Assembly (NCBI RefSeq): GCF_007833275.1
Contig: NZ_CP042241.1
Coordinates: forward strand, 2,046,001-2,110,000
Direction: 5' to 3'
DNA length: 64,000 bases
DNA from: Salarchaeum sp. JOR-1
GTDB lineage: Archaea > Halobacteriota > Halobacteria > Halobacteriales > Halobacteriaceae
Shown: positions 1-64,000 of the stretch, one piece after another
Layout: each line of letters begins with the position of its first letter
How positions within the stretch are numbered: the first letter of the stretch is position 1
Translations under genes and position numbers: made by a program
Notes under the pieces: generated by a model
What the model was told of the DNA's origin: nothing
Database searches by the model: none
What the model saw: only the letters and a program-made list of their open reading frames with translations

Positions 1-615
1 CTCCTCCTGGATGTCGTCGATGAGGTTCAGAATCTCGGCCTGCACGGACACGTCCAGCGCCGACACCGGCTCGTCCGCGACGATGAGATCTGGGTTCACG
101 GACAGCGCTCGCGCGAGGCCGATGCGCTGTTTCTGCCCGCCGCTGAACTCGTGCGGGTACCGGTCGATGTCGTCCGCCGACATCCCGACGCGTTCGAGGA
201 GATCCGTCACGATTTCGCGCCGCCGAGACTTATCCCGCATGCCGTGGATGAGCAGGGGTTCCGCGATCGACTCCCCGATTGTCATCCGCGGGTCGAAGCT
301 CGACGTCGGATCCTGGAAGATCATCTGAGCGCGCCGACGGAACCGCTTCAGTTCGCCGCTGTCGTACTTCGTGATGTCGTCACCGTCGAAGTACACGTCG
401 CCGCCCGTCGGATCCTCGAGCCGGAGGAGCGACGTCGCAGCGGTAGACTTCCCGCAGCCGGACTCGCCGACGATCCCGACCGTCTCGCCGCGCGACACGT
501 CGAACGAGATGCCGTCGACGGCGCGCACGCGACCGACCTCGTTCCGTAACACCCCCTCCGTGATCGGGTAGTGTTTCTCGAGGGCGTCCACCCGGAGGAT
601 CGGATCCGTGCTCAC
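1..615 (-). CDS. Peptide-type ABC importer, second ATPase subunit (OppF/DppF-like), 3' end cut by window
   Basis: Energises a family 5 (oligopeptide/dipeptide type) importer. Only about 205 N-terminal residues are visible because the gene runs off the left edge. Walker [10 protein letters not shown], signature FSGGQKQR and Walker B region [10 protein letters not shown] are all readable. I chose the GTG at 613-615 because it overlaps the stop of the upstream ATPase gene as GTGA, the usual sign of translational coupling. It is the last visible gene of a five-gene minus-strand operon. The substrate cannot be deduced: relatives carry peptides, nickel or oligosaccharides. Confidence 0.9.
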
Positions 616-1655
616 TGTCGCTCACCTCCATCGGTCGCCGCGGACGCGCCGGAGTCCTCGTGCTCCGCGAGCACTTGCGGGTCGGTCGTCGTCTCGTAGT
701 GGACGCACGAGACCGTGTGACCGGGTTCGCCCGCGTCGTACTGGGGCGGCTGTTCGCCCGTCCGACAGCTCTCGATAGCGTGCGGGCAGCGGTCGCTGAA
801 CCGACAGCCGGACGGCGGGTTCACGAGACTCGGAAGCGTCCCACCGATGGGTTCGGACTCCTCGCCCTGTCCGGGGAGGCAGTCGAGGAGCGCTCGCGTG
901 TACGGATGCGCGGGGTTCTCGAATATCTTGTAGACGTCCCCGGTCTCCATGACCTTCCCCGCGTACATCACCACGACTTTGTCCGCGATTTCTGCGACGA
1001 CGCCGAGGTCGTGCGTGACGAAGATGATGCCCATGTCGTACTCGTCCTGCAAGTCCTGCAGGAGTTCCAGAATCTGGGCCTGAATCGTCACGTCCAGCGC
1101 CGTGGTCGGTTCGTCCGCGATGAGGAGATCCGGTTTCGCGGCGAGCGCCATCGCGATGACGACGCGCTGCTTCATCCCGCCCGAGAACTCGTGGGGATAG
1201 TCGTCGAACCGCGTGGTCGCCTCCGGAATACCGACGCGGTCGAGGAGGTCGATGCCGCGCCGCCGCGCCTCCTCGTTGCTCACGTCGTCGTGAACCTGGA
1301 TCGCTTCCCGGATCTGCCAGCCGACCGTGTACACGGGGTTGAGCGCGCCCTGCGGGTTCTGGAAGACGTGCGCGATCTCGTCGCCGCGAGTGGAGCGCAG
1401 GTCGCTCTCGGAGATCCCGAGGAGGTCGCGGCCCTTGAACTCGATACTGTCCGCCGTGATTTCGCCCGGCGGCATCGGGATGAGGCGGGTGATGCTCTCG
1501 CTCGTCACGGTCTTCCCGCTCCCGCTTTCGCCGACGATACAGACCGTCTCACCGCGGTCGACACTGAAGTCGACGCCGTCGACGGCGCGTACGATTCCGT
1601 TGTCAGTGTCGAACTGCGTGTGGAGGTTTTCGACGTTGAGTAGGTGTTCGCTCAT
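612..1655 (-). CDS. Peptide-type ABC importer, first ATPase subunit (OppD/DppD-like)
   Basis: A 347-residue ATPase of a family 5 importer. Walker A GESGSGKT lies near residues 42-49, followed by the signature FSGGMKQR and Walker B/D-loop [12 protein letters not shown]. The C-terminal region has the Cys-rich oligo_HPY-type segment ([10 protein letters not shown], then a further Cys), typical of OppD/DppD and OppF/DppF subunits. The length is normal for the family. It starts 3 nt beyond the permease stop and overlaps the next ATPase by 4 nt, so it is embedded in the operon. It works as a heterodimer with that ATPase on the cytoplasmic face of the permease pair. Confidence 0.95.
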
Positions 1656-1658
1656 AGT

Positions 1659-2870
1659 TCAGTCACTCCGGGGGTCGAGTGCGTCTCGCAGGGCGTCACC
1701 GATGAAGTTGAACGCCAGAATCGTGAAGAACAGGAAGAGCCCGGGAATCGTCGATATCCAGGGCGCGTCGCTGAGACTGCCACGCCCGGCCGAGATCACC
1801 TGCCCCCACGAGGGAACGGTCGGGTCACCGAGACCGAGGAAGGACAGCGCCGCCTCGGCGAGGATGATGGTCGGGATGGTGAGCGTCGCGGCGGTGATGA
1901 CCGTATTCGATACGTTCGGGATGATGTGGCGGCGGATGATGTACGGCGTGCTCGCGCCCGCGCCGTCCGCGGCCATGATGTACTCTTCTTCGTTACGCTG
2001 GAGGGCCTCCGACCGGACGAGGCGGGCGACACCGCCCCACGTCACGAGGCCGAACAGCAGTATCATGAGGAAGAGACTCCCCCCGAACAGGTAGATCAGG
2101 AGGAGGTAGAGGAAGAACGTCGGGAACGTGATCTGGATGTCGACGTACCGCATCAGGATTTCGTCGACGAGTCCGCCGGAGTAGGCGGCGACGCTACCGA
2201 CGAGCGTCCCGATGACGACGATGAGGAGGGAGGCGATGAGACCGACCTCCATAGTCACCTTCATGCCGTAGACGACCATCAGGAAGATGTCCTTCCCGTT
2301 CGCCATCGTGCCGAGCGGATGCGCCCACGTGCCGTGGCAGAGGCGCGTTCCGCTCGCGGTCTGCGTCACTTCGCCGACGCAGCCGCTCCCGCCGAGTACC
2401 TCCATCGGCACGGTCGTGTAGACCGGAGGCTGGAGGCCGGCGAGGATGTTCACCGTGGGTTCCGGGAGAACCATCGTCCCGACGGTTCCGATGAGGAAGA
2501 TCGCGATGAGGAACACGCCGCTCGCGACGGCGGCCCGGTTGCGCTTGAACTGATCCCAGTAGATGCGCGTCATCCGCGGCTGCTGGTAGAGCGGGAGCAG
2601 CGCGTAGAAGAACAGCACGACCATCGTCGCGATGAACAGCCAGTCCACGTTGGAGACTTCCCACGTGAGTTCGAACAGCACGAGGTTCACGCTCTCGAAC
2701 GTGGGCTCGCCGATCGGGACGACGAAGAGGTCGTAGGCGACACCTGCTGCGAGGACTAGCATCGCCGCGAGGAACGCGAACGTCTTGTTGGAGACGGTCG
2801 CGAGTCCCGTGCGGCCGATGGAGTCCCAATCGACATCTTCGAACGTGTCCGGGTCGTTTTCTGCCGCCAT
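1659..2870 (-). CDS. Peptide-type ABC importer permease (DppC/OppC-like)
   Basis: Inner-membrane permease of 403 residues. The C-terminal two thirds form a BPD_transp_1 domain with the ATPase-coupling EAA loop, readable as EEYIMAADGAGAS followed by RRHIIPN. The N-terminal roughly 130 residues add hydrophobic segments near residues 30-50 and 80-95, longer than the short N-terminus of bacterial DppC; such extensions occur in haloarchaeal members. Its ATG overlaps the stop of the preceding permease by one base (TAATG), so the two permeases are probably translated in a fixed ratio. Confidence 0.93.
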   Translation of the reverse strand: MAAENDPDTFEDVDWDSIGRTGLATVSNKTFAFLAAMLVLAAGVAYDLFVVPIGEPTFESVNLVLFELTWEVSNVDWLFIATMVVLFFYALLPLYQQPRMTRIYWDQFKRNRAAVASGVFLIAIFLIGTVGTMVLPEPTVNILAGLQPPVYTTVPMEVLGGSGCVGEVTQTASGTRLCHGTWAHPLGTMANGKDIFLMVVYGMKVTMEVGLIASLLIVVIGTLVGSVAAYSGGLVDEILMRYVDIQITFPTFFLYLLLIYLFGGSLFLMILLFGLVTWGGVARLVRSEALQRNEEEYIMAADGAGASTPYIIRRHIIPNVSNTVITAATLTIPTIILAEAALSFLGLGDPTVPSWGQVISAGRGSLSDAPWISTIPGLFLFFTILAFNFIGDALRDALDPRSD

Positions 2871-3838
2871 TAGCGATCACCGAAGTCGATACGGGGGTCG
2901 ACGATAGTGTACGCGATGTCCTGGAGGAGGTTCCCGACGATGGCGATGAACACGGGAATCATCGTGGTTCCGAGGACGAGCGCGGTGTCTTGTTGTGTGA
3001 TTGCATCGTAACTCAGCCGCCCGAGTCCGGGGATGCCGAAGACGATCTCGACGAGGTACGAGGACGTCAGGATGACGCCGAGCATGTCCGCGACGAGAAT
3101 CGTCATCAGCGGGACGAGCGCCGGCCGAAGGATGTGCCGGGTGAGCACGCGCATCTCGTCCACGCCCTTCGCGCGAGCGGTCTTCACGAACTCGGCGTGC
3201 ACGTACTCCATCGCCTCCGCACGCGAGTACCGCATCTCGCCCGCTATCGTGGACGTGGTGAGCGTGATGACGGGGAGGATGAGCTGGTGTGCCATCTCGA
3301 GACTGAGGAAGGGCGCGTCCGCGTTGAACACGACCGGCGTCCAGCCGAGCTGGACGCTGAACACCAACAGGAGGATGATGCCGAACCAGAAGTTCGGGAT
3401 GGACAGCCCGAAGAACCCGAAGAACGTCCCGAAGTAGTCCGTGAGGGAGTACCGGTGGGTCGCCGAGTACAGGCCGATGGCTATCCCGAGCACGGTGGAG
3501 ATGATGATGGACGGCGCTCCGTACGCGAGCGAGTACGGGTACGCTTGCGCTATCGCCTGAATGACCGGCTGGGAGCGCGTGTCAGACCATCCCCAGTCGA
3601 GGGTGACCATGTTCCCCATGAATTCGATATACTGTTGCCAGATACCGCCGACGTTTCCGCGGTACGCGTTATACGCGTCAACTGCCTGAGAGACGTTCGC
3701 TCCTTGCTGGGCCGCGCGCCACTTGATCTGCGCCGTCTGCGGATTCGGCGTCAGATACATCAACCCGAACGTGATGGTCAGGATGATAACCGTGGCTACG
3801 ACAGCCCAGAGAACCCGTCTCGTGACGTACCATCGCAT
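2870..3838 (-). CDS. Peptide-type ABC importer permease (DppB/OppB-like)
   Basis: Inner-membrane permease of 322 residues with one N-terminal helix, a long external loop (about residues 32-95, rich in Gln/Asn) and a BPD_transp_1 core. The EAA coupling loop is visible as EFVKTARAKGVDE with RHILRPALVPL. It partners the DppC-like permease immediately downstream. It starts 33 nt after the binding-protein stop, consistent with one transcript. The length is typical for DppB/OppB. Confidence 0.93.
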   Translation of the reverse strand: MRWYVTRRVLWAVVATVIILTITFGLMYLTPNPQTAQIKWRAAQQGANVSQAVDAYNAYRGNVGGIWQQYIEFMGNMVTLDWGWSDTRSQPVIQAIAQAYPYSLAYGAPSIIISTVLGIAIGLYSATHRYSLTDYFGTFFGFFGLSIPNFWFGIILLLVFSVQLGWTPVVFNADAPFLSLEMAHQLILPVITLTTSTIAGEMRYSRAEAMEYVHAEFVKTARAKGVDEMRVLTRHILRPALVPLMTILVADMLGVILTSSYLVEIVFGIPGLGRLSYDAITQQDTALVLGTTMIPVFIAIVGNLLQDIAYTIVDPRIDFGDR

Positions 3839-3871
3839 TATTGTAAGTATGTGGAGAGCAGTGGAGGGGCG

Positions 3872-5758
3872 TTACTTCTGCGCGAAGTACCAGCTCTGCG
3901 AGTCGTAGCCGTAGTTCCACGTCCCGCTGTCCGGTCCGACGACTTCGTCCTGGTAGCCCGACGTGGACGTCCCCATCACGAGGAAGTTCTCCGGCTGCTC
4001 CTCGCTGAGCGCTGCGAAGATCTTCGAGAGGTTCTCCTGGCGCGTCGCGTCGTCCGTCGCGCTCGACGCCGCGTCGTACCACTGCTTGAGCGGCGCGTCG
4101 GGATAGTAGCCGTAGTAGTTCGTGGAGGCCTTCTTCAGCCAGAATGCCCGCGTGGACGTCGGCGTGAGCGGGTACGTGTTGAACACGATACCGATGTTCA
4201 TGTCCCAGGACTCCTCGCTCGCGGTCTGTTCGCGCGGGCCCGCGTTGTACGGACCGCCCGACCACGGCGGTTCGCCCTCGCCGATGTATGAGTTCGCGAC
4301 GTACTTGTTGAGGAGCGTGTTGAACTTCACGCCGACGAGTCTGGTTCCGAACCCGACCTGGTTGAGCTGCTGGCCGATGTACTGCGCCATCGTCTTCGTC
4401 GTGCCGTTACCGGTGACGTAGACGAACTTGAGCGTCTTCTGCTCGCCGTTGTTGTTGACGACTTCGCCGTCCTCGTAGTGGAAGTCGCTCCGCTCGGAGA
4501 GTCCTTCCTGGAGGCGCTGCTTCGCCTTGTCGATGCCGTAGAGGTCGCCCGTCCCGTACTTCGTGACGCCGTCGTCACTGAACCACTGGGAGTACTCGGG
4601 CTGGAACGTGTACGCGGGGTTCGCGTACCCGTTCTCGATGTTCTGCGCGATGGCCTTCTTGTTCACCGCCATCCCGAACGCCTGACGCACCTTCGTGTTC
4701 CGGAAGGGCGCCCAGCCGTTCGAGCGCATGTTGTAGACGAGGCCCGTGAGGTAGGACTGGGGAGCGGTGACGAGGTTGATGCTCTGTGAGTCCTCGTACT
4801 GGGGCGCTTTCGAGGACGGAATCCCCGTGGCCGTGATTTCGCCGGTTTTGAGCGCGGCGAGACGCGTGCTCTCCTCGGGGATGACCTTGTACGTGTAGCT
4901 GTTGAAGTAGGGCGCTTCGCTGAAGCGGTCGGGCGCGTTCGGGGCGTCCCGCATGTAGTAGCTGTCGTTCCGAACGGCCGTGAACTCCGCTTCGCGGTCC
5001 CAGCTTTCGAGCGTGTACGCCCCGAGGTTCCCCGTGTAGGAGAGACTCTGAATCTCGGAGTCCTTCTTGAACCCTTCGACGTCCTTGTCTGGCACGTACT
5101 TCTTGGCGAGATCCTTCGGGAGCGTCCAGAGCCCCCAGAGAACTGGCTTGAACTTGAACGCGGGGTCGACCTCGTTCAGCCGGACTTCGAACGTCAGCTT
5201 CCCGGTCTTCTCGACGGGAATGTCCTTCGTGTTCCCGTTCGAGTCGGTGTACGTCCAGTCGCCGGGGTTGGCGTAGCCCGCCCAGTTGTCGTCGGCCTGG
5301 TAGACGTTCTTGATGAGGTAGACGAAGTCCTCCGCGGTCACCTGCCCGTAGGGATCGCTCCACTGGAGGTTGTCCTTGAGCTGGACTTCGTACACGCGGT
5401 TGTCCTCCGTGGACACGTCGCCCCAGAGCGGGAAGATTTCCTGGTCGGGCGTGATGCCGTAGAGGCTGTCCATCGTCAGACCGATGCGGTCTGCGGTCTC
5501 GCCGTCGTTGACGCCGATGAAGTACAGGGACTTCGCGTCGCTCGCGCGGCCGGAGATGTAGTCGCCGCCGACGGTGCGCTCCGCCTGCGTCGTCGTGCCG
5601 TCCGTGTTACTCGTGGTCGTCGATTGCGTCGTGCTGTCGCCGCCGTTCGAACAGCCAGCGAGCGCCGCCGCCCCGCCGACACCGAGGGTCTTTAGGACGT
5701 TACGCCGGTTCGGGAGGAGAACCGTTTGGGGTTCATCACTGTTGTTGCCGGATGGCAT
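3872..5758 (-). CDS. Family 5 ABC substrate-binding lipoprotein
   Basis: Extracytoplasmic solute-binding protein of 628 residues that delivers ligand to the downstream permeases. The N-terminus carries a Tat-type twin arginine (NRRNVLKTLG, Arg18-Arg19) and a lipobox LAGC with Cys36, followed by a Ser/Thr/Gly-rich linker: an exported, lipid-anchored protein, as usual in haloarchaea. The body matches SBP_bac_5. I prefer the ATG at 5758 over one five codons upstream because a TATA-like box at 5781-5790 sits about 28 nt before it, which fits a leaderless mRNA. First gene of the operon. Confidence 0.94.
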   Translation of the reverse strand: MPSGNNSDEPQTVLLPNRRNVLKTLGVGGAAALAGCSNGGDSTTQSTTTSNTDGTTTQAERTVGGDYISGRASDAKSLYFIGVNDGETADRIGLTMDSLYGITPDQEIFPLWGDVSTEDNRVYEVQLKDNLQWSDPYGQVTAEDFVYLIKNVYQADDNWAGYANPGDWTYTDSNGNTKDIPVEKTGKLTFEVRLNEVDPAFKFKPVLWGLWTLPKDLAKKYVPDKDVEGFKKDSEIQSLSYTGNLGAYTLESWDREAEFTAVRNDSYYMRDAPNAPDRFSEAPYFNSYTYKVIPEESTRLAALKTGEITATGIPSSKAPQYEDSQSINLVTAPQSYLTGLVYNMRSNGWAPFRNTKVRQAFGMAVNKKAIAQNIENGYANPAYTFQPEYSQWFSDDGVTKYGTGDLYGIDKAKQRLQEGLSERSDFHYEDGEVVNNNGEQKTLKFVYVTGNGTTKTMAQYIGQQLNQVGFGTRLVGVKFNTLLNKYVANSYIGEGEPPWSGGPYNAGPREQTASEESWDMNIGIVFNTYPLTPTSTRAFWLKKASTNYYGYYPDAPLKQWYDAASSATDDATRQENLSKIFAALSEEQPENFLVMGTSTSGYQDEVVGPDSGTWNYGYDSQSWYFAQK

Positions 5759-5780
5759 GATATGGAAAAACAAACATGTG

Positions 5781-5790
5781 CATAAATATT
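5781..5790 (-). promoter_or_regulatory. TATA-like box of the ABC importer operon
   Basis: On the minus strand this reads AATATTTATG, centred about 28 nt before the ATG at 5758. No other AT-rich box lies in the correct window. The spacing predicts transcription starting at or next to the start codon. Confidence 0.6.
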
Positions 5791-5912
5791 CTTCGATGAC
5801 AAGAGGTGCGTTGGCAAACGCCGAGCTTCGCTACGAATTCTAAGACCCTGAAAGAAGTTTGCTAAAATCCTAAACCATCACGAAAATACGCTAGCGAAGC
5901 GCTGAGTCGCCG

Positions 5913-6479
5913 TCAGTAGTCGCCGCCTTCGTCGGTGATGACGACCTCGCCGTCCACCACGTCCACGTTGATGAGCGTCTTCACGTCGATGTCGGACTCG
6001 TCGAGCTCGTTCGGCCCCTCCTTCTTGATGACCGCGACCACGTCGCTGACGTCCGCGCCGATGTGGTCGAGGGCGTCCGTGATGGCGCGCAGCGTCCCGC
6101 CGGTGGAGAGCACGTCGTCGAGCACGAGTACGCGGTCGCCCGCGTGCACGTCGTTGATGTACATCTCGGACTCCGAGTAGCCCGTCTGCTGGGTCAGGGA
6201 GACCTCGTCTTCGAGGCCGTACGAGCGCTTGCGGATGACGACCAGCGGGATGTCCGTCATCAGCGAGACCGCGGTGGAGATGTGAATGCCCATCGCCGCC
6301 GGAGTGACGATCTTGTCGACGCCCTCGATTTCGGCTTTCCGGATGATCTTGATGACGATCTCACGGAGGAGGCCGGGTTCGAGAACGGGAACACCGTCAC
6401 TGATCGGGTGGACGAAGTACTGATAGCCGTCTTTCTCGATTATCGGCGCGTCGAGGAGGGACTGCTTGAGCCTATCCAT
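5913..6479 (-). CDS. hpt: Hypoxanthine/guanine phosphoribosyltransferase family protein
   Basis: Type I phosphoribosyltransferase of 188 residues for purine salvage (base + PRPP to nucleotide). The PRPP-binding loop is readable as [16 protein letters not shown], preceded by a PRT-fold region with TPAAMGIHI. Close in length and sequence to the archaeal HGPRTase-like proteins; some relatives are APRT-like or are regulators, so base specificity is inferred. I chose the ATG at 6479 (MDRLKQSL) over longer in-frame extensions because a TATA-like box lies about 27 nt upstream at 6501-6508 and the extension has non-coding-like composition. Divergent from the Mrp operon. Confidence 0.88.
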
Positions 6480-6500
6480 GTTGACGCTACGTGCCCCGAG

Positions 6501-6508
6501 AGTAAAAA
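6501..6508 (-). promoter_or_regulatory. TATA-like box of hpt
   Basis: Minus-strand TTTTTACT, about 27 nt upstream of the hpt ATG, implying a leaderless transcript. It is immediately preceded (on the hpt strand) by a perfect tandem repeat at 6510-6537. Confidence 0.5.
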
Positions 6509-6509
6509 C

Positions 6510-6537
6510 TGACGAATCGCCAATGACGAATCGCCAA
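6510..6537. repeat. Perfect tandem 14-bp repeat in the hpt/mnhA divergent promoter
   Basis: TGACGAATCGCCAA occurs twice without gap (6510-6523 and 6524-6537). It lies directly upstream of the hpt TATA box and just before the mnhA TATA region, where an archaeal activator or repressor could bind. Confidence 0.7.
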
Positions 6538-6545
6538 GAGCGAAC

Positions 6546-6555
6546 GATTAAGTTA
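6546..6555 (+). promoter_or_regulatory. TATA-like element of the mnh operon
   Basis: GATTAAGTTA, centred about 26 nt upstream of the GTG at 6577. It is weak compared with other boxes in the window but correctly placed for a leaderless mRNA. Confidence 0.4.
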
Positions 6556-6576
6556 CGAGTACCCCATCGTACTGCC

Positions 6577-8967
6577 GTGCAACCAACTCCCGACCTACCG
6601 GTAGTGCTCGCGCTCCTCGCACTGCCGTTCGTCGCCGCCGCACTCACGCCGCTCGTCCATCGGGCACTGGGCGAACGCACGGCGTACTTCGCGGCGGCCG
6701 TGGCGCTCGCCTGTTTCGGGCTCGCCGCGTCCCAGTACGGAACGGAGGGTGTCGTCTCCGTCGCGTGGATTCCCGCGCTCGACGTCTCGCTCAGCCTCTA
6801 CGTTGACGGGCTCTCCCTGCTCGTCGCCTTTCTCGCGTCCGGCGTGGGCGTGCTCGTGTTCACGTACTCCGCGGGCTACATGCACGGCGAACCCGGCCTC
6901 GCGAAGTACTACGCGACCCTGCTCGCGTTCATGGGGTCGATGCTCGGGGTCGCGCTCGCCGCGGACCTCGTCGCGCTCTTCGTGTTCTGGGAGCTCACCA
7001 GCATCGCCTCCTTCGTCCTCATCGGCCACTACTCGAGTCAGGACTCGGCGCTGTACGCCGCCCGAAAATCCATGTTCGTCACCGTCGGCGGCGGCCTGTT
7101 CATGCTCGTGGGATTCGTCCTGCTCGCGAACGCCACCGGGACGTTCAGCATCGCGACGATGCTCGACCGGCCCGAACTCGTCCGGGAGGCCCTGCGCTCG
7201 CAGGGCGTCCTCTTACCCGTCGTCGTTCTCGTGGGGGTCGGCGCGGCGGCGAAGTCCGCACAGGTTCCGCTCCACATCTGGCTCCCGGACGCGATGGAGG
7301 CCCCGACGCCCGTGTCCGCGTTCCTCCACTCTGCGACGATGGTGAAAGCCGGCGTCTACCTCGTCGGCCGCCTCCGCCCCGTTCTCGTCACGGACGAGTG
7401 GACACTCCTCTTCGCGGCGCTCGGCCTCACTACGATGACCGTCGCCGCCGTGTTGGCTATCGCCGCGACCGACATCAAGCAACTGCTCGCGTACTCCACC
7501 GCGAGCCACCTCGGCCTCATCGTCGCTGGGTTCGGGTTCGCGTCGGTTCTCGGCGCGGAGACGGGCGCGTTCCACATCCTGAACCACGCGATGTTCAAAG
7601 CGCCGCTCTTCCTCGTCGCCGGCATCGTCGCGCACGAAGCCGGTACCAGAACGATCAGCGAACTCGGCGGCCTCAGACGCGACCTCCCCATCACGGCCGC
7701 CGTCACGGTCGTCGCCGCGCTCGGGATGGCGGGCGTCCCGCCGTTCAACGGATTCTACTCGAAGGAGTTCCTCTTCGAGACGACGTACGAGTTCGCCGCG
7801 CACGCGGGCGGCCTCGCGTGGGTCGTCCCCGCCGTCGCCGTGCTCGGGAGCGTGTTCACGTTCCTCTACTCGGTGCGCTTTCTCATGCTGTTCTTCGGGG
7901 AGAAACCGAGCGGCCTCGGGCACGTCCACCGGCCGCCACTGACGATGCTCGCGCCGCCCGTCCTGCTCGCCGCCGTCGCGGGCACCATCGGACTCAACGG
8001 CCTGCTCGCGTCCTTCCACGCCGGCTTCGCTCCAATCACCGAGTTCGTCGCCCGCGTCGTGAACAGCACCACCGCCGCCGGGCACGGCGGCCACGAGTTC
8101 TCCTACTACGTCCCGACCTACGTCAGCCCCGCGCTCGTCATGAGCGCCGCGACCATCGCGCTCGGCCTCGCGGCCTACCCGGCCTACGGCCGCATCCACG
8201 ACGCGCTCCACGCGCTCTTCCGAACCGTCCCGCCGATTCAGGCGGACTGGTGGTACGACGCGGCCGTCGGCGGCCTCGACGGCGTCTCACGCGGTACCGC
8301 GCGCGTCGTCCAGACCGGCCAACTCCGCACGTACGCGGCCTGGACGCTCACCGCCACCGCGGGCCTCGCGCTCGCCGGATACGCGGCCGTCGGCGCGTCC
8401 CTGCCCCCGCTCTCGTACTCGCTGTCGATTCCGCTCCTCCTCGTTCTCGTCACCGCCGTCGTCGCCGCGGCCGCGGTGACCGTCGCGCCCTCGCACACGA
8501 CGGGCGTGCTCACGCTCTCCATCCTCGGGTTCATGCTCGCCATCTTCTACATCCTCGCGAGCGCGCCCGACCTCGCGCTCACCCAGCTCGTCGTCGAGAC
8601 GCTCGTGCTCGTCATCTTCCTGCTCGTGCTCGACCGACTCCCCTCCTACTACGGCGAGACCCGGCGCTCCCGGAAGGTTCGGGACGCCGGCCTCTCCGTG
8701 CTCGTGGGCGCGACGGTCACGGTGACCGTCCTGCTCGCCACCGCGGGCGGTGACCCGTCCGCGAGCCTGAATCCCGTTTCGGGCATCGACACCAGTCACC
8801 TCGTCGAACTCGCGGTGGAGGAGGGCGGCGGGACGAACGTCGTGAACGTCATCCTCGTCGACCTCCGCGCGTTCGACACGCTCGGCGAGATCGGCGTCGT
8901 CGCAATCGCCGCGCTCTCCGTGGTGACGCTCATCGCGATGCGGGAACGCGGAGGTGAGGCGGAATGA
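6577..8967 (+). CDS. mnhA: Mrp Na+(K+)/H+ antiporter subunit A
   Basis: Largest subunit (796 residues) of a multi-subunit cation/proton antiporter related to complex I NuoL/ND5. The antiporter-like core has the signature [20 protein letters not shown] at about residues 233-252. The C-terminal DUF4040 segment ([18 protein letters not shown], about residue 650) and the following MrpA/MbhE-type tail are present, so this is a full-length MrpA rather than a plain NuoL paralogue. I chose the GTG at 6577 because homologous hydrophobic sequence starts there and a TATA-like box lies 26 nt upstream. It overlaps mnhB by ATGA and heads a seven-gene operon. Confidence 0.93.
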
Positions 8968-9425
8968 GCACGATAATCCTCCGCACGGTCACGCGCCTCG
9001 CCGTCCCCATCGTGTTCGTCACGTCGTTCGCGCTGTTCCTGCAGGGCCACAACCTCCCCGGCGGCGGGTTCATCGCGGGCGTCCTCACCGCCACCGGCCT
9101 CGCGCTCGTCTACATCGCGTACGGCCTCGACTTCCTCGAGGAAACCGTCTTCCAGCGCTCCATCGGCGGGAGCGTCGAACACATCCAGCACGGACTGGTC
9201 TCCGACTACCGCCGGCTGTTCGCCGTCGGCCTCGCCATCGCCACCGGCAGCGGCCTCGTCTTCGTCGCGCTCGGCATGCCGTTCATGTCGTACGGCTACA
9301 CGTACGCGTCCTTCCCGCTCTACGACCACATGGAACTCGCGTCGGCGGTGGTGTTCGACTTCGGCGTCTACTGCGTCGTGGTCGGCAGCCTCCTCACGAT
9401 CCTCTCGGTGGTGGGTGAAGAATGA
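8964..9425 (+). CDS. mnhB: Mrp antiporter subunit B
   Basis: A 153-residue membrane protein of the MnhB/MbhF family. Four hydrophobic segments are apparent, and the family motif region QGHNLPGGGFIAGVLTATGL (about residues 27-46) is intact. It starts within the mnhA stop (ATGA) and overlaps mnhC in the same way. It has no catalytic activity by itself; it is part of the membrane arm of the antiporter. Confidence 0.93.
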   Translation: MSTIILRTVTRLAVPIVFVTSFALFLQGHNLPGGGFIAGVLTATGLALVYIAYGLDFLEETVFQRSIGGSVEHIQHGLVSDYRRLFAVGLAIATGSGLVFVALGMPFMSYGYTYASFPLYDHMELASAVVFDFGVYCVVVGSLLTILSVVGEE

Positions 9426-9751
9426 CGGAGGCGACGCTCGCCGTCGTGCTCGGCGCGCTGTTCGCGTTCGGCACCTACCTCGTCCTGCGCCGGGACGTGG
9501 TGCGGGTCGTCTGGGGCGTCACCATCATCAGTCAGGCCGCGAACGCCTACCTCATCACGATGGGCGACATCGCGGGCTCCGTCCCCGTCCTCAGCCACCA
9601 CGGCCCGCCGTTCACCGGAACCACGGACCCGCTCGTGCAGGCGCTCGTCCTCACGGCCATCGTCATCGGGTTCGGGACGACGGCGTTCGCGCTCGCGCTG
9701 ACGTACCGCGTCTACGAAGAACACGGCACCATCGACCTGGAGGAACTATGA
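9422..9751 (+). CDS. mnhC: Mrp antiporter subunit C
   Basis: A 109-residue three-helix protein homologous to NuoK. The conserved stretch VVWGVTIISQAANAYLITMG is readable at about residues 29-48. Coupled by ATGA overlaps to both mnhB and mnhD. Length normal for the family. Confidence 0.92.
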   Translation: MTEATLAVVLGALFAFGTYLVLRRDVVRVVWGVTIISQAANAYLITMGDIAGSVPVLSHHGPPFTGTTDPLVQALVLTAIVIGFGTTAFALALTYRVYEEHGTIDLEEL

Positions 9752-11310
9752 ATCAGTTCGTCATCGCGCCGTTGCTCGTCGCACTCTGCACAGCCATCCT
9801 CACGCTCCTCACTCGGCGGTTCGGCCGCGCTCAGCGCGCGCTCAGCGTGCTCGGCGGCGTCGGGTACGTCGCCGCCGTCGCGTGGCTCGTCGCGTCGGTG
9901 TACCCCTCGGGCGGCCCCGCGGTCTACCACCTCGGAGACTGGGTCGCGCCGTACGGCATCGTGCTCGTCGCCGACTCGCTGTCAGCGTTCATGCTCGCCA
10001 TCGCGGCCGTCGTCACCCTTCCCGCACTCGTGTACGCGACCCGCCACATCTCCGCGTTCGGCCAGCAGGTGTCCTTCCACCCGCTCTTCCACCTGATGGT
10101 AGTCGGCGTCACCGGCTCCTTCCTCACCGGGGACGTCTTCAACCTCTTCGTCTGGTTCGAGGTAATGTTGCTCTCCAGTTACGTCCTCGTGGTCTTCTAC
10201 TCGGGGCCGGAGCAGACGACCGCGACGCTCCGGTACGTCGTGCTCAACCTCGTCGGGAGCGCCGTCATGCTGCTCGCCATCGGCGGCCTGTACGCCGCGA
10301 CGGGCACGCTCAACATGGCTGACGTGGCGCACCGCCTCGCGAACGCCCAGCAGTACGGCGTCCACGTCACGCCCGTCCTGGGCCTCACCGCGCTCCTGTT
10401 CGCGGTGTTCATGCTGAAGGCCGGCGCGGTGCCCTTCCACTGGTGGGTGCCGGACGCGTACGCCGCCGCGCCCGCGCCCGTCTCCGCCGTCCTCGCGGGC
10501 GTCGTGAAGAAGGTCGGCGTCTACGCCGTCACCCGCCTCTACTTCACCGTGTTCGCCGCCGCGCCGCTCCCCGACCTCGCCCTTCCCGGCGACACCGTCC
10601 TGGGCTTCTTCGGCGTCGTCCTGCTGGCTATCGCCGTCCTGAGCATGCTGTTCGGCGGACTGGCGGCTGTCGGGCAGCGCGACCTCGACCGCCTGCTCGC
10701 GTATTCCAGCATCGGCCAGGTCGGCTTCATCCTCGCCGCACTCGCCGCGGCCGCGCTCCGCCCCGAGTTCGCCGCCGTCGGCATCACCGCCGCGCTCGTC
10801 TACTCGCTCACCCACGCGCTCGCGAAGAGCCTCCTCTTCCTCCTCTCCGGCGTCGTCGAAGACGCCGCGGGGACGAGGCGGCTCGGCGACCTCGGCGGCC
10901 TCGCGCGGCGGTCGCCCGTCGTCGCAGGTTCGTTCCTCGTCGGCGGCCTGGGCCTCGTCGGCATCCCGCCGCTCGTCGGATTCTTCGGGAAGTTCCTCGT
11001 GTTCGACGCGCTCGCACAGACCGACGTGGTCGTCGGCCTCGCGGCGGCGCTGGTGGGCGCGATACTCACCGTCGCCTACGTCTCCGGCGCGTGGAACCGC
11101 GGGTTCTGGGGCGAACCGTCCGCCGCGGTCGACGGCTGGGACGCCGACCCCGTGCAGGTCGCCTGCGTCGTCGCGCTCGCCGTCGGCGTCGTCGCCGCCG
11201 GCGTCGGCTTCAACCCGATTCTGGAGTTCGCGCGCGCCGGCGCGGACGCCGCGCTCGACCGCGCCGCGTACATCACGTCCGTCCTCGAACGCGGGGGTGA
11301 TGCGGCGTGA
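9748..11310 (+). CDS. mnhD: Mrp antiporter subunit D
   Basis: Second antiporter-like subunit (520 residues, NuoM/NuoN type). It has the ion-translocation signature FHWWVPDAYAAAPAPVSAVL near residue 230 and the lysine-containing helix LFAVFMLKAGAVP just before it. The ATG at 9748 is used because it overlaps the mnhC stop (ATGA) and opens directly into the first transmembrane helix. Its stop overlaps the GTG start of mnhE. Confidence 0.93.
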   Translation: MNQFVIAPLLVALCTAILTLLTRRFGRAQRALSVLGGVGYVAAVAWLVASVYPSGGPAVYHLGDWVAPYGIVLVADSLSAFMLAIAAVVTLPALVYATRHISAFGQQVSFHPLFHLMVVGVTGSFLTGDVFNLFVWFEVMLLSSYVLVVFYSGPEQTTATLRYVVLNLVGSAVMLLAIGGLYAATGTLNMADVAHRLANAQQYGVHVTPVLGLTALLFAVFMLKAGAVPFHWWVPDAYAAAPAPVSAVLAGVVKKVGVYAVTRLYFTVFAAAPLPDLALPGDTVLGFFGVVLLAIAVLSMLFGGLAAVGQRDLDRLLAYSSIGQVGFILAALAAAALRPEFAAVGITAALVYSLTHALAKSLLFLLSGVVEDAAGTRRLGDLGGLARRSPVVAGSFLVGGLGLVGIPPLVGFFGKFLVFDALAQTDVVVGLAAALVGAILTVAYVSGAWNRGFWGEPSAAVDGWDADPVQVACVVALAVGVVAAGVGFNPILEFARAGADAALDRAAYITSVLERGGDAA

Positions 11311-11888
11311 ACCTCACCGTGAAGCGCTGGCAGGCGACCGGCGTCGCGCTCGCCGTCCTCTGGCTGTTCGTCAGGGGCGTCCAGTTCACGGCCCGGAACC
11401 TCGCCCAGGAGTTCCTCATCGGCCTCGCGCTCGGCCTCCCGACCGCGTACGTGTTCCGCGAGTTCTTCACCGGCCGCGTCAACCTCGTCCGGCTCGCGCG
11501 CACCGTCCCCTACGCCGTTCTCTACATCGCCGTGTTCCTCTGGGAACTCCTCACCGCGAACTTCGACGTGGCGCGCCGCGTCGTCGACCCCCGCCTCCCG
11601 ATCGAACCGCGCGTCGTGACGGTGCCGCTGCGGGTCGAACGCGACATCGCCATCACGACCATCGCGAACAGCATCACGCTCACACCCGGCACGCTCACTA
11701 TGGACTACGACGACGACCAGAACGCGCTCTACGTACACGCAATGGCCGCCACGACGGACGACGACGTCCTCGACCCCATCCGGACGTGGGAGGACTACGC
11801 GCTCGTCATCTTCGACGAGGAACTGAAACCCGGCGACCCCGTCCCCGAGCGGGACGCGGAGAACGGGGGTGAGTCCGGTGGCGAGTGA
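11307..11888 (+). CDS. mnhE: Mrp antiporter subunit E
   Basis: A 193-residue MnhE-family protein. The N-terminal roughly 75 residues are hydrophobic (at least two membrane helices). The C-terminal soluble part carries the family segment TIANSITLTPGTLTMDYD. It starts with GTG overlapping the mnhD stop (GTGA). The acidic C-terminal tail, rich in Asp/Glu/Gly, is a halophilic adaptation. Confidence 0.92.
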   Translation: MNLTVKRWQATGVALAVLWLFVRGVQFTARNLAQEFLIGLALGLPTAYVFREFFTGRVNLVRLARTVPYAVLYIAVFLWELLTANFDVARRVVDPRLPIEPRVVTVPLRVERDIAITTIANSITLTPGTLTMDYDDDQNALYVHAMAATTDDDVLDPIRTWEDYALVIFDEELKPGDPVPERDAENGGESGGE

Positions 11889-12174
11889 GGCCGCCGTCCC
11901 CGCGTTCCTCGACGACGCGATTCAGGCGTCGCTGGTCGTCGCCGCGCTCCTCACGCTCGCCTGCAGCTATCGCGTGATTCAGGGGCCGACCGTCCCGGAC
12001 CGCGTCGTCGCGCTGGACACCATCGGAACGAACGTCGTCGCAATCGGCGTCCTGTTCGCGCTCGCGACCGGCCGCGGCCTGTTCGTCCTGATCGGCCTCG
12101 TCCTGGCCATCGTCGGGTTCGTCAGCACCGTCACCGTCGCGAAGTACGTCATCGAGGGGGACATCATCCAATGA
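11869..12174 (+). CDS. mnhF: Mrp antiporter subunit F
   Basis: A 101-residue MnhF/PhaF-family protein with three hydrophobic helices and the family motif YRVIQGPTVPDRVVALDTIG. Two GTG starts are possible, at 11869 and 11878; both lie inside the mnhE 3' end. The later one would give 98 residues. Overlaps mnhG by ATGA. Confidence 0.9.
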   Translation: MSPVASEAAVPAFLDDAIQASLVVAALLTLACSYRVIQGPTVPDRVVALDTIGTNVVAIGVLFALATGRGLFVLIGLVLAIVGFVSTVTVAKYVIEGDIIQ

Positions 12175-12497
12175 ACACGCTCACCGCCGCCGTCGTCGCC
12201 GCGCTGCTCGTCGTCGGAAGCGCCTTCCTCACCATCGGCACGCTCGGACTGCTCCGCCTGCCCGACGTGTACAACCGGATGCACGCGACGTCGAAGGCGA
12301 CCACGCTCGGCGCGGCGTCAATCTTCCTCGCGGGCTTCGTCTACTTCGGCCCCTCGGGCGCGGGGCTCACGTCGCTCGTCGGCATCGCCTTCCTCTTCCT
12401 CACCACGCCGACCGGCGCGCACATGATCTCGCGCTCCGCGCAGAAGATGGGCGTCGAGTTCTTCGGGAACGCCGACTGGCCCGAGGACGACGACTAA
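12171..12497 (+). CDS. mnhG: Mrp antiporter subunit G
   Basis: A 108-residue MnhG/PhaG-family protein: three hydrophobic segments with the conserved LGLLRLPDVYNRMHATSKAT at about residues 24-43. Last gene of the mnhABCDEFG operon. Its stop overlaps, tail to tail, the 3' end of the next gene on the other strand by 4 bp. Confidence 0.92.
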   Translation: MNTLTAAVVAALLVVGSAFLTIGTLGLLRLPDVYNRMHATSKATTLGAASIFLAGFVYFGPSGAGLTSLVGIAFLFLTTPTGAHMISRSAQKMGVEFFGNADWPEDDD

Positions 12498-12748
12498 CCA
12501 CGCCGGTTTTCCATGACGCGGGTCGCGGCGTAACAGACGGCCGCGTACGAACAGACGAACGAAACTATCGTCGTCGCGACGCCGAGGAGCGACGAGTAGG
12601 AGACGACGCGTTCGAGAACGGAGAGCGCGCCGAGCGCGACCACGAACGTGAGCGCGCCAGTGAGCACGGCCACACCGACCGCAACGCCCGTCGAGTCGAA
12701 CGAGGTCAGTTCGCTCCAGCGCGTCCGCACACTGTCGAGGGAGGGCAC
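12494..12748 (-). CDS. Small membrane protein of unknown function
   Basis: An 84-residue protein with two clear hydrophobic segments (about residues 22-46 and 52-75), a polar N-terminus and a basic C-terminus. I do not recognise a family. It lies between the Mrp operon and coaBC, starts 25 nt after the coaBC stop on the same strand, and may be co-transcribed with coaBC. Confidence 0.6.
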   Translation of the reverse strand: MPSLDSVRTRWSELTSFDSTGVAVGVAVLTGALTFVVALGALSVLERVVSYSSLLGVATTIVSFVCSYAAVCYAATRVMENRRG

Positions 12749-12773
12749 GACCGACGCTAGCGAAGCCGGGTTG

Positions 12774-13940
12774 TTAGTCGTTCTGCCGGTCGAGAACGCG
12801 CGCGAGTTCGTCCGCGACTCTGAGTCCGAGCGCGTCCTTCGTCCCCGTGAACTCGGTGTGTTCGTCGGCGTCCACGAGGAGCGCGCGGGTGTCCTCGCCG
12901 CCCATGACGCTCGCGTCGTTCGCCACGACGAAGGAGAGGCGGGCGCGCTCCAGGGTCTTGCGGGCCTGTTCGAGCATCGCGTCGTCCTCGCCCGAGGTCT
13001 CGGCCTTGAACCCGACGATGGCGAGGTCGGGGTGGGTCTCTCGGAGTTCGTCGATGAGTTTCGGCGTGGGTTCGAGGTCGAGCGTGAGTTCCTGGCCGCT
13101 CCGAATCTTCTCGGGACTGGGATCGACGGTGTAGTCGCTGATGGCGGCGGCGGAGACGAGGGCGTCGGCGTCCCGGCAGGCGTCGAGCGTCGCGTCCAGC
13201 ATCTCCGCGGCGGACTCGACGCGTTCGACGGTCGCGTAGGGGGCGTCGTCGCCGTCGTGCACGAGGGTCACGTCGGCCCCGCGGACGTAGCACGCGCGGG
13301 CGACTGCGCGACCGGTCTTGCCGGACGCGCGGTTCGTGAGCACGCGCACGGGGTCGATGCGTTCGCTCGTCGCGCCCGACGTGACGACGACGCGTTTGCC
13401 GTCGAGCGGTCGGTCGCCCGCGGCGCGCGCGACATCGAGGCAGATGGCGTCCTCGGTCGCGATTTTCGCCTTCCCCTCCTCGACGCGCGGGTCGACGAAG
13501 GAGACGCCCCAGGACTGCACGCGGTCGATGGCGTCGAGCACGCCGGGGTGGTCGTACATCGGTTCGTGCATCGCGGGCGCGACGACCACGGGGACGTCCG
13601 CGCCGAGCGCGGTGGTCGCACACGTGGTCACGGGCGTGTCGTCAACGGCGCTCGCTACCTTCCCGACGGTGTTCGCGGTGGCGGGCGCGACGAGGAACAC
13701 GTCCGCCCAGCCGTCGCGACCGCAGAGTTCGACGTGCTCGACGCCGCCCGTGATATCGGTGACGACGTCGTTGTCGGTGGCGAACTCGACCGCCCACGGG
13801 TGGACGATGGACTGCGCGCTCTCCGTCATCACGGCGCGGACGGACGCGCCGCGGCGGCGGAGTTCGTGCGCCAGCTCGACTACCTTCACCGCCGCGATGC
13901 TCCCGGAGACGCCGAGCGCGACGTTCACTCCCTCCAGCAT
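12774..13940 (-). CDS. coaBC: Bifunctional phosphopantothenoylcysteine decarboxylase / phosphopantothenate-cysteine ligase
   Basis: Coenzyme A biosynthesis enzyme of 388 residues. The N-terminal flavodoxin-like CoaC half begins with VNVALGVSGSIAAVK, and the HPWAVEFATDNDVV segment is the CoaC-type active-site region. The C-terminal CoaB half starts at about residue 185 with VVVTSGATSERIDPVRVLTN, followed by RASGKTG. I chose the ATG at 13940 (MLEGVNVAL) rather than an upstream one because the extra 18 residues are not family-like and an AT-richer patch lies about 28 nt before 13940. Length is normal for archaeal CoaBC. Confidence 0.93.
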   Translation of the reverse strand: MLEGVNVALGVSGSIAAVKVVELAHELRRRGASVRAVMTESAQSIVHPWAVEFATDNDVVTDITGGVEHVELCGRDGWADVFLVAPATANTVGKVASAVDDTPVTTCATTALGADVPVVVAPAMHEPMYDHPGVLDAIDRVQSWGVSFVDPRVEEGKAKIATEDAICLDVARAAGDRPLDGKRVVVTSGATSERIDPVRVLTNRASGKTGRAVARACYVRGADVTLVHDGDDAPYATVERVESAAEMLDATLDACRDADALVSAAAISDYTVDPSPEKIRSGQELTLDLEPTPKLIDELRETHPDLAIVGFKAETSGEDDAMLEQARKTLERARLSFVVANDASVMGGEDTRALLVDADEHTEFTGTKDALGLRVADELARVLDRQND

Positions 13941-14000
13941 TCGTCCGAGTGGAGGGCGAGCACCGCCAAAGTAGTTTGGAGAAGCTACCGCCACCCCAAC

Positions 14001-14008
14001 ATATAATT
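14001..14008 (+). promoter_or_regulatory. TATA box of the lipoprotein gene at 14031
   Basis: ATATAATT, about 27 nt before the ATG at 14031; predicts a leaderless mRNA. One of the clearest TATA boxes in the window. Confidence 0.6.
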
Positions 14009-14030
14009 GGGTTCGTGACAGGCCTGAGGT

Positions 14031-14525
14031 ATGAGACGGCGGGCGTTCGCGTCGGCGGTCGCGCTCGCGGCGCTCACTGGGTGTAGCGCGCGCTCCGCAA
14101 CGCCGACGCTCCGCTCGCGGACGAGTCAGTCGTTCCCGGACGCCTGTGCGAACGCATCAGTCGGCGGCGAGGTGCGGGAGGTGACGTTCGCGGACGCGCC
14201 CCGGTTCGTCGGGGACGGCGCGCGGGGGATAGACGTGCACCGGTCGCTCCCCGACTGGCACGACGCACTCCCGGAGTACGCGGCGTCGTTCGTCGCGGAG
14301 ACGGACTTCGCGGAGCGCGCGCTCGCGGTGGTGTTCGTGCGGAACCGGGCGCGGCCGCGCGCGGCGTGTCTCACGGGGTTCGACCGCTACGACGGCACGC
14401 TCCGAGCGCGCGTCGCGGTGGACACGACCATTGCGGGCGCGGAGACGACGAAGGTCTGGTTCGTGCGGCGCGGGACTGCGGCGCTGGACGCGACGTACGC
14501 GGTGCGCGTCGTCGACCACGCGTAG
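14031..14525 (+). CDS. Putative lipoprotein of unknown function
   Basis: A 164-residue exported protein. The N-terminus MRRRAFASAVALAALTGC has an Arg-rich start, a hydrophobic stretch and a lipobox LTGC (Cys18), so membrane anchoring by lipid modification is likely. The mature part is acidic, with no recognised domain; three further Cys could form a disulfide. A leaderless promoter precedes it. Confidence 0.65.
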   Translation: MRRRAFASAVALAALTGCSARSATPTLRSRTSQSFPDACANASVGGEVREVTFADAPRFVGDGARGIDVHRSLPDWHDALPEYAASFVAETDFAERALAVVFVRNRARPRAACLTGFDRYDGTLRARVAVDTTIAGAETTKVWFVRRGTAALDATYAVRVVDHA

Positions 14526-14550
14526 CTCGCAAATATACCATCCGGAGCAT

Positions 14551-14648
14551 ATTTTTATGTAGCGCTATTTCAATGAGTCGAGTGGTGGTCGGCCGCTGAC
14601 AGCGTCTGTCATCCAACCACTTCCAACGCCGTCGTGCCGACCACCGCT
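14551..14648 (+). ncRNA. Candidate small structured RNA (or bidirectional terminator)
   Basis: A TATA-like box (14551-14559, ATTTTTATG) predicts transcription starting near 14581. Exactly there begins a 13-bp stem: 14581-14593 pairs with 14636-14648 (one G-U pair), enclosing a second hairpin, TGACAG/CTGTCA, at 14597-14602 and 14606-14611. No coding frame fits. It lies between convergent genes, so a terminator is the main alternative, but the match of box spacing and stem start favours a transcribed RNA. Confidence 0.35.
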
Positions 14649-14746
14649 CCACCGAGGAGCAAGCGAGGATATTGGTTCCGTCCTTTTGAGTTTTGTTATC
14701 CAATAATAGCCGTAGAAATAATGTGTCGTGGTATCGTTCGACGAAG

Positions 14747-15469
14747 TCAGTCCTCGACAGACGGATGCATGGTCGGCGTGTCCGGGTGGCGCTCGCTGAA
14801 CGCCTCCCGCATCCGCTCCATCGACGCGCGCTCGCGGCGCTCGCGCTCCGCCTCGTCGATCTCCTCACAGCCCGGCGGAACCTCGCGACCGCGACCGGTG
14901 AAGTATCCCTCGGGCGCGACCCAGTCGTGGTAGAACGGCACGTCCGAGTCCTCGAGGAGGCTGAGCGCGGCCTCCGCGCCGCTCCCCGCGGAGACGACCG
15001 CCTGATGGTAGCGGCCCGCGACCCGGCCCGCCGCGTAGAGCCCGGGAACGCCGGTGCGGCCCTGGCCGTTCGTGTCGAGGTACGTCTTCGTCCCCTGCTC
15101 GATGAAGTCGAGGCCGAGGCCGTCGAGGAACGACGCGTCCGACCACGAGGAGACGACGACGAAGTCGAACTCGTAGGTCTCGTCGGCGGTGACCTCGAAG
15201 CCGGCGGCGGCCGCGTCCACGCCCATCACTTCGGCGTCCACGACGCTCGCGCCCGCTTCGGTCGCCTGCTCGCGCGTCAGGTCGAGGAAGGTTCGGGGGT
15301 TGACGCCCGCGGGGAACCCGGGGAGGTTCTCGACGTGCGCGTTCCGCGCGAAGATGGATTCGCCCGCGTCGAACACGGTCGTTTCGAGGCCGGCGCGCGC
15401 GGTGAAGGTCGCCGCAGTGAGGCCGGCGACGCCGCCGCCGACAATGCCAACGGTGGGTGTCTCGGACAT
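14747..15469 (-). CDS. Reduced thioredoxin-reductase-like FAD protein
   Basis: A 240-residue flavoprotein resembling thioredoxin reductase but much shorter than the usual 310-330 residues. FAD-binding GIVGGGVAGL (about residues 8-17) and the second FAD motif near GVPGLYAAGRVAGRYHQAVV are present. The central NADPH domain and the CxxC redox pair are missing: the sequence passes directly from the first half to the C-terminal FAD half. I chose the ATG at 15469 because the Rossmann fold starts there. Role unknown; it may receive electrons from a partner or sense redox state. Confidence 0.75.
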   Translation of the reverse strand: MSETPTVGIVGGGVAGLTAATFTARAGLETTVFDAGESIFARNAHVENLPGFPAGVNPRTFLDLTREQATEAGASVVDAEVMGVDAAAAGFEVTADETYEFDFVVVSSWSDASFLDGLGLDFIEQGTKTYLDTNGQGRTGVPGLYAAGRVAGRYHQAVVSAGSGAEAALSLLEDSDVPFYHDWVAPEGYFTGRGREVPPGCEEIDEAERERRERASMERMREAFSERHPDTPTMHPSVED

Positions 15470-15550
15470 AGCGGGGGGAAGGCGGCGGGGATTGAGAAGC
15501 GTCCCGGTTCCGGCGAGCGAACTAAGCCCCGGGCGAACCCAGGTCGGGGC

Positions 15551-16054
15551 GTGAACAGGCTCTCGGTCAGCACCGTCGTCCGCATCCCGCCGAGCGAGGC
15601 GTACGAGTTCCTCCTGGACTTCCCCGGATACGCCGCGTACTCGAAGCACCTCACAGGCGTCGACCAGTCCGGCGACGGCGGCCCCGGCACGCGGTACCGC
15701 CTCCACTTCTCGTGGTGGAAACTCACCTACACCGTCCACTCAGCGGTGACGGACGTGGAGCCGCCACACCGCATCGAGTGGGCGGTGACGAGAGACCTCG
15801 ACGCGAGCGGGCGCTGGCGAATCGACCCCGTGGAGACCGAGTCGGGCGCGGGGTCGCGGGTGACGCTCGAAGTCGAGTACGACCCGGCGTCGGCGGACAA
15901 CGCGGTGTCGCTCCCGGCGTTCGTCAGCCTCGACTGGGTGGTGGGGAAAGCGGCGACCCACGTCGTCGAGGAGGGCGAACGCGTCGTCGAGCGCATCGTC
16001 GCCGACCTCGAAGGGGAGCGCCGGGACGTAGACCTCCGGGTGTCGACCGACTGA
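15551..16054 (+). CDS. SRPBCC (polyketide cyclase / COQ10-like) family protein
   Basis: A 167-residue protein of the START/SRPBCC fold, which binds hydrophobic ligands in a deep cavity. The N-terminus LSVSTVVRIPPSEAYEFLLD and the following FPGYAAYSKH are typical of COQ10/ribosome-association-toxin-like members, with a C-terminal amphipathic helix. GTG at 15551 is the most plausible start because the family begins there. Ligand unknown; haloarchaeal relatives are annotated only by fold. Its 3' end faces the NAD-kinase-like gene, 11 bp away. Confidence 0.8.
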   Translation: MNRLSVSTVVRIPPSEAYEFLLDFPGYAAYSKHLTGVDQSGDGGPGTRYRLHFSWWKLTYTVHSAVTDVEPPHRIEWAVTRDLDASGRWRIDPVETESGAGSRVTLEVEYDPASADNAVSLPAFVSLDWVVGKAATHVVEEGERVVERIVADLEGERRDVDLRVSTD

Positions 16055-16065
16055 CGGCGGAGCTG

Positions 16066-16806
16066 TCAGGAGTCGAAGAACCCGGTCGTCTCGGGCGTGG
16101 TGACGACGGGGAGCGTGCCGCCGTGGTCGATGCGGACGGTCGTGTCGTGGTCGAGCGTGGCGACCTCGCGGTCGTCCACGAGCAACACCACGTCGGCGGT
16201 CTCGCGCTCGACGGTGAGGTCGGTCGGGAGCGGGAGCACCCAGTTCGACTGGTCGACGCGGAACGGCGCGACGGGGACGACGGAGACGGCGTCCACGCCG
16301 GGCGCGACGACGGGGCCGTCAGCGGCGCTCCCGTACCCCCTGCTGCCGGCGGCCGTAGCGACCGTGACGCCGTCCGCGCGCACCGTATCGACGGTCTCGT
16401 TCGCCGCGTGGACGCCGTACTCGGAGATGCGCGCGGGTTCGGCCGTGACGACCATCGCGTCCGCGAGCGCCCGGTACGTCTCGCCGTCCGCGCGAACGGA
16501 CAGGAGCGGCGCCGGGTGGACGCCCGCGCTCCCGACGAACGCGTGCGTCATCGCGTTCGCGCGCCGGTTCCAGCGGGCGGACGGGACGCCCGGCACGTCC
16601 CCGAGCGCGAGAACGGGCGCGTCAGCGTCGGCGCGCACGAGGTCGTAGAGCGCTGACTCGCCGTCCACGACCACGAGATCCGCGTCCGTTACAGCGCTCG
16701 CGTCGCCCGTCACGGCGTCGCGGTCGTGCTCAGCGACGAACGCCGCGAGGTCGTCGGCGCGCTCGCCGAGCACGCCCACCGTCTCCACGTCCGAGAGTCC
16801 CGGCAT
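16066..16806 (-). CDS. Divergent NAD-kinase-like protein
   Basis: A 246-residue homologue of ATP-NAD kinase. The C-terminal half retains the shape of the NAD-binding region, with TAAGSRGYGSAADGPVVAPG in place of the usual TPTGSTAYSLSAGGP. The N-terminal GGDGT motif needed for ATP/NAD binding is not present (VVVDGESALYDL stands near its place). I infer that kinase activity is lost or altered; this may be a second, non-canonical paralogue. It starts 3 nt after the M28 peptidase stop, so the two are co-transcribed. Confidence 0.7.
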   Translation of the reverse strand: MPGLSDVETVGVLGERADDLAAFVAEHDRDAVTGDASAVTDADLVVVDGESALYDLVRADADAPVLALGDVPGVPSARWNRRANAMTHAFVGSAGVHPAPLLSVRADGETYRALADAMVVTAEPARISEYGVHAANETVDTVRADGVTVATAAGSRGYGSAADGPVVAPGVDAVSVVPVAPFRVDQSNWVLPLPTDLTVERETADVVLLVDDREVATLDHDTTVRIDHGGTLPVVTTPETTGFFDS

Positions 16807-16809
16807 CGG

Positions 16810-18117
16810 CTACCCGTCGTAGGGCCAGTCGCCGGTGATCTTCATCCCCTTCGCCTTGTCCTCGTCCTCCAGCTGGCTCGCGATGTCCGCGGGGCTGGCG
16901 TGCGCGACCGCGAACTCGTCGCTCGCGAGGTCGACGGCGAGGTCGGTGAGGAGGATGGCCTGCTCGCGGAAGTCCCGGGCGTCGAGCTTATCGAGGGTGT
17001 CCGCGAACGTGTGCCCCCACCCGCGGCCCTCGTCGCCCGTCTCGCTCATCACGTGGTAGCCGGGGACGCCCCACTGCGTGTACGGCCAGTGGTCGGAGTG
17101 CGGGCCGAGTTCGGGCGTCGTCGTCACCGGATGGTCGAACCGCTCACCCACCCGCTCGGCGGCGTCCGCGAGCGCGTCGAACCCGTGCGTCGTGAAGGAG
17201 AGCGTGCGGCCGCGCACGACGCCGTCGAAGTTCAGCACCGCCCGAATCGTGTCGTGGTCGCGCTTCTCGGCGTCGTACTCGGAGCCGACGAGACCGACCT
17301 CCTCCGCGCCGAACGCCACGAAGTGAACCGTCGTGTCGAGTTCGTCCTCGCGCTCGGCGAGCGTGCGCGCGAGCTCCACGACCATCGCCGTGCCCGCGCC
17401 GTTATCCATCGCGCCCTCCGCGATGTCGTGGGCGTCCACGTGGCTCGTGACGAGGAGTTCCTCGGTCGTGTCGGGGCCGAGCGTCGCGTGCACGTTCTGA
17501 CTCGTCGCGTCCGGCGTCTCCGCGTCCACGGAGACGGACACGTCGTCGCCAGCGAAGCGCCGGGAGAGCCGGGCCCCGACCTCCTTCGACACGCCGACTG
17601 CGGGGATGTCGCCGATAGGGGCGTCCGCGTTCCCGACGCTCCCCGTCGGCGGCAGACAGCCCTCGACGTGGTTCCGGAAGACGAACGCGGCCGCGCCGCC
17701 CTCGACGGCGTAGTAGTACTTCTCGCGGCGGTGGATGAAGCGGTCGAAGTGGTCGGGGACGTTCGACGCGACCATCACCACCTTCCCCTCGATATCGTGC
17801 TCTTCGAAGTCCGCGGGGAGGCCGTACCCGAGATCCACGAACTCGCCCCCCACCTCGCCGGCGGGCGACCGCGGGAGCGCGATGCAGTCCTGGGCGGTGT
17901 CGCCCGCCTCGATGCGCGAACGCCCCCGCTCCCAGCCCTGGATCTCGAACTCGTCGAGCCACGCGTCCTCTGTGTACTCCGCGAGCGCGTCCCGGGTCGC
18001 CTCCGCGGCCTCCCGCTCGCCGTCGCTTCCGGCCATCCGGTCGCCCACGTCAACGAGTCGTTCGAGGTGGTTCCAGCCAGCGTCAGACGTGAAGGTGTCG
18101 CCGATCCAGTCGGTCAT
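16810..18117 (-). CDS. M28 family zinc metallopeptidase
   Basis: A 435-residue aminopeptidase-type protein. M28 metal ligands are readable as HVDAHD (first His/Asp), the bridging Asp in EGAMDNGAG, the catalytic Glu pair in FGAEEVGLVGS, and the last His in HSDHWPY. A PA-type insert (about residues 120-190) precedes the catalytic half. No signal peptide is seen, so it is probably cytoplasmic. Substrate not deducible. It leads a two-gene unit with the NAD-kinase-like gene. Confidence 0.88.
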   Translation of the reverse strand: MTDWIGDTFTSDAGWNHLERLVDVGDRMAGSDGEREAAEATRDALAEYTEDAWLDEFEIQGWERGRSRIEAGDTAQDCIALPRSPAGEVGGEFVDLGYGLPADFEEHDIEGKVVMVASNVPDHFDRFIHRREKYYYAVEGGAAAFVFRNHVEGCLPPTGSVGNADAPIGDIPAVGVSKEVGARLSRRFAGDDVSVSVDAETPDATSQNVHATLGPDTTEELLVTSHVDAHDIAEGAMDNGAGTAMVVELARTLAEREDELDTTVHFVAFGAEEVGLVGSEYDAEKRDHDTIRAVLNFDGVVRGRTLSFTTHGFDALADAAERVGERFDHPVTTTPELGPHSDHWPYTQWGVPGYHVMSETGDEGRGWGHTFADTLDKLDARDFREQAILLTDLAVDLASDEFAVAHASPADIASQLEDEDKAKGMKITGDWPYDG

Positions 18118-18181
18118 ACCGGAGAGTCCACGCAGGACGCACCTAACGGTTACGGGAGACCGAGCGGGTTGCCGGTACGGC

Positions 18182-18322
18182 CTACTCGCCGACCGGTATC
18201 GTGCGGTCGCTCGCGAAGAACGCGAACAATCCGAACAGGCCGAACAGCGCCGGTTCGTTCGTCACCACGCCGAGCACGCCCAAGACGCCGAGGACGCCGA
18301 GGCGGTCGACTCGCACTTCCAT
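18182..18322 (-). CDS. Short hydrophobic Gly/Leu/Phe-repeat protein
   Basis: A 46-residue open frame with ATG at 18322. It begins MEVRVDRLGVLGVLGVLGVV and continues with an FGLFGLFAFF run: two short hydrophobic repeats flanking TNEPALFG. This layout resembles small archaeal proteins of the DUF3796 type, which I recall but cannot verify here. It sits alone between the M28 gene and a lipoprotein gene, with high third-position GC in this frame. Confidence 0.5.
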   Translation of the reverse strand: MEVRVDRLGVLGVLGVLGVVTNEPALFGLFGLFAFFASDRTIPVGE

Positions 18323-18378
18323 GCCTGACTGTTCGACGCGAACGCACGAAAAATACGGGGTGGTTTTCGAGTACCGGG

Positions 18379-19200
18379 TCAGGCCGCGGCGTCACCGACC
18401 CAGGAGGGCCGTTCGACGGTCGTGTCACCGACGTTCGTGAACGCGACCGACCGAGTGACGACGACCGACTCGCCCGCGACCACGGTGTGGTAGGTGACCG
18501 TGTAGGACGGCACGAACCCGCCGGGCGTCACGCGGAGGGCGACGGTGGCGTTCGTCGCGTTCGCGTACCGGCCGCCGGCGTCCACATATTCTCCGAGGGA
18601 ATCTGAAACCACGCGCGCGCCGTTACCGGAGTCGTTCGCCAGCACCGCGGTTTCCGACCGGACGAGCAGGCTCACGAGGTTCGTCCAGCGCGTCGCGTAC
18701 TGGACGCGGGCCGCCGCCGACGTGAACCCTTCTCCGGACTCGATACCGCGAGTCGTGTTCCACCGAACCAGGGCGGCGGTCTCGTTCCCCCAGTACTCAC
18801 TGTGGCCGGGACGGCTGTTGAGCGCGAACGCGAGCGGGCCGCGAACGTCGGTGGACGTGTGGACGCGGGGCGCGGTCGCGTTCACGCGCATCCACGAGTC
18901 GGCACGCATCGCGAGCGTGCCGTTCACGTACCGGACGGTCGTCGTCTCCGCGACCGTGAACGTTGTGTTCGAGAGCGCGGCGCGGTGGGCGTCCGCGAGC
19001 GCGAACGCGTCCCGCACGCCCTCCGTGGTGACGCCGGGCGCGACCCGCTCCGCGGTCGGGTTCGGAGCGGTCGTCGGAGCGGGCGGCGCGCCCGTGGTCG
19101 CTCCGGTCGTCTCGACGGCCGTCTCGCCGGGTGGCTGGTCGCCGCAGCCGGCGAGCGCGACGAGGAGGGCAAGCGCGATGGCGAGGGCTGTTCGGCGCAC
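18379..19200 (-). CDS. Putative lipoprotein of unknown function
   Basis: A 273-residue exported protein. Signal region MRRTALAIALALLVALAGC has a lipobox LAGC with Cys19, then a Thr/Pro-rich linker (about residues 20-50) typical of haloarchaeal cell-surface lipoproteins. The mature domain is beta-rich in appearance and contains many Asn-x-Thr/Ser sequons, possible N-glycosylation sites. Haloarchaea carry several such lipoproteins; I do not assign a function. Confidence 0.75.
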   Translation of the reverse strand: MRRTALAIALALLVALAGCGDQPPGETAVETTGATTGAPPAPTTAPNPTAERVAPGVTTEGVRDAFALADAHRAALSNTTFTVAETTTVRYVNGTLAMRADSWMRVNATAPRVHTSTDVRGPLAFALNSRPGHSEYWGNETAALVRWNTTRGIESGEGFTSAAARVQYATRWTNLVSLLVRSETAVLANDSGNGARVVSDSLGEYVDAGGRYANATNATVALRVTPGGFVPSYTVTYHTVVAGESVVVTRSVAFTNVGDTTVERPSWVGDAAA

Positions 19201-19244
19201 ACTCGCGCTTCGTGCTACCTGTATAAGAAACTAGGTTTCGGCGG

Positions 19245-19511
19245 TTACAGCGTGCCGTCGTCCTTGAGGCCCTCGATGATGTCGTCGACGAGGCTGTCGA
19301 CGTCGTCGTAGGGGAAGTCGGCGTTCCCGCTGAGTTTGGACGCGAGTTCCATGGCGGTGAAGGAGACCTCGCCGTCGCCGGCCTCGAACTTCGTCGCGGG
19401 GCCGTTCGGGAGCGCGGGCACGAGCCCCATCTGGTTCTTCACGGGGTAGTCGGCGTTCTCGAACGCGTCCTTGAGTTCCGCACGGAGTTCGGCTTCGAGT
19501 TCGTCACTCAT
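19245..19511 (-). CDS. MTH865-like family protein
   Basis: An 88-residue all-helical protein of the archaeal MTH865 family. Family-like segments are FENADYPVKNQMGLVPALPN and the C-terminal DDVDSLVDDIIEGL. Function unknown for the whole family; the Methanothermobacter member has an EF-hand-like fold without a known ligand. I chose the ATG at 19511 because the fold starts there; longer in-frame extensions run into a GC hairpin. A weak AT patch at 19537-19540 is about 27 nt upstream. Confidence 0.85.
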   Translation of the reverse strand: MSDELEAELRAELKDAFENADYPVKNQMGLVPALPNGPATKFEAGDGEVSFTAMELASKLSGNADFPYDDVDSLVDDIIEGLKDDGTL

Positions 19512-19622
19512 GGGCACACCTGTGCGTGGTTCGACGTTAAGGATTGTGGAACGGTTCGCAGGGGAACTGGAGTTTTTCGCGCGACGCGGCGTCCGTGGCC
19601 GAGTTGCGTCCCGCCGCTGACA

Positions 19623-19644
19623 CCGGGACGGGCGGCCGTCCCGG
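19623..19644. other. Perfect GC hairpin in a divergent intergenic region
   Basis: CCGGGACGG (19623-19631) and CCGTCCCGG (19636-19644) form a 9-bp stem with a 4-nt loop, between two divergently transcribed genes, where a terminator is not expected. It could be a protein-binding palindrome or part of an unrecognised short transcript. Confidence 0.5.
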
Positions 19645-19693
19645 CAGCAGTCACCAGCGCCATAGAACGGGACGTATACTCCGGAACGAATCG

Positions 19694-19700
19694 TTTTATA
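19694..19700 (+). promoter_or_regulatory. TATA box of the M42 peptidase gene
   Basis: TTTTATA, about 28 nt before the ATG at 19725; supports that start and a leaderless mRNA. Confidence 0.65.
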
Positions 19701-19724
19701 CGGTCGGTCGGCCGAATCTTGGGT

Positions 19725-20777
19725 ATGTCGTTCGATTTCGACCTGCTGAAGGAACTCACGGAAGCCCGGGGCGTCCCCGGCTATGAAGACCGCATCCGAA
19801 CCATCGTCCGCCGCGAACTCGACGACCACGCCGACGAACTGCGCACCGACTCAATGGGGAACGTCGTCGCGACCGTCGAGGGCTCGGAGAACCCCGACTA
19901 CGAGGTCGCGGTCGCGGCGCACATGGACGAGATCGGGTTCATGGTGCGTCACGTCACCGACGACGGCTTCCTCCAGTTGGACGCGCTCGGCGGCTGGGAC
20001 GCCCGCATCCTGCGCGCGCAGCGCGTCACCGTCCACACCGACGAGAAGGACGTCCCCGGCATCATCGGGTCGCTCGCGCCGCACACCCAGGACGAGGACG
20101 AGCAGGGGACGAACGAGGAGGTGCACGACGTGTACGTCGACCTCGGCCTGGACGGCGAGGACGCCGCCGACCTCGTCTCCGTCGGCGACCAGGTGACGCT
20201 CGACCAGCGCACCGAGTACGTCGGGGAGAACGTCACGGGGAAGAGCCTCGACGACCGCGTCTGCCTGTTCGCGATGATCGAAGCCGCGAAGCAGATCGAC
20301 CCCGCCGTGACGGTGCACTTCGCCGCGACCGTCCAGGAGGAAGTCGGCCTGCGTGGCGCGACCGCGCTCGGCGTCGACCTCGACCCCGACCTCGCGCTCG
20401 CGCTCGACGTGACCGTCGCGAACGACGTGCCGCAGGTGAGCGACGAGGCCGACTACGTCACCACGCTCGGCGAGGGCACCGCGATAAAGCTCAAGGACGG
20501 CAGCGTCATCACGAACCCGAACGTCCACAAGCGCCTCCGCACCGTCGCCGAAACCGAGGACATCGACCACCAGCTCGAAGTCCTCCCCGCGGGCGGCACG
20601 GACACCGCCGGTTTCCAGAACACGCACGGCGCGAAACCCGTCGGCGCGGTGTCCATCCCCACCCGCTACCTCCACACGCCCGTCGAAGCCGCCGACGGCG
20701 ACGACATCGACGCCACCATCGACCTCGTCACCGCGTTCCTCGACAGCGAGGACGGCGAACACGACTACCGACTGTAA
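19725..20777 (+). CDS. M42 family metallopeptidase (tetrahedral aminopeptidase / glutamyl aminopeptidase type)
   Basis: A 350-residue zinc/cobalt aminopeptidase that trims peptides in the cytosol, probably as a large dodecameric assembly like archaeal TET. Metal-binding and catalytic elements are readable: VAAHMDEIGFMV (first His/Asp), GKSLDDRVC (bridging Asp), TVQEEVGLRGA (catalytic Glu and ligand Glu), LALDV, and the final His in RYLHTPVE. Start at 19725 is fixed by the TATA box 28 nt upstream. The last codons are duplicated about 90 bp downstream (see repeat). Confidence 0.93.
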   Translation: MSFDFDLLKELTEARGVPGYEDRIRTIVRRELDDHADELRTDSMGNVVATVEGSENPDYEVAVAAHMDEIGFMVRHVTDDGFLQLDALGGWDARILRAQRVTVHTDEKDVPGIIGSLAPHTQDEDEQGTNEEVHDVYVDLGLDGEDAADLVSVGDQVTLDQRTEYVGENVTGKSLDDRVCLFAMIEAAKQIDPAVTVHFAATVQEEVGLRGATALGVDLDPDLALALDVTVANDVPQVSDEADYVTTLGEGTAIKLKDGSVITNPNVHKRLRTVAETEDIDHQLEVLPAGGTDTAGFQNTHGAKPVGAVSIPTRYLHTPVEAADGDDIDATIDLVTAFLDSEDGEHDYRL

Positions 20778-20884
20778 GCGGGTCGCGGTTTTTTTCGTGG
20801 AGGGTTTTCGCGGCGGGCCGCCGTGCCCGCCGCAGAAAACGGTCCGCGCAGGACGACGACCGACTGTAAGCGGGTCGCGGTTTT
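20762..20884. repeat. Direct repeat of an M42 gene 3' end flanking a hairpin
   Basis: A 31-bp segment covering the last five codons, the stop and the following bases of the M42 gene (20762-20792) recurs at 20854-20884 with one mismatch. Both copies run into a T-rich stretch. Between them lies a strong inverted repeat (20804-20840). The second copy abuts the nth stop codon. This looks like a local duplication rather than a known element. Confidence 0.8.
20804..20840. terminator. Bidirectional terminator-like hairpin between M42 and nth genes
   Basis: GTTTTCGCGGCGGGC pairs with GCCCGCCGCAGAAAAC (6-nt loop, one bulged A), flanked by T-runs on both strands, between convergent genes. A likely transcription end for both, although archaeal termination depends mostly on U-tracts rather than stems. 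Confidence 0.5.
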
Positions 20885-20885
20885 C

Positions 20886-21569
20886 TCACCACGCCTCGCC
20901 GCTGGCGAGATCCACGCTGTTGTCGAGTTTCGAGGACGGACAGATGTCTTCGAGGAGGCAGTCCGCGCAGTCGGGGTTGCGGGCGGTGCAGGTGTCGCGG
21001 CCGTGCGCGATGAGCCAGTGCGTGTAGTTCTTCCAGTGTTCCCGGGGGACTACGTCCATCAGGTCGTCCTCGATTTGCTCGGGGCGTTCCTCCTCGGTGA
21101 TGGCGAGGCGGCGGCTGATGCGCTGGACGTGCGTGTCCACCACGATCCCCTCCGTGATGTCGTGGCCGTGCTGGAGCACGACGTTCGCGGTCTTCCGGCC
21201 GACGCCGGGGAGGTCGGTGAGTTCGGACATCGAGTCCGGCACTTCGCCGTCGTGCTCGTCGACGATTTTCGCGCAGGCGTTCGTAATGTAGCCCGCCTTC
21301 GAGTTGTAGTACGTGATTGAGTTGATGTCCTCCGCGAGTTCCTCCTCGTCCACGTTCGCGTAGTCCTCCGCGGAATCGTACGTCTCGAACAACTCGGCGG
21401 TGACCGTGTTCACGCGCTCGTCCGTGCACTGCGCGGACAGCACGACGGCGATGAGGAGTTCGAGCCGGTTCGAAAAGTTCAGGGAGATTTCGGGTTCCGG
21501 GTACTCGTCGCTGAGTCGGTCGATGACCTCCTCGACTTGTGCGCTCCGAGAATCGAGACGTTCGCCCAT
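20886..21569 (-). CDS. nth: Endonuclease III
   Basis: Bifunctional DNA glycosylase/AP lyase of 227 residues for oxidised pyrimidines. The helix-hairpin-helix LPGVGRKTANVVL contains the catalytic Lys126, and VDTHVQR contains the catalytic Asp145. Four Cys at 194, 201, 204 and 210 give the C-x6-C-x2-C-x5-C pattern of the [4Fe-4S] cluster. Full length for the family. Convergent with the M42 gene. Confidence 0.95.
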   Translation of the reverse strand: MGERLDSRSAQVEEVIDRLSDEYPEPEISLNFSNRLELLIAVVLSAQCTDERVNTVTAELFETYDSAEDYANVDEEELAEDINSITYYNSKAGYITNACAKIVDEHDGEVPDSMSELTDLPGVGRKTANVVLQHGHDITEGIVVDTHVQRISRRLAITEEERPEQIEDDLMDVVPREHWKNYTHWLIAHGRDTCTARNPDCADCLLEDICPSSKLDNSVDLASGEAW

Positions 21570-21599
21570 ACCGAGGGAGGGAACGCCGGGCGCTTAGAC

Positions 21600-22961
21600 C
21601 TACTCAATCCAGACCGTCTTCCGGTTCACGAACTCGCGGATGCCGTCGCTCGCGAGTTCGCGGCCGTATCCGGAGATGCCGATGCCGCCGAACGGGACGC
21701 GGGGGTCGGATTTCACGAGTTGATTCACGTACGTACAGCCGGCCTCGATCTGGCGGGCGACGCGCTCCCCGCGGTCGCGGTCTTCCGTCCAGACGCTCGC
21801 GCCGAGGCCGAAGTCGGTGTCGTTCGCCTTCTCCACGGCTTCTTCTTCGTCCGCGACCTCGAAGACGGACGCGACCGGCCCGAACAACTCCTGTTCGTCC
21901 GCCGGACAGCCGTTCGGCACGTCCGTGAGCACGGTCGGCGGGTAGAACGCGCCCTCCCGCTCCATGGGTTCGCCGCCGCGTTCGACGGTCGCGCCCGCAT
22001 CCACGGACTCCGCGACCTGCTCGTGGAGTTCCTCCAGCAGGCCCTCGCTCGCCATCGACCCCACGTCCGTGTCGTCGTCTGCGGGGTCGCCGACCGAGTA
22101 GCCGTCCACCTCGTCGAGGAAGGCGTCGAGGAACTCGTCGTACACGTCCGAGTGAACGATGAAGCGCTTGCCCGCGATGCAGGACTGGCCGGTGTTCTGG
22201 TAGCGCGCCTGCGCCATCGTCTCGATGTGTTCGTCGAGGTCCGCGTCGTCCAGCACCACCACGGGGTCGCTTCCGCCGAGCTCCAGCACGGTCTTCTTCA
22301 GGTGGCGGCCGGCGGTTTCGGCGACGGCGCGACCGGCGGGACCGCTCCCGGTGAGCGTCGCGGCCTTCACGCGGTCGTCGGCGATGATGTCGTCCACTTT
22401 CTCCGACCCGACGAGGAGGGTCTGGAAGACGTCCGCGGGATAGCCGGCCTCGACGAACACCTCTTCGATGGCCTTCGCGCACCCGGGGACGTTCGACGCG
22501 TGCTTCAGAATGCCCGTGTTGCCCGCGGTGAGGTAGGGCGCGGCGAACCGGAACACCTGCCAGAACGGGTAGTTCCACGGCATCACCGCGAGCACCGTTC
22601 CCAGCGGCTCGTAGGACGTGAACACCTCCGTGCCGGCGGGGCTCGCGCGCGGTTCGTCCGCGAGGTGCTGGCTCGCGTGCTCGCTGTAGTACTCACAGCC
22701 CCACGCGCACTTCTCGACCTCCGCGCGCGCCTGCTCGAGCGGTTTCCCCATCTCGCGGGTGATGAGCTTCGCGTACCGCTCTTTGTTCTCTCGGAGGACG
22801 TCCGCGGCGTTCGCGAGCAGTTGCTCGCGCTCCCGAATCGGCACCTCCCGCCACTCCTCGAACGCGTCGTCGGCGGCGGCGAGCGCGTCCGCCACGTCCT
22901 CGTCGTCGTGTTCGTCGTACGTCTCGACTCGCTCTCCCGTCGCTGGATTCACGCTCTCCAT
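21600..22961 (-). CDS. NAD(P)-dependent aldehyde dehydrogenase (succinate-semialdehyde dehydrogenase-like)
   Basis: A 453-residue ALDH superfamily enzyme that oxidises an aldehyde to the acid. Catalytic Cys261 lies in NTGQSCIAGKR and the general base Glu227 in LELGGSDP; the Asn in VMPWNYPFWQ is also present. The overall layout (short N-terminus, GSGPAGRAV cofactor loop) is closest to GabD-type enzymes, but substrate cannot be fixed. I chose the ATG at 22961 (MESVNPATGE) because the family begins there. Ends 30 bp before nth, same strand. Confidence 0.9.
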   Translation of the reverse strand: MESVNPATGERVETYDEHDDEDVADALAAADDAFEEWREVPIREREQLLANAADVLRENKERYAKLITREMGKPLEQARAEVEKCAWGCEYYSEHASQHLADEPRASPAGTEVFTSYEPLGTVLAVMPWNYPFWQVFRFAAPYLTAGNTGILKHASNVPGCAKAIEEVFVEAGYPADVFQTLLVGSEKVDDIIADDRVKAATLTGSGPAGRAVAETAGRHLKKTVLELGGSDPVVVLDDADLDEHIETMAQARYQNTGQSCIAGKRFIVHSDVYDEFLDAFLDEVDGYSVGDPADDDTDVGSMASEGLLEELHEQVAESVDAGATVERGGEPMEREGAFYPPTVLTDVPNGCPADEQELFGPVASVFEVADEEEAVEKANDTDFGLGASVWTEDRDRGERVARQIEAGCTYVNQLVKSDPRVPFGGIGISGYGRELASDGIREFVNRKTVWIE

Positions 22962-23020
22962 ACGCGTGCCACGAGATGCCACGACAAAGGCCTTTGTGCC
23001 GCCCGGGGGCTTCCGGGGTG

Positions 23021-23026
23021 TTTATG
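23021..23026 (+). promoter_or_regulatory. TATA-like box of the phosphomevalonate decarboxylase gene
   Basis: TTTATG, about 27 nt before the ATG at 23051, supporting that start and a leaderless mRNA. Confidence 0.55.
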
Positions 23027-23050
23027 CCCGCGACGCGACGCCTACGACGT

Positions 23051-24028
23051 ATGAAGGCCACCGCGAAAGCCCACCCGATTCAGGGCCTCGTGAAGTACCA
23101 CGGGATGCGCGACCACGACGCGCGCTACCCCTACCACGACAGCATCAGCGTCTGCACCGCGCCCGCCAACACCACCACGACCGTCGCGTTCGACGACGCC
23201 CTAAACGCGGACGAGTACGTCATCGGCGGCGACACCGTCACCGGGAGCGGGGCCGACCGCATCGAGAGCGTGCTCGACGAGGTGCGCGAGCGCGCCGGCA
23301 TCGACACCCGCGCGCGGCTCGTGAGCGAGAACGACTTCCCGACGAACATCGGCCTCGGTTCCTCCGCGTCGGGGTTCGCGGCGGCCGCCGTCGCGGCCTG
23401 CGAGGCCGCGGGCCTCGACCTCAGCCACCCCGAGATGTCCACCATCGCCCGCCGCGGGTCCGCGTCGGCCGCGCGCGCCGTCACCGGCGGCTACTCCGAC
23501 CTCGGCGGCGGGCTGAGCGACGCGGAGTGTCGGAGCCACCGCCTCGACGCCGCCGACAGCCTGGAGGACGACGTCCGCATCGTCATCGCGGAAGTCCCGG
23601 CGTACAAGGAGACGCAGGCCGCGCACGACGAGGCCGAGGACAGCCACATGTTCGACGCGCGCCGCGTCCACGTCGAAGACCAGCTCGCGGAGATGCGGGA
23701 CGCCGTCCGCGCCGGCGACACGGAGCGCGTGTTCGAGACCGCAGAGCACGACTCGCTCTCGCTCGCCGCGACCACGATGACCGGCCCCGCCGGCTGGGTG
23801 TACTGGAAGCCCGACACCCTCGAAGTGTTCGAGACCGTGCGCGAGTTGCGAGATGACGGGACGCCCGCGTGGTTCTCGACGGACACGGGCGCGACCGTCT
23901 ACGTGAACACCACCGCGGAACACGCCGACGCGGTCGAGGACGCCATCGCGGCGACGGGCGTCGACACGCGCGTCTGGGAGGTCGGCGGGCCGGCGCGCGT
24001 GCTGGACGAGAGCGAAGCGCTGTTCTAG
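23051..24028 (+). CDS. Phosphomevalonate decarboxylase (haloarchaeal mevalonate pathway)
   Basis: A 325-residue GHMP-superfamily enzyme of isoprenoid synthesis, needed for the ether lipids. The N-terminal AHPIQGLVKYHGMRD segment and the GHMP phosphate loop NIGLGSSASGFAAAA are visible. The family is related to diphosphomevalonate decarboxylase; in Haloferax the orthologue acts on mevalonate 5-phosphate to give isopentenyl phosphate (established knowledge), so I assign that activity by homology. The ATG at 23051 is supported by a TATA-like box 27 nt upstream. Confidence 0.88.
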   Translation: MKATAKAHPIQGLVKYHGMRDHDARYPYHDSISVCTAPANTTTTVAFDDALNADEYVIGGDTVTGSGADRIESVLDEVRERAGIDTRARLVSENDFPTNIGLGSSASGFAAAAVAACEAAGLDLSHPEMSTIARRGSASAARAVTGGYSDLGGGLSDAECRSHRLDAADSLEDDVRIVIAEVPAYKETQAAHDEAEDSHMFDARRVHVEDQLAEMRDAVRAGDTERVFETAEHDSLSLAATTMTGPAGWVYWKPDTLEVFETVRELRDDGTPAWFSTDTGATVYVNTTAEHADAVEDAIAATGVDTRVWEVGGPARVLDESEALF

Positions 24029-24067
24029 GGCCGGTGGCTTTTCGGTGGCGGCGCGGCATCTAGGCGT

Positions 24068-25231
24068 ATGCGAGTCGTCGTGCTCGGCGGAGGATACGCG
24101 GGACTGTTGCTCACGCGGAAACTGGAAGACCGCCTCCCCGCGGACGCGGAACTACTCCTGGTGGACGACACGGGCGACCACCTCGTCCAGCACGAGCTCC
24201 ACCGCGTCATCCGGAACCCCGGTCTCACTGACGCCATCACCATCCCGCTCACCGACCTCACGGAGCGCGCCGAAATCCGGACGGACACCGTGCGCGGCAT
24301 CGACACCGACGCGAAGACCGTCAGCCTCGACGAGGGCGGCGACCTGTCCTACGACGCGGCCGCGGTGTGTCTGGGCGCGCAGACCGCGTTCTACGACCTC
24401 CCCGGCGTCGAGGAGCACGCGACGCCGATGAAGCGCCTGGAACACGCCGCGCGCGCCCGCCGCGACTTCGAGGGCGTGCTGGAGACCGGCGGCGGCACCG
24501 TGGTCGTCGGTGGCGCGGGGCTCTCCGGCGTGCAGGTCGCGGGCGAGTTCGCCGCGCTCGCACGCGAGGAAGGCGTCGAAGAGGACGTGTCTGTGGTGCT
24601 CCTCGACCGCTCCGCGGACGTGACCGCGGGGTTCCCGGAGAACTTCCGGCGCGCCGTCCGCCGCGAACTCGACCGCCTCGGCGTCACCGTCCACACGAAC
24701 GCCGCCGTCACGGCCGCGACCGACACCGAGATCGAGTTCGCGGAGCGCGCCCCGCTCGCGTACGACCAGTTCGTCTGGACGGGCGGCATCCGCGGGCCCG
24801 ACGCGCTCGACGGCGAACGCCGGAGCGTCCGGGGAACGCTCGAGCTCGCGGAGAACACGTTCGCGGTCGGGGACGCCGCCCGGGTCGTGGACGCCGACGG
24901 CGCGGTCGTCCCGGCGAGCGCGCAGGCCGCCGTCCGGGCGACCGAGGTCGCCGCCCGCAACCTCCTCGCGTCCCTCGAAGAGACGGACGGATTCGACCCC
25001 CGGCTGGAGCAGTGGCGCTTCGAGAGCCCGGGCTGGCTGGTGAGCGTCGGGGACGGCGCGGTCGCGCAGCTCGGGGCCGAAGTCCTCACCGGGAAGGCCG
25101 CGGAGGTCGTGAAGTCGAGCGTCGGCGTCGCCTACCTCGCGGAACACGGCTCCCTGCGGAACGCAATCGAGGTCGTCCGCGAGGACGTCGAGGGCGCGTC
25201 CGACCGCGCCGCGCTCGACGCGCTCGATTAG
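24068..25231 (+). CDS. NAD(P)/FAD-dependent oxidoreductase, type II NADH dehydrogenase-like
   Basis: A 387-residue two-dinucleotide-binding-domain flavoprotein. FAD motif VVVLGGGYAGLLLTRKL at the N-terminus; NAD motif VVVGGAGLSGVQVAGEFAAL at about residues 147-166; second FAD motif TFAVGDAARVVD at about residue 270. The GGYAG start and the organisation match Ndh-2-type proteins, which pass electrons from NADH to quinone at the membrane face. Other activities, such as sulfide:quinone reductase, are possible, although Cys residues expected for that are lacking. Confidence 0.82.
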   Translation: MRVVVLGGGYAGLLLTRKLEDRLPADAELLLVDDTGDHLVQHELHRVIRNPGLTDAITIPLTDLTERAEIRTDTVRGIDTDAKTVSLDEGGDLSYDAAAVCLGAQTAFYDLPGVEEHATPMKRLEHAARARRDFEGVLETGGGTVVVGGAGLSGVQVAGEFAALAREEGVEEDVSVVLLDRSADVTAGFPENFRRAVRRELDRLGVTVHTNAAVTAATDTEIEFAERAPLAYDQFVWTGGIRGPDALDGERRSVRGTLELAENTFAVGDAARVVDADGAVVPASAQAAVRATEVAARNLLASLEETDGFDPRLEQWRFESPGWLVSVGDGAVAQLGAEVLTGKAAEVVKSSVGVAYLAEHGSLRNAIEVVREDVEGASDRAALDALD

Positions 25232-25477
25232 GGGTTTTGCGCCTCCACGACCACCCCCTCGACGGTCGGGTCGGTCTCGAACCGGCAGTCACGGCCGCCG
25301 CGAACGGCCACGCTCCGTCCGCGCGCAGTCCGTCGTGGAACTCCGCTCGCCCGCCGGGTCGCTGTCTGGCGTCGCGGAGTTCGTCGCGGCCCCACTGTGG
25401 TCATCGAGGCGGTCAATCGGAGTATCCGCTACCGCGACGTGAAAGGGCTTTTCCCGCCGGCAGTCGAACTCCCGCGT

Positions 25478-25879
25478 ATGCCGGAAGACGAACCCGAAGA
25501 CGACGGAGAAGAGGAGTCCTCGTTCCGCGAGCGAATCGAGGAGATTCGAGAGAAGCGCGCGGAAGAACGCGAGGACGGCGGCGACGAGTCCACAGAAGAC
25601 CGCCGCGAGAAGATGGAGGAGATGATGGGCGGTGGCGGCGGCCCCGGCGGCATGGGCGGCGGCGGGAACCCGTTCGCGCAGATGATGGGCGGCATGATGG
25701 GCGGTGGCGGCGGCCCCGGCGGCATGGGCGGCGGCCCCGGCGGCGCGGGCCCGGGCGGTCGCGGTGAGAGCGGCAGCGAGTCGAGCGAGAAGCTCGCGCG
25801 AGAAGTCGAACAGCTCCGGAAGGAAGTCGAGCGCACGAACAACAAGCTCGACCGCATCGCGAACGCGCTCGAAGACTAG
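25478..25879 (+). CDS. Gly/Met-rich low-complexity protein with C-terminal coiled coil
   Basis: A 133-residue protein of unknown function in three parts: a charged helical N-terminus (about residues 1-47, with EIREKRAEER), a central Gly/Met/Pro region made of two copies of a GGGGGPGGMGGG-type unit separated by NPFAQMMGGMM, and a C-terminal coiled coil (about residues 102-131). I chose the ATG at 25478 (MPEDEPEDD) because composition becomes haloarchaeal there. Its stop overlaps that of the convergent glycosyltransferase gene. Confidence 0.7.
   Translation: MPEDEPEDDGEEESSFRERIEEIREKRAEEREDGGDESTEDRREKMEEMMGGGGGPGGMGGGGNPFAQMMGGMMGGGGGPGGMGGGPGGAGPGGRGESGSESSEKLAREVEQLRKEVERTNNKLDRIANALED
25618..25735 (+). 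repeat. Internal Gly/Met-coding DNA repeat
   Basis: ATGATGGGCGGTGGCGGCGG and its continuation occur twice (about 25623-25666 and 25695-25737), encoding the two Gly/Met-rich blocks of the protein above. Probably expanded by slippage or unequal recombination. Confidence 0.6.
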
Positions 25880-26973
25880 AGCCGTTCGTAGACCGCTTCG
25901 AGGCGGTCGACCGCTTTCTCGACGCCGAAGCGCTCTCTGTGTTCGAGACACGTCTCCGCGAGTCGGTCGCGGTCCGCGAGCGCGCGCTCGATTGCCTCCG
26001 TGAACGCGTCGGTGTCGCCGGGCGGGTAGTGGTAGCCGGTCTCGCCGTCCACGACGGTTTCGGCGAGCGCGCCGGCGTTCGCGGCGACCACGGGCGTGCC
26101 GCAGGCGTTCGCTTCGAGCGCGACTAACCCCTGCGTCTCGACGGGACTCGGGAACGCGAACACGTCGAGCGCGGAGTAGAACGCGGGGAGGTCGGCGCGG
26201 TCGAGGAACCCGAGGAAGCGCGCGTCGACGCCGTTCTCGCGGGCGCGGGCCTCGAGGTCGCTGCGGGCGGGGCCGTCCCCGCCGAAGACGAGCGTGGCGT
26301 CGAGGTCGGCGGCGGCGTCCACGAGGTCGTGGAGGCGCTTCTCGTAGCCGTGGCGGCCCGTGTACCCCACCAGTGGGCCGTCCGGGAGGGCGAATCGCTC
26401 CCGGAAGTCCGCGGGGTCGGTGGGCCGGAACTGCTGGAGGTCGATGCCGTTCGGGAGCGCGTCGACGGGCGTGTCGACGCCGATGTCGGTCTCGACGTGG
26501 CGTTTCGTCTCCTCGCTCGGCGTGAGCACGAGGTCAGCGCGGTCGAGAAAGGCGCGCTCCCAGCGCTCGCTCGCGCGCTCCGTGAACCCCGTGACTGCGT
26601 CGGGGACGATGTACTCGGCGTACTCGCTCGTGGGCGTGTGGTAGTGCGCGACGAACGGGATGTCGTTCCGGCGGGCGAGCCGGTAGCCCGCGAGGCCGAG
26701 CGCGAACGGCGTGTGCGCGTGCACGATATCCACGTCGCCGAGGCCGTCCGGAACCGTCGGCGTCCCGAGCCGGAACCCCTCGTAGAACGGGAACGGGAGG
26801 CTTCGAACGGGGTGTTCGCCGTCGTCGGGCGCGTAGTCGTCCGACCCGGGGTAGACGACGGGCATCCGGCCGCCGCGCTGCCGCCAGCGCTCGTGCCACG
26901 TCCGAATCGTGTACGTGACGCCGTTCACCGTCGGCAGGTAGGTGTCCGTGAAGGCGGCGACCCGGGGAACCAT
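25876..26973 (-). CDS. Glycosyltransferase family 4 protein
   Basis: A 365-residue GT-B retaining glycosyltransferase. N-terminal acceptor domain with AFTDTYLPTVNGVTYTIRT and HAHTPFALGLAG; C-terminal nucleotide-sugar domain with LVGYTGRHGYEKR and the E-x7-E signature in ETQGLVALEANACGTPVV. The N-terminal pattern resembles glycolipid alpha-glycosyltransferases acting on diacyl- or dialkyl-glycerol, so a role in polar glycolipid synthesis is plausible but inferred. It follows another glycosyltransferase by 24 nt on the same strand. Confidence 0.9.
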   Translation of the reverse strand: MVPRVAAFTDTYLPTVNGVTYTIRTWHERWRQRGGRMPVVYPGSDDYAPDDGEHPVRSLPFPFYEGFRLGTPTVPDGLGDVDIVHAHTPFALGLAGYRLARRNDIPFVAHYHTPTSEYAEYIVPDAVTGFTERASERWERAFLDRADLVLTPSEETKRHVETDIGVDTPVDALPNGIDLQQFRPTDPADFRERFALPDGPLVGYTGRHGYEKRLHDLVDAAADLDATLVFGGDGPARSDLEARARENGVDARFLGFLDRADLPAFYSALDVFAFPSPVETQGLVALEANACGTPVVAANAGALAETVVDGETGYHYPPGDTDAFTEAIERALADRDRLAETCLEHRERFGVEKAVDRLEAVYERL

Positions 26974-26997
26974 TGTGCGGCGGTACTCACCTCCGCC

Positions 26998-28059
26998 TTA
27001 TATGCCGTCTCCTTTCCCCGCGACCTCGCGGTACACGTCGGTGAGGCGGTCGCCGACCACGTCGAGGCTGTGTTCGGCTGCGGTGTCGCGCGCGCCGTCG
27101 CCGAGGCGTTCGCGGAGGGCGGGGTCGTCGCGGAGGCGTTCGAGCGCGTCCGCGAACTCGGCGTCCGTCTCCGCCTTCAGGCAGTCCTCGCCGTCCGTGA
27201 AGAACTCGTCGAACACGTCGATGTCGCGGAGGACGACCGGTTTCCCGCACGCCATCGCCTCCAGCACGGCGATGCCCTGGTTCTCGACTTTCGCGGGGAA
27301 CATGTAGACGTCGCCCGCGCCGAACGCCGCGCGCTTGTCGTCCATGTAGCCCGTGAACGTCACGTTCGCGGGCGGGTTCTCCACCCAGCGCTTCGTCGTC
27401 TTCGACGCCTGCGGCCCGGACTCGTACGGGCCGAACCACGCGAAGTCGAAGTCGGTCTCCTGGGCGACCCGGCAGAACGTCGTGAGGCCCTTGCGCTCGA
27501 TGACCTCACCCACCGAAAACACGACGAGGCCGTCGAGGTCGAAGCGCTCCCGAGTCTCCTCCCGGAACGACTCGTAGCCGTCCAAACTCGCGGCGTCCAC
27601 GCCGTTCGTGATGGTCTGGATGGGCGCGTCCACGGGGTAGGAGTCGAGGAGGTCTTTCGTGTACTGACTCGGGACGAGCACGCGGTCGGCCTGCGAGTAA
27701 AACCACTTGAGGTAGCGCTTGAGTGCGGGCGCGGCCTGCGTCGAGAACCGGAAGGAGTCCGCGAAGTCCTCGGCGGTCGTGTGCGCGTGCAGAATCAGCG
27801 GGATGTCGGTGCGCTTCGCGTGCCGCGCGACCGCGAGCGACCCCGGGCCGATGGTGTTGCAGTGCGCCACGTCGTACTCGCGGAAGAACGGCGCGCCCGT
27901 GAGCCGGGCTTTCCCCGCCGCGAACGGCGTGCCGCCCTGCCAGGGCGTCGTGACGACCTCGACGTCGGTGTCCGCGAGCGCCGCGCGCTGCTGGCGGGTC
28001 GCGGTGACGATACCGCCGCGGAGGCGGTCTTCCAGTTCGAGGTAGTTGAGGACGCGCAT
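26998..28059 (-). CDS. Glycosyltransferase family 4 protein
   Basis: A 353-residue GT-B glycosyltransferase. Features: N-terminal MRVLNYLELEDRLRGGI, acceptor-domain HAHTTAEDFADS, C-terminal VVFSVGEVIERKGL and the E-x7-E motif in VENQGIAVLEAMACGKPVV. ATG at 28059 chosen because the family starts there; the longer in-frame extension is Arg-rich and non-coding-like. Forms a two-gene unit with the downstream glycosyltransferase, suggesting that the two add successive sugars to one acceptor, possibly a membrane glycolipid. Confidence 0.9.
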   Translation of the reverse strand: MRVLNYLELEDRLRGGIVTATRQQRAALADTDVEVVTTPWQGGTPFAAGKARLTGAPFFREYDVAHCNTIGPGSLAVARHAKRTDIPLILHAHTTAEDFADSFRFSTQAAPALKRYLKWFYSQADRVLVPSQYTKDLLDSYPVDAPIQTITNGVDAASLDGYESFREETRERFDLDGLVVFSVGEVIERKGLTTFCRVAQETDFDFAWFGPYESGPQASKTTKRWVENPPANVTFTGYMDDKRAAFGAGDVYMFPAKVENQGIAVLEAMACGKPVVLRDIDVFDEFFTDGEDCLKAETDAEFADALERLRDDPALRERLGDGARDTAAEHSLDVVGDRLTDVYREVAGKGDGI

Positions 28060-28132
28060 ACACCGAGAACGCGGGGGCGGGCGAAAAACCCCACCGGAAC
28101 CGTTTTCGGCGGCGACCCCCGAGCATCGGGCG

Positions 28133-28408
28133 ATGAAGATAGCCGCGGAGCGAATCGAACGCCTCGGCGCGCTCGCGAAGGAGGCCGCGAGAGCGGGTGA
28201 GGCGGAGCGGGCGCGGACGTACGTCCGGCGGGCGCGGCGCGTCGCGGAGCGCCACCGGCTCTCGCTCCCGCGACAGTTCAAGCGCTTTTCGTGCGACGCC
28301 TGCGATTCCTACCTGATTCCGGGGCGGAACGCGCGGGTTCGCACGCAGGACGGGCACGTGGTGGTGACGTGTGACTGCGGGGAGCACGCGCGGTATCCGT
28401 ACGACTGA
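28133..28408 (+). CDS. rnp4: Ribonuclease P protein component 4 (Rpp21 homologue)
   Basis: A 91-residue subunit of archaeal RNase P, which matures tRNA 5' ends. N-terminal two-helix region (about residues 1-45) and a C-terminal zinc ribbon with CDAC and CDC ligand pairs, as in Rpr2/Rpp21 proteins. Length fits archaeal Rnp4. It sits upstream of the CRM-domain and MscS genes on the same strand, divergent from the glycosyltransferase pair. Confidence 0.9.
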   Translation: MKIAAERIERLGALAKEAARAGEAERARTYVRRARRVAERHRLSLPRQFKRFSCDACDSYLIPGRNARVRTQDGHVVVTCDCGEHARYPYD

Positions 28409-28445
28409 CTGACGGGCGTGCCGGCATGAGGGAGACCACCGTGGC

Positions 28446-28565
28446 ATGCCCGAGGCGGTGCGGTCGTCGGCGACGGTGCGCGCGGTGACGAGCGGAGCGG
28501 CCGGTTCGTCCGCGCTCCGTGACGGGTCGGTGATGGCCGGTGGCGGAGCCATCACGCCGATTTAA
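28446..28565 (+). CDS. Uncertain 39-residue open frame
   Basis: ATG at 28446 to TAA at 28565, in the gap between rnp4 and the CRM-domain gene. The product is Ala/Ser/Gly-rich with the segment ALRDGSVMAGGGA, reminiscent of a group II chaperonin motif, but too short to be one. No promoter or Shine-Dalgarno is evident. It may be a gene remnant or chance. Confidence 0.15.
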   Translation: MPEAVRSSATVRAVTSGAAGSSALRDGSVMAGGGAITPI

Positions 28566-28615
28566 CTAAGCTAAAACGAGCTCGGGTTCTACGCGCCGGG
28601 AGAGCCGTACCATTC

Positions 28616-28621
28616 TTTTAA
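28616..28621 (+). promoter_or_regulatory. TATA-like box of the CRM-domain/mscS unit
   Basis: TTTTAA, about 28 nt before the ATG at 28647; predicts a leaderless start. Confidence 0.55.
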
Positions 28622-28646
28622 GCCGCGCCCGAACGGGTGGGTAGAC

Positions 28647-28892
28647 ATGACCACAGAGGAGCTCAAGACGAAGGCGCACAACGCCGACGTGACGGTGTGG
28701 GTCGGGAAAGCCGGCGTCGAGTCGGTCGTCGACGAACTCAAAGACCAGCTCGACACGCGCGACGTGGTGAAGGTGAAGTTCCTCCGCTCGTCGCGCGGCG
28801 GCACCGACACCGAGGAACTCGCCGCCGACCTCGCCGACCGCGTCAGCGCCGACCTCGTCGAGACGCGCGGGAACACGGCGGTGTACCACTGA
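28647..28892 (+). CDS. YhbY / CRM-domain RNA-binding protein
   Basis: An 81-residue single-domain CRM protein associated with ribosome biogenesis in related organisms. Readable family features: the N-terminal KTKAHNADVTVWVGKAG, a central DQLDTRDVVKVKFL, and a C-terminal strand RGNTAVYH. The family contains an IF3-C-like fold with a GxxG-type loop; here that loop is less canonical. Overlaps mscS by one base (TGATG). Confidence 0.85.
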   Translation: MTTEELKTKAHNADVTVWVGKAGVESVVDELKDQLDTRDVVKVKFLRSSRGGTDTEELAADLADRVSADLVETRGNTAVYH

Positions 28893-29767
28893 TGGTCGAA
28901 CCGCTCCCGTTCATCGACGACGCGATCCCGCAGTACGCGCTCGCCGTCACCCAGCTCGTCTACTTCACGGTGGCGTTCCTCGCGGTCTACCTCGTCGGTC
29001 GCGCCACCGTCGTCCCGCTCGTCGACCGAGCGCTCAAGGCCCGAGACCTCGACGCGCACTCCCGGACGCCCCTGAAGCGACTCGTCCGCATCGTCATCGT
29101 GTTCGTCGGGTTCGGCGTCGCGTTCGGGTTCGCGGGCTACGGGAACTTCCTCACCAGCCTCGCGACCATCGCCGCCGCCGCGACGCTCGCCATCGGCCTC
29201 GCGATGCAGGACGTCATCCAGAACTTCGTCGCCGGCGTCTTCATCTACACCGACAAGCCGTTCCGCATCGACGACTGGATCGAGTGGGACAACGGCACGT
29301 ACTCCGGCGTCGTCGAGGACATCAGCCTCCGCGTCACCCGCGTGCGGACGTTCGACAACGAACTCCTCACCGTCCCGAACAGCCAGCTCACCGACGGCGT
29401 CATCAAGAACCCCGTCGCGAAGAACAAGCTCCGCCTCCAGTTCCTCTTCGGCATCGGATACGACGACGACATCGAGAAGGCCACCGACATCATCGTCGAG
29501 GAAGCCGAGAAACACGACGGCATCATGGACGACCCCGGCGTCACCGTCCGACTGACTGAACTCGGCGGCTCCTACGTCGGCCTCAAGAGCCGGTTCTGGA
29601 TCGACAACCCCTCGCGCGCCGACTTCGTGAAGACCCGCGGCGAGTACGTCACCGCCGTGAAGGAGCGCTTCGACGAGGAGGGCATCGACATCCCCTATCC
29701 GACCCGCACCCTGGAGGGCGAACTCCAGGTGCAGGGCGACGAAATCGCCGGCTTCGGCGACGAGTAA
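28892..29767 (+). CDS. mscS: Small-conductance mechanosensitive channel
   Basis: A 291-residue MscS-family channel that releases solutes on hypo-osmotic shock, relevant for a halophile. Two to three N-terminal helices (about residues 15-40, 62-85) precede the pore-lining helix FLTSLATIAAAATLAIGLAM at about residues 88-107, then the MscS beta domain with QDVIQNFVAGVFIYTDKPF and the cytoplasmic cage. Translationally coupled to the CRM-domain gene. Confidence 0.92.
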   Translation: MVEPLPFIDDAIPQYALAVTQLVYFTVAFLAVYLVGRATVVPLVDRALKARDLDAHSRTPLKRLVRIVIVFVGFGVAFGFAGYGNFLTSLATIAAAATLAIGLAMQDVIQNFVAGVFIYTDKPFRIDDWIEWDNGTYSGVVEDISLRVTRVRTFDNELLTVPNSQLTDGVIKNPVAKNKLRLQFLFGIGYDDDIEKATDIIVEEAEKHDGIMDDPGVTVRLTELGGSYVGLKSRFWIDNPSRADFVKTRGEYVTAVKERFDEEGIDIPYPTRTLEGELQVQGDEIAGFGDE

Positions 29768-29965
29768 GGCTTTTTCTCCCGCTCTTTCGACGGGCGATTG
29801 AGCGAAATTCGTAGCGGTTCGTTCACGATGCGCTCGACCGAACGCGAGCGAAGCGAGCGGTCGAGCCGAGGAACCCCCGGAGGGGGTGACGACGGCTTTT
29901 CGCGTAGCTTTTGCCAGCGACGGAGCGGAGCGACTGAGCGCAGCAAACGGTACTGCAGTATGAAT
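29768..29965. other. Gene-free stretch between mscS and SRP RNA
   Basis: No coding frame is convincing. It starts with a T-rich tract (29774-29778), a likely mscS terminator. It contains a 9-bp inverted repeat, GCTCGACCG at 29832-29840 and CGGTCGAGC at 29858-29866, enclosing a GAGCGAAGCGAG core, a common type of haloarchaeal intergenic palindrome. Confidence 0.5.
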
Positions 29966-30277
29966 GGTGGACGTGCCGGGGTCGCCCGAGCCGTCCCGCT
30001 CGGGTAGTCCCGGTCGCCTCCTCCGCCCCGCGACCCTTCGAGCGGCGAACGTCCGATGGTCCGCTGCTCACTTCCGTGCCTGACGGGGTCCCATCGGCGA
30101 ACCGCGACGACGACGCCCCTGCAGGCGCGCGCCGCGGACCGCCGTCCCCGAAGGACGAGGCTTCTCTGTCGGCTTCCGGGGCCCGGGCGGGTTGGCCCGG
30201 ACTCTCCCGGCGTTCGGCCCCCGCTGATGACCGTAGTGCGGGTGGGTGGGGCGGGGCCAAACCGCCCGGCCTAGTCC
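29966..30277 (-). ncRNA. ffs: Signal recognition particle 7S RNA
   Basis: About 312 nt. The minus strand contains the SRP54-binding helix 8 motif: plus-strand 30061-30084 is the complement of GTCAGG, then GGAAG, then AGCAG in the canonical order. The 5' end reads GTGGACTAGGCCGGG and pairs with the 3' end CCCGGCACGTCCAC, forming the archaeal terminal helix. The GGCCGGGCGGTTTGGCCCC region is the domain that binds SRP19 and closes helices 2-4. A TATA-like box (minus-strand CCCTTATGG) lies about 27 nt before the predicted 5' end. Ends are estimated to within a few nt. Confidence 0.85.
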
Positions 30278-30297
30278 ACTTCAGGGTAGTCGACTCC

Positions 30298-30306
30298 CCC
30301 ATAAGG
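30298..30306 (-). promoter_or_regulatory. TATA-like box of the 7S RNA gene
   Basis: Minus-strand CCCTTATGG centred at about 30302; it places transcription start near 30275-30277, matching the base-paired 5' end of the RNA. Confidence 0.6.
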
Positions 30307-30369
30307 GCCTTTCGCCTCCACCGAATTGCTGGCGGAAGACCCTTCAACGTCCCGTTCGCTTGAGTGAGT

Positions 30370-30609
30370 ATGGGACTCGGAGGAACCGCGAAGAAGGTTC
30401 AGAAGCTCGCGGACGTCGCCGACTCGCTGCAGTCGCGCGTCACGTCCATCCGCGAGGACGTCGAACAGACACAGGAGACCGTCACTGACACGAACGAGCG
30501 CGTGGAGGCGCTCGAGCGCGAAGTCGCGCGGCAGGGCGAACTCCTCGACGCCATCGCCGCCGAACTCGACGTGGAAACCGGTCGACCCGCGGACGATGAC
30601 AACGCCTAA
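30370..30609 (+). CDS. DUF5798 family coiled-coil protein
   Basis: A 79-residue haloarchaeal protein. A short Gly-containing start (MGLGGTAKKVQKLADVAD) is followed by a long heptad-repeat helix (about residues 15-65) and an acidic tail. Function unknown. I chose the ATG at 30370, two codons inside the longest frame, because relatives begin MGLGGTAKK. It precedes cysteine synthase by 27 nt, same strand. Confidence 0.8.
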   Translation: MGLGGTAKKVQKLADVADSLQSRVTSIREDVEQTQETVTDTNERVEALEREVARQGELLDAIAAELDVETGRPADDDNA

Positions 30610-30636
30610 AGAACGCGCAGCGAAAGGAGTGAGTAG

Positions 30637-31617
30637 ATGACGACGCACCGCGAACCGCTCGACTCGGTTCTCGACACCGTGGGTGAGACGCCGCTGGTTC
30701 GCGTCCACGAGTCACCGGACGAGGCGCCCGTGTACGCGAAGCTGGAGTCGTTCAATCCCGGCGCGAGCGTGAAAGACCGCATCGGGACGTACATGCTCGA
30801 ACAGATGCTCGAACGCGGTGACCTCGCCCCGGGCGGCACGGTCATCGAACCCACGGCCGGGAACACCGGTATCGGGTTCGCGGTCGCCGCCGGCCAGCTC
30901 GACCTGGACGCGGTGTTCGTCGTGCCCGAACGGTTCAGCGTGGAGAAGCAGACGTTGATGCGCGCGCTCGGCGCGGACGTCATCAACACGCCCACGGAAG
31001 ACGGGATGGAGCGCGCCATCGAGCGCGCGCACGAACTCGCGGACGAACTCGAGAACGCCGCCGTCCCCCAGCAGTTCTCCAATCCGCTGAACGCGGAGGC
31101 GCACTACGAGACGACCGGCCCCGAGATACACGACGCGCTCGATGGCGAGGTCGGCGCAATCGTCGCCGGCTGCGGAACCGCGGGCACGCTCATGGGAACC
31201 GCGCGCTACCTCCGCGAGCAGAACCCCGATACGCACGTCGTCGCCGTCGAACCCGAGGGCTCGCTGTACGCCCGCCTCGAGGGAGACCACGTCGACGAGC
31301 GCGAGTACAAGACAGAGGGCATCGGAACGCACAACCCGGCGACGAACGAGCTGTTCGACCCCGAGTTCGTGGACGACGTGAGTCAGGTCTCGGACGAGGC
31401 CGCCCACCGCGAACTCAAGCGCCTCGCGGCCGAGGAAGGCCACCTCGTCGCGTCGAGCGCCGGCGCGGCCAGCGTCGCGGCCCGCCAGGTCGCCGAGGAC
31501 ATCGTCGACGGCGTCATCGACGCCCCCTACGACACCGTCGTCACCGTCTTCCCGGACTCCAGTGAACGCTACCTCTCCAAGGACATCTACGGGAGCTACG
31601 CCGAGTGGGAAGGGTAA
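30637..31617 (+). CDS. Cysteine synthase (PLP-dependent, CysK/CysM family)
   Basis: A 326-residue fold-type II PLP enzyme that makes cysteine from O-acetylserine (or O-phosphoserine in some archaea) and sulfide. PLP Schiff-base Lys46 is in NPGASVKDRIG; substrate loop EPTAGNTGIGFA; phosphate-binding glycines in AGCGTAGTLMGTARYL. The protein is at the upper end of normal length. Cystathionine beta-synthase-like activity cannot be excluded. Probably co-transcribed with the DUF5798 gene. Confidence 0.9.
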   Translation: MTTHREPLDSVLDTVGETPLVRVHESPDEAPVYAKLESFNPGASVKDRIGTYMLEQMLERGDLAPGGTVIEPTAGNTGIGFAVAAGQLDLDAVFVVPERFSVEKQTLMRALGADVINTPTEDGMERAIERAHELADELENAAVPQQFSNPLNAEAHYETTGPEIHDALDGEVGAIVAGCGTAGTLMGTARYLREQNPDTHVVAVEPEGSLYARLEGDHVDEREYKTEGIGTHNPATNELFDPEFVDDVSQVSDEAAHRELKRLAAEEGHLVASSAGAASVAARQVAEDIVDGVIDAPYDTVVTVFPDSSERYLSKDIYGSYAEWEG

Positions 31618-31665
31618 CGAGAGAACTCCGATTCACGCCCGATTCGCTCGTTTACCGCCGGTTCA

Positions 31666-32076
31666 CTAGCCGAGTAGCCGCCGGTGCTCGACTTTCATGC
31701 ACTTGTCCTGGACGAAGCGGAGCCCGGCGTCTTCCGCCATCTCGGCCGCCTCGTCGTTGGTGATGTCGAGCTGGAGCCAGACGGCGTTCACGTCGTCGCG
31801 GGCGACGGCTTGCTCGACGATTCCGGGGGCTTCGTCGCCCGGCCGGAACACGTCCACGACGTCGATTTCTTCGGCTACGTCGTCGAGCGAGTCGTACGCC
31901 CGTTTGCCGAGGATTTCGTCGGCGTAGGGGTTGACCGGAATGACCTCGTAGCCGTGGTCTGCGAGGTACGTCGGGACGTCGTGGGCGGCCTTCCCGGGCG
32001 TGCTCGAACACCCGACGACGGCGATGGTCTGGGACTCGAGTATCTCGCGGAGTTCGCCGTCACTCTCGATGGGCAT
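31666..32076 (-). CDS. CoA-binding domain protein (YccU family)
   Basis: A 136-residue Rossmann-like CoA_binding_2 protein. Features: IAVVGCSSTPGKAAHDVPTY at about residues 16-35 as the nucleotide-binding loop, EVIPVNPYADEILG, and DVVDVFRPGDEAP. Family members bind CoA or related ligands; physiological role unclear. Ends 48 bp from the convergent cysteine synthase gene and follows the prenyltransferase gene by 31 nt. Confidence 0.85.
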   Translation of the reverse strand: MPIESDGELREILESQTIAVVGCSSTPGKAAHDVPTYLADHGYEVIPVNPYADEILGKRAYDSLDDVAEEIDVVDVFRPGDEAPGIVEQAVARDDVNAVWLQLDITNDEAAEMAEDAGLRFVQDKCMKVEHRRLLG

Positions 32077-32107
32077 ACGCTACGGTAGGAGCGCAAGCAG
32101 GATAAGT

Positions 32108-32938
32108 TCAGAGGGCCGCGGCGCGGCCGACGAGGAAGGCGACGACGGCGAGGAACATCCCGTACTTGAGGAGGGACTGGCCGCGGGTCGGGTCGCTGAA
32201 GGATTCGGAGGTCGCGTACAGCATCGTGAGGTCAGCGACGGCGACGACGGCGAGATAGGGCGCGCCGAACACGTCCCAGAGGTAGGGGAGGGGGCTGGCG
32301 AGGACGGCAACGACGAGCGAGAGGGTTGCAACGGCGAGCGCGCGTCGCTCCCCGATGGCGATCGGGAGGGTGTTCAATCCCTCCTCGCGGTCGCCCGCGA
32401 TGTCTTCTACGTCCTTTACGACCTCGCGCGTGAACGTCGAGAGTGCGGCGAGCACGCACAGGACGGCCCCGGCGGCCACGTCACCGACTGCGGCCGCGCC
32501 GAAGAGGAACGTGCTCCCGACGAGGTAGGCGACGACGAAGTTCCCCGCGCCCGGGAGCCCCTTCAGGTACTCAGTATAGACGAGGAGCGCGACGAAGTTC
32601 ACGCCCGCGATGGCGATGGCGAAAACGGGGAGGAAGAGCGCGCAGACGATTGCGCCGCCGAACAGCGCGAGGCTGAACGCGAGCGCGCCGCGCGGGGACA
32701 CCGCGCCGCGCGGGATCGGTCGGTCGGGCTGGTTGATGGCGTCGATGTCGCGGTCGAAGTAGTCGTTGATGGCGTTCCCCGCCGCGATGGCGAGCATCGT
32801 CGCCGCGACCGCCACCGCCGTGTAGAACGGCTGGTCGGCCGCGCCGCCCGCGACGAACGCGCCGACGAACGTCAGCACGCCCGCGGCGACGACGTTCCCG
32901 GGTCGCGTCAGCTCGACGGCGCCGCGAACCGTAGACAT
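32108..32938 (-). CDS. Geranylgeranylglyceryl phosphate geranylgeranyltransferase (UbiA family)
   Basis: A 276-residue integral membrane prenyltransferase that attaches the second isoprenoid chain in archaeal ether lipid synthesis (DGGGP synthase), by homology and context. Two Asp-rich Mg-prenyl-diphosphate motifs are present: NAINDYFDRDIDAIN near residue 61 and DVEDIAGDREEGLN near residue 175. About eight hydrophobic helices. The motif FDRDIDAINQPDRPIPRGA is typical of the archaeal enzyme. Other UbiA paralogues exist in haloarchaea, so the assignment is likely but not certain. Confidence 0.87.
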   Translation of the reverse strand: MSTVRGAVELTRPGNVVAAGVLTFVGAFVAGGAADQPFYTAVAVAATMLAIAAGNAINDYFDRDIDAINQPDRPIPRGAVSPRGALAFSLALFGGAIVCALFLPVFAIAIAGVNFVALLVYTEYLKGLPGAGNFVVAYLVGSTFLFGAAAVGDVAAGAVLCVLAALSTFTREVVKDVEDIAGDREEGLNTLPIAIGERRALAVATLSLVVAVLASPLPYLWDVFGAPYLAVVAVADLTMLYATSESFSDPTRGQSLLKYGMFLAVVAFLVGRAAAL

Positions 32939-33052
32939 ACAACGTCGTCACTCGCCGGCCGGTATAAAACAGTCGTCTCGACGCGGGTCGAGACGCGAAC
33001 GCCGCCGCTGGCGTTCTAAAAGTCGGTTAGTAGAAGTCCGGAAGAACTCGCC

Positions 33053-33247
33053 TTAGAGGCGGGTGACGTTCTTCGCGCGGGGGCCCTTGGGGGCGTCCTC
33101 GATCTCGAACTCGACCTCAGTGCCTTCTTCGAGGTCCGGGCCGCCGACGTCCTCCATGTGGAAGAACACGTCCTCGTCCTCGTCCTCAGTCTCGATGAAT
33201 CCGTAGCCGCCAGTGTCGTTGAAGAAATCAACTTTTCCGCTTGCCAT
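33053..33247 (-). CDS. Cold-shock domain protein
   Basis: A 64-residue single cold-shock OB-fold that binds single-stranded RNA/DNA. RNP-1-like GGYGFIET and RNP-2-like DVFFHMEDV are both present, and the last strand is [13 protein letters not shown] at 33247 (MASGKVDFF) is supported by a TATA-like box at 33273-33280. The long upstream in-frame extension is not family-like. Confidence 0.92.
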
Positions 33248-33272
33248 TACAAACAGTCGTACGCCCCGTTCG

Positions 33273-33280
33273 CGTATAAC
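33273..33280 (-). promoter_or_regulatory. TATA-like box of the cold-shock gene
   Basis: Minus-strand GTTATACG, about 29 nt before the ATG at 33247; one of the stronger boxes here, fitting a highly expressed leaderless mRNA. Confidence 0.6.
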
Positions 33281-33375
33281 CCTTCCGAGAGTGAGTGTAC
33301 CACGACCCATAGTGTGAGGGCGTTCGATCCGCGGAGAGGCCGAGGTTTCTAACCGGTGCGTCTCCTCCGTCTCGT

Positions 33376-34056
33376 ATGGACACGCTCGCCGCACTGCTCG
33401 CCGGGAACGACGCGCACGTCGCCGCGTTCCGCGACCGGTTCGACGACGTGCAGGACGCGCAGCGTCCCGATGCAGTGACGGTCTGCTGTTCGGACTCCCG
33501 CGTCCTCCAAGACCACATGTGGGGGAACGACCAACCGGGCCGGGTGTTCACGTGTTCGAACATCGGTAACCGGGTCGTCCAGCGCACCGCTGCGGGCACG
33601 GTGGTCGCCGGGGACGTGCTCTACCCCATCGCGCACACCGACACCGACCTCGCGGTCGTCGTCGGGCACTCGGGATGCGGCGCGGTCACCGCCACCTACG
33701 ACGCTATCACCACCGATATCGTCGACGAGCCCCCGGGAATCGAACACTGTATCGGCCTCTTGCGGCCCGAACTCGAGCCCTGTCTCGAGCACCTACCGGA
33801 CGGGCGCGGGCGAGCGGACACGGTGAACGACCTCGTGGAGTGCAACGTCGACCAGCAGGTGCGCGCGCTCCGCGAGAGCGAGGACGTGCCGGACGACACG
33901 ACCGTCGCGGGCGTCGTCTACGACTTCCAGAACGCCTACGACGGCGCGCGCGGCGAGGCGCACGTCGTCAACGTGGACGGCGAACGCGACCCCGAGGTGC
34001 TCCGCGACCGCCACCCCACCATCGCCGGGCGCGTCCAGCGCCGCGTCACGTACTGA
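33376..34056 (+). CDS. Beta-class carbonic anhydrase
   Basis: A 226-residue zinc enzyme interconverting CO2 and bicarbonate. Zinc ligands are readable: Cys38 in VCCSDSRVL (with the Asp40/Arg42 catalytic dyad), and His98 and Cys101 in GHSGCGAVT. The fold is complete. A TATA-like patch (TTTCTAACC near 33345-33353) lies about 27 nt upstream. It is followed on the same strand by an Lrp regulator and the dabBA pair, so a joint role in inorganic carbon supply is inferred. Confidence 0.93.
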
Positions 34057-34104
34057 GACGGCCGCACGGGCGGGGGCTGGAGAACCGACGTGGCGGGCGA
34101 AGCG

Positions 34105-34112
34105 CCTTATGC
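34105..34112 (+). promoter_or_regulatory. TATA-like box of the Lrp regulator gene
   Basis: CCTTATGC, about 26 nt before the ATG at 34134; suggests a separate leaderless transcript for the regulator. Confidence 0.45.
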
Positions 34113-34133
34113 GAGCGGAGGTAAACGGAGCGC

Positions 34134-34616
34134 ATGACCGAGTACGAGCTCGACGATACGGATCGAGAGATAATCTACGCGCTCCAGGAGGACGCTCGGA
34201 ACCTCTCGTCAGCCGAGATCGCCGACCGTACTGACGCGTCGTCGAGCACGGTGCGAAAGCGCATCCAGCGACTCGAATCGGAGGGCGTGATCAAGGGGTA
34301 CAGCGCGAACGTTGATTACCAGAAGTCGGGGTATCCGCTCCGGATGCTCCTGTTCTGTACGGCGCCGATTCCGAAGCGCGGCGAGCGCATCCAGGACATC
34401 CTCGATATCCCGGGCGTCGTGTCGGTGCAGGAGTTGGTCACGGGCGAGGAGAACCTGCTCGTGACGGTCGTCGGCGAGACCGACGAGGACATCACGACGG
34501 TGGCGAACGCGCTCCTCGACATGGATTTGACCGTCTCGGACGAGGTTCTCGTGCGCAGTCACGGGACGACGCCGTTCGACGACCTCGCCCGGGAGCGCAC
34601 ACCGAGCGGCGAGTAA
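34134..34616 (+). CDS. Lrp/AsnC family transcriptional regulator
   Basis: A 160-residue regulator. N-terminal AsnC-type helix-turn-helix (about residues 4-55; recognition region DASSSTVRKRIQRLESEGVI) and C-terminal RAM ligand/oligomerisation domain (about residues 68-145). Such proteins bind 13-15-bp palindromes as dimers or octamers. It lies between the carbonic anhydrase gene and dabBA, and two palindromes of suitable size occur just downstream in front of dabB, so I infer it controls that operon. Effector not deducible. Confidence 0.92.
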   Translation: MTEYELDDTDREIIYALQEDARNLSSAEIADRTDASSSTVRKRIQRLESEGVIKGYSANVDYQKSGYPLRMLLFCTAPIPKRGERIQDILDIPGVVSVQELVTGEENLLVTVVGETDEDITTVANALLDMDLTVSDEVLVRSHGTTPFDDLARERTPSGE

Positions 34617-34634
34617 CCCCGATCCCTCATTATA

Positions 34635-34647
34635 GAACATTCTGTTC
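34635..34647. promoter_or_regulatory. Palindrome upstream of dabB: candidate operator
   Basis: GAACATTCTGTTC, perfect 5-bp arms around TTC. The same half-sites recur as GAACA at 34665-34669 and TGTTC at 34703-34707, which flank the TATA box. The size and layout fit an Lrp-family binding site; the adjacent Lrp gene is the obvious candidate. Confidence 0.5.
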
Positions 34648-34670
34648 CCGGGCGCGGCCTTGGTGAACAA

Positions 34671-34685
34671 TTTGGTCGTACCAAA
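34671..34685. promoter_or_regulatory. Second palindrome touching the dabB TATA box
   Basis: TTTGGTCGTACCAAA, perfect 6-bp arms around CGT, ending 3 bp before the TATA box and so covering the BRE position. A protein bound here would block or steer TFB/TBP. Its sequence differs from the GAACA/TGTTC element, so a second regulator is possible. Confidence 0.5.
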
Positions 34686-34688
34686 GAC

Positions 34689-34694
34689 TATAAT
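34689..34694 (+). promoter_or_regulatory. TATA box of the dabBA operon
   Basis: TATAAT; predicted transcription start near 34718, about 75 nt before the dabB ATG. Unlike most genes here, a real 5' leader is therefore expected. Confidence 0.55.
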
Positions 34695-34723
34695 AACCAG
34701 ACTGTTCGTATAGTTGGGTAGGT

Positions 34724-34773
34724 CGGGCCAGTTCGGTCACGCATCGTCCCGGTCGGACGGGACGGCTGGCCCG
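34724..34773 (+). promoter_or_regulatory. Predicted nested hairpin in the dabB 5' leader
   Basis: Outer stem: CGGGCCAG (34724-34731) with CTGGCCCG (34766-34773), 8 bp. Inner stem: CGTCCCG (34745-34751) with CGGGACG (34758-34764), 7 bp. A small TCGAG/CTCGA hairpin follows at 34778-34789, directly before the ATG. This could be a regulatory RNA structure or only a GC-rich coincidence. Confidence 0.4.
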
Positions 34774-34792
34774 TCAGTCGAGACCTCGAACG

Positions 34793-36277
34793 ATGACTGG
34801 ACACGCACACGCGAACGACTCGGTACAACCCTCGGAGACGACGCCGTCCGCTTCGGGGGTGGCGCGAGCGACGACGGCCGCGGTCTGGGCGCTGTTCGCG
34901 CTCAGCATCGCGACGACAGCCGTTTCGATCGCGAGCGGATCCGCGTGGCGAGTACCGGGATACGTCGTCGTGGACGGCCTGACCGCGGTCGTCTGGACCG
35001 CCGTCACCTTCTTCAGCGCCATCGTTCACTCCTACTCCCGGCGGTACATGGCCGGGGACGCCGCCATCGACCGGTTCTTCGCGCTAACGTTCGGATTCAC
35101 GCTCGCGGTGATGGTCGTCGCCGCCGCTGACCACGTCGCGCTGTTCGCCGCGGCGTGGCTGGCGATGGGGCTGACGATGGCCGAACTCATCGGCCACGCC
35201 CGCGAGTGGACGCAGGCGCAGGCCGCCGAGACGCTCACGCGGCGCTACTTCCTCGCGAGCGGCGTCGCGCTCACCGGCGCGCTCGCGCTCCTCGCGTGGG
35301 CGACCGGAACGACCACGGTTTCCGTCATCCTCGCAGAAACCGGCGGCCTCTCCCCCGAAGTCACCTGGCTCGCGATCGGCGGGCTCTTCCTCGCGGCGAT
35401 GATTCAGTCCGCGCTGTTCCCCTTCCACGACTGGCTGCTGTCGTCGATGACCGCGCCGACGCCCGCCTCCGCCCTGATGCACGCCGGGTTCGTCAACGCC
35501 GGCGGCATCCTGCTCACGCGCTTCGCGCCCGTGTTCGCGGACATCCCTGCGGCGCTGGCGGTGCTCGTCGTCGTCGGCGCCGCGAGCGCCCTCGTCGGGC
35601 AGGCGCTCCTGCTCGTCCGCCCGGACGTGAAGCGCCGGCTCGGCGGCTCCACCGTCGCCCAGATGGGGTTCATGATACTCCAGTGCGGCCTCGGGTTCTT
35701 CGCCGCCGCCGTCACCCACCTCATCCTCCACGGCTTCTACAAGGCCTACCTGTTCCTCTCCGCCGGCAGCGCCGTCGAACAGACCGCGCCCGCGGAGAAC
35801 GCCCAGACAGGTAGGGCGCTGCCGTCGCTCGCCGTCGGCCTCGGGGCCGCCGCGGTCGGCGCCGCGGTGTTCGTCGCGCTCACCGGGAAGGGCGCGGAAC
35901 CGAACTCCGGCCTCGTCCTCGCCGGCCTCGTCGCCCTGACGACCCTGCACGCGGCCCGCGACGCCGTGGAGCGCGCGAACCTCTCCCCGGGCGCAGCGCT
36001 CGTCGCCCTCCCCGTCATCGTCGTCGTCCCCGTCGCCGTCTACGGCGTCCTGTTCAACGCCATCGCTATCGCGCTCGCGGACGCGCCGATGACACACGCG
36101 CCGACCGACCTCTCGGCCGTGCACGCCGCCGTCGCCGCCGCCTTCCTCCTCGCGTATCTCGCAGTCGAACGCGGCTGGCACGAATCCAGCAAGCGGCTCT
36201 ACGTCGCCCTCCTGAACCTCTCGCAGCCGGCTCCCGAAACCGAACTCACCACCGCGGAGGACTACAATGACGCGTGA
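34793..36277 (+). CDS. dabB: DAB inorganic-carbon complex, membrane subunit DabB (proton-conducting, NuoL-like)
   Basis: A 494-residue polytopic membrane protein of the NuoL/MrpA antiporter superfamily with about 13 hydrophobic segments. The ion-channel signature reads FPFHDWLLSSMTAPTPASAL, followed by MHAGFVNAGG. It is shorter than NuoL and, unlike Mrp subunits, is followed directly by a DUF2309 gene with 11 bp overlap, the diagnostic dabB-dabA arrangement. Established knowledge: DabB supplies cation flux that drives DabA. Start at ATG 34793 gives a polar 25-residue N-terminus before the first helix. Confidence 0.88.
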   Translation: MTGHAHANDSVQPSETTPSASGVARATTAAVWALFALSIATTAVSIASGSAWRVPGYVVVDGLTAVVWTAVTFFSAIVHSYSRRYMAGDAAIDRFFALTFGFTLAVMVVAAADHVALFAAAWLAMGLTMAELIGHAREWTQAQAAETLTRRYFLASGVALTGALALLAWATGTTTVSVILAETGGLSPEVTWLAIGGLFLAAMIQSALFPFHDWLLSSMTAPTPASALMHAGFVNAGGILLTRFAPVFADIPAALAVLVVVGAASALVGQALLLVRPDVKRRLGGSTVAQMGFMILQCGLGFFAAAVTHLILHGFYKAYLFLSAGSAVEQTAPAENAQTGRALPSLAVGLGAAAVGAAVFVALTGKGAEPNSGLVLAGLVALTTLHAARDAVERANLSPGAALVALPVIVVVPVAVYGVLFNAIAIALADAPMTHAPTDLSAVHAAVAAAFLLAYLAVERGWHESSKRLYVALLNLSQPAPETELTTAEDYNDA

Positions 36278-38708
36278 AGACCACTACCTCGCGAGCAGCA
36301 TCGAACGCGCGGCGGAGAACGTCGGCGCGGTCTGGCCGCTCCACTCGTTCGTCACCGCGAACCCCCTCTCCGGGTTCGAAGACCGGCCGTTCCACCAGGC
36401 CGTCGCGGAGGCCGAGCGGCTGTTCGGCGGCCGCGGCTACCCCTCGCCCGACGTCTTCCGGCGGGCCTGGGAGACCGGGCGGATCGATCCGGAGGCGCTG
36501 TCGAGCGTGCTGGACGACCACGGAATCGACGGCGGCCCGGAAACAGTGCTCGACGAGCTGGACGCGGGCGCGGCGGACGCGTCGAGCGAGACGGACTCCG
36601 TCTCCCGCGCCGAGACGGACGCCGAAGAAGCGGTCGACCGCGTGCTCTCGAAGTGGCTGACCGCCTTTCTCGACCAGGGGCAGGCGAAGTGGTCGATGCC
36701 GAACCGGGACGCGGGGTTCTACGCCGCGTGGCGCGAGATGGCGCCCCACGACTCCGAGATACCGGACTGCGAGAGCCCGTCCGACCTCCCGGAGTCGCCG
36801 ATAGCGGCACTGGAGAGCGTGCTGTCCGCGCACCCGCAGGGCGAGTGGGAGACGATATTCGAGCACCAGCTCGCCGCGCTCCCCGGCTGGACGGGCTTCA
36901 TCAAGCAGCGCGCGAGCGACGACGACGCGCCCTGGCAGTCCAGCCACCCGATCTCGCTGACCGAGTACCTCGCGGTTCGCCTCCTGGTGGCGGAGCGCCT
37001 CGACGCCCCGCTCCTCCCGGACGACCACGCGGAGGCCGGCGCGAGCGAGGATGTCCCGCTGTCCGAACTCTGGCTGACCGCCTGGGAGCGGAGTCACCGC
37101 GAGCGCCTGCTCGACGCGGTGTCCGACGCCGACGCCGAACCCGAGGACGGCGAGCGCGGTGACGACGCCGGTCGGCCGGACGCGCAGTTCGTGTTCTGCA
37201 TCGACACGCGCTCCGAAGTCATCCGGCGGCACGTCGAATCCGTGGGCGAGTACGAGACGTACGGCTACGCCGGATTCTTCGGGATTCCGATGCGGTATCA
37301 GGGGTACGACGCGGACGCGGCCGGGGACGCCTGCCCGCCTATCGTGGACGCCCAGCACCGCATCACCGAGCGCCCCGGCCAAGACACCGGGGAGGCGCGG
37401 GAGCGCTACGACCGCCGGCAGGGCCTCCTCGACGCGGGCCGGAACGTCCTCAAAGCCCTGAAGTCGAACGCGGCGACGGCGTTCAGTTTCGTGGAGAACG
37501 CCGGCCCGTGGTACGGCGCGGCGCTCGCCGCGCGGACGCTCTTCCCGGCCCGCGTCTACGACGCGCTCCACGACGCCGACTACGCGCCCGCCGAACGCGA
37601 GTTCTGCGAGCCCTCCATCGACTACAACCCGGACGCGGTGCACGCGCTCCGCGAAGGCCTGTCGTTCGAGGAGAAGGTCGAGTACGCCGAGAACGCGTTC
37701 GCGCTGATGGGCTGGGAGGAGTTCGCTCGCCTCGTCGTGTTCACGGGACACGCGAGTCAGACGACGAACAACCCGTTCGGTTCGAGCCTCGACTGCGGCG
37801 CGTGCGGCGGGAACGCCGGCGGCCCGAACGCCCGCGTGCTCGCCGCCGTCTGCAACGACGACGACGTCAGGGCGGAGCTGCGCGAGCGCGGGTTCGACAT
37901 CCCGGTGGACACCGTCTTCCTCGCCGCGGAACACGACACCACCACCGACGACATCACGCTCTTCGACGGGCGCGTGCCCGAGACGCACGCGGACGACCTC
38001 GAACGGGTGCGGAGCGACCTCGCGGACGCCCGGGAGCGCGCGGCCGCGGAACGGACGGACGCGATGACCGGCGACGCCGAAGACAGCGTCCGGGAGACTG
38101 AGCGCCGGGCCGCGGACTGGGCAGAGACCCGGCCCGAGTGGGGGCTGGCCGGGAACGCCTCGTTCGTCGTCGGCCCGCGCGACCTCACCGCGGACGCCGA
38201 CCTCGACGGCCGCACGTTCCTCCACTCCTACGACTGGCGGACGGACGCGGACGGCGACGCCCTGGAGGCCATCCTCACCGGCCCGCTCGTCGTCACGCAG
38301 TGGATAAACAACCAGTACTACTTCGCCACCGTGGACAACGCGGTGTACGGGAGCGGGTCGAAGGCGACCCAGAACCCCGTCGGGAACGTCGGCGTGTTCC
38401 AGGGGAACGGCGGCGACCTCATGACCGGCCTCCCCCTCCAGTCGCTGTACGCCGACGCCGACACCCCCTACCATCAGCCGCTCCGCCTCACCGCCGTCGT
38501 TCACGCGCCCGTCGACCGCGTCACCGACCTCCTCCGCGACCACGACGAACTCACCCGGCTCCTCGACAACGGCTGGATACACCTCACCGTCCTCGACCCC
38601 GAACAGGAGAACGCGCCACTCCACTACCAGGGCGACCTCGAATGGAACGCCCCGGACGAGGTCGCGGCCGCCCCGCCCCGGCAGACGGTGGCCGCCGACG
38701 CGGACTGA
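36267..38708 (+). CDS. dabA: DAB inorganic-carbon complex, zinc subunit DabA (DUF2309/UPF0753)
   Basis: An 813-residue cytoplasmic protein of the DUF2309 family. The four zinc/active-site residues known from bacterial DabA align by motif and spacing: Cys311 and Asp313 in FCIDTRSE, His495 in FTGHASQTTNNPF and Cys510 in SLDCGACGG. The bacterial protein couples vectorial CO2 hydration to the DabB ion flux, raising cytoplasmic bicarbonate. All elements are intact, so activity is expected. The N-terminal motif WPLHSFVTANPLSGFEDRPF is also conserved-looking. Extra acidic insertions (for example around residues 97-115 and 285-306) are halophilic additions. Confidence 0.92.
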   Translation: MTREDHYLASSIERAAENVGAVWPLHSFVTANPLSGFEDRPFHQAVAEAERLFGGRGYPSPDVFRRAWETGRIDPEALSSVLDDHGIDGGPETVLDELDAGAADASSETDSVSRAETDAEEAVDRVLSKWLTAFLDQGQAKWSMPNRDAGFYAAWREMAPHDSEIPDCESPSDLPESPIAALESVLSAHPQGEWETIFEHQLAALPGWTGFIKQRASDDDAPWQSSHPISLTEYLAVRLLVAERLDAPLLPDDHAEAGASEDVPLSELWLTAWERSHRERLLDAVSDADAEPEDGERGDDAGRPDAQFVFCIDTRSEVIRRHVESVGEYETYGYAGFFGIPMRYQGYDADAAGDACPPIVDAQHRITERPGQDTGEARERYDRRQGLLDAGRNVLKALKSNAATAFSFVENAGPWYGAALAARTLFPARVYDALHDADYAPAEREFCEPSIDYNPDAVHALREGLSFEEKVEYAENAFALMGWEEFARLVVFTGHASQTTNNPFGSSLDCGACGGNAGGPNARVLAAVCNDDDVRAELRERGFDIPVDTVFLAAEHDTTTDDITLFDGRVPETHADDLERVRSDLADARERAAAERTDAMTGDAEDSVRETERRAADWAETRPEWGLAGNASFVVGPRDLTADADLDGRTFLHSYDWRTDADGDALEAILTGPLVVTQWINNQYYFATVDNAVYGSGSKATQNPVGNVGVFQGNGGDLMTGLPLQSLYADADTPYHQPLRLTAVVHAPVDRVTDLLRDHDELTRLLDNGWIHLTVLDPEQENAPLHYQGDLEWNAPDEVAAAPPRQTVAADAD

Positions 38709-38723
38709 AAAAGGAAACGCGGT

Positions 38724-38746
38724 TAGAGGGAATTGACAGCCCTCTA
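38724..38746. terminator. Hairpin between convergent dabA and chorismate mutase genes
   Basis: TAGAGGG (38724-38730) and CCCTCTA (38740-38746) form a 7-bp stem with a 9-nt loop. The right arm includes the chorismate mutase stop codon. Probably a shared transcription end. Confidence 0.4.
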
Positions 38747-39079
38747 CCGCTGTTCGCGCTGTTCTATCTTGTTCAGTTCGATGAGCAACCGGAAGATGGC
38801 TTTCACCATGTTCTCGTCCACGTCGTACGTGTCGGCGTAGCGGCCGGCGCGCTCCATCACGGCGTCTTCCTGTTCCTCGTCGGTGGTGGCGAGGCCCTGT
38901 TCTTCCTTGACTCGGGCGACGCTGTCCGCGACGTAGGTGCGGCGCGCGATGAGTTCGACGAGGTCGTGGTCGATCCCCTCGATTTCCTCGCGGAGTTCGT
39001 CGAGGGTCATGTCGTCAGCACGCGGCCGCCGGTCGTTCGAGTCGTCGTCAGTAGCGTCGTTCCGGGTCTCTCGTTCCAT
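38744..39079 (-). CDS. Chorismate mutase (AroQ class)
   Basis: All-helical enzyme converting chorismate to prephenate for Phe/Tyr synthesis. Features: LDELREEIEGIDHDLVELIA, RRTYVADSVARVKEEQGL and the C-terminal helix VKAIFRLLIELNKIEQ, which carry the AroQ active-site Arg/Lys/Glu set. Two starts compete: ATG 39079 (111 residues), preceded by a GAGGT Shine-Dalgarno-like sequence, and ATG 39010 (88 residues), which overlaps the shikimate kinase stop as ATGA and begins directly at the domain. The extra 23 residues are acidic and disordered. Forms a shikimate-pathway pair with aroK. Confidence 0.88.
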   Translation of the reverse strand: MERETRNDATDDDSNDRRPRADDMTLDELREEIEGIDHDLVELIARRTYVADSVARVKEEQGLATTDEEQEDAVMERAGRYADTYDVDENMVKAIFRLLIELNKIEQREQR

Positions 39080-39870
39080 AGTTCTCGTACCTCTTTGAGT
39101 GCGTCTTCGGTGCCGACGGCGACGTGGCTGGGGCCGGTGCCGGAGAGGCCGACGCCGTCGGCGAGCGGCAGGGCGTCGACGGCGGGGCCGGTGGGTTGGT
39201 CGAGCGCGGCGCAGAACGCGAAGCCGTTGACGGTCATCGCGGTCTCGTACCGTCCGGCGAGCGCGAGTTCCCCGACGAGTTCGGCGACCGGCGCGATGCG
39301 CGCGCAGCGGTCGGCGTCGGCGTCCGCGCTGTACGCGCGCTCCGGCGGCGTCCAGACGAGCACGTCCCAGTCCACCTCGTCGCGGGCGAGGAGGGCGTCG
39401 CGGTCGTTGTTCGTGACGGTGAGGCCGCCGAGCATGCTCGCGCTCGCGTCGTCGAACGCGCCCGTCACCGTCACACCCGTCTCGCGGGCCGCCCGCACGC
39501 CGAGCAGCGCGGCGTCCTCCAGCGTCACGTCGTCGGCGACGCCGAGCGCGGAGAGCGTCGCGAGCACGGTGGCGTTCGCGGCGGCGCTCGAACTCTTCAG
39601 CCCCGACGCCATCGGGATCTCGCTCTCGGTCTCCACGACGCCGCCCAGCGCGGGGTCGCCGTACTCCTCGCACGCGAGTTCGACGCAGCGCTCTATCAGG
39701 GCCGTGTCGGCGTCCGCGTCCTCCGCGACCGTCCCCGTCACGGACTCCGCGTCGGGGTCGAGCGAGACCGCGGCGGTGACGGTGCGGTCGATGGCGAACG
39801 CGGACCCGCGGCCGGTGGCGAGCGCGTTGAGTACGGTGCCCGCGGCGGGCGCTTCGGCGCGGCCGTCCAT
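39007..39870 (-). CDS. aroK: Shikimate kinase, archaeal GHMP type
   Basis: A 287-residue GHMP-superfamily kinase phosphorylating shikimate, unrelated to bacterial AroK. The phosphate-binding loop is IPMASGLKSSSAAANAT at about residues 85-101; the start is APAAGTVLNALATGRG; a C-terminal LSGTGPSHVAVG glycine motif closes the ATP site. The pairing with chorismate mutase supports the pathway assignment. Length typical for archaeal members. Confidence 0.92.
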   Translation of the reverse strand: MDGRAEAPAAGTVLNALATGRGSAFAIDRTVTAAVSLDPDAESVTGTVAEDADADTALIERCVELACEEYGDPALGGVVETESEIPMASGLKSSSAAANATVLATLSALGVADDVTLEDAALLGVRAARETGVTVTGAFDDASASMLGGLTVTNNDRDALLARDEVDWDVLVWTPPERAYSADADADRCARIAPVAELVGELALAGRYETAMTVNGFAFCAALDQPTGPAVDALPLADGVGLSGTGPSHVAVGTEDALKEVRELWNERPGTTLLTTTRTTGGRVLTT

Positions 39871-39969
39871 ACCGGAGAGTGGGCGAGTCGACGCTTCAAG
39901 GTGGCGGTGGCGTCAAACCCTCGACCCGCGACCCGCGGGCCTTTTCCCCGCGCGGCGTCGAGAACGCGT

Positions 39970-40389
39970 ATGAGCGGACGCAGCGACGTGGAGCCGGACA
40001 CGCTGGACGTGGAACTCGCGGAGGACGGCGTCGCCGTGGAGTACGCGGACGGCCGCCGCACGTTCTACCACGGCGTCCCGGAGAAAGTCGAGGGAACGCT
40101 GCGCGCGCAGCCCGGGCGGGACGTGCACGTGCTCGTCACCGACCCGGACGGGACGGAGGGCGCGCTGACGTACGTGAACGACCGGATGACGAGCGACGAG
40201 ATACTCGCGGACACCGGCGTGGGGCGCGTCCTCCTCGACGCCGACGGGGAGAAGACGGTGTTCCCGGGCGTGACGGTGCGCCGGGACGGGTACGCCATCG
40301 AGGTCGAGGCCGACCCCGAGGCGGCGGGCGGTCGCGTGTTCGTCTTCGAGGAGGACGAGCTGAGCGAGTACAGCTACGAGTTCGCCTGA
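39970..40389 (+). CDS. DUF5796 family protein
   Basis: A 139-residue haloarchaeal protein of unknown function, beta-rich in appearance and strongly acidic. Family-like segments: DGRRTFYHGVPEKVEGTL, VLVTDPDGTEGALTYVNDR and VFVFEEDELSEYSYEF at the C-terminus. No catalytic motif seen. ATG at 39970 chosen where homology-like sequence starts; a pyrimidine-rich patch lies about 25 nt upstream. Confidence 0.82.
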   Translation: MSGRSDVEPDTLDVELAEDGVAVEYADGRRTFYHGVPEKVEGTLRAQPGRDVHVLVTDPDGTEGALTYVNDRMTSDEILADTGVGRVLLDADGEKTVFPGVTVRRDGYAIEVEADPEAAGGRVFVFEEDELSEYSYEFA

Positions 40390-40524
40390 CTACTGGAGGT
40401 ACGAGGGGTCTTCGGCGTCGCAGTTCTCCTCGTGTTGTGCGGCGTCCTCGGGGTCGTCGAACATCAGCCCGCACTTCTCGCAGGCGTACCACGTCATGTC
40501 GTCGCGCGTCGTCTCTTCGACCAT
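40390..40524 (-). CDS. Small zinc-finger protein (DUF7128-like)
   Basis: A 44-residue protein with a single C2H2-like finger: YACEKCGLMFDDPEDAAQHE followed by a last Cys (Cys-x2-Cys, then His-x3-Cys). N-terminus MVEETTRDDM and C-terminus DAEDPSYLQ match a very conserved haloarchaeal mini-protein as I recall it. Probably a nucleic acid or protein-interaction module; function unknown. ATG at 40524 chosen over an Arg-rich extension. Its stop directly abuts the end of the DUF5796 gene. Confidence 0.8.
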   Translation of the reverse strand: MVEETTRDDMTWYACEKCGLMFDDPEDAAQHEENCDAEDPSYLQ

Positions 40525-40556
40525 ACTCGTGGTTCCGCCCGCTATCCTCAAAACCG

Positions 40557-41213
40557 TTACCCCGACTCGTGTTCGCAGAGCGCGCGCTCGTACGCCGTCT
40601 CGGGGTCGCTCCACTCCTCGCGGGTCACGTCGGCGACAACGCGTCCGAGCGACATGACGGTGAGGCGGTCGGCGAGGCCGTCGAACCGGTCGAGGTTGTG
40701 CGTGGAGACGAGCACGTACCGGTCGTCGGTCGCGTACGCCTCGATGGTGTCCACGATTGCGTCACGGGTGGCGGGGTCGAGGTCGGCGAGCGGTTCGTCC
40801 AGAACGAGCGTGTCCGGTCGGTCGAGGAGGGAGAGCGCGAGGTCGAGTCGTTTCCGGTAGCCGTCGGAGAGCGCGCTCGCGGAGCGGTCGAGCATCGGTG
40901 TGAGGCCGAGGCGGTCTTCCAGGTCCGCGCGCCACTCCCGGGGTTCGTCGGAGAACCCGGCGAAGACGGCGAGGTTGTCGGCGACGGTGAGGTCGTGGTA
41001 GACGCTCGGCGTCTGGAACGCGTAGTTCACGTCGTCCGGCACCTCGACCGACCCGGACGTGAGCCGGGTGAGGCCGGCGAGGCACCGCAGGAGGGTGGTC
41101 TTCCCGCTGCCGTTCGGCCCGGCGAAGCAGTGGACGCCGGGCGCGAAGTCGAGCGTCACGCCGTCCACGGCGACCACGTCCCCGTAGCGTTTGGTGAGGT
41201 TCTGGGCGCGCAT
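40557..41213 (-). CDS. ABC exporter ATPase
   Basis: A 218-residue ABC ATPase. Walker A GPNGSGKTT near residues 32-40, Q-loop in YAFQTPSVYHDL, a divergent signature ALSDGYRKRLDLAL in place of LSGGQ, and Walker B/D-loop TLVLDEPLADLDP. It follows the ABC-2-type permease with 1 nt between genes. With the upstream lipoprotein it forms a three-gene unit. Substrate unknown. Confidence 0.9.
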   Translation of the reverse strand: MRAQNLTKRYGDVVAVDGVTLDFAPGVHCFAGPNGSGKTTLLRCLAGLTRLTSGSVEVPDDVNYAFQTPSVYHDLTVADNLAVFAGFSDEPREWRADLEDRLGLTPMLDRSASALSDGYRKRLDLALSLLDRPDTLVLDEPLADLDPATRDAIVDTIEAYATDDRYVLVSTHNLDRFDGLADRLTVMSLGRVVADVTREEWSDPETAYERALCEHESG

Positions 41214-41214
41214 T

Positions 41215-42282
41215 TCAGGCACCTCGTTCGTAGTGGCGGACGCTCCCCGCGAACAGGACGCAACAGACGGCGAGCGTCCCGAGCAGGAGGACGAAGGTGT
41301 CCGCGTAGGCCGTGAGCGGTTGGCCGCGGAGCGTGAACCCGCGAGCGGCGACCATCGCGTGATAAGTCGGAAGGGACGTGATGAAGTCGCGGCGGGCGAC
41401 GGAGAAGAACCCGCGCGGGTAAGCGAGTCCGGAGAACGCGAGACAGAAGAGAAGGACGGCGAGGTTCGCGAGGCGTCCCCACGCGGAGAACCGGAGCGCG
41501 ACGGTGACGGCGGCGGCGAACGTCCCCGCGGCGAGGAACGTGAGCGCGGACACGGCGATGACGCTCGGCCGCAGGAACCCCACCGGGGTGCCGAGGTATC
41601 GGCTCGCGAGGTCGAACACCGCGATGGGCGCGACGAGCAGAACGGTGAACGCGACGAGTTTCGTCGCGACAACCCGAGAGAGCGAGGATTCGAGGCGGAG
41701 GCGGTCGATGGCGGCCTCCTCCGACGCGAGGTTGTACGGGAGGTAGGCGAGCGCGACGAGCAACACGAGCACGAGCAGGAACGTCGGCAGCAGGTACGCG
41801 GAGAGCGACCACTCGCGGCCGACGACCGTGTACGTCGCGGTGACCGGGCGGTCGAGGAGCGAGGAGAGGCCGCGCTCCGCGACGGTCGCGAGGACCTGCG
41901 CGGGTTCCTGGTAGGGCACGACGCTCCCGGAGACGAACAGGTCGACGGTCGCGCGGCCCGACCCCCCGGCGAGGTTCGCGGGCGCGGTGACGACCGCGTA
42001 CACGCGCTCGTGAGCGAGCGCCCGCATCGCCGCCGTTCTCGACTCGTAGATGCTGGGGTCGCTGAACAGCGTCACCGCCGCGCGCACCACTTCGAGGTCG
42101 TCCCGCGTCACGCCCGATCCCGCCGGTGCAACCGCGACCTGCACGGACTTCGGGAGCACGTGCTCGAACGCGAGCGTCCCGTACACGAAGATGGCGGGCG
42201 CGACGACGAACAGAACGAACAGCGGGAGTTTCTTCCGCCAGCCCCAGCGGAGTTCCTTCGCGAGGAGCGGCGGGAGCGCCAT
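41215..42282 (-). CDS. ABC-2 type permease
   Basis: A 355-residue membrane protein with one N-terminal helix (about residues 18-40), a roughly 115-residue extracytoplasmic loop, and five to six C-terminal helices (from about residue 160). This is the layout of ABC-2/NatB-like exporters. The periplasm-facing loop contains VYAVVTAPANLAGG, as in YhgE/ABC-2_3-type domains. Its start lies directly after the lipoprotein stop. Likely exports an ion, lipid or drug; not determinable. Confidence 0.87.
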   Translation of the reverse strand: MALPPLLAKELRWGWRKKLPLFVLFVVAPAIFVYGTLAFEHVLPKSVQVAVAPAGSGVTRDDLEVVRAAVTLFSDPSIYESRTAAMRALAHERVYAVVTAPANLAGGSGRATVDLFVSGSVVPYQEPAQVLATVAERGLSSLLDRPVTATYTVVGREWSLSAYLLPTFLLVLVLLVALAYLPYNLASEEAAIDRLRLESSLSRVVATKLVAFTVLLVAPIAVFDLASRYLGTPVGFLRPSVIAVSALTFLAAGTFAAAVTVALRFSAWGRLANLAVLLFCLAFSGLAYPRGFFSVARRDFITSLPTYHAMVAARGFTLRGQPLTAYADTFVLLLGTLAVCCVLFAGSVRHYERGA

Positions 42283-43356
42283 CTACGCGGTCGCGGTCGT
42301 CGTCGCTGAGCCGGTACTCGACTCGTTGTACGCGCTCTCTATCGCGTTCTCGATGTTGGACGCGGCGTTCTCGTAGGAGACGGTGACGGTCGTGCCCTCG
42401 CTCGTCACCTCGATTTTGTCGAGGGTCTCCGCGGCGGCCTCCTCGGACGCGAGTTCGTACGCCGAGAGCGCGCCCTGCATGACCTGCATGATGTTCGTCG
42501 CGGCGCTGCTCGTGTTCGTCACGACGTGCGTCACGCCGCCGATGTCCGTGTCCTCGACGTAGAACGCTCCCGAGACCACCTGTACGGAGTTCAGCGTCTC
42601 GCTCGCGAACTGCGTCTCGGAGGCGTACGGACCGGTGTCGAGTTCCTGCTGGGGGACGGTCATCGCGAACTTCACGTAGCCCGCGCGAGTGTCCGCGAAC
42701 GTCTGCCGGAGGTCGCCGCTCACCGCGGGCGCGTCACCCGCACGCACGTCCACGACGGCTTTCACGGCGGATTCAGTGCCGGTGACGAACGCGCCGTCAC
42801 CGAGCCAGCCGACGACGCTCCCGCTCGCGAACGCCGATTCGGGCACCCAGATCGTCGCGTTCCCGTAGGTCTCCGTCGAGAACTCCATCCCGGTCTGGTT
42901 CGTCACCGCCGACTTCAGTTCGGTCTTGGAGAGCGAGGACGTGACGAGCGCGCCGTTGAACGACCCGGAGTCGGTGTCGGCCTGCTCGCTCGCGTTCGAG
43001 AACGCCGTCACCGTCTCGAACTGGGTCGCTGACAGCCCCGTGTCGTTCTCCGCGTCGGCGATGGCTTCGGAGACGGACGCGGGACCCGAGTAGTACGGCG
43101 ACGACGCGTTCATCTCGGAGAAGTACGTGTTCGCGACGCCGCGGAGCGTGTCGTCTTCGAGCATCGATTCTACGTCGACGAACGCGAGGGAGTCGACGTT
43201 CGCGGGGACGCTGTCGAGCTGTGCGGCGGCACTCGCGCTCCCACCGTCGTCGGTGAGGAGTCCGGCACAGCCGGCGGTCGAGACGAGCATCGCGACGGCG
43301 AGAACGGCGGCGACCGACCGTGCGGTCGCGCCGCCACCAGTGGAGGGAAACGTCAT
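42283..43356 (-). CDS. Putative lipoprotein linked to the ABC exporter
   Basis: A 357-residue exported protein with lipobox TAGC (Cys30) and a Ser/Ala/Gly-rich linker. The mature domain is rich in Ser/Thr/Ala and in Asn-x-Ser/Thr sequons; near residues 50-60 it has VDSLAFVDVESML, a type of opening seen in haloarchaeal DUF3352-like surface proteins. The C-terminus has a Thr/Ala-rich tail. It is the first gene of the unit, with the permease following without gap, so it may deliver or receive the exporter's substrate. Confidence 0.72.
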   Translation of the reverse strand: MTFPSTGGGATARSVAAVLAVAMLVSTAGCAGLLTDDGGSASAAAQLDSVPANVDSLAFVDVESMLEDDTLRGVANTYFSEMNASSPYYSGPASVSEAIADAENDTGLSATQFETVTAFSNASEQADTDSGSFNGALVTSSLSKTELKSAVTNQTGMEFSTETYGNATIWVPESAFASGSVVGWLGDGAFVTGTESAVKAVVDVRAGDAPAVSGDLRQTFADTRAGYVKFAMTVPQQELDTGPYASETQFASETLNSVQVVSGAFYVEDTDIGGVTHVVTNTSSAATNIMQVMQGALSAYELASEEAAAETLDKIEVTSEGTTVTVSYENAASNIENAIESAYNESSTGSATTTATA

Positions 43357-43490
43357 GGACAGGCGTTCTCTCGCGGCTCGTATAACGGTTTTCCAACACC
43401 CGCGCGACCCAACACGGCGACGCAGTCAGGCCGTGCCGGCCACCGCGCGGCCGCCGCACGTGTTTTCCGCCGGCCGCCCCTACCGCGGGT

Positions 43491-44153
43491 ATGACCGCGG
43501 TCATCTTCGACATGGACGGCGTCATCGTCGACACGGAACGATACTGGAAGGACGTCATCGAGCAGGTCATCGACGAGCTCGTCGTGGACGGCGACGACCT
43601 CGAACCGACGGACCTCATCGGCATCAACGTCCACGACCAGTACGACCGCCTCCGCGAGGAGGGGTACGACCTCACCGTCGACTCCGCCGACGAGTACTTC
43701 GACTTCTACGACGACCACGCGAAAGCCGTCTACACCGAGCACGCCGACCTGATGCCGGGCTTCCACGACCTCCTCGACGAACTCGACGAGCACGGCGTGC
43801 CGCTCGCCGTCTGCACGTCCTCGTACCCGAGCTGGCTGGAGATGGCGTTCGACCGCTTCGACCTCGACGGCCGCTTCGACGTGGTGGTGTCCGCGGCCGA
43901 CCTCGACATCCCGGGGAAGCCCGAACCCGACATCTACGAGGCGACGATGAACCGCCTCGGCGTCACCGCCGACGAGACGGTGGTCGTCGAGGACTCGGAG
44001 AACGGCATCCGCGCCGCCGCCCGCTCGGGCGCGTACGTCATCGCGTACGAGGCCGACGAGGCCGGCGAGATGGACGCGTCCGCCGCGGACGAAGTCGCCG
44101 CGTCCGCGAGCGACCTCCGCGAGCGCTTGCTCGCCGTGCTCGACGCGCGCTAA
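43491..44153 (+). CDS. HAD superfamily hydrolase (beta-phosphoglucomutase/phosphatase-like)
   Basis: A 220-residue subfamily IA HAD protein. Motif I IFDMDGVIVDTE (nucleophile Asp7, acid Asp9), motif II CTSSYPSW, motif III Lys in PGKPEPDIYEAT, motif IV VVEDSENGIRAA. The helical cap sits between motifs I and II. Likely a sugar- or small-molecule phosphatase or a mutase; relatives cover both. Confidence 0.88.
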   Translation: MTAVIFDMDGVIVDTERYWKDVIEQVIDELVVDGDDLEPTDLIGINVHDQYDRLREEGYDLTVDSADEYFDFYDDHAKAVYTEHADLMPGFHDLLDELDEHGVPLAVCTSSYPSWLEMAFDRFDLDGRFDVVVSAADLDIPGKPEPDIYEATMNRLGVTADETVVVEDSENGIRAAARSGAYVIAYEADEAGEMDASAADEVAASASDLRERLLAVLDAR

Positions 44154-44160
44154 TGCCATT

Positions 44161-44196
44161 CCCGCGACGGATCCGAGGACGCGTTCGCGTCGCGGG
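44161..44196. terminator. Hairpin between convergent HAD and helicase genes
   Basis: CCCGCGACG (44161-44169) and CGTCGCGGG (44188-44196) form a perfect 9-bp stem. It lies 7 bp after the HAD stop and before the 3' end of the Lhr-type helicase. Confidence 0.4.
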
Positions 44197-44231
44197 GTGA
44201 ATGCGGGCGTGGAAGCGAGCTACCGCGACAG

Positions 44232-47063
44232 CTAGTCCCAGAACGCCTTCGTCCGGGCGTACTCGCGTTCGCGTTCGAGGATGTCCCGGTAGAAGTCCGC
44301 CTCGTTCTCCCGGTGGTTGTTGATGATGCGGGCGGCGTTCTGCGGGCCGACCCCGCGAGCGACGAGCGCCTTCACGGCCTTCGACCCGTGGCCCTGCACG
44401 AGGCTCGCGTTCCGGTAGACGCGCTCGGTTCGCTTCTCCTGTTCCGCGTCCTTCTCGTCCGCCCGCACCGCTGTCACCGCGTCGTCCGCCCACGGACTCA
44501 GCGCGGCTACCATCGTCGACCCGCACCGCGGGCACTCGGGCTGGTCTTGCACGCGGGAGACCTTCGTCTCGTGCTCCCAGTCCTGGCAGTGCACGCAGAA
44601 CAGCCGGACGCGGTCGTCCTCGATGCGGTTCTTCACGGTGTTGATGACGCTCGCGTCCGCGTTCTCGGGCGTGAGGAGTTCCTGGCCCGACGACCGGCCG
44701 CCGACGCCGATGGCGGTACGGCGGCCGTGCACGACGAGGTCGAGGTCGCCGGACTGGAGCCGGGAGAGCACGTCCCGCGCGCGCTCCACGTCGAGGTCGG
44801 TGTGGAACACCTCCCGCATCGCCTCGTCGTAGACCGGCGTGTCCTCGAGGGCGGCCATCACGCGGTTCAGGCCGACGCCGTCCCGGCCCTTCCAGCGCTT
44901 GAGCGCGCCGAACTTCGCCGCGACGTGACTCAGCGTGAACTTGAGCGCGTCCGACTTCTTCAGCGAGAGTTCGAGCAGCGGACGGATGTGGTCGGGGTCG
45001 GTCTCCTCCAGCACGTCGAGCACGTCGCTCGCCCGGGTTCCCTGCGGAACCTCCAAGGAGATGCGGTACGGCCCCACGTCCAGCCCCACCGAGGAGCCGG
45101 TTCGCTGACCGAGAAGCGCGGAGAGCAGCCGTCCGAGCGTCTCGTTCGCGCGGTGGCCGAGCGCGGCGTTCACCACGATGTCGCGGCCCTGTGACTCCAC
45201 GACGACGCGGTCGTCGGTCGGCACGGGCGCGTCCGCGTCGACCGTTCGCTCCACGGGGTCGAGCGCCTGCTCCGCCGTGTAGGCGTCCGTCGGATACCGC
45301 TCGACCAGGTCGCGCGCGACGGACTCGACGCCGGCGCCCGACTCGAACTGCGGGCCGACGACGCGCCGAATCTCCCCGACCTCCTGCGCCACGTCGTACG
45401 GCACCGGGATCTCGGAGCCGGTCCACGACGGCACTTCGCCCGAGGGGTCTTCGATGGGACTGACCTCGACCCGGCCCTCCTCCTCGTCCACCTCCGCGAT
45501 GCGCCACATCTCGCCGCGCTGGATGAACGACGCGCCCGGTTCCGCGAAGTTCACGACGAACCGCTCGTCCAGCGTCCCGACCTGCCGGCCCGACGCCACG
45601 TCGTACACCTCGTACGTCTCCTCGTCGGGTATCATCGAGAGGTTCGCGTAGTAGTACTGCCACGTCCCCCCGGACTTCTCGATGGTGTCCGCCTCCTCGT
45701 CCAGCCACAGCACGCGGTTCCGGCTGAGTTCCTCCACGACCGCCTTGAACGTCTCCTCGTCGAGGTGGCGGAACGGGTACGCCCGCGTCACGATCTGGTA
45801 CGCGCGATACGCCTTGAGCTCGCCGAAGTCCATCAGCAGACCCACGACCTGGTTCGCGACCGTGTCGAGGCTGCCGTGGTGAATCGGCGTCTCCTCCACG
45901 TCGCCATCGGCGGCCCGGCGGGCGATCGCGAGCGCCTCCAGCGTGTCGTCCGGGTGGCCGGTGACGATGGTGCCGTGCGAGACCTCGTCGCGGCGGTGGC
46001 CGGCGCGCCCGACGCGCTGGAGGAGGCGCGCGACCTCCCGCGGACTCGAGTACTGGACGACGTGGTCGATGCGGCCCACGTCGATACCGAGTTCCATCGA
46101 ACTCGTACACAGCAGTCCGTCCAGCTCCCCGGCCTTGAACTGGTCTTCGACCTCGATGCGGGCCTCCTTCGAGAGGCTACCGTGGTGGACGCCGATGTTC
46201 GCGCCGAGTTCCTTGAACCGCGACCCGAGCGCCTCCGCCGTCTGCCGCGTGTTCACGAAAACCAGGGTGGAGTCGTGTTCGTCGACGATTTCACGTATCG
46301 CTCGGACGTGGCTCGCGACGTCGGGACTCGTCAGGAGTTCGTTCGACAGCCGCTCGTCGGACTCCCGCACTCGCGGTTCGCGCACCGTGAAATCCACCTG
46401 TGAGGTCACGTCGACCTCCACGATGTCGCACTCCCGGCCGCCCGTGAGGAAGTTCGCGACCTCCCGCGGGTCGCCGACGGTCGCGGACAGGCCGATGCGC
46501 TGGAAGTCGCCCGCGAGTTCCCGGAGGCGTTCGAGGCCGATGGTGAGTTGGGCGCCGCGCTTCGCGCCAGCGAGTTCGTGCACCTCGTCCACGACGACGT
46601 GGTGGACGTCGGAGAGCGCGCGCCGCAGTTTCTCGCCGGTGAGCATCGCCTGCAGCGTCTCCGGCGTCGTCACCAGCACGTCCGGCGGGTCGTTCGCCTG
46701 CTTGGTGCGCTGGTACTGCGTCGTGTCCCCGTGGCGAACGTCCACCTCGATATCCAGTTCCTCACCCCACCAGTCGAGACGCTCGCGCATGTCGCGGTTC
46801 AGCGCGCGCAGCGGCGTGACGTACAGCGCGCTGATGCCGAACCGCGGCTCCGCCTCCGCGATAGCCGACAGAACCGGCAGCATCGCCGTCTCCGTCTTCC
46901 CCGTTCCCGTCGGCGCGATGACGAGGCCGTCGTGGCCCGCCACCAGCGGCGGAATCGCGCGCTGCTGCGGCTCCGTCGGCGTGCTGAACCCGCGCTCCGA
47001 GAGCGCGCTCCGAACCGGCCCTGACAGCCGGCTGAACGCGTCGGCGACGCCCGCGTCGCTCAT
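44232..47063 (-). CDS. Lhr-type ATP-dependent DNA/RNA helicase
   Basis: A 943-residue superfamily 2 helicase. Walker A APTGTGKTETAMLP (motif I, about residues 50-63), DEVH box VVDEVHELAGAKRG (motif II), motif VI QRVGRAGHRRDE, followed by an Lhr winged-helix/beta-barrel module and, at the C-terminus, a Cys4 zinc ribbon (CVHCQDWE and CPRCGST). Lhr-core proteins act in DNA repair or RNA processing. The ATG at 47063 (MSDAGVADAF) is used because the upstream in-frame extension is not family-like. Confidence 0.92.
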   Translation of the reverse strand: MSDAGVADAFSRLSGPVRSALSERGFSTPTEPQQRAIPPLVAGHDGLVIAPTGTGKTETAMLPVLSAIAEAEPRFGISALYVTPLRALNRDMRERLDWWGEELDIEVDVRHGDTTQYQRTKQANDPPDVLVTTPETLQAMLTGEKLRRALSDVHHVVVDEVHELAGAKRGAQLTIGLERLRELAGDFQRIGLSATVGDPREVANFLTGGRECDIVEVDVTSQVDFTVREPRVRESDERLSNELLTSPDVASHVRAIREIVDEHDSTLVFVNTRQTAEALGSRFKELGANIGVHHGSLSKEARIEVEDQFKAGELDGLLCTSSMELGIDVGRIDHVVQYSSPREVARLLQRVGRAGHRRDEVSHGTIVTGHPDDTLEALAIARRAADGDVEETPIHHGSLDTVANQVVGLLMDFGELKAYRAYQIVTRAYPFRHLDEETFKAVVEELSRNRVLWLDEEADTIEKSGGTWQYYYANLSMIPDEETYEVYDVASGRQVGTLDERFVVNFAEPGASFIQRGEMWRIAEVDEEEGRVEVSPIEDPSGEVPSWTGSEIPVPYDVAQEVGEIRRVVGPQFESGAGVESVARDLVERYPTDAYTAEQALDPVERTVDADAPVPTDDRVVVESQGRDIVVNAALGHRANETLGRLLSALLGQRTGSSVGLDVGPYRISLEVPQGTRASDVLDVLEETDPDHIRPLLELSLKKSDALKFTLSHVAAKFGALKRWKGRDGVGLNRVMAALEDTPVYDEAMREVFHTDLDVERARDVLSRLQSGDLDLVVHGRRTAIGVGGRSSGQELLTPENADASVINTVKNRIEDDRVRLFCVHCQDWEHETKVSRVQDQPECPRCGSTMVAALSPWADDAVTAVRADEKDAEQEKRTERVYRNASLVQGHGSKAVKALVARGVGPQNAARIINNHRENEADFYRDILEREREYARTKAFWD

Positions 47064-47158
47064 ACAGAACACTGGGCTGGCGGCCGGATAAGCACACCGT
47101 GAGCGTGCTATCAATCGACACCCGCTGGCTACTTGGGGCGGGGGGACGAGGAACCGAT

Positions 47159-47926
47159 ATGTATCTCGCAGACGAAGCCTGGCCCGACCTGCAGGGCGAA
47201 CTCGACGGCACCGTCGCGCTCGTCCCGCTCGGCTCCACGGAACAGCACGGCCCCCACCTCCCCGAGGCCACCGACCACCTCATCGCGGAGGCGTTCGCGA
47301 GACGGGCCGCCGACCGCACCGGCTTCCTCTGCACGCCCACCGTCAACATCGGCGTCAGCCCCCATCACCGCCAGTTTCCCGGGACGATGTGGGTGGACGC
47401 GCCCGCGTTCCGCCAGTACGTCGAATCCTTCACGCGAAACCTCGCCTACCACGGCGTCCGAAAAGTCGTGTTCGTGAACGCGCACGGGGGGAACGTCGAG
47501 CACCTGCGCGAGGTCGGCCGCCGCCTTCGCGACGCCGAGGACGCCTACGCCGTCGAGTGGATGTGGAACGATTCCATCCCCGACCTCGTGGACGACGCGT
47601 TCGAGCACAACGGCCCGCACGGCGGCCCGAAGGAGACCGCGCTCATCCAGTACCTCCACGGGAATCTCGTGCACGACGACCGCCTCGAAGACGCACACGA
47701 GGGCGGCGTCGAATCCCTCGCCGACCTCGACACCGTGAAGCACGGCGCGCGAACGTTCTACGACGCCGTCGAGAACAGCGAGAACGGCGTGTTCGGCGAC
47801 CAGACCGACGCCACTCCGGAGAAGGGTGAAGCGCTGTTCGAGGCCGCGCTCGACGAACTCTGCCAGCTCGCGGAGTGGCTCGACGACCAGCCGTTCGAAG
47901 CCCTCCTCCCGCCGGAGAGAGTATAA
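47159..47926 (+). CDS. Creatininase family protein (possible ArfB-type deformylase)
   Basis: A 255-residue metal-dependent amidohydrolase of the creatininase fold. Metal ligands are visible in PLGSTEQHGPHLPEATDH, in VFVNAHGGN, and in the Glu of HGGPKETALIQYLHG. In archaea, members of this family remove the formyl group in the riboflavin/F420 pathway (ArfB). A pathway partner, ArfC-like, is encoded 3.6 kb downstream, which supports but does not prove this role. ATG at 47159 chosen at MYLADEAWP. Confidence 0.82.
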   Translation: MYLADEAWPDLQGELDGTVALVPLGSTEQHGPHLPEATDHLIAEAFARRAADRTGFLCTPTVNIGVSPHHRQFPGTMWVDAPAFRQYVESFTRNLAYHGVRKVVFVNAHGGNVEHLREVGRRLRDAEDAYAVEWMWNDSIPDLVDDAFEHNGPHGGPKETALIQYLHGNLVHDDRLEDAHEGGVESLADLDTVKHGARTFYDAVENSENGVFGDQTDATPEKGEALFEAALDELCQLAEWLDDQPFEALLPPERV

Positions 47927-48061
47927 ATAGGAAGCCGCGGCCAGACTCGGCGTGTTCTGACGATGGCCCGCGGGCCGCCGACTCGACGCCGTCCTTCGAC
48001 GACACCCGTTCGGGTACTGGCGACGCACGGCCCGCGGACGCGGACGCGTCGGCCGCACGCC

Positions 48062-48799
48062 CTACAGGTAGCGGTAGTCACCCAGCCGCGTGGCGTCGAG
48101 GAGGTAGGCGTCCGCCGACGGCAGCGCCTCCGGGAGGAACGGCGCGAGGAACCCCTGTCCCTCGACGTTCACCCACGTCCCTCCACAGAGGTCGTTGAAC
48201 GCCGGGCACACGACCAGCTCGGCGTCCACCTCGACGCGCTCCCCGAACCGGTCGCGGAACGGGCCCGAGTCGAGCGGCCCGCGGAGCCACGCGCGCTCCA
48301 CCCGCGACCCGCCGACCGCGTCCTCCAGCCGAACGGCCGGGTGTTCGTGCCCCATGCAGACCACGTCCGCCGAGAGCACGTCCCGGCTCGGCCACGTGTG
48401 GCCGTGCACGAACCCCACGTCGCCGAACCGCGCGCCATCGCCCGGCGTCACCTCGACGTCGAGCACGTCGTCGAGGTTGCCGTCGTGGTTCCCGCGAACG
48501 AGCGTCACCGGCACGGGACACTCCCGGACGAGGGTTTCGAGTTCCTCGCGCTCCGCGCCGTCCGGCGTCCCGATCTGGTGGCCGAGGTCGCCGAGGAACA
48601 CCACGCGCTCCGCGCCCGTCCGCACGACGAGCGACAGCACGCGCTCCCGTCGCGTCTCCGCCTGCGAATCGACTTCCAGCCCCTCACGACGGAGCGAGCG
48701 CTCGATGCCCGCGTGGTAGTCCGCGACCACGAGCGCCGACTCCCCGCCGAGATCTGCGACCGCCGCGGGCGCGTCCGGGACGGGTTCGACGCGCGCCAT
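48062..48799 (-). CDS. Calcineurin-like metallophosphoesterase of the RPA operon
   Basis: A 245-residue metallophosphoesterase. Metal-binding motifs in order: VVADYHAGIE, VFLGDLGHQ, LVRGNHDGN, FVHGHTWP and CMGHEHP. It overlaps the stop of the RPA-associated protein gene by one base. In Haloferax the same three-gene order (rpa, rpap, phosphoesterase) is known, and the phosphoesterase is part of that conserved operon, so a role in DNA repair or replication is probable. Substrate unknown. Confidence 0.88.
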   Translation of the reverse strand: MARVEPVPDAPAAVADLGGESALVVADYHAGIERSLRREGLEVDSQAETRRERVLSLVVRTGAERVVFLGDLGHQIGTPDGAEREELETLVRECPVPVTLVRGNHDGNLDDVLDVEVTPGDGARFGDVGFVHGHTWPSRDVLSADVVCMGHEHPAVRLEDAVGGSRVERAWLRGPLDSGPFRDRFGERVEVDAELVVCPAFNDLCGGTWVNVEGQGFLAPFLPEALPSADAYLLDATRLGDYRYL

Positions 48800-50232
48800 C
48801 AGATGGCCTTGAGCGTGTCCTCCCCGGACTCGTAGCACCGCCCGCTCATCAGCGCGCTCTGAATGGCGTCCTCGACGTCACCGGTGTCTTCGTCGGTCGC
48901 TTCGACGACCGTCCGAATCACCTCGTCGCGGTCGACGCCGTTCCCGTCGTCGAGGTCGTCCATCGTGTCCACGACGAAGTCCTCAAGATCGCCCTCGAAC
49001 ACGTTCTCGCCCTCGCCGTCCGATTGGTCGTCATCGGCGTCGAGCGATTCGCTGGAGTCCTCGAACTCGTCCGGATCCGCTGCCTCGGGTTCGATACCGA
49101 CCTCGCCCGCCTCGGGGATGTCGTCGCCCGTGGAGAAGTCCATGTCGAACTCCTCCTCGATTTCCTCGCGCTCCTCCTCGTCGAACTCGTACATCTCGTC
49201 CGACCCCCCGGACTCGAAGTCACCGAGGCTCTCGGACTCCTCGGATTCGGGTTCGACCGCCTCGGGTTCGGGCGCGGTGGACTCCGCGAGTTCCTCGGTC
49301 GTTCCGACCTCGCCGGCGTCCGTCGCCTCCGGCTCCGCCTCGACCGCCGAGACCTCCGCAGTCTCGGACTCGGGTTCGCTCTCGGACTCCACGTCCGCTT
49401 CAGTCTCGGACTCGGACTCCGCCACCGACTCACCCGTCGATTCGGGTTCCGATTCAGGTTCGCGTGCCGGTTCCGAGTCGTCCGTGCTCGTCTCGAATTC
49501 GAGGTCGGCAGCCAGGTTCGACTCGACCGCGCCGCCGGCGTCGGGGGCGGGTGTGGTGGCGCCGACTTCGTCGCGGTCGCCGGCGACGACTTCGGCGGCC
49601 TGCCGGGCGACCGTCCGGAGGGCGTCGAGATACGCTTCGGTGGTGCCGTAGTGGTCGACGGCGAGCGGGACGCCCGCGGCGAGGTCGGGGCGAACCCCGG
49701 CGTCCGTGAGCGCGGCCCGGAGGTCGCTCTCGCGTTCCTCACGGCCGAGCGCTGCCGCGAACACGCCGATTCGCTCCGCGGTCTGTTCGGCCGTGCGGAC
49801 GACCCAGCGGTCGCGGGTGTCCGCGTCCACCTCGCTGATGGACTCCGGGCGGACCGACGTGTAGACCGTGTCGGCGTCGTCCGGCTCGAACGTCCGCGCT
49901 TTCCCGGTGACGGCGACGAACGCGGGCGCGTCCAGGCGTTCGAGGGACGCGAGCGCGTCCGGCTGGTACTGCCCGGCGTACACGACGAACGCGCCCGTCG
50001 GGTCAACGATTCGCGCACGCAACACGTCGTCGCTCACGTACTCCACTTCGGTGAGCACGCCGACGACGAACAGTCGGTTGACGCGCGCGCCCGTCGGCGT
50101 GACGACGTAGTTCGGCGCGCGCTCCTCGTCCGACTCCGCGTAGCTGAAGTCCGCGTCGTCGAACTCCGCCGCGAACACCCGCCACGCGACCTCTCGGCTC
50201 GGGCGGTCGTCTGGGGTCGAGTTCGAGCTCAT
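48799..50232 (-). CDS. RPA-associated protein
   Basis: A 477-residue partner of the single-stranded-DNA-binding protein encoded just upstream. N-terminal OB-fold-like region (about residues 1-140, starting near SREVAWRVFAAEFDDADFSY), a helical part (about 140-210), a long Glu/Ser/Asp-rich low-complexity linker (about 215-345), and a conserved C-terminal domain (about 395-477, near VFEGDLEDFVVDTMDDLDDG). COG3390-type proteins bind RPA in Haloferax (established knowledge). Start ATG overlaps the rpa stop (ATGA). Confidence 0.88.
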   Translation of the reverse strand: MSSNSTPDDRPSREVAWRVFAAEFDDADFSYAESDEERAPNYVVTPTGARVNRLFVVGVLTEVEYVSDDVLRARIVDPTGAFVVYAGQYQPDALASLERLDAPAFVAVTGKARTFEPDDADTVYTSVRPESISEVDADTRDRWVVRTAEQTAERIGVFAAALGREERESDLRAALTDAGVRPDLAAGVPLAVDHYGTTEAYLDALRTVARQAAEVVAGDRDEVGATTPAPDAGGAVESNLAADLEFETSTDDSEPAREPESEPESTGESVAESESETEADVESESEPESETAEVSAVEAEPEATDAGEVGTTEELAESTAPEPEAVEPESEESESLGDFESGGSDEMYEFDEEEREEIEEEFDMDFSTGDDIPEAGEVGIEPEAADPDEFEDSSESLDADDDQSDGEGENVFEGDLEDFVVDTMDDLDDGNGVDRDEVIRTVVEATDEDTGDVEDAIQSALMSGRCYESGEDTLKAI

Positions 50233-51494
50233 GCGTCCACCTCCGCCAGGAAGGCCGCGGCACGCGCGGCCGGGTCGTCGTCGGCGGGGCGGAACGCGGT
50301 CGCTTCGAGGTTCGCGCCGTACTCGTCCACGGAGAGGTGGCCGCGAACGACGTACTCGCCGCCGACGAGTTCCGCTCGGATGGTGTCAGCGACGACTTCC
50401 TGATCCATCGCGTCGCGCGCCTGCTCGCGGGCGTCCTCGATACCGCCGCCGTACACCTGCTCGGTGAGGTCGCTGCCGAGAATCGCGGTGACGGTGGCGG
50501 TGCCGTCGTCGAGAATGGCCTTCACGCGGAGGTCGTCCTCGCCGTCGACTTCGCCGTGCTGGCGGCACTGGCCCTTCTGGGTGACGCGCCCGCACTCGGG
50601 ACAGCGCTGGATGAGGCCGCTCCCGTCCCGGACTTCGAGGACGTTCCCCTGGAGTTCCACGTCGTACGCGCCGCCGCGACCGACGGCGTCCCGAATCTCC
50701 ATCCGGGCCGGACCACCGAGTTCGATGGGATCGGAGAGTTCGGTGACGGTGGAGAACTCGGAGACGTTCACGGAGGGGACGCCGCGGAACTCCCGGACGT
50801 ACACGTCCTCGATGCGGACGGACGCGCCCTCCCTGAGTTCGGCGTGCGGGTTCCAGTCCGTGAACGGGAGGCGCGCGGACTCGTCGCCGACGACGCCGGA
50901 GAGGATTTCGGTCTCACCGTCCCGGCCGTCGATAGTTCGCGTCTCGACCTCCACGACCTGGACTTCGACGTTCCGGCCGCGGTCGCCCGCACGCAGTTCC
51001 GCGAGGTCGCGGTCGCCGCCGACCTCGTACGGCACGTCCAGCGCGTCGTCCGCCGCTCCGACGGTCGATGATTCTCCGAAGTTGAGTTCGGGACGTCCCT
51101 CGTACTCGCGGACGCTCGCGTTCCCGATAGTGACGGTCTTCCCGGGTTCGAGGTCGAACTCCTCCCACGCGGTGTAGGAGATCTTCCCGGATTCGTCGGC
51201 GAGTTCTCCCTCCAGAATCGTGTGGTCGTCGCCCTGGTAGCGGATCGAGCGCGTGCCGACGGTGAGCACGACGGCGGTGACGGTGACGCTTCCACTGTCC
51301 GTGTCGATATCGGCGATGTCCGCGGCGGACGGCCCGGTGTTCCCGCCACCGTCGCCGTACTTGCGTCGGAGGCTCTGCTTGGCCTCCTCGATGGGAACGC
51401 TGTACTCGACTAGGTTTTCGAGTCCTTCCTTGACCTCCTGTTTGTCAACGCCGAGGTCGGAGGCGAGATCCTCAGCATGGTCGTCGAGGTTCAT
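50229..51494 (-). CDS. rpa: Replication protein A (single-stranded DNA-binding, RPA1-like)
   Basis: A 421-residue ssDNA-binding protein. After an N-terminal helical segment (about residues 1-45) there are three OB folds (about 60-155, 165-265, 275-390), the last containing a zinc finger CPECGRVTQKGQCRQHG. It protects ssDNA in replication and repair. ATG at 51494 (MNLDDHAEDL) is supported by a TATA-like box at 51519-51526, 28 nt upstream. Heads the rpa / rpap / phosphoesterase operon. Confidence 0.93.
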   Translation of the reverse strand: MNLDDHAEDLASDLGVDKQEVKEGLENLVEYSVPIEEAKQSLRRKYGDGGGNTGPSAADIADIDTDSGSVTVTAVVLTVGTRSIRYQGDDHTILEGELADESGKISYTAWEEFDLEPGKTVTIGNASVREYEGRPELNFGESSTVGAADDALDVPYEVGGDRDLAELRAGDRGRNVEVQVVEVETRTIDGRDGETEILSGVVGDESARLPFTDWNPHAELREGASVRIEDVYVREFRGVPSVNVSEFSTVTELSDPIELGGPARMEIRDAVGRGGAYDVELQGNVLEVRDGSGLIQRCPECGRVTQKGQCRQHGEVDGEDDLRVKAILDDGTATVTAILGSDLTEQVYGGGIEDAREQARDAMDQEVVADTIRAELVGGEYVVRGHLSVDEYGANLEATAFRPADDDPAARAAAFLAEVDA

Positions 51495-51518
51495 CACTCG
51501 ACGGTTCGGACGGCGCGG

Positions 51519-51526
51519 ATAAAAAG
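51519..51526 (-). promoter_or_regulatory. TATA-like box of the rpa operon
   Basis: Minus-strand CTTTTTAT, centred about 28 nt before the rpa ATG; leaderless start expected. It lies in the 81-bp divergent region shared with the ArfC-like gene. Confidence 0.55.
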
Positions 51527-51575
51527 CGTTCGCGGACCGAAATCCGTTTCTCCCATCCTCCGAAACTCCAGAGCC

Positions 51576-52256
51576 ATGCACGTCCGCGTGAACGCCGCGA
51601 CGAGCGTCGACGGGAAACTCTCCACGCGAGAGCGCACGCAGTTCGCGATAAGCGGCGCGGAGGACTTCGCGCGCGTGGACGAACTCCGCGCCGACTTCGA
51701 CGCGGTGATGGTCGGCGTCGGCACCGTCCTCGCGGACGACCCCTCGCTCACCCTGAAGGACGCCGCCCTCGCGACCGCCCGGGAGAGCCGGGGGGAATCC
51801 CCGCAGCCGGCGCGCGTCGTCGCCGACTCGCAGGCGCGCACGCCGACGGACGCGAGCGTCCTCGGCCCGGACGCCGACACGTACGTCCTCGTCTCCGAGA
51901 ACGCCCAACAGTCCCGGGTTCGGGAACTGGAGCGGGCGGGCGCGCACTGCGTCGTCGCCGGGAACGAGCGCGTCGCCCTCCCCGACGCGCTCGCGAAACT
52001 GGAAGCCGACGGCGTGGAGCGCGTGATGGTCGAGGGCGGCGGCGAACTCCTCTTCTCCCTGTTCGCGGACGACCTCGTGGACGCCCTCTCAGTCTTCGTC
52101 GGGTCGATGGTCGTCGGCGGACGGGACGCCCCCACACTCGTCGACGGGGACGGCTTCACCGACGACTTCCCCCGACTCTCCCTCACGGACGCGGACCGAC
52201 TGGACGACGGCGTCCTCCTCACCTACGACGTGCTCGGACGGGACGGCGGAGACTAG
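51576..52256 (+). CDS. arfC: 2,5-diamino-6-(ribosylamino)-pyrimidinone 5'-phosphate reductase (ArfC/RibD reductase-like)
   Basis: A 226-residue NADPH-dependent reductase of the RibD C-terminal (DHFR-like) fold, third step of archaeal riboflavin synthesis. The N-terminal MHVRVNAATSVDGKL, FDAVMVGVGTVLADDPSL and VMVEGGGELLFSLF are characteristic. No deaminase domain is fused, as expected for archaeal enzymes. Divergent from rpa. Confidence 0.9.
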   Translation: MHVRVNAATSVDGKLSTRERTQFAISGAEDFARVDELRADFDAVMVGVGTVLADDPSLTLKDAALATARESRGESPQPARVVADSQARTPTDASVLGPDADTYVLVSENAQQSRVRELERAGAHCVVAGNERVALPDALAKLEADGVERVMVEGGGELLFSLFADDLVDALSVFVGSMVVGGRDAPTLVDGDGFTDDFPRLSLTDADRLDDGVLLTYDVLGRDGGD

Positions 52257-52295
52257 CCTGTACGCCTTTCACGGAGCGCCACCTATAGCAAGCAA

Positions 52296-53045
52296 ATGGA
52301 CGAACGCGTGACGCTTCGCGTCGACCCGCATGTTCACTCGGACGGGTCGTACGACGGGCACGAACCCGTGAAACTCCTGCTGGAACACGCGAGCGACATC
52401 GGCCTGGACGCCATCGTCGTCACCGACCACGACGCCATCGAGGAGTCCCTGCGGGCCGCGCGCCTCGCCCCCGAGTACGGCCTCGTCGGGGTTCCGGGCG
52501 TGGAGGTGTCGACCCGCCACGGCCACCTGCTCGCCATCGGCGTCACCGAGCGCCCGCCGAAGGGCGAGTCGTTCGCGGACACCGTCGCCGCCGTCCGCGA
52601 CCTCGGCGGCGCAGCCATCGTCCCGCATCCCTTTCAGCGAAGTCGACACGGCGTCCGGAAGCGCTATCTCGACGACACCGAGGTGGAAGCCGTCGAGGTC
52701 TACAACTCGATGCTGTTCACGGGGTTCCGGAACCGCCGCGCGCGCCGGTACGCGCGCAACCGCGAGTATCCCGGAATCGGGTCGAGCGACGCCCACCACG
52801 TGATGAACGTCGGACGCGCGTACACTGAACTCGACGTGAACGCATCCTCGAAGGCCGAAGTCAGGGCGAGTGACGTCGTGGACGCCATCCGCGAGGGGTC
52901 GACGGGCGTTCGCGGCCGCCGAACCCCGATTCACCGGAGTGCCCGCCAGTACGCGATGGGGGCCGTTAAGAAAGGACTGTTCGAGGTCACGTCGCGCACG
53001 CCGCTCGTGCCGACGGTGCCGTCGTCGTACGCCCAGCAGTTCTAG
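52296..53045 (+). CDS. PHP domain phosphoesterase
   Basis: A 249-residue PHP-domain protein with the four family motifs: DPHVHSDGSYDG, VVTDHDAIEE, IVPHPFQRS and GSSDAHHVMNVGRA. These bind a trinuclear metal centre. Related haloarchaeal proteins are annotated as putative metal-dependent phosphoesterases; 3',5'-nucleoside bisphosphate phosphatase-like activity is possible. Its stop overlaps the next gene tail to tail by 4 bp. Confidence 0.88.
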   Translation: MDERVTLRVDPHVHSDGSYDGHEPVKLLLEHASDIGLDAIVVTDHDAIEESLRAARLAPEYGLVGVPGVEVSTRHGHLLAIGVTERPPKGESFADTVAAVRDLGGAAIVPHPFQRSRHGVRKRYLDDTEVEAVEVYNSMLFTGFRNRRARRYARNREYPGIGSSDAHHVMNVGRAYTELDVNASSKAEVRASDVVDAIREGSTGVRGRRTPIHRSARQYAMGAVKKGLFEVTSRTPLVPTVPSSYAQQF

Positions 53046-53323
53046 TGCTGGTGGCCGGTCGCCTCGCCGTACGTCATGCCGAAGCGGTCTTCGAACGCGT
53101 CGAGCATCTCGGACTCCAGGGACTGGATTTCGTCGCTCGGTTCGTCGTCGGAGTGGTGGGCGATAGCGTGCGCGCGGGACGTGAACGCCATCACGGCGAT
53201 GTCGCCCACGACCTGCGCGGAGGACTCGTCTTCCTCCTCGCTCAGGAGGTCGATGAGACCGGCGGGGAGTTCGACGTCGTCGCTACCGTCAGGACCCTCG
53301 ATGGTGAAGGAAACGGAATCCAT
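53042..53323 (-). CDS. Small acidic haloarchaeal protein of unknown function
   Basis: A 93-residue acidic protein (MDSVSFTIEGPDGSDDVELP start) with a predicted helical middle (VVGDIAVMAFTSRAHAIAHH) and a C-terminal His pair. I recognise it as a haloarchaeal conserved type but not its function. It follows another small gene on the same strand by 22 bp. Confidence 0.7.
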   Translation of the reverse strand: MDSVSFTIEGPDGSDDVELPAGLIDLLSEEEDESSAQVVGDIAVMAFTSRAHAIAHHSDDEPSDEIQSLESEMLDAFEDRFGMTYGEATGHQH

Positions 53324-53345
53324 ACCCCATCGAGTACGTCCAGTA

Positions 53346-53564
53346 CTACGAGTCCTGCGGTTCGCGGAAGCGTTGGACGGGGCCGCGGTCGAACTCGTCG
53401 TACCGGCCGCACGCCTTCAGGAGGCGGATGGTGCGCACGCGGTCGACGCGCGCTGCCTGCTGGAGGTCGAGAATCGTCTCCGCATCGTCCACCATGTCGT
53501 GGAACTCCGCGAGCGTGAAGGCGTCACTCCGCCGAATGAGGTCGCGGGGGTCGGCGGACGTCAT
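53346..53564 (-). CDS. Small helical protein of unknown function
   Basis: A 72-residue helical protein. The stretch DLQQAARVDRVRTIRLLKAC resembles a helix-turn-helix or adaptor fragment, preceded by FTLAEFHDMVDDAETI. No membrane segment or cofactor motif. Likely in one transcript with the next minus-strand gene and possibly with the upstream thioredoxin reductase gene (45 bp gap). Confidence 0.65.
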   Translation of the reverse strand: MTSADPRDLIRRSDAFTLAEFHDMVDDAETILDLQQAARVDRVRTIRLLKACGRYDEFDRGPVQRFREPQDS

Positions 53565-53609
53565 TGATGAATCGCAACGAACCGAAGGAAAATAAACAGT
53601 TCGGTGACG

Positions 53610-54935
53610 TTAATCGTCCGCGGGCGCTTCGCCGCTCGCGAGCTCGGATTCGGCGAGGTCGGCCTCGGTTTCGAGCCATGCGTCGCAGTCGAGCGCGGCC
53701 TTACAGCCCATTCCGGCCGCGGTGACGGCCTGCTGGTAGTGGTGGTCAACCACGTCGCCCGCGCCGAACAGACCGGGGACGCCGGTCGCGGTCTGCCCGC
53801 CGCCCGCGCCGCCCTGCGTGACGATGTAGCCCTCGTCGTCGAGCTCCACATCGGTTCCCTCGAGGTAGTCCGTGTTCGGCGTGTGGCCGATGGCGACGAA
53901 GAACGCGCCCACGTCGAGGTCGAACGACTCCGTCTCGGCGTCGTCGAGTTTCTCCGAGGGATGGCCGGCGGGGTTCCGTACGAGGCTCACGGACTCCACG
54001 CCGTCCTCGGGCGACCCGTGGATTTCCGTGGCTTCCGTGTTCCAGAGGACTTCCATGTCGCCGTTCTCCACGTGTTCCTCGATGCGTTCCTGCCAGTAGT
54101 CCTCCGCGCGGAGCTCCTCGCGGCGGTGGACGAGATACACCGTGTCCGCGAATTTCGTGAGGAACGCCGCTTCCTCTGCCGCGGCGTCGCCGCCGCCGAC
54201 GACGACCATGTCCTCCCCGCGGAAGAACGCGCCGTCGCACGTCGCGCACGTCGAGACGCCGTACCCCATCAGTTCGTCCTCGCCCGGGATGCCGAGCGTC
54301 CGCGCGCTCGCGCCCGACGCCGCGATGACCGCGTCCGCGGTGTACACGTCGCCGTTCGCGAGTTCGACGCGGAACGGTCGCTCGTCGTCGGTAACGTCCT
54401 CGACGACGCCGTGCTCCAGTTCCGCGCCGAAGCGCTGCGCCTGTTCTTTCATGTTGTTGATGAGGTCGGGGCCCGAGATGCCCTCCGGGAACCCCGGATA
54501 GTTCTCCACCTCGGTCGTGAGCGTGAGCTGGCCGCCCGGCTCGTCGCCCTCGAACAGGAGCGGGTCGTTGTTCGAGCGCGCCGCGTAGATGGCCGCCGTC
54601 AGCGCTGCGATTCCGGTACCGGTGATGATGAGTTTCCGGTGTTCCTCCACCGCCTCGACCGCGTCGTCCGTGAGGCCGAGTTTCTCGTCGAGTTCGCCGG
54701 TCTGGTCGAGTTCGTGCGTGTCGTCCCAGCCGCCGATGAGTTCGTCGTCGATGAACACCTCGGGAGCGGTCTCGCGGCCGTTCGCGCGCTCTTTCATCTC
54801 CGCGAACCGCTCGGGGTCGCCGGTGACGTTGTACGTCTCGTACTCGATGCCCTTCTCGTCGAAGAGGTCCATCGCCTTCTCGCAATAGGGACACACCGAC
54901 TTGGTGTATATCTCCACGTGGGGCTGCTCGCTCAT
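53610..54935 (-). CDS. Glutaredoxin-thioredoxin reductase fusion
   Basis: A 441-residue fusion. Residues 1-about 85 are a glutaredoxin with active site CPYC (Cys15, Cys18) and the GSH-fold segment TAPEVFIDDELIGGWDD. Residues about 100-425 are a complete low-molecular-weight thioredoxin reductase with FAD motif ITGTGIAALTAAIYAAR, redox pair CATC (Cys230, Cys233), NADPH motif VVVGGGDAAAEEAAFL and second FAD motif GLFGAGDVVDHHYQQAV. The FAD loop has TGIAAL where GSGPAGL is usual. The built-in glutaredoxin is probably its own substrate or relay. Confidence 0.93.
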   Translation of the reverse strand: MSEQPHVEIYTKSVCPYCEKAMDLFDEKGIEYETYNVTGDPERFAEMKERANGRETAPEVFIDDELIGGWDDTHELDQTGELDEKLGLTDDAVEAVEEHRKLIITGTGIAALTAAIYAARSNNDPLLFEGDEPGGQLTLTTEVENYPGFPEGISGPDLINNMKEQAQRFGAELEHGVVEDVTDDERPFRVELANGDVYTADAVIAASGASARTLGIPGEDELMGYGVSTCATCDGAFFRGEDMVVVGGGDAAAEEAAFLTKFADTVYLVHRREELRAEDYWQERIEEHVENGDMEVLWNTEATEIHGSPEDGVESVSLVRNPAGHPSEKLDDAETESFDLDVGAFFVAIGHTPNTDYLEGTDVELDDEGYIVTQGGAGGGQTATGVPGLFGAGDVVDHHYQQAVTAAGMGCKAALDCDAWLETEADLAESELASGEAPADD

Positions 54936-55032
54936 GCCCCGAATTCGGAACCGTAGAAGTATGTAGGTTGCGCTGGCGCGGAGTCCCGCCGCCAGTCGAA
55001 GCGCTTACCCGCCCGACTCGCTCCCTCTCGGT

Positions 55033-55317
55033 ATGCCCGCAGACCTCGAAGAGAAGACGGATCGGTACGAGCGACTGCTCGCGGAGGCGCTCGATGCGGC
55101 GGCGGTCGCGCCGCCCCCGGACACGCCGCTCGGGGAGGCCGCGCTGGAGTTCGAGGAGATGGCGCAGTCCTACCTGGAGGACGGCCGGCACTTCCGCGAG
55201 CAGGACGACCTCGTGAACGCGCTCGCGTCGTTCTCGTACGGCCACGGCTGGATGGACGCCGGCGCGCGAATCGGCGTGTTCGACGTACCCACCGACGGCC
55301 ACCTGTTCACGCAGTGA
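55033..55317 (+). CDS. DUF357 family protein
   Basis: A 94-residue helical protein of the archaeal DUF357 family: KTDRYERLLAEALDAA, then MAQSYLEDGRHFREQDDLVN and ASFSYGHGWMDAGARIG, the most conserved part. Function unknown; the fold resembles small helical bundles. ATG at 55033 follows a purine-poor gap with a weak promoter. Divergent from the Grx-TrxR gene. Confidence 0.87.
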   Translation: MPADLEEKTDRYERLLAEALDAAAVAPPPDTPLGEAALEFEEMAQSYLEDGRHFREQDDLVNALASFSYGHGWMDAGARIGVFDVPTDGHLFTQ

Positions 55318-55360
55318 CAGCGCCGGGGTTTTACGGTGTCGCGGCGCGTCCCTCTGGGTG

Positions 55361-55639
55361 ATGGAGGCCGCGCTCTGGTACGTGCTCACCGGGACTCGCG
55401 GCGGCCCGAACCGCGCGCGACTGCTGCGCGCGGTGGACGACCGCCCCCGGAACGCGAACCAGCTCGCCGACGACTTAGACCTCGACTACAAGACGGTTCG
55501 TCACCACCTCGACGTGCTCGTGGAGAACGACATCGTGCAGTCGAGCGGGGACGACTACGGCGCGGTCTACCTCCCGACCGAGCGCGCGCAGACGCACTGG
55601 GAGACGGTGGAGGACATCATCGAGGAGGTGGACGAATGA
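55361..55639 (+). CDS. Winged helix-turn-helix regulator (ArsR-like)
   Basis: A 92-residue DNA-binding protein composed almost only of a winged helix: NRARLLRAVDDRPRNANQLA (helices 1-2), LDLDYKTVRHHLDVLVEND (recognition helix), then the wing SGDDYGAVYLP. No metal-binding Cys. A GTG three bases upstream is an alternative start. Targets unknown; the neighbouring small membrane gene downstream is a candidate. Confidence 0.85.
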   Translation: MEAALWYVLTGTRGGPNRARLLRAVDDRPRNANQLADDLDLDYKTVRHHLDVLVENDIVQSSGDDYGAVYLPTERAQTHWETVEDIIEEVDE

Positions 55640-55677
55640 GAGAACCCGAACGAATCACGGCCGAATTTGGGAAAGCG

Positions 55678-55682
55678 TATAA
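55678..55682 (+). promoter_or_regulatory. TATA-like box of the small membrane gene at 55710
   Basis: TATAA within GCGTATAACC, about 30 nt before the ATG at 55710; suggests an independent leaderless transcript. Confidence 0.5.
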
Positions 55683-55709
55683 CCGTCCTCTCGTCCAACG
55701 GTGGTGTAG

Positions 55710-56012
55710 ATGACGCTCTGGGCCGATATCTCCCGGGTCGCGATGGGCGCGAACGTCCTCGCGCTGCTCGCGCTGTGCGCCGTCTGGGCGCGCAACTACC
55801 GGCAGTTCCGCTCGAAGCACACGCTCGGCCTGCTCGTGTTCGCGCTGATGCTCCTCGGGGAGAACGCGCTCGGCCTCTACTACTTCCTCGTCGACCCGAC
55901 GCTCACGGGGTGGTTCAGCGGCCTCCCGGACATCGCCGCGACCGCGTTGATGGCGCTGCGCCTCCTCGAAACGCTCGCCATCGGCTTCCTCCTCTGGGTC
56001 ACCCTCGACTAG
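55710..56012 (+). CDS. Small membrane protein of unknown function
   Basis: A 100-residue protein with three hydrophobic helices (about residues 8-25, 38-60 and 74-98) and a basic loop YRQFRSKHT. The arrangement resembles haloarchaeal small membrane proteins found beside ArsR-type regulators. No function assigned. Confidence 0.72.
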   Translation: MTLWADISRVAMGANVLALLALCAVWARNYRQFRSKHTLGLLVFALMLLGENALGLYYFLVDPTLTGWFSGLPDIAATALMALRLLETLAIGFLLWVTLD

Positions 56013-56141
56013 CGCGTTTTTATACTCGTCTCGGAGTGGTTCGTCGCGAATCGCTGAGTCCTGTCCGCTAGTCTCGGCGCTCTTCGCTGCTACTATGGGG
56101 ACTTTCCGGTCGAATTTGGGTGAGAGTTCGGAAAAGCCTCT

Positions 56142-56149
56142 TTTAAATA
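56142..56149 (+). promoter_or_regulatory. TATA box of the DUF7282 surface-protein gene
   Basis: TTTAAATA, about 23 nt before the ATG at 56168. Strong consensus. Confidence 0.6.
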
Positions 56150-56167
56150 AGGAGGGTCGTGGGGAGT

Positions 56168-58174
56168 ATGCGGGAACGCATACACGCACTGGCGATGACA
56201 GTCGTCCTGATCGGCTCGGTGCTCGCGGTCGCTCCCGGAGCGGCGGCGGGCGCGACGGCCGGCGGGGCGAGCGTCACCTTCGACGCACAGACCAGCGGTG
56301 GGTACACAGTCACCGTGGAGAACGTCACGCTCCCGGACGGCGGGTTCGTGACGATTCACGACGCCTCGGTGACCGAGGGCAACGTCCTGGGGAGCGTCGT
56401 CGGCTCCTCGACCTACCTCGAAGCCGGCACGCACGAGAGCGTCACCGTCCGGCTCGACGAACCGCTGAGCGAGGACGGGACGTACGTCGCGATGCCGCAC
56501 ATGGACACGAACGACAACCGCGTCTACGAGTTCGTCTCCGCGAACGCGAACGCGGACGGCCCGTACACGATGAGCGGGAGCGCGGTCGTCGACACGGCGA
56601 ACGTCACCGTCTCCGCGTCGGTGTCGATGAGCGACCAGCCGACCGGCGGGAACTCGGTGGTCGTTGACCGCGTCGAACTCAGCGAGGGCGGGTTCGTCGC
56701 CGTGCACGACAGCACGCTCCTCGACGGCGAAGTGACGGGGAGCGTCGTCGGTCACAGCCAGTACCTCTCCGCCGGCGTTCACGAGAACGTCCGCATCACC
56801 CTGAACGCGTCCGTGGGTAACGAGACGGTCATCGCGATGCCGCACATGGACACGAACGGCGACGAGGCCTACACGTTCGTCGAGAGCGGCGGCGAGACCG
56901 ACGGGCCGTTCCTGACGATGGACGACAGCGCGGTGCTCGACACCGCGTCCGCCACCGTCACGAGCGAAGCGATGGTGTCCGCCGAGAACCAGACGACAGG
57001 CGGCCACACCGTGACTGTCGAGTCGGTGTTCGTCCCCGCGGGCGGCTTCGTCACGATTCACGACGCCACGGTGACCGAGGGCGCGGTGTTCGACAGCGTC
57101 CGCGGGACGAGCGACTACCTCGCGCCCGGCCTCCACCGGAACGTGCAGGTGACGCTCGACGACCCGCTCGCGAACGACACAACGATCGTCGCGATGCCGC
57201 ACAAGGACACGGACGACGACATGGCGTACACGTTCGTCGAGAGTGAGGGCGCGACCGACGGCCCCTACACGAGCGACGGGAGCGCCGTCGTCGATACGGC
57301 GACCGCGACCGTGTCCGCGTCCGTGACGATGAACACCCAGGAGTCCGGCGGGCACACCGTCGTCGTCGAGTCCGTCGACCTCAGCGACGGCGGGTTCGTG
57401 ACGATTCACGACAGCAGCCTGTTCGCGGGCGACGTGTTCGGGAGCGTCGTCGGCACGAGCGACTACCTCGAAGCGGGTTACCACGAGGACGTCGAAGTGA
57501 CGCTCTCCACGCCCGCGAACGAGAGCCAGGTGCTCGTCGCGATGGCGCACCAAGACACGAACGGCGACACGACGTACTCGTTCGTCGAGAGTGAGGGCGC
57601 GACCGACGGCCCCTACACGGCGAACGGCGGCGCGGTCGTCGACACCGCGAAGGCGCTCGTGAACGCCGTCGTGGTCGCCGACGACCAGCAGACGGACGGG
57701 ACGACCGTCACCGTCGACTCCGTGACGCTCGCGAACGGCGGGTTCGTCACGATTCACGACAGCACGCTCGCGGACGGCGCGGTGCTGGAGAGCGTCGTCG
57801 GCACGAGCCAGTACCTCTCCGCCGGCACGCACGAGAACGTCACCGTCCAGCTAGACGCCGAATTGAGCGGCGAGCAGACCGTGTTCGCGATGGCGCACAA
57901 GGACACGAACGGCGACATGGCGTACTCGTTCGTCCAGAGCGAGGGCGCGACCGACGGGCCGTACGTGCAGAGCGGCATGCCGGTAATGCAGTCGCTCAGC
58001 GTCGACGCGCCCGGGCAGACCACCACGACGATGGACGAGATGACGACCACGATGGACGAGATGACGACCACGATGGACGAGACCGACGCGTCGGGTAGCA
58101 CGCCCGGGTTCGGCGTCGGCCTCGCGCTGATTGCGGTGCTCGGCGCCGCGCTCCTCGCGCTCCGCCGGGACTGA
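56168..58174 (+). CDS. Five-repeat DUF7282 surface protein with PGF-CTERM anchor
   Basis: A 668-residue exported protein. Signal peptide at residues 1-about 30 (ends near GAAAGATAGG). Five tandem units of about 117 residues follow, each with GGFVTIHD or a close variant (DNA positions near 56338, 56690, 57040, 57389, 57739) and a DGPYT segment near its end. Then comes a Thr/Met/Asp/Glu linker of three TTTMDEM units, and a C-terminal STPGFGVG tripartite tail with a hydrophobic helix and Arg-Arg: a PGF-CTERM signal for archaeosortase processing and lipid anchoring. Function unknown. Confidence 0.88.
   Translation: MRERIHALAMTVVLIGSVLAVAPGAAAGATAGGASVTFDAQTSGGYTVTVENVTLPDGGFVTIHDASVTEGNVLGSVVGSSTYLEAGTHESVTVRLDEPLSEDGTYVAMPHMDTNDNRVYEFVSANANADGPYTMSGSAVVDTANVTVSASVSMSDQPTGGNSVVVDRVELSEGGFVAVHDSTLLDGEVTGSVVGHSQYLSAGVHENVRITLNASVGNETVIAMPHMDTNGDEAYTFVESGGETDGPFLTMDDSAVLDTASATVTSEAMVSAENQTTGGHTVTVESVFVPAGGFVTIHDATVTEGAVFDSVRGTSDYLAPGLHRNVQVTLDDPLANDTTIVAMPHKDTDDDMAYTFVESEGATDGPYTSDGSAVVDTATATVSASVTMNTQESGGHTVVVESVDLSDGGFVTIHDSSLFAGDVFGSVVGTSDYLEAGYHEDVEVTLSTPANESQVLVAMAHQDTNGDTTYSFVESEGATDGPYTANGGAVVDTAKALVNAVVVADDQQTDGTTVTVDSVTLANGGFVTIHDSTLADGAVLESVVGTSQYLSAGTHENVTVQLDAELSGEQTVFAMAHKDTNGDMAYSFVQSEGATDGPYVQSGMPVMQSLSVDAPGQTTTTMDEMTTTMDEMTTTMDETDASGSTPGFGVGLALIAVLGAALLALRRD
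56326..57960 (+). repeat. Five tandem gene-internal repeats of about 350 bp
   Basis: The unit is visible both in protein and DNA: GGCGGGTTCGTGACGATTCA or a near copy recurs at roughly 350-bp spacing (near 56338, 56690, 57040, 57389, 57739). Copies 1, 4 and 5 are nearly identical in that stretch, suggesting recent exchange among units. Confidence 0.75.
58021..58084 (+). repeat. Three tandem 21-bp repeats encoding TTTMDEM
   Basis: ACGACCACGATGGACGAGAT with one more base recurs three times (first copy slightly divergent), encoding the linker before the PGF-CTERM tail. The copy number could vary between strains. Confidence 0.7.
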
Positions 58175-58176
58175 CT

Positions 58177-58323
58177 CCCGCACCGGCCACCACGATTGGT
58201 TCCGGCGCGTGGAACGTCACGAGCGAGGCCGCGCAGTCCAGCGAGCTCCCCGGGGTGACGAGTCAGATATCCGGGAGATACGGCGACCGCTTCGGCCTCG
58301 TCGGCGAGAGCTACGACGAGTAG
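58177..58323 (+). pseudogene. Possible orphan C-terminal coding fragment
   Basis: A 48-codon open stretch without a start codon but with haloarchaeal composition and a clean TAG at 58321. The last residues read LPGVTSQISGRYGDRFGLVG followed by ESYDE. It lies between the DUF7282 gene and the zinc-ribbon gene in a different frame from the former. It looks like the tail of a lost gene; family not recognised. Confidence 0.35.
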
Positions 58324-58366
58324 TCCGGCGGTAATCTTTTTCCGAACACCGCACGCATCCAGAACT

Positions 58367-58552
58367 ATGGCACACGAAGCGTACGTGCAGTTGGTCTGCC
58401 CTGAGTGCAGTAAGGACTGGGAGATGACGCCGAGCGAGCTCCCGAAGCACGACGAGAACTACAGCTGCCCCGACTGTCACGCGACCCGCCGCACGGCCGA
58501 GTTCATGCGGACGGATCGCGACCTCGAGAACCTCAAAGAACTCCAGAGTTAG
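58367..58552 (+). CDS. Small zinc-ribbon protein (DUF7836-like)
   Basis: A 61-residue protein with two CxxC pairs, LVCPECSKDWEM and YSCPDCHATRR, which together bind one zinc. The C-terminus EFMRTDRDLENLKELQ is helical. Conserved in haloarchaea as I recall; possibly a transcription- or translation-linked zinc ribbon. A TATA-like T-run (58334-58342) lies about 28 nt upstream. Its stop overlaps the aIF2-beta stop, tail to tail. Confidence 0.82.
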   Translation: MAHEAYVQLVCPECSKDWEMTPSELPKHDENYSCPDCHATRRTAEFMRTDRDLENLKELQS

Positions 58553-58947
58553 ACCGGGGTGCGCGCGCCGCAGGCCTCGCAGTGGAGGCGTTCCGTCCCG
58601 TTCTGCGTTTCGAGGTTCGTGTCGGGAAGCCCGCACTCCGGACAGCGGACGTAGGTGTCGACGTAGTCGTCGAGCACGGCTTCGACGCGGTCGGCGCCGA
58701 ACTCGCCGGTGAAGCGCGCGCGGCCGCTCTCGTCTATCTGGGCGCTCGTCGCGAGTTCGTCCTGAATGAACTTGAGGACGTGCTCCTGGTCGCGGCCGAG
58801 GCGGTCGATGGTGTCCTGGAAGTTCTCGTAGACGGTGACGTTCCCCTCCTTGCGAACCGTGGGTTCGGGGACGTCGAATCGGCTCTCGCTCCCGGCGACG
58901 TCGGGCTTCTCGCTCATCGCTCGGTCGAGTTGATCCTCGTAATCCAT
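58549..58947 (-). CDS. Translation initiation factor aIF2 subunit beta
   Basis: A 132-residue subunit of the heterotrimeric aIF2 that brings Met-tRNAi to the ribosome. N-terminal helix DYEDQLDRAM (gamma-binding), central alpha-beta domain with VYENFQDTIDRLGRDQEHVL and a C-terminal zinc ribbon with CPEC and CEAC pairs. ATG at 58947 is supported by a TATA-like box 27 nt upstream (58971-58977). Length normal for archaea. Confidence 0.94.
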   Translation of the reverse strand: MDYEDQLDRAMSEKPDVAGSESRFDVPEPTVRKEGNVTVYENFQDTIDRLGRDQEHVLKFIQDELATSAQIDESGRARFTGEFGADRVEAVLDDYVDTYVRCPECGLPDTNLETQNGTERLHCEACGARTPV

Positions 58948-58970
58948 ACGAAAATCTGGGGCGAGAGGAC

Positions 58971-58977
58971 GTAAAAG
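58971..58977 (-). promoter_or_regulatory. TATA-like box of the aIF2-beta gene
   Basis: Minus-strand CTTTTAC, centred 27 nt before the ATG at 58947; leaderless start expected. Confidence 0.6.
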
Positions 58978-59073
58978 CGGTTCGGCACGAGACGCGCTGA
59001 ACCACCCATAGAGAAGTGTGTTAACCCCTCTCAAGATACTACTAAGTCCCCGTAGCCGTTAGAAAGTTCTGTC

Positions 59074-59307
59074 ATGAAAAAGCAGGAGCTCATCCACCTG
59101 CACGGACTGCTCGCCGAAGTAAGCAACTTCTACGAGGGCGTGGAAGACGACGGCGTCACGCTCGACGAATACCAGGATCTCGGGGTGCGACCGACATCCA
59201 TCCACAAATCGAAAACAGAACACAAAGCGGCAGTGTTCGCGCTCGCGTCCGGCATCACGACGTCCGTGGAAGCCGAACCCGAGACGGTCGCCGCGCAGGC
59301 TGACTAA
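59074..59307 (+). CDS. UPF0058 family protein
   Basis: A 77-residue helical archaeal protein: MKKQELIHLHGLLAEVSNFY start, central LDEYQDLGVRPTSIHKSKTE, C-terminal HKAAVFALASGIT. The family has no known function; HKSKTEHKAAV is its conserved core. Start unambiguous. Confidence 0.9.
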   Translation: MKKQELIHLHGLLAEVSNFYEGVEDDGVTLDEYQDLGVRPTSIHKSKTEHKAAVFALASGITTSVEAEPETVAAQAD

Positions 59308-59345
59308 CCCATCGAGAGTTCTCGCGGTACACGCACGCCACGTAG

Positions 59346-59681
59346 CTACGCGTCCGCCACGTCGAGGACGGCGAGCGGGACGTCCGCGAGGTGTCGTCCG
59401 AGCTCCGAGCGCGCGATGCGGGCGGCGTGTTCGTCGCGTTCGACGTTGTAGACGGTGAGTTCGAGTTCGAGCGCGACCAGTCCCTCGTCCGCGGCGACGA
59501 ACGCGGCGTTCTCCGGTTCGCCGCAGTTCGGGCACTCGCGGGTCGCGGGCCCGATGTCGACGTAGTTCAGGTCGGGGTTGAGGGAGTCGCCGGTCTTCGC
59601 GATGGCGATGCGGACGGCTTCGTCGGCCGTGTCGACGTCGTAGACGGGGACGGCGGCCTCCAAGACGACGCGGCGGTCCAT
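59346..59681 (-). CDS. DUF555 family protein
   Basis: A 111-residue archaeal protein of the DUF555 (UPF0212-type) family. Features: VVLEAAVPVYDVDTADEAVR, LNYVDIG and a single Cys pair CPNC that could bind zinc or form a disulfide. Function unknown. It is divergent from the OGG1-like gene. Confidence 0.87.
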   Translation of the reverse strand: MDRRVVLEAAVPVYDVDTADEAVRIAIAKTGDSLNPDLNYVDIGPATRECPNCGEPENAAFVAADEGLVALELELTVYNVERDEHAARIARSELGRHLADVPLAVLDVADA

Positions 59682-59774
59682 AGCGGGCGTCTCTCGTACG
59701 CCGCTATAGTTCTTTGCCCCACGTTACCACTCGAGACCGACGGACACTTGTTCAGGACGCGACCGAGAGACGGT

Positions 59775-60665
59775 ATGGAAACCGGGTCGATCCCTCTCGA
59801 CTCTCTCGCGTCCGCGTTCGACCTGCAAGCCACCCTCGAATCGGGACAGTCCTATCTCTGGACCCGCGAGGACGGCGCGACCTACGAGACGGACGGCGCG
59901 CACGGCGGCGACGCCTGGTACGCCACCGCCGCCGACGGCGAAGTCCTGCGGGTGCGCCAGACCGACGACGAACTCGTCTGGGAGGCGACGACGGACGCCG
60001 ACGCCCTCCTCCACGACCTCCTCAGACTGGACGACGACCTCGACGCGATACGCGGTGCCGCGAACACCGACGACCTCGTGGACGCCGCGTACGACCGCTA
60101 CTGGGGGATGCGCATCGTCTCCGACCCCTTCTTCGGCTGCCTGATATCCTTCATCTGCTCGGCGCAGATGCGAGTCGAACGCATCTTCGCCATGCAGGAG
60201 TCACTCCGGGAGGCGTACGGCGAGCGCATCGAGTTCGACGGCCGCACCTACCACGCGTTCCCGACGCCGGACGCGCTCGCGGACACGACGGAGGACGATC
60301 TCCGCGACCTCGGTCTCGGCTACCGCGCACCCTACGTCCAGCGCACCGCCGAACTCGTCGCGTCCGGCGAACTCACCCGCGACGATATTCTCGGACTGGA
60401 CTACGAGGACGCCCGGGACGCGATGACGGGGTTCGTCGGCGTCGGCGAGAAGGTCGCGGACTGCGTGCTCCTGTTCAGCCTCGACTACCCCGACGCCGTC
60501 CCCCTCGACACCTGGATTCGAACCGCCATCGAGGACTACTACCCCGACTGCGCGCGCGGGAACTACGCCGACACGTCGCGCGCGCTCCGCGAGCAGTTCG
60601 GGCCGTACGCCGGCTACACCCAGACGTATCTGTTCCACCACCTGCGCAACGGCGGCGGCACGTAG
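59775..60665 (+). CDS. 8-oxoguanine DNA glycosylase/AP lyase (OGG1-like)
   Basis: A 296-residue HhH-GPD glycosylase. N-terminal domain with DLQATLESGQSYLW (as in OGG1 N domain), then the helix-hairpin-helix FVGVGEKVADCVLLFSL with catalytic Lys226, and VPLDTWI with catalytic Asp245. The Lys-to-Asp distance of 19 equals human OGG1 Lys249-Asp268. This is the full OGG1 architecture, not the shorter archaeal AGOG or AlkA type. ATG at 59775 chosen at METGSIPLD. Confidence 0.9.
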   Translation: METGSIPLDSLASAFDLQATLESGQSYLWTREDGATYETDGAHGGDAWYATAADGEVLRVRQTDDELVWEATTDADALLHDLLRLDDDLDAIRGAANTDDLVDAAYDRYWGMRIVSDPFFGCLISFICSAQMRVERIFAMQESLREAYGERIEFDGRTYHAFPTPDALADTTEDDLRDLGLGYRAPYVQRTAELVASGELTRDDILGLDYEDARDAMTGFVGVGEKVADCVLLFSLDYPDAVPLDTWIRTAIEDYYPDCARGNYADTSRALREQFGPYAGYTQTYLFHHLRNGGGT

Positions 60666-61097
60666 TCACTCGGGTTCGACCGACTCGCACGTCCACTCCC
60701 GATAAACGTTCGGTGCGGGACGGGCCTCTGTCGGCTGCATAATCCGGAGTTCGAGCCCGGGCTTGCCGGCCGTGTTCCGTTCGCGACATCGTTCAGTCGT
60801 CGGCCAGTCGAGCGTTCGCGGGGATTCATCGCCCACGCGGACGGTGACGCTCGCGGGAGCGCCGTCGAACGTCACGTGTTCGTGGGCCGCCCCCGGGTCG
60901 AGGTCGAACGGCTTCTCGAACAGGGTGGTTCCGTCACCGGCCGCGATATCGAACGCGACCGCGTACTCGGTGTCGCTCGAATTATAGAGCGTGAGGAAGT
61001 GCGCGTACTGGTCGCCACCAGTACCGAACGCGGAACATCCAGCGAGCGCGACTGTGGCGGCGGCTCCGGTCGCTGTGAGGAGGGCGCGTCGTTGCAC
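60666..61097 (-). CDS. Putative Tat-exported lipoprotein
   Basis: A 143-residue protein with a GTG start at 61097. N-terminus QRRALLTATGAAATVALAGC has a twin Arg and a lipobox LAGC (Cys21). The mature part looks beta-sandwich-like, with a conserved-looking YNSSDTEYAVAFDI. Function unknown. Its stop directly abuts the end of the convergent OGG1-like gene. An AT-rich GTTTTTGAC at 61119-61127 may be its promoter. Confidence 0.7.
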   Translation of the reverse strand: MQRRALLTATGAAATVALAGCSAFGTGGDQYAHFLTLYNSSDTEYAVAFDIAAGDGTTLFEKPFDLDPGAAHEHVTFDGAPASVTVRVGDESPRTLDWPTTERCRERNTAGKPGLELRIMQPTEARPAPNVYREWTCESVEPE

Positions 61098-61205
61098 AGC
61101 GACTATCACGGAAGCCCAGTCAAAAACCCGTATACTAGCTGACTGTACGCCTCCGGAGTTCGGGCCGCCCATACATAGAAGGTCTTCGACGGTGACGTGC
61201 CACCT

Positions 61206-61484
61206 ATGGCTACCCGCGTGCAGGCGCACGTCTTCGTCTCCGGCACCGTACAGGGCGTCTACTACCGGGCGACCACCCGCGACGAAGCCGGGAAACGCGG
61301 CGTCGACGGCTGGGTGCAGAACCTCGACGACGGCCGCGTCGAAGCGGTCTTCGAGGGAGACCCGGACTCCGTGGAGGCGATGGTGGAGTGGTGTCACACC
61401 GGCAGTCCCGCTGCCGACGTCGAGGAGGTCTCCGTGGAGTACGGGGCGCCGGAGGGGTACGAGTCGTTCGAGATTCGGCGGTAG
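61206..61484 (+). CDS. acyP: Acylphosphatase
   Basis: A 92-residue enzyme hydrolysing acyl phosphates. Active-site loop FVSGTVQGVYYRATTRDEA contains the catalytic Arg (Arg22), and GVDGWVQNLDDGRVEAVFEG contains the catalytic Asn (Asn39). Length and fold typical. Same strand as, and 38 bp before, the NAD(P)HX repair gene. Confidence 0.93.
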   Translation: MATRVQAHVFVSGTVQGVYYRATTRDEAGKRGVDGWVQNLDDGRVEAVFEGDPDSVEAMVEWCHTGSPAADVEEVSVEYGAPEGYESFEIRR

Positions 61485-61522
61485 CCCGCGGATTTACGGC
61501 GGGCGAACCGGTAGGCACAGCC

Positions 61523-62950
61523 ATGATTTCGAGCAGGCGGATGGCCGCCGTGGACGAGAACGCGGAGGCGCTCGGCGTCTCCCGGAAGCAGTTGATGGAG
61601 TCGAGCGGGAACGCGGTCGCGCGCGAGGTGCGAGACGCGGTCGAACCGGGCGCGTCGATCGCGATAGTCGCGGGCCGGGGGAACAACGGCGGGGACGCGT
61701 TCGTCGCCGCGCGCTTCCTCAGCGAGTACGACGTGTCCGTCCACCTCCTCGGCCGCCGCGAGACCATCACCACCGCCATCAGTCGGGAGAACTGGGACGC
61801 GCTCGCGGAGAGCGAGATCCTCGCGGAGGCGGTCTCGGACTCGCGCGCGCTCGACCTCGGCACGCCTGACGTGCTCGTGGACGCGCTGCTGGGGACGGGC
61901 GTGTCGGGCGCGCCCCGCGAACCCGAGGCGTCGGCCATCGACGCCATCAACGCGGCGGACGCGACGGTGGTTTCGGTGGACGTGCCGTCGGGCATGGACG
62001 CGGACACGGGCGAGACGCCGGGCGCGGTCGTGGACGCCGACCGCGTCGTGACGTTTCACGACGCGAAACCCGGCCTGGAGGGCGAAACCGTCACGGTCGC
62101 GGACATCGGGATTCCGGAGGCGGCCGAGTTGTTCGTCGGGCCGGGCGACCGGAACGTCCTCGGGCGCGACCCGCAGGCGCACAAGGGCGACTTCGGGAAG
62201 GTGACGGTCATCGGGGGCGGGCCGTACACGGGCGCGCCGGCGCTGTCGGCGCAGGCGGCGCTCCGCGCGGGCGCTGACCTCGCGTACGTCGCCTGCCCCG
62301 AGCGCGTCGCGGACGACGTGCAGGGGTACAGCGAAGACCTCATCGTCGAACCGTTCGTCGGCACGCGCCTCCAGCCGACGCACGTCGAGGCGCTCCTCGA
62401 CCGCGCGAGCGAGCGCGACGTGGTCGTGCTGGGACCGGGGCTCGGCGACGCGGACGACACCCTGCGCGCCGTCCGCCAGTTCCTCGCGGACTACGAGGGG
62501 CGCGCGGTCGTGGACGCCGACGCCCTCCAGGTCGTCCCGGACGTCGACACCGAGGCGACGCTCGTCTGCACGCCCCATCAGGGCGAACTCGAGGAGATGG
62601 GTGGCCCCCGCGAGTCCGAGTGGCGCGACCGCATGGCCGCGGCGGAGTCGTTCGCCGCGGACATCGGGCACACGATACTCGTAAAGGGCGCGTACGACAT
62701 CGTCACGGACGGCGAGGCGACGCGCGCGAACCGCACGGGCAACCCCGGGATGACCGTCGGCGGAACCGGGGACGTGCTCGCGGGCGCGACCGGCGCGCTC
62801 CTCTCCGTCACCGACCCCGTGGGGGCGGGCGGGCTCGCCGCGTACGCGAACGGCCGCGCGGGCGACGCCGCCGTCTCCGAGAACGGCTACGGGTTGCTCG
62901 CGAGCGACCTGCTTACGAGGCTCCCGCACGCACTGTACGACGATGACTGA
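61523..62950 (+). CDS. nnr: Bifunctional NAD(P)H-hydrate epimerase / ADP-dependent dehydratase
   Basis: A 475-residue fusion that repairs hydrated NAD(P)H. N-terminal YjeF_N epimerase (about residues 1-210; VAGRGNNGGDAFVAARFL and VDVPSGMDADTG). C-terminal carbohydrate-kinase-like dehydratase (about 220-470; ADP-site GNPGMTVGGTGDVLAGATGA with the conserved Asp, and VVDADAL). Overlaps moaC by 8 bp, suggesting co-expression. Length typical for archaeal fused Nnr. Confidence 0.93.
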   Translation: MISSRRMAAVDENAEALGVSRKQLMESSGNAVAREVRDAVEPGASIAIVAGRGNNGGDAFVAARFLSEYDVSVHLLGRRETITTAISRENWDALAESEILAEAVSDSRALDLGTPDVLVDALLGTGVSGAPREPEASAIDAINAADATVVSVDVPSGMDADTGETPGAVVDADRVVTFHDAKPGLEGETVTVADIGIPEAAELFVGPGDRNVLGRDPQAHKGDFGKVTVIGGGPYTGAPALSAQAALRAGADLAYVACPERVADDVQGYSEDLIVEPFVGTRLQPTHVEALLDRASERDVVVLGPGLGDADDTLRAVRQFLADYEGRAVVDADALQVVPDVDTEATLVCTPHQGELEEMGGPRESEWRDRMAAAESFAADIGHTILVKGAYDIVTDGEATRANRTGNPGMTVGGTGDVLAGATGALLSVTDPVGAGGLAAYANGRAGDAAVSENGYGLLASDLLTRLPHALYDDD

Positions 62951-63425
62951 CGACGAGCTGACCCACACGACGGCGGAGGGCGACGTGCAGATGGTTGACG
63001 TGGGCGAGAAGCCGGACAGCCACCGGCGCGCCGTCGCGCGCGGCGAGATCCACCTCTCCGAGTCCACGGTGGACGCGGTTCGCGCGGACGAAATCGGGAA
63101 AGGAGACGTGCTCGCCACCGCCCGCGTCGGCGCGGTGCAGGCCGTGAAGCACACGTGGGAGACGATTCCGATGTGCCACCAGATACCGATCACGAACGTC
63201 GAGACCGACTTCGCGCTCGAACCCGAGACGATTGCGCTCGAAGTCGCCGTCGAAACCACCGGAAAGACCGGCTGCGAGATGGAGGCCCTGGAGGGCGTGA
63301 CGACCGGGCTGAACGTCGTCTGGGACATGGTGAAAGCCGCCGAGAAGGACGGATCAGGCCAGTACCCGGGGACGCGCATCGAGAACGTCGAGGTCGTGGC
63401 GAAGGAAAAACGCCGACCGGAGTAG
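62943..63425 (+). CDS. moaC: Cyclic pyranopterin monophosphate synthase
   Basis: A 160-residue enzyme of molybdenum cofactor synthesis, converting the MoaA product to cyclic pyranopterin monophosphate. Diagnostic motifs: VQMVDVGEKPDSHRRAVA, PMCHQIPIT with the catalytic His, and GCEMEALEGVT. The catalytic Lys is in the DMVKAAEKD segment. No other moa gene is in the window, so the rest of the pathway lies elsewhere. Confidence 0.95.
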   Translation: MTDDELTHTTAEGDVQMVDVGEKPDSHRRAVARGEIHLSESTVDAVRADEIGKGDVLATARVGAVQAVKHTWETIPMCHQIPITNVETDFALEPETIALEVAVETTGKTGCEMEALEGVTTGLNVVWDMVKAAEKDGSGQYPGTRIENVEVVAKEKRRPE

Positions 63426-63628
63426 ACGGCGCGCCCGCGCGTCCCTCGGAGCGTCTGGTACCGGCCGAGTTCTGCGGGCCCGCCAGAACGTCTAACAGCA
63501 GGGACGCCGTGACTCCGCGCGAATCAGCAACATCGCCTCCAACCGCGCGCTGAGCTGCGACAGTACGACGCCGCCGAGTCAGGGGATGATGAACACCGCT
63601 CGCGGTCGTCTCGCGTGGGTTCCTCGAA

Positions 63629-63721
63629 CTACTCCGTGTCCAGACCGTACTCGCGCTTCCCCGTCCACGCAACAGTTCGTACGCTCGGCTTTCCCGGGAG
63701 CGTGTCGTCGTACCGCCGATG
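63629..63721 (-). pseudogene. Possible decayed gene tail
   Basis: Thirty codons without a start, bounded upstream by an in-frame stop at 63722-63724 and ending in TAG. Codon choice is haloarchaeal, with residues RYDDTLPGKPSVRTVAW then TGKREYGLDTE. Too short to identify; it may be a remnant or chance. Confidence 0.22.
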
Positions 63722-63870
63722 CTACCGGACGCCCTCGTTCGGTTCGAGTGAGGCCGCTCGTGGTACTCGATACTCGTAGAGTGGCCGTCCCACGTGTGGG
63801 TTTGAGGAGCCTACTCGGAGAGGGGCTCCAGTACGCGTTTCGACCAGTCTCACCGACGGCACATAACGAA

Positions 63871-63875
63871 ATATA
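63871..63875 (+). promoter_or_regulatory. TATA-like box of the secreted-protein gene at 63899
   Basis: ATATA within GAAATATAG, about 26 nt before the ATG; leaderless start expected. A second AT-rich run (63882-63895) lies too close to be the TATA box. Confidence 0.5.
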
Positions 63876-63898
63876 GAGGACGTATCTATTTATTTGCG

Positions 63899-64000
63899 AT
63901 GACACAGAAAGTATCACGATCCCTGATAGCCGTCGTCCTCGCCGCGACGATGGTGTTCGGCGCGGTCACGGTCGGCGCCGTAGCCGCCACCGGAGCGGAC
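63899..64000 (+). CDS. N-terminus of a secreted protein (3' end beyond window)
   Basis: Only 34 residues are visible: MTQKVSRSLIAVVLAATMVF followed by GAVTVGAVAATGAD. This is a typical Sec signal peptide (basic start, hydrophobic core, AVAA cleavage-like site). The signal resembles that of the DUF7282 surface protein, but the mature domain is not in the window, so its family is open. Confidence 0.65.
   Translation, partial: MTQKVSRSLIAVVLAATMVFGAVTVGAVAATGAD

Follow-up and report, generated by a model that had tools for sequence, protein, structure and literature searches.

The short region upstream of the dabBA operon of Salarchaeum sp. JOR-1 carries repeated GAACA and TGTTC elements, a TATA box and a second, different palindrome. 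This raises the question of whether these elements form a regulatory array at the core promoter of dabBA and, if so, which protein may bind it and with what effect. The region was analysed within a window of 64,000 nucleotides of DNA (64 kb) from this genome and compared with related loci and with 391 genomes of the class. On sequence evidence we consider it probable (about 0.7) that this segment serves the adjacent Lrp-family regulator as the operator of dabBA, with Lrp dimers that would bind cooperatively and mainly repress. This reading is based on the three sites and the spacing between them, on how deeply they are conserved, and on the co-inheritance of site and regulator with DabA.

Genes of the locus

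Four genes of the locus are encoded on the same strand:
33376-34056, + strand, Pro_CA beta-type carbonic anhydrase gene (Pfam PF00484, E 3.8e-25), the upstream neighbour of the cluster
34134-34616, + strand, Lrp/AsnC-family regulator gene (Pfam HTH_24 and HTH_AsnC-type; Lrp profile matches in the PDB), the proposed binder of the array
34793-36277, + strand, dabB (Proton_antipo_M and Proton_antipo_N)
36267-38708, + strand, dabA (PF10070 DabA, E 2.9e-269)

The dabB and dabA genes overlap by 11 bp, and their Pfam matches are those of a DAB operon, with DabA identified by PF10070 and DabB by Proton_antipo_M. The homologs of dabA and dabB likewise share one operon in the DAB/MpsAB transporters; dabBA is a predicted CO2/bicarbonate uptake pump operon. 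DAB pumps supply CO2/bicarbonate to many microbes, heterotrophs included. In Haloferax, HVO_2410/2411 were annotated as dabAB by homology only (PMC8305020), and no regulator or operator of archaeal dabAB was found in the open-licence papers searched. Carbonic anhydrase genes, of different subfamilies and in varied orientations, occur repeatedly beside lrp or between lrp and dabB in related loci (L025, L039, L042, L043, L047, L071, L089, L090, L095 and L097).

Three sites around the dabBA core promoter

The sequence-only reading had described a perfect palindrome followed by single half-sites, GAACA at 34665-34669 and TGTTC at 34703-34707, that bracket the TATA box, and a different perfect palindrome, TTTGGTCGTACCAAA, at 34671-34685. 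All of these letters are present at these positions. Both palindromes have perfect arms (5+5 and 6+6, respectively), but the 3-bp spacers flanked by these arms are not palindromic. The half-sites are not single, since each represents the strong half of a complete 13-bp site (sites 2 and 3 below). The array consists of three 13-bp sites of the GAAC-N5-GTTC type with a start-to-start period of exactly 30 bp:
34635-34647, + strand, site 1, GAACATTCTGTTC, site score 15.8
34665-34677, + strand, site 2, GAACAATTTGGTC, site score 16.0, the top-scoring 13-mer of the whole window
34681-34688 (limits approximate), + strand, BRE region, CCAAAGAC, placed from the position of the TATA box and purine-rich in the alignment
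34689-34694, + strand, TATA box, TATAAT, with TTTAAT or TATAAT at equal offset in relatives
34695-34707, + strand, site 3, AACCAGACTGTTC, site score 13.5, directly 3' of the TATA box; its offset of +30 is the second strongest peak in the alignment

The TATA box lies between sites 2 and 3 and abuts site 3; together with the BRE it falls in the 17-bp linker that separates these two sites. The stop codon of the Lrp gene ends at 34616, which leaves 18 bp between the gene and the first palindrome. Judging from the TATA position, transcription would start near 34716-34720, with an expected leader of about 75 nt. Three conserved 13-bp inverted-repeat sites with a 30-bp period around the BRE and TATA box constitute the layout of an archaeal Lrp-type operator.

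The density of motifs had been called unlike that of other promoters in the window. GAACA alone occurs 219 times in the 64-kb window and GAACNNNNNGTTC 15 times, and motif density alone is therefore weak evidence; GAACANNNTGTTC was found once in 64 kb, with 0.04 occurrences expected. When a matrix of the whole block was built from 83 loci, none of them from the window's family, it scored 54 bits at 34635, compared with approximately -36 bits for the best non-overlapping match in the window. With a matrix from all loci, shuffled windows gave maxima of -34 or lower. As judged from these comparisons, the strong evidence for the array is the conserved arrangement, not the single motifs. A genome-wide search with a strict pattern of the array (see below) gave a single match in the window's genome. 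There was no sign of a wider regulon in this genome, as the six other GAACANNNTGTTC sites are all inside long open frames and are without 30-bp partners. The third-best single-site match of the window, GAACGAATCGTTT at 19684-19696, is located just before TTTTATA and upstream of an ORF starting near 19719; the three-site block is absent there.

Conservation of the array

The sequence-only reading had proposed to align orthologous dabB upstream regions, and the outcome differed for its two motifs: the GAACA/TGTTC array is conserved across relatives, which strongly supports a genuine regulatory function at the core promoter of dabBA, but the second palindrome is not. The three-site block was found upstream of dabB in 104 of the 105 whole-genome loci, if spacer variants and a locus with a wrongly placed start are counted. 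All 80 named loci retrieved through their similarity to Lrp have it too, from genera including Halobacterium, Halosimplex, Natrialba, Natrinema, Haloarcula, Natronomonas, Halorubrum and Haloferax; the two sets share species. When the site model was averaged over 100 loci, the strongest site peaks were at 0, +30 and -30/-31. These loci were chosen by the GAAC...GTTC pattern, so that the GAAC/GTTC letters of sites 2 and 3 are partly selected, whereas this selection does not touch site 1, the offset of the TATA box, the other columns or the loci retrieved via Lrp similarity. The best upstream site was at offset -30 or -31 from site 2 in 80 of approximately 100 loci.

Site 2 is the best conserved of the three, and site 3 is nearly equal to it. 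Typical relatives carry AACCATAATGTTCTATAAT as site 1 and GAACGATTTG followed by TTC, TGA or GTA at site 2, after which come TTTAAT or TATAAT and the (T/C)GTTC of site 3. Where a gene has been inserted between lrp and dabB, the array remains about 120 bp before dabB. One locus (L017, genome G049) has the Lrp gene and no recognisable array, which counts against the operator reading.

The strict pattern GAAC-N20-TWTAAT-N9-GTTC was searched in the 391 genomes of the class. It matched 167 of them, mostly with exactly one match each, and the reversed control pattern gave zero matches in the same genomes. The matches were found in 166 of the 237 genomes with DabA and in 1 of the 154 without it (p 3e-51, counted from listings; the genomes are related, so that this p-value overstates their independence). 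The lone match in a genome without DabA (G233) is dissimilar to the array.

The second palindrome

The other palindrome had been regarded as a different motif in its own right:
34671-34685, no strand assigned, second palindrome, TTTGGTCGTACCAAA, at the overlap of site 2 with the BRE region

It is exact in the window and in a sister genome of the same genus (L002), and two further loci (L008 and L039) retain 6 of the 7 pairs. At least 6 of the 7 pairs are thus present in 4 of the 100 loci, against a background of 0.3%. This distribution could be taken as a sign of a separate operator of the window's lineage, at which another factor would act on the BRE. However, the palindrome is absent from the other 96 loci, and its left and right arms fall within site 2 and the BRE region, respectively, each of which is conserved for other reasons; such an operator is therefore very improbable. 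On the symmetric site model derived from the alignment, a 13-mer of the TTTGGTCGTACCAAA stretch scores -19, compared with 13.5-16.0 for the three sites of the window, and the palindrome was rejected as an independent element on this score and on its occurrence in only 4 of 100 loci.

The adjacent Lrp regulator

The adjacent Lrp is the natural candidate to bind the array. Its N-terminal part is an AsnC-type winged helix-turn-helix (PF13404, 46.7 bits with a cut-off of 27; PF13412, 58.1 bits with a cut-off of 21.9). For a C-terminal RAM (effector/oligomerisation) domain, no Pfam match was obtained. The profile alignment to Lrp structures spans positions 4-121 and reaches into the region of this domain, and the predicted C-terminal order is beta-alpha-beta-beta-alpha-beta in a low-confidence model (pLDDT 59.6). 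The profile matches in the PDB include FL11 of Pyrococcus horikoshii (1ri7/2e1c) and LrpA of P. furiosus (1i1g). None of the named Lrp equivalogs (LrpA1, Lrp, LysM and LrpA) was matched, the best NCBIfam score being 56 bits with a cut-off of 250, and 29 Lrp orthologs have a mean column identity of 82%, with an invariant stretch STVRKR. On these sequence comparisons, the window's Lrp belongs to a separate, highly conserved subfamily. N107 is an invariant Asn of the loop TGE(Q/E)N in the RAM domain, at a position occupied by Asp in the best PDB match; the ligand may be unusual, or there may be none.

An Lrp ortholog was found in 240 of the 391 genomes (E up to 1e-42) and DabA in 237. Both are present in 234 genomes, DabA only in 3, Lrp only in 6 and neither in 148 (p 5e-96, again counted from listings). 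Wherever the Lrp gene was found among the inspected loci, it is upstream of dabB and on the same strand. In Halobaculum litoreum, the Lrp gene and the array are plasmid-borne (NZ_CP126157.1, L231). The Lrp-only genomes comprise one with a strong ortholog, G035, and five with weaker matches of approximately 50% identity. The Lrp ortholog of G035, a genome without a DabA match, has 70% identity and is convergent to genes for a Prismane/CO dehydrogenase-family protein and a CooC-like ATPase (L245:2023-5383), and no array was found near it, which is neutral as to the identity of the binder.

Alternatively, an Lrp paralog or an unrelated factor could bind the array, the adjacent Lrp being a merely co-inherited neighbour. 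Adjacency by itself is no proof of binding, and the genome contains at least seven further Lrp-like matches. In addition, one locus (L016, G036:C74) has a clear array upstream of dabB and no close Lrp ortholog in its genome, which is 98% complete; since the assembly is fragmented and the contig starts only some 1 kb upstream, Lrp is possibly missing through an assembly gap. The joint presence of the adjacent Lrp and DabA in 234 genomes, against 9 discordant ones, and the retention of array and Lrp together across families make another binder rather unlikely.

Although many Lrp proteins autoregulate, sites were not enriched in front of lrp (3% vs 4%), another point against the operator reading.

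The last base of site 2 was compared with the residue that precedes STVRKR in Lrp. Ser is associated with C in 44 of 53 cases and Asp with A in 75 of 86. This correlation, though strong, was rejected as a proof of binding, because it corresponds to only two changes on the DabB tree and is phylogenetically confounded. On this tree (L001-L118), one type of cassette combines Ser before STVRKR with TATAAT and a site 2 ending in C, and the other combines Asp with TTTAAT and a site 2 ending in A. Each type is found in several families, which suggests that the lrp-dab cassette has been transferred as a unit. One locus, L018, combines a DabB of the Ser clade with Lrp and promoter of the Asp type.

An inverted repeat in the dabB leader

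A further element is present between the promoter and dabB:
34724-34773, + strand, leader inverted repeat, CGGGCCAG (34724-34731) and CTGGCCCG (34766-34773), identified from arm counts and folding z-scores

Of 134 non-redundant leaders, 91 (68%) carry GACC..GGTC arms, compared with 10% of coding windows. The consensus of the leaders of L155-L234 is CGACCRG..CYGGTCG, of which CGGGCCAG..CTGGCCCG is the variant in the window. Pairing at the positions next to the core was slightly more frequent than after an exchange of arms between loci; among 500 such exchanges, the maximum equalled the observed sum. Compared with shuffled sequences, the leaders fold with a mean z of -1.5, against -0.2 for coding controls, although many Natrialbaceae leaders do not fold better. 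A search of Rfam with the leader gave no match, and automatic alignment yielded no consensus fold across all leaders; alignments of subgroups show an outer stem that is mostly invariant. An RNA stem-loop is plausible, and a DNA element is possible.

Possible mode of control

Lrp proteins of archaea target groups of imperfect palindromes that lie two or three helical turns apart, and FL11 was crystallised on a 13-bp site (PMC2995911). The activators among these proteins occupy a tightly constrained position immediately upstream of the BRE, whereas LrpA represses by binding beside the TATA box, on its downstream side, where it blocks the polymerase (PMC2995911). The dabBA array fills both positions, that of the activators with two sites and that of the LrpA repressor with one.

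What we infer about Lrp binding, dimer cooperation, ligand and direction of control is as follows. Three Lrp dimers would bind 30 bp apart, one per 13-bp site, and, as 30 bp is about three helical turns, they would lie near the same face of the DNA. Sites 1 and 2 would anchor the complex cooperatively, and the dimer at site 3, abutting the TATA box and before the expected start, would block RNA polymerase. In another oligomeric or ligand state, the site-2 dimer beside the BRE could help TBP/TFB. Carbon or metabolic status would in this way govern dabBA expression through Lrp. The main effect would be repression, which is only slightly favoured over activation or dual control.

The adjacent Lrp could instead be essentially an activator, its site-2 dimer recruiting TBP/TFB as in Ptr2, with site 1 in support and site 3 in a minor or dual-control role. 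In favour of such a role, the best conserved site keeps a fixed distance from the BRE and lies immediately before it, like the activator sites of Ptr2, LysM and Ss-LrpB (PMC2995911). Against it, site 3 has almost the same conservation and is placed between the TATA box and the expected start, the position of repression by P. furiosus LrpA; a Ptr2-type activator would have sites only upstream of the BRE, and site 3 is downstream of the TATA box. We regard an essentially activating Lrp as possible and as the less likely explanation. A more elaborate model, in which the N107 Lrp subfamily would sense a signal linked to inorganic carbon rather than an amino acid, in-phase dimers would clamp the BRE and TATA box as a dual activator/repressor and the leader stem-loop would add a layer of control at the RNA level, is speculative and improbable as a whole.

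Relation to known operators and significance

With the array read as an Lrp operator, its closest counterparts differ from it in part. In the P. furiosus LrpA operator, the Lrp protein adjoins the downstream side of the TATA box (PMC2995911), the position that site 3 has, but that operator controls the regulator's own gene, whereas the dabBA array has two extra in-phase upstream sites and a neighbouring transport operon as its target. The Ptr2, LysM and Ss-LrpB operators are regular imperfect palindromes, one of them just before the BRE (PMC2995911), which sites 1 and 2 fit; unlike these, the dabBA array has its third site downstream of the TATA box and straddles the core promoter. The 13-bp palindrome bound by the FL11 dimer of P. 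horikoshii (PMC2995911) has the same length as the predicted dabBA sites, whereas the GAAC/GTTC half-site letters are particular to the subfamily of the window's Lrp. By sequence comparison, the array is classed as an Lrp-type operator whose three-site layout is unusual and whose conservation is unusually deep.

The candidate regulator-operator pair would be common to most DAB-bearing haloarchaea, including Haloferax species. Its unusually clear and deeply conserved in-phase Lrp-type sites flanking an archaeal core promoter may be useful for understanding how regulators of the bacterial type work on a eukaryote-like transcription apparatus.
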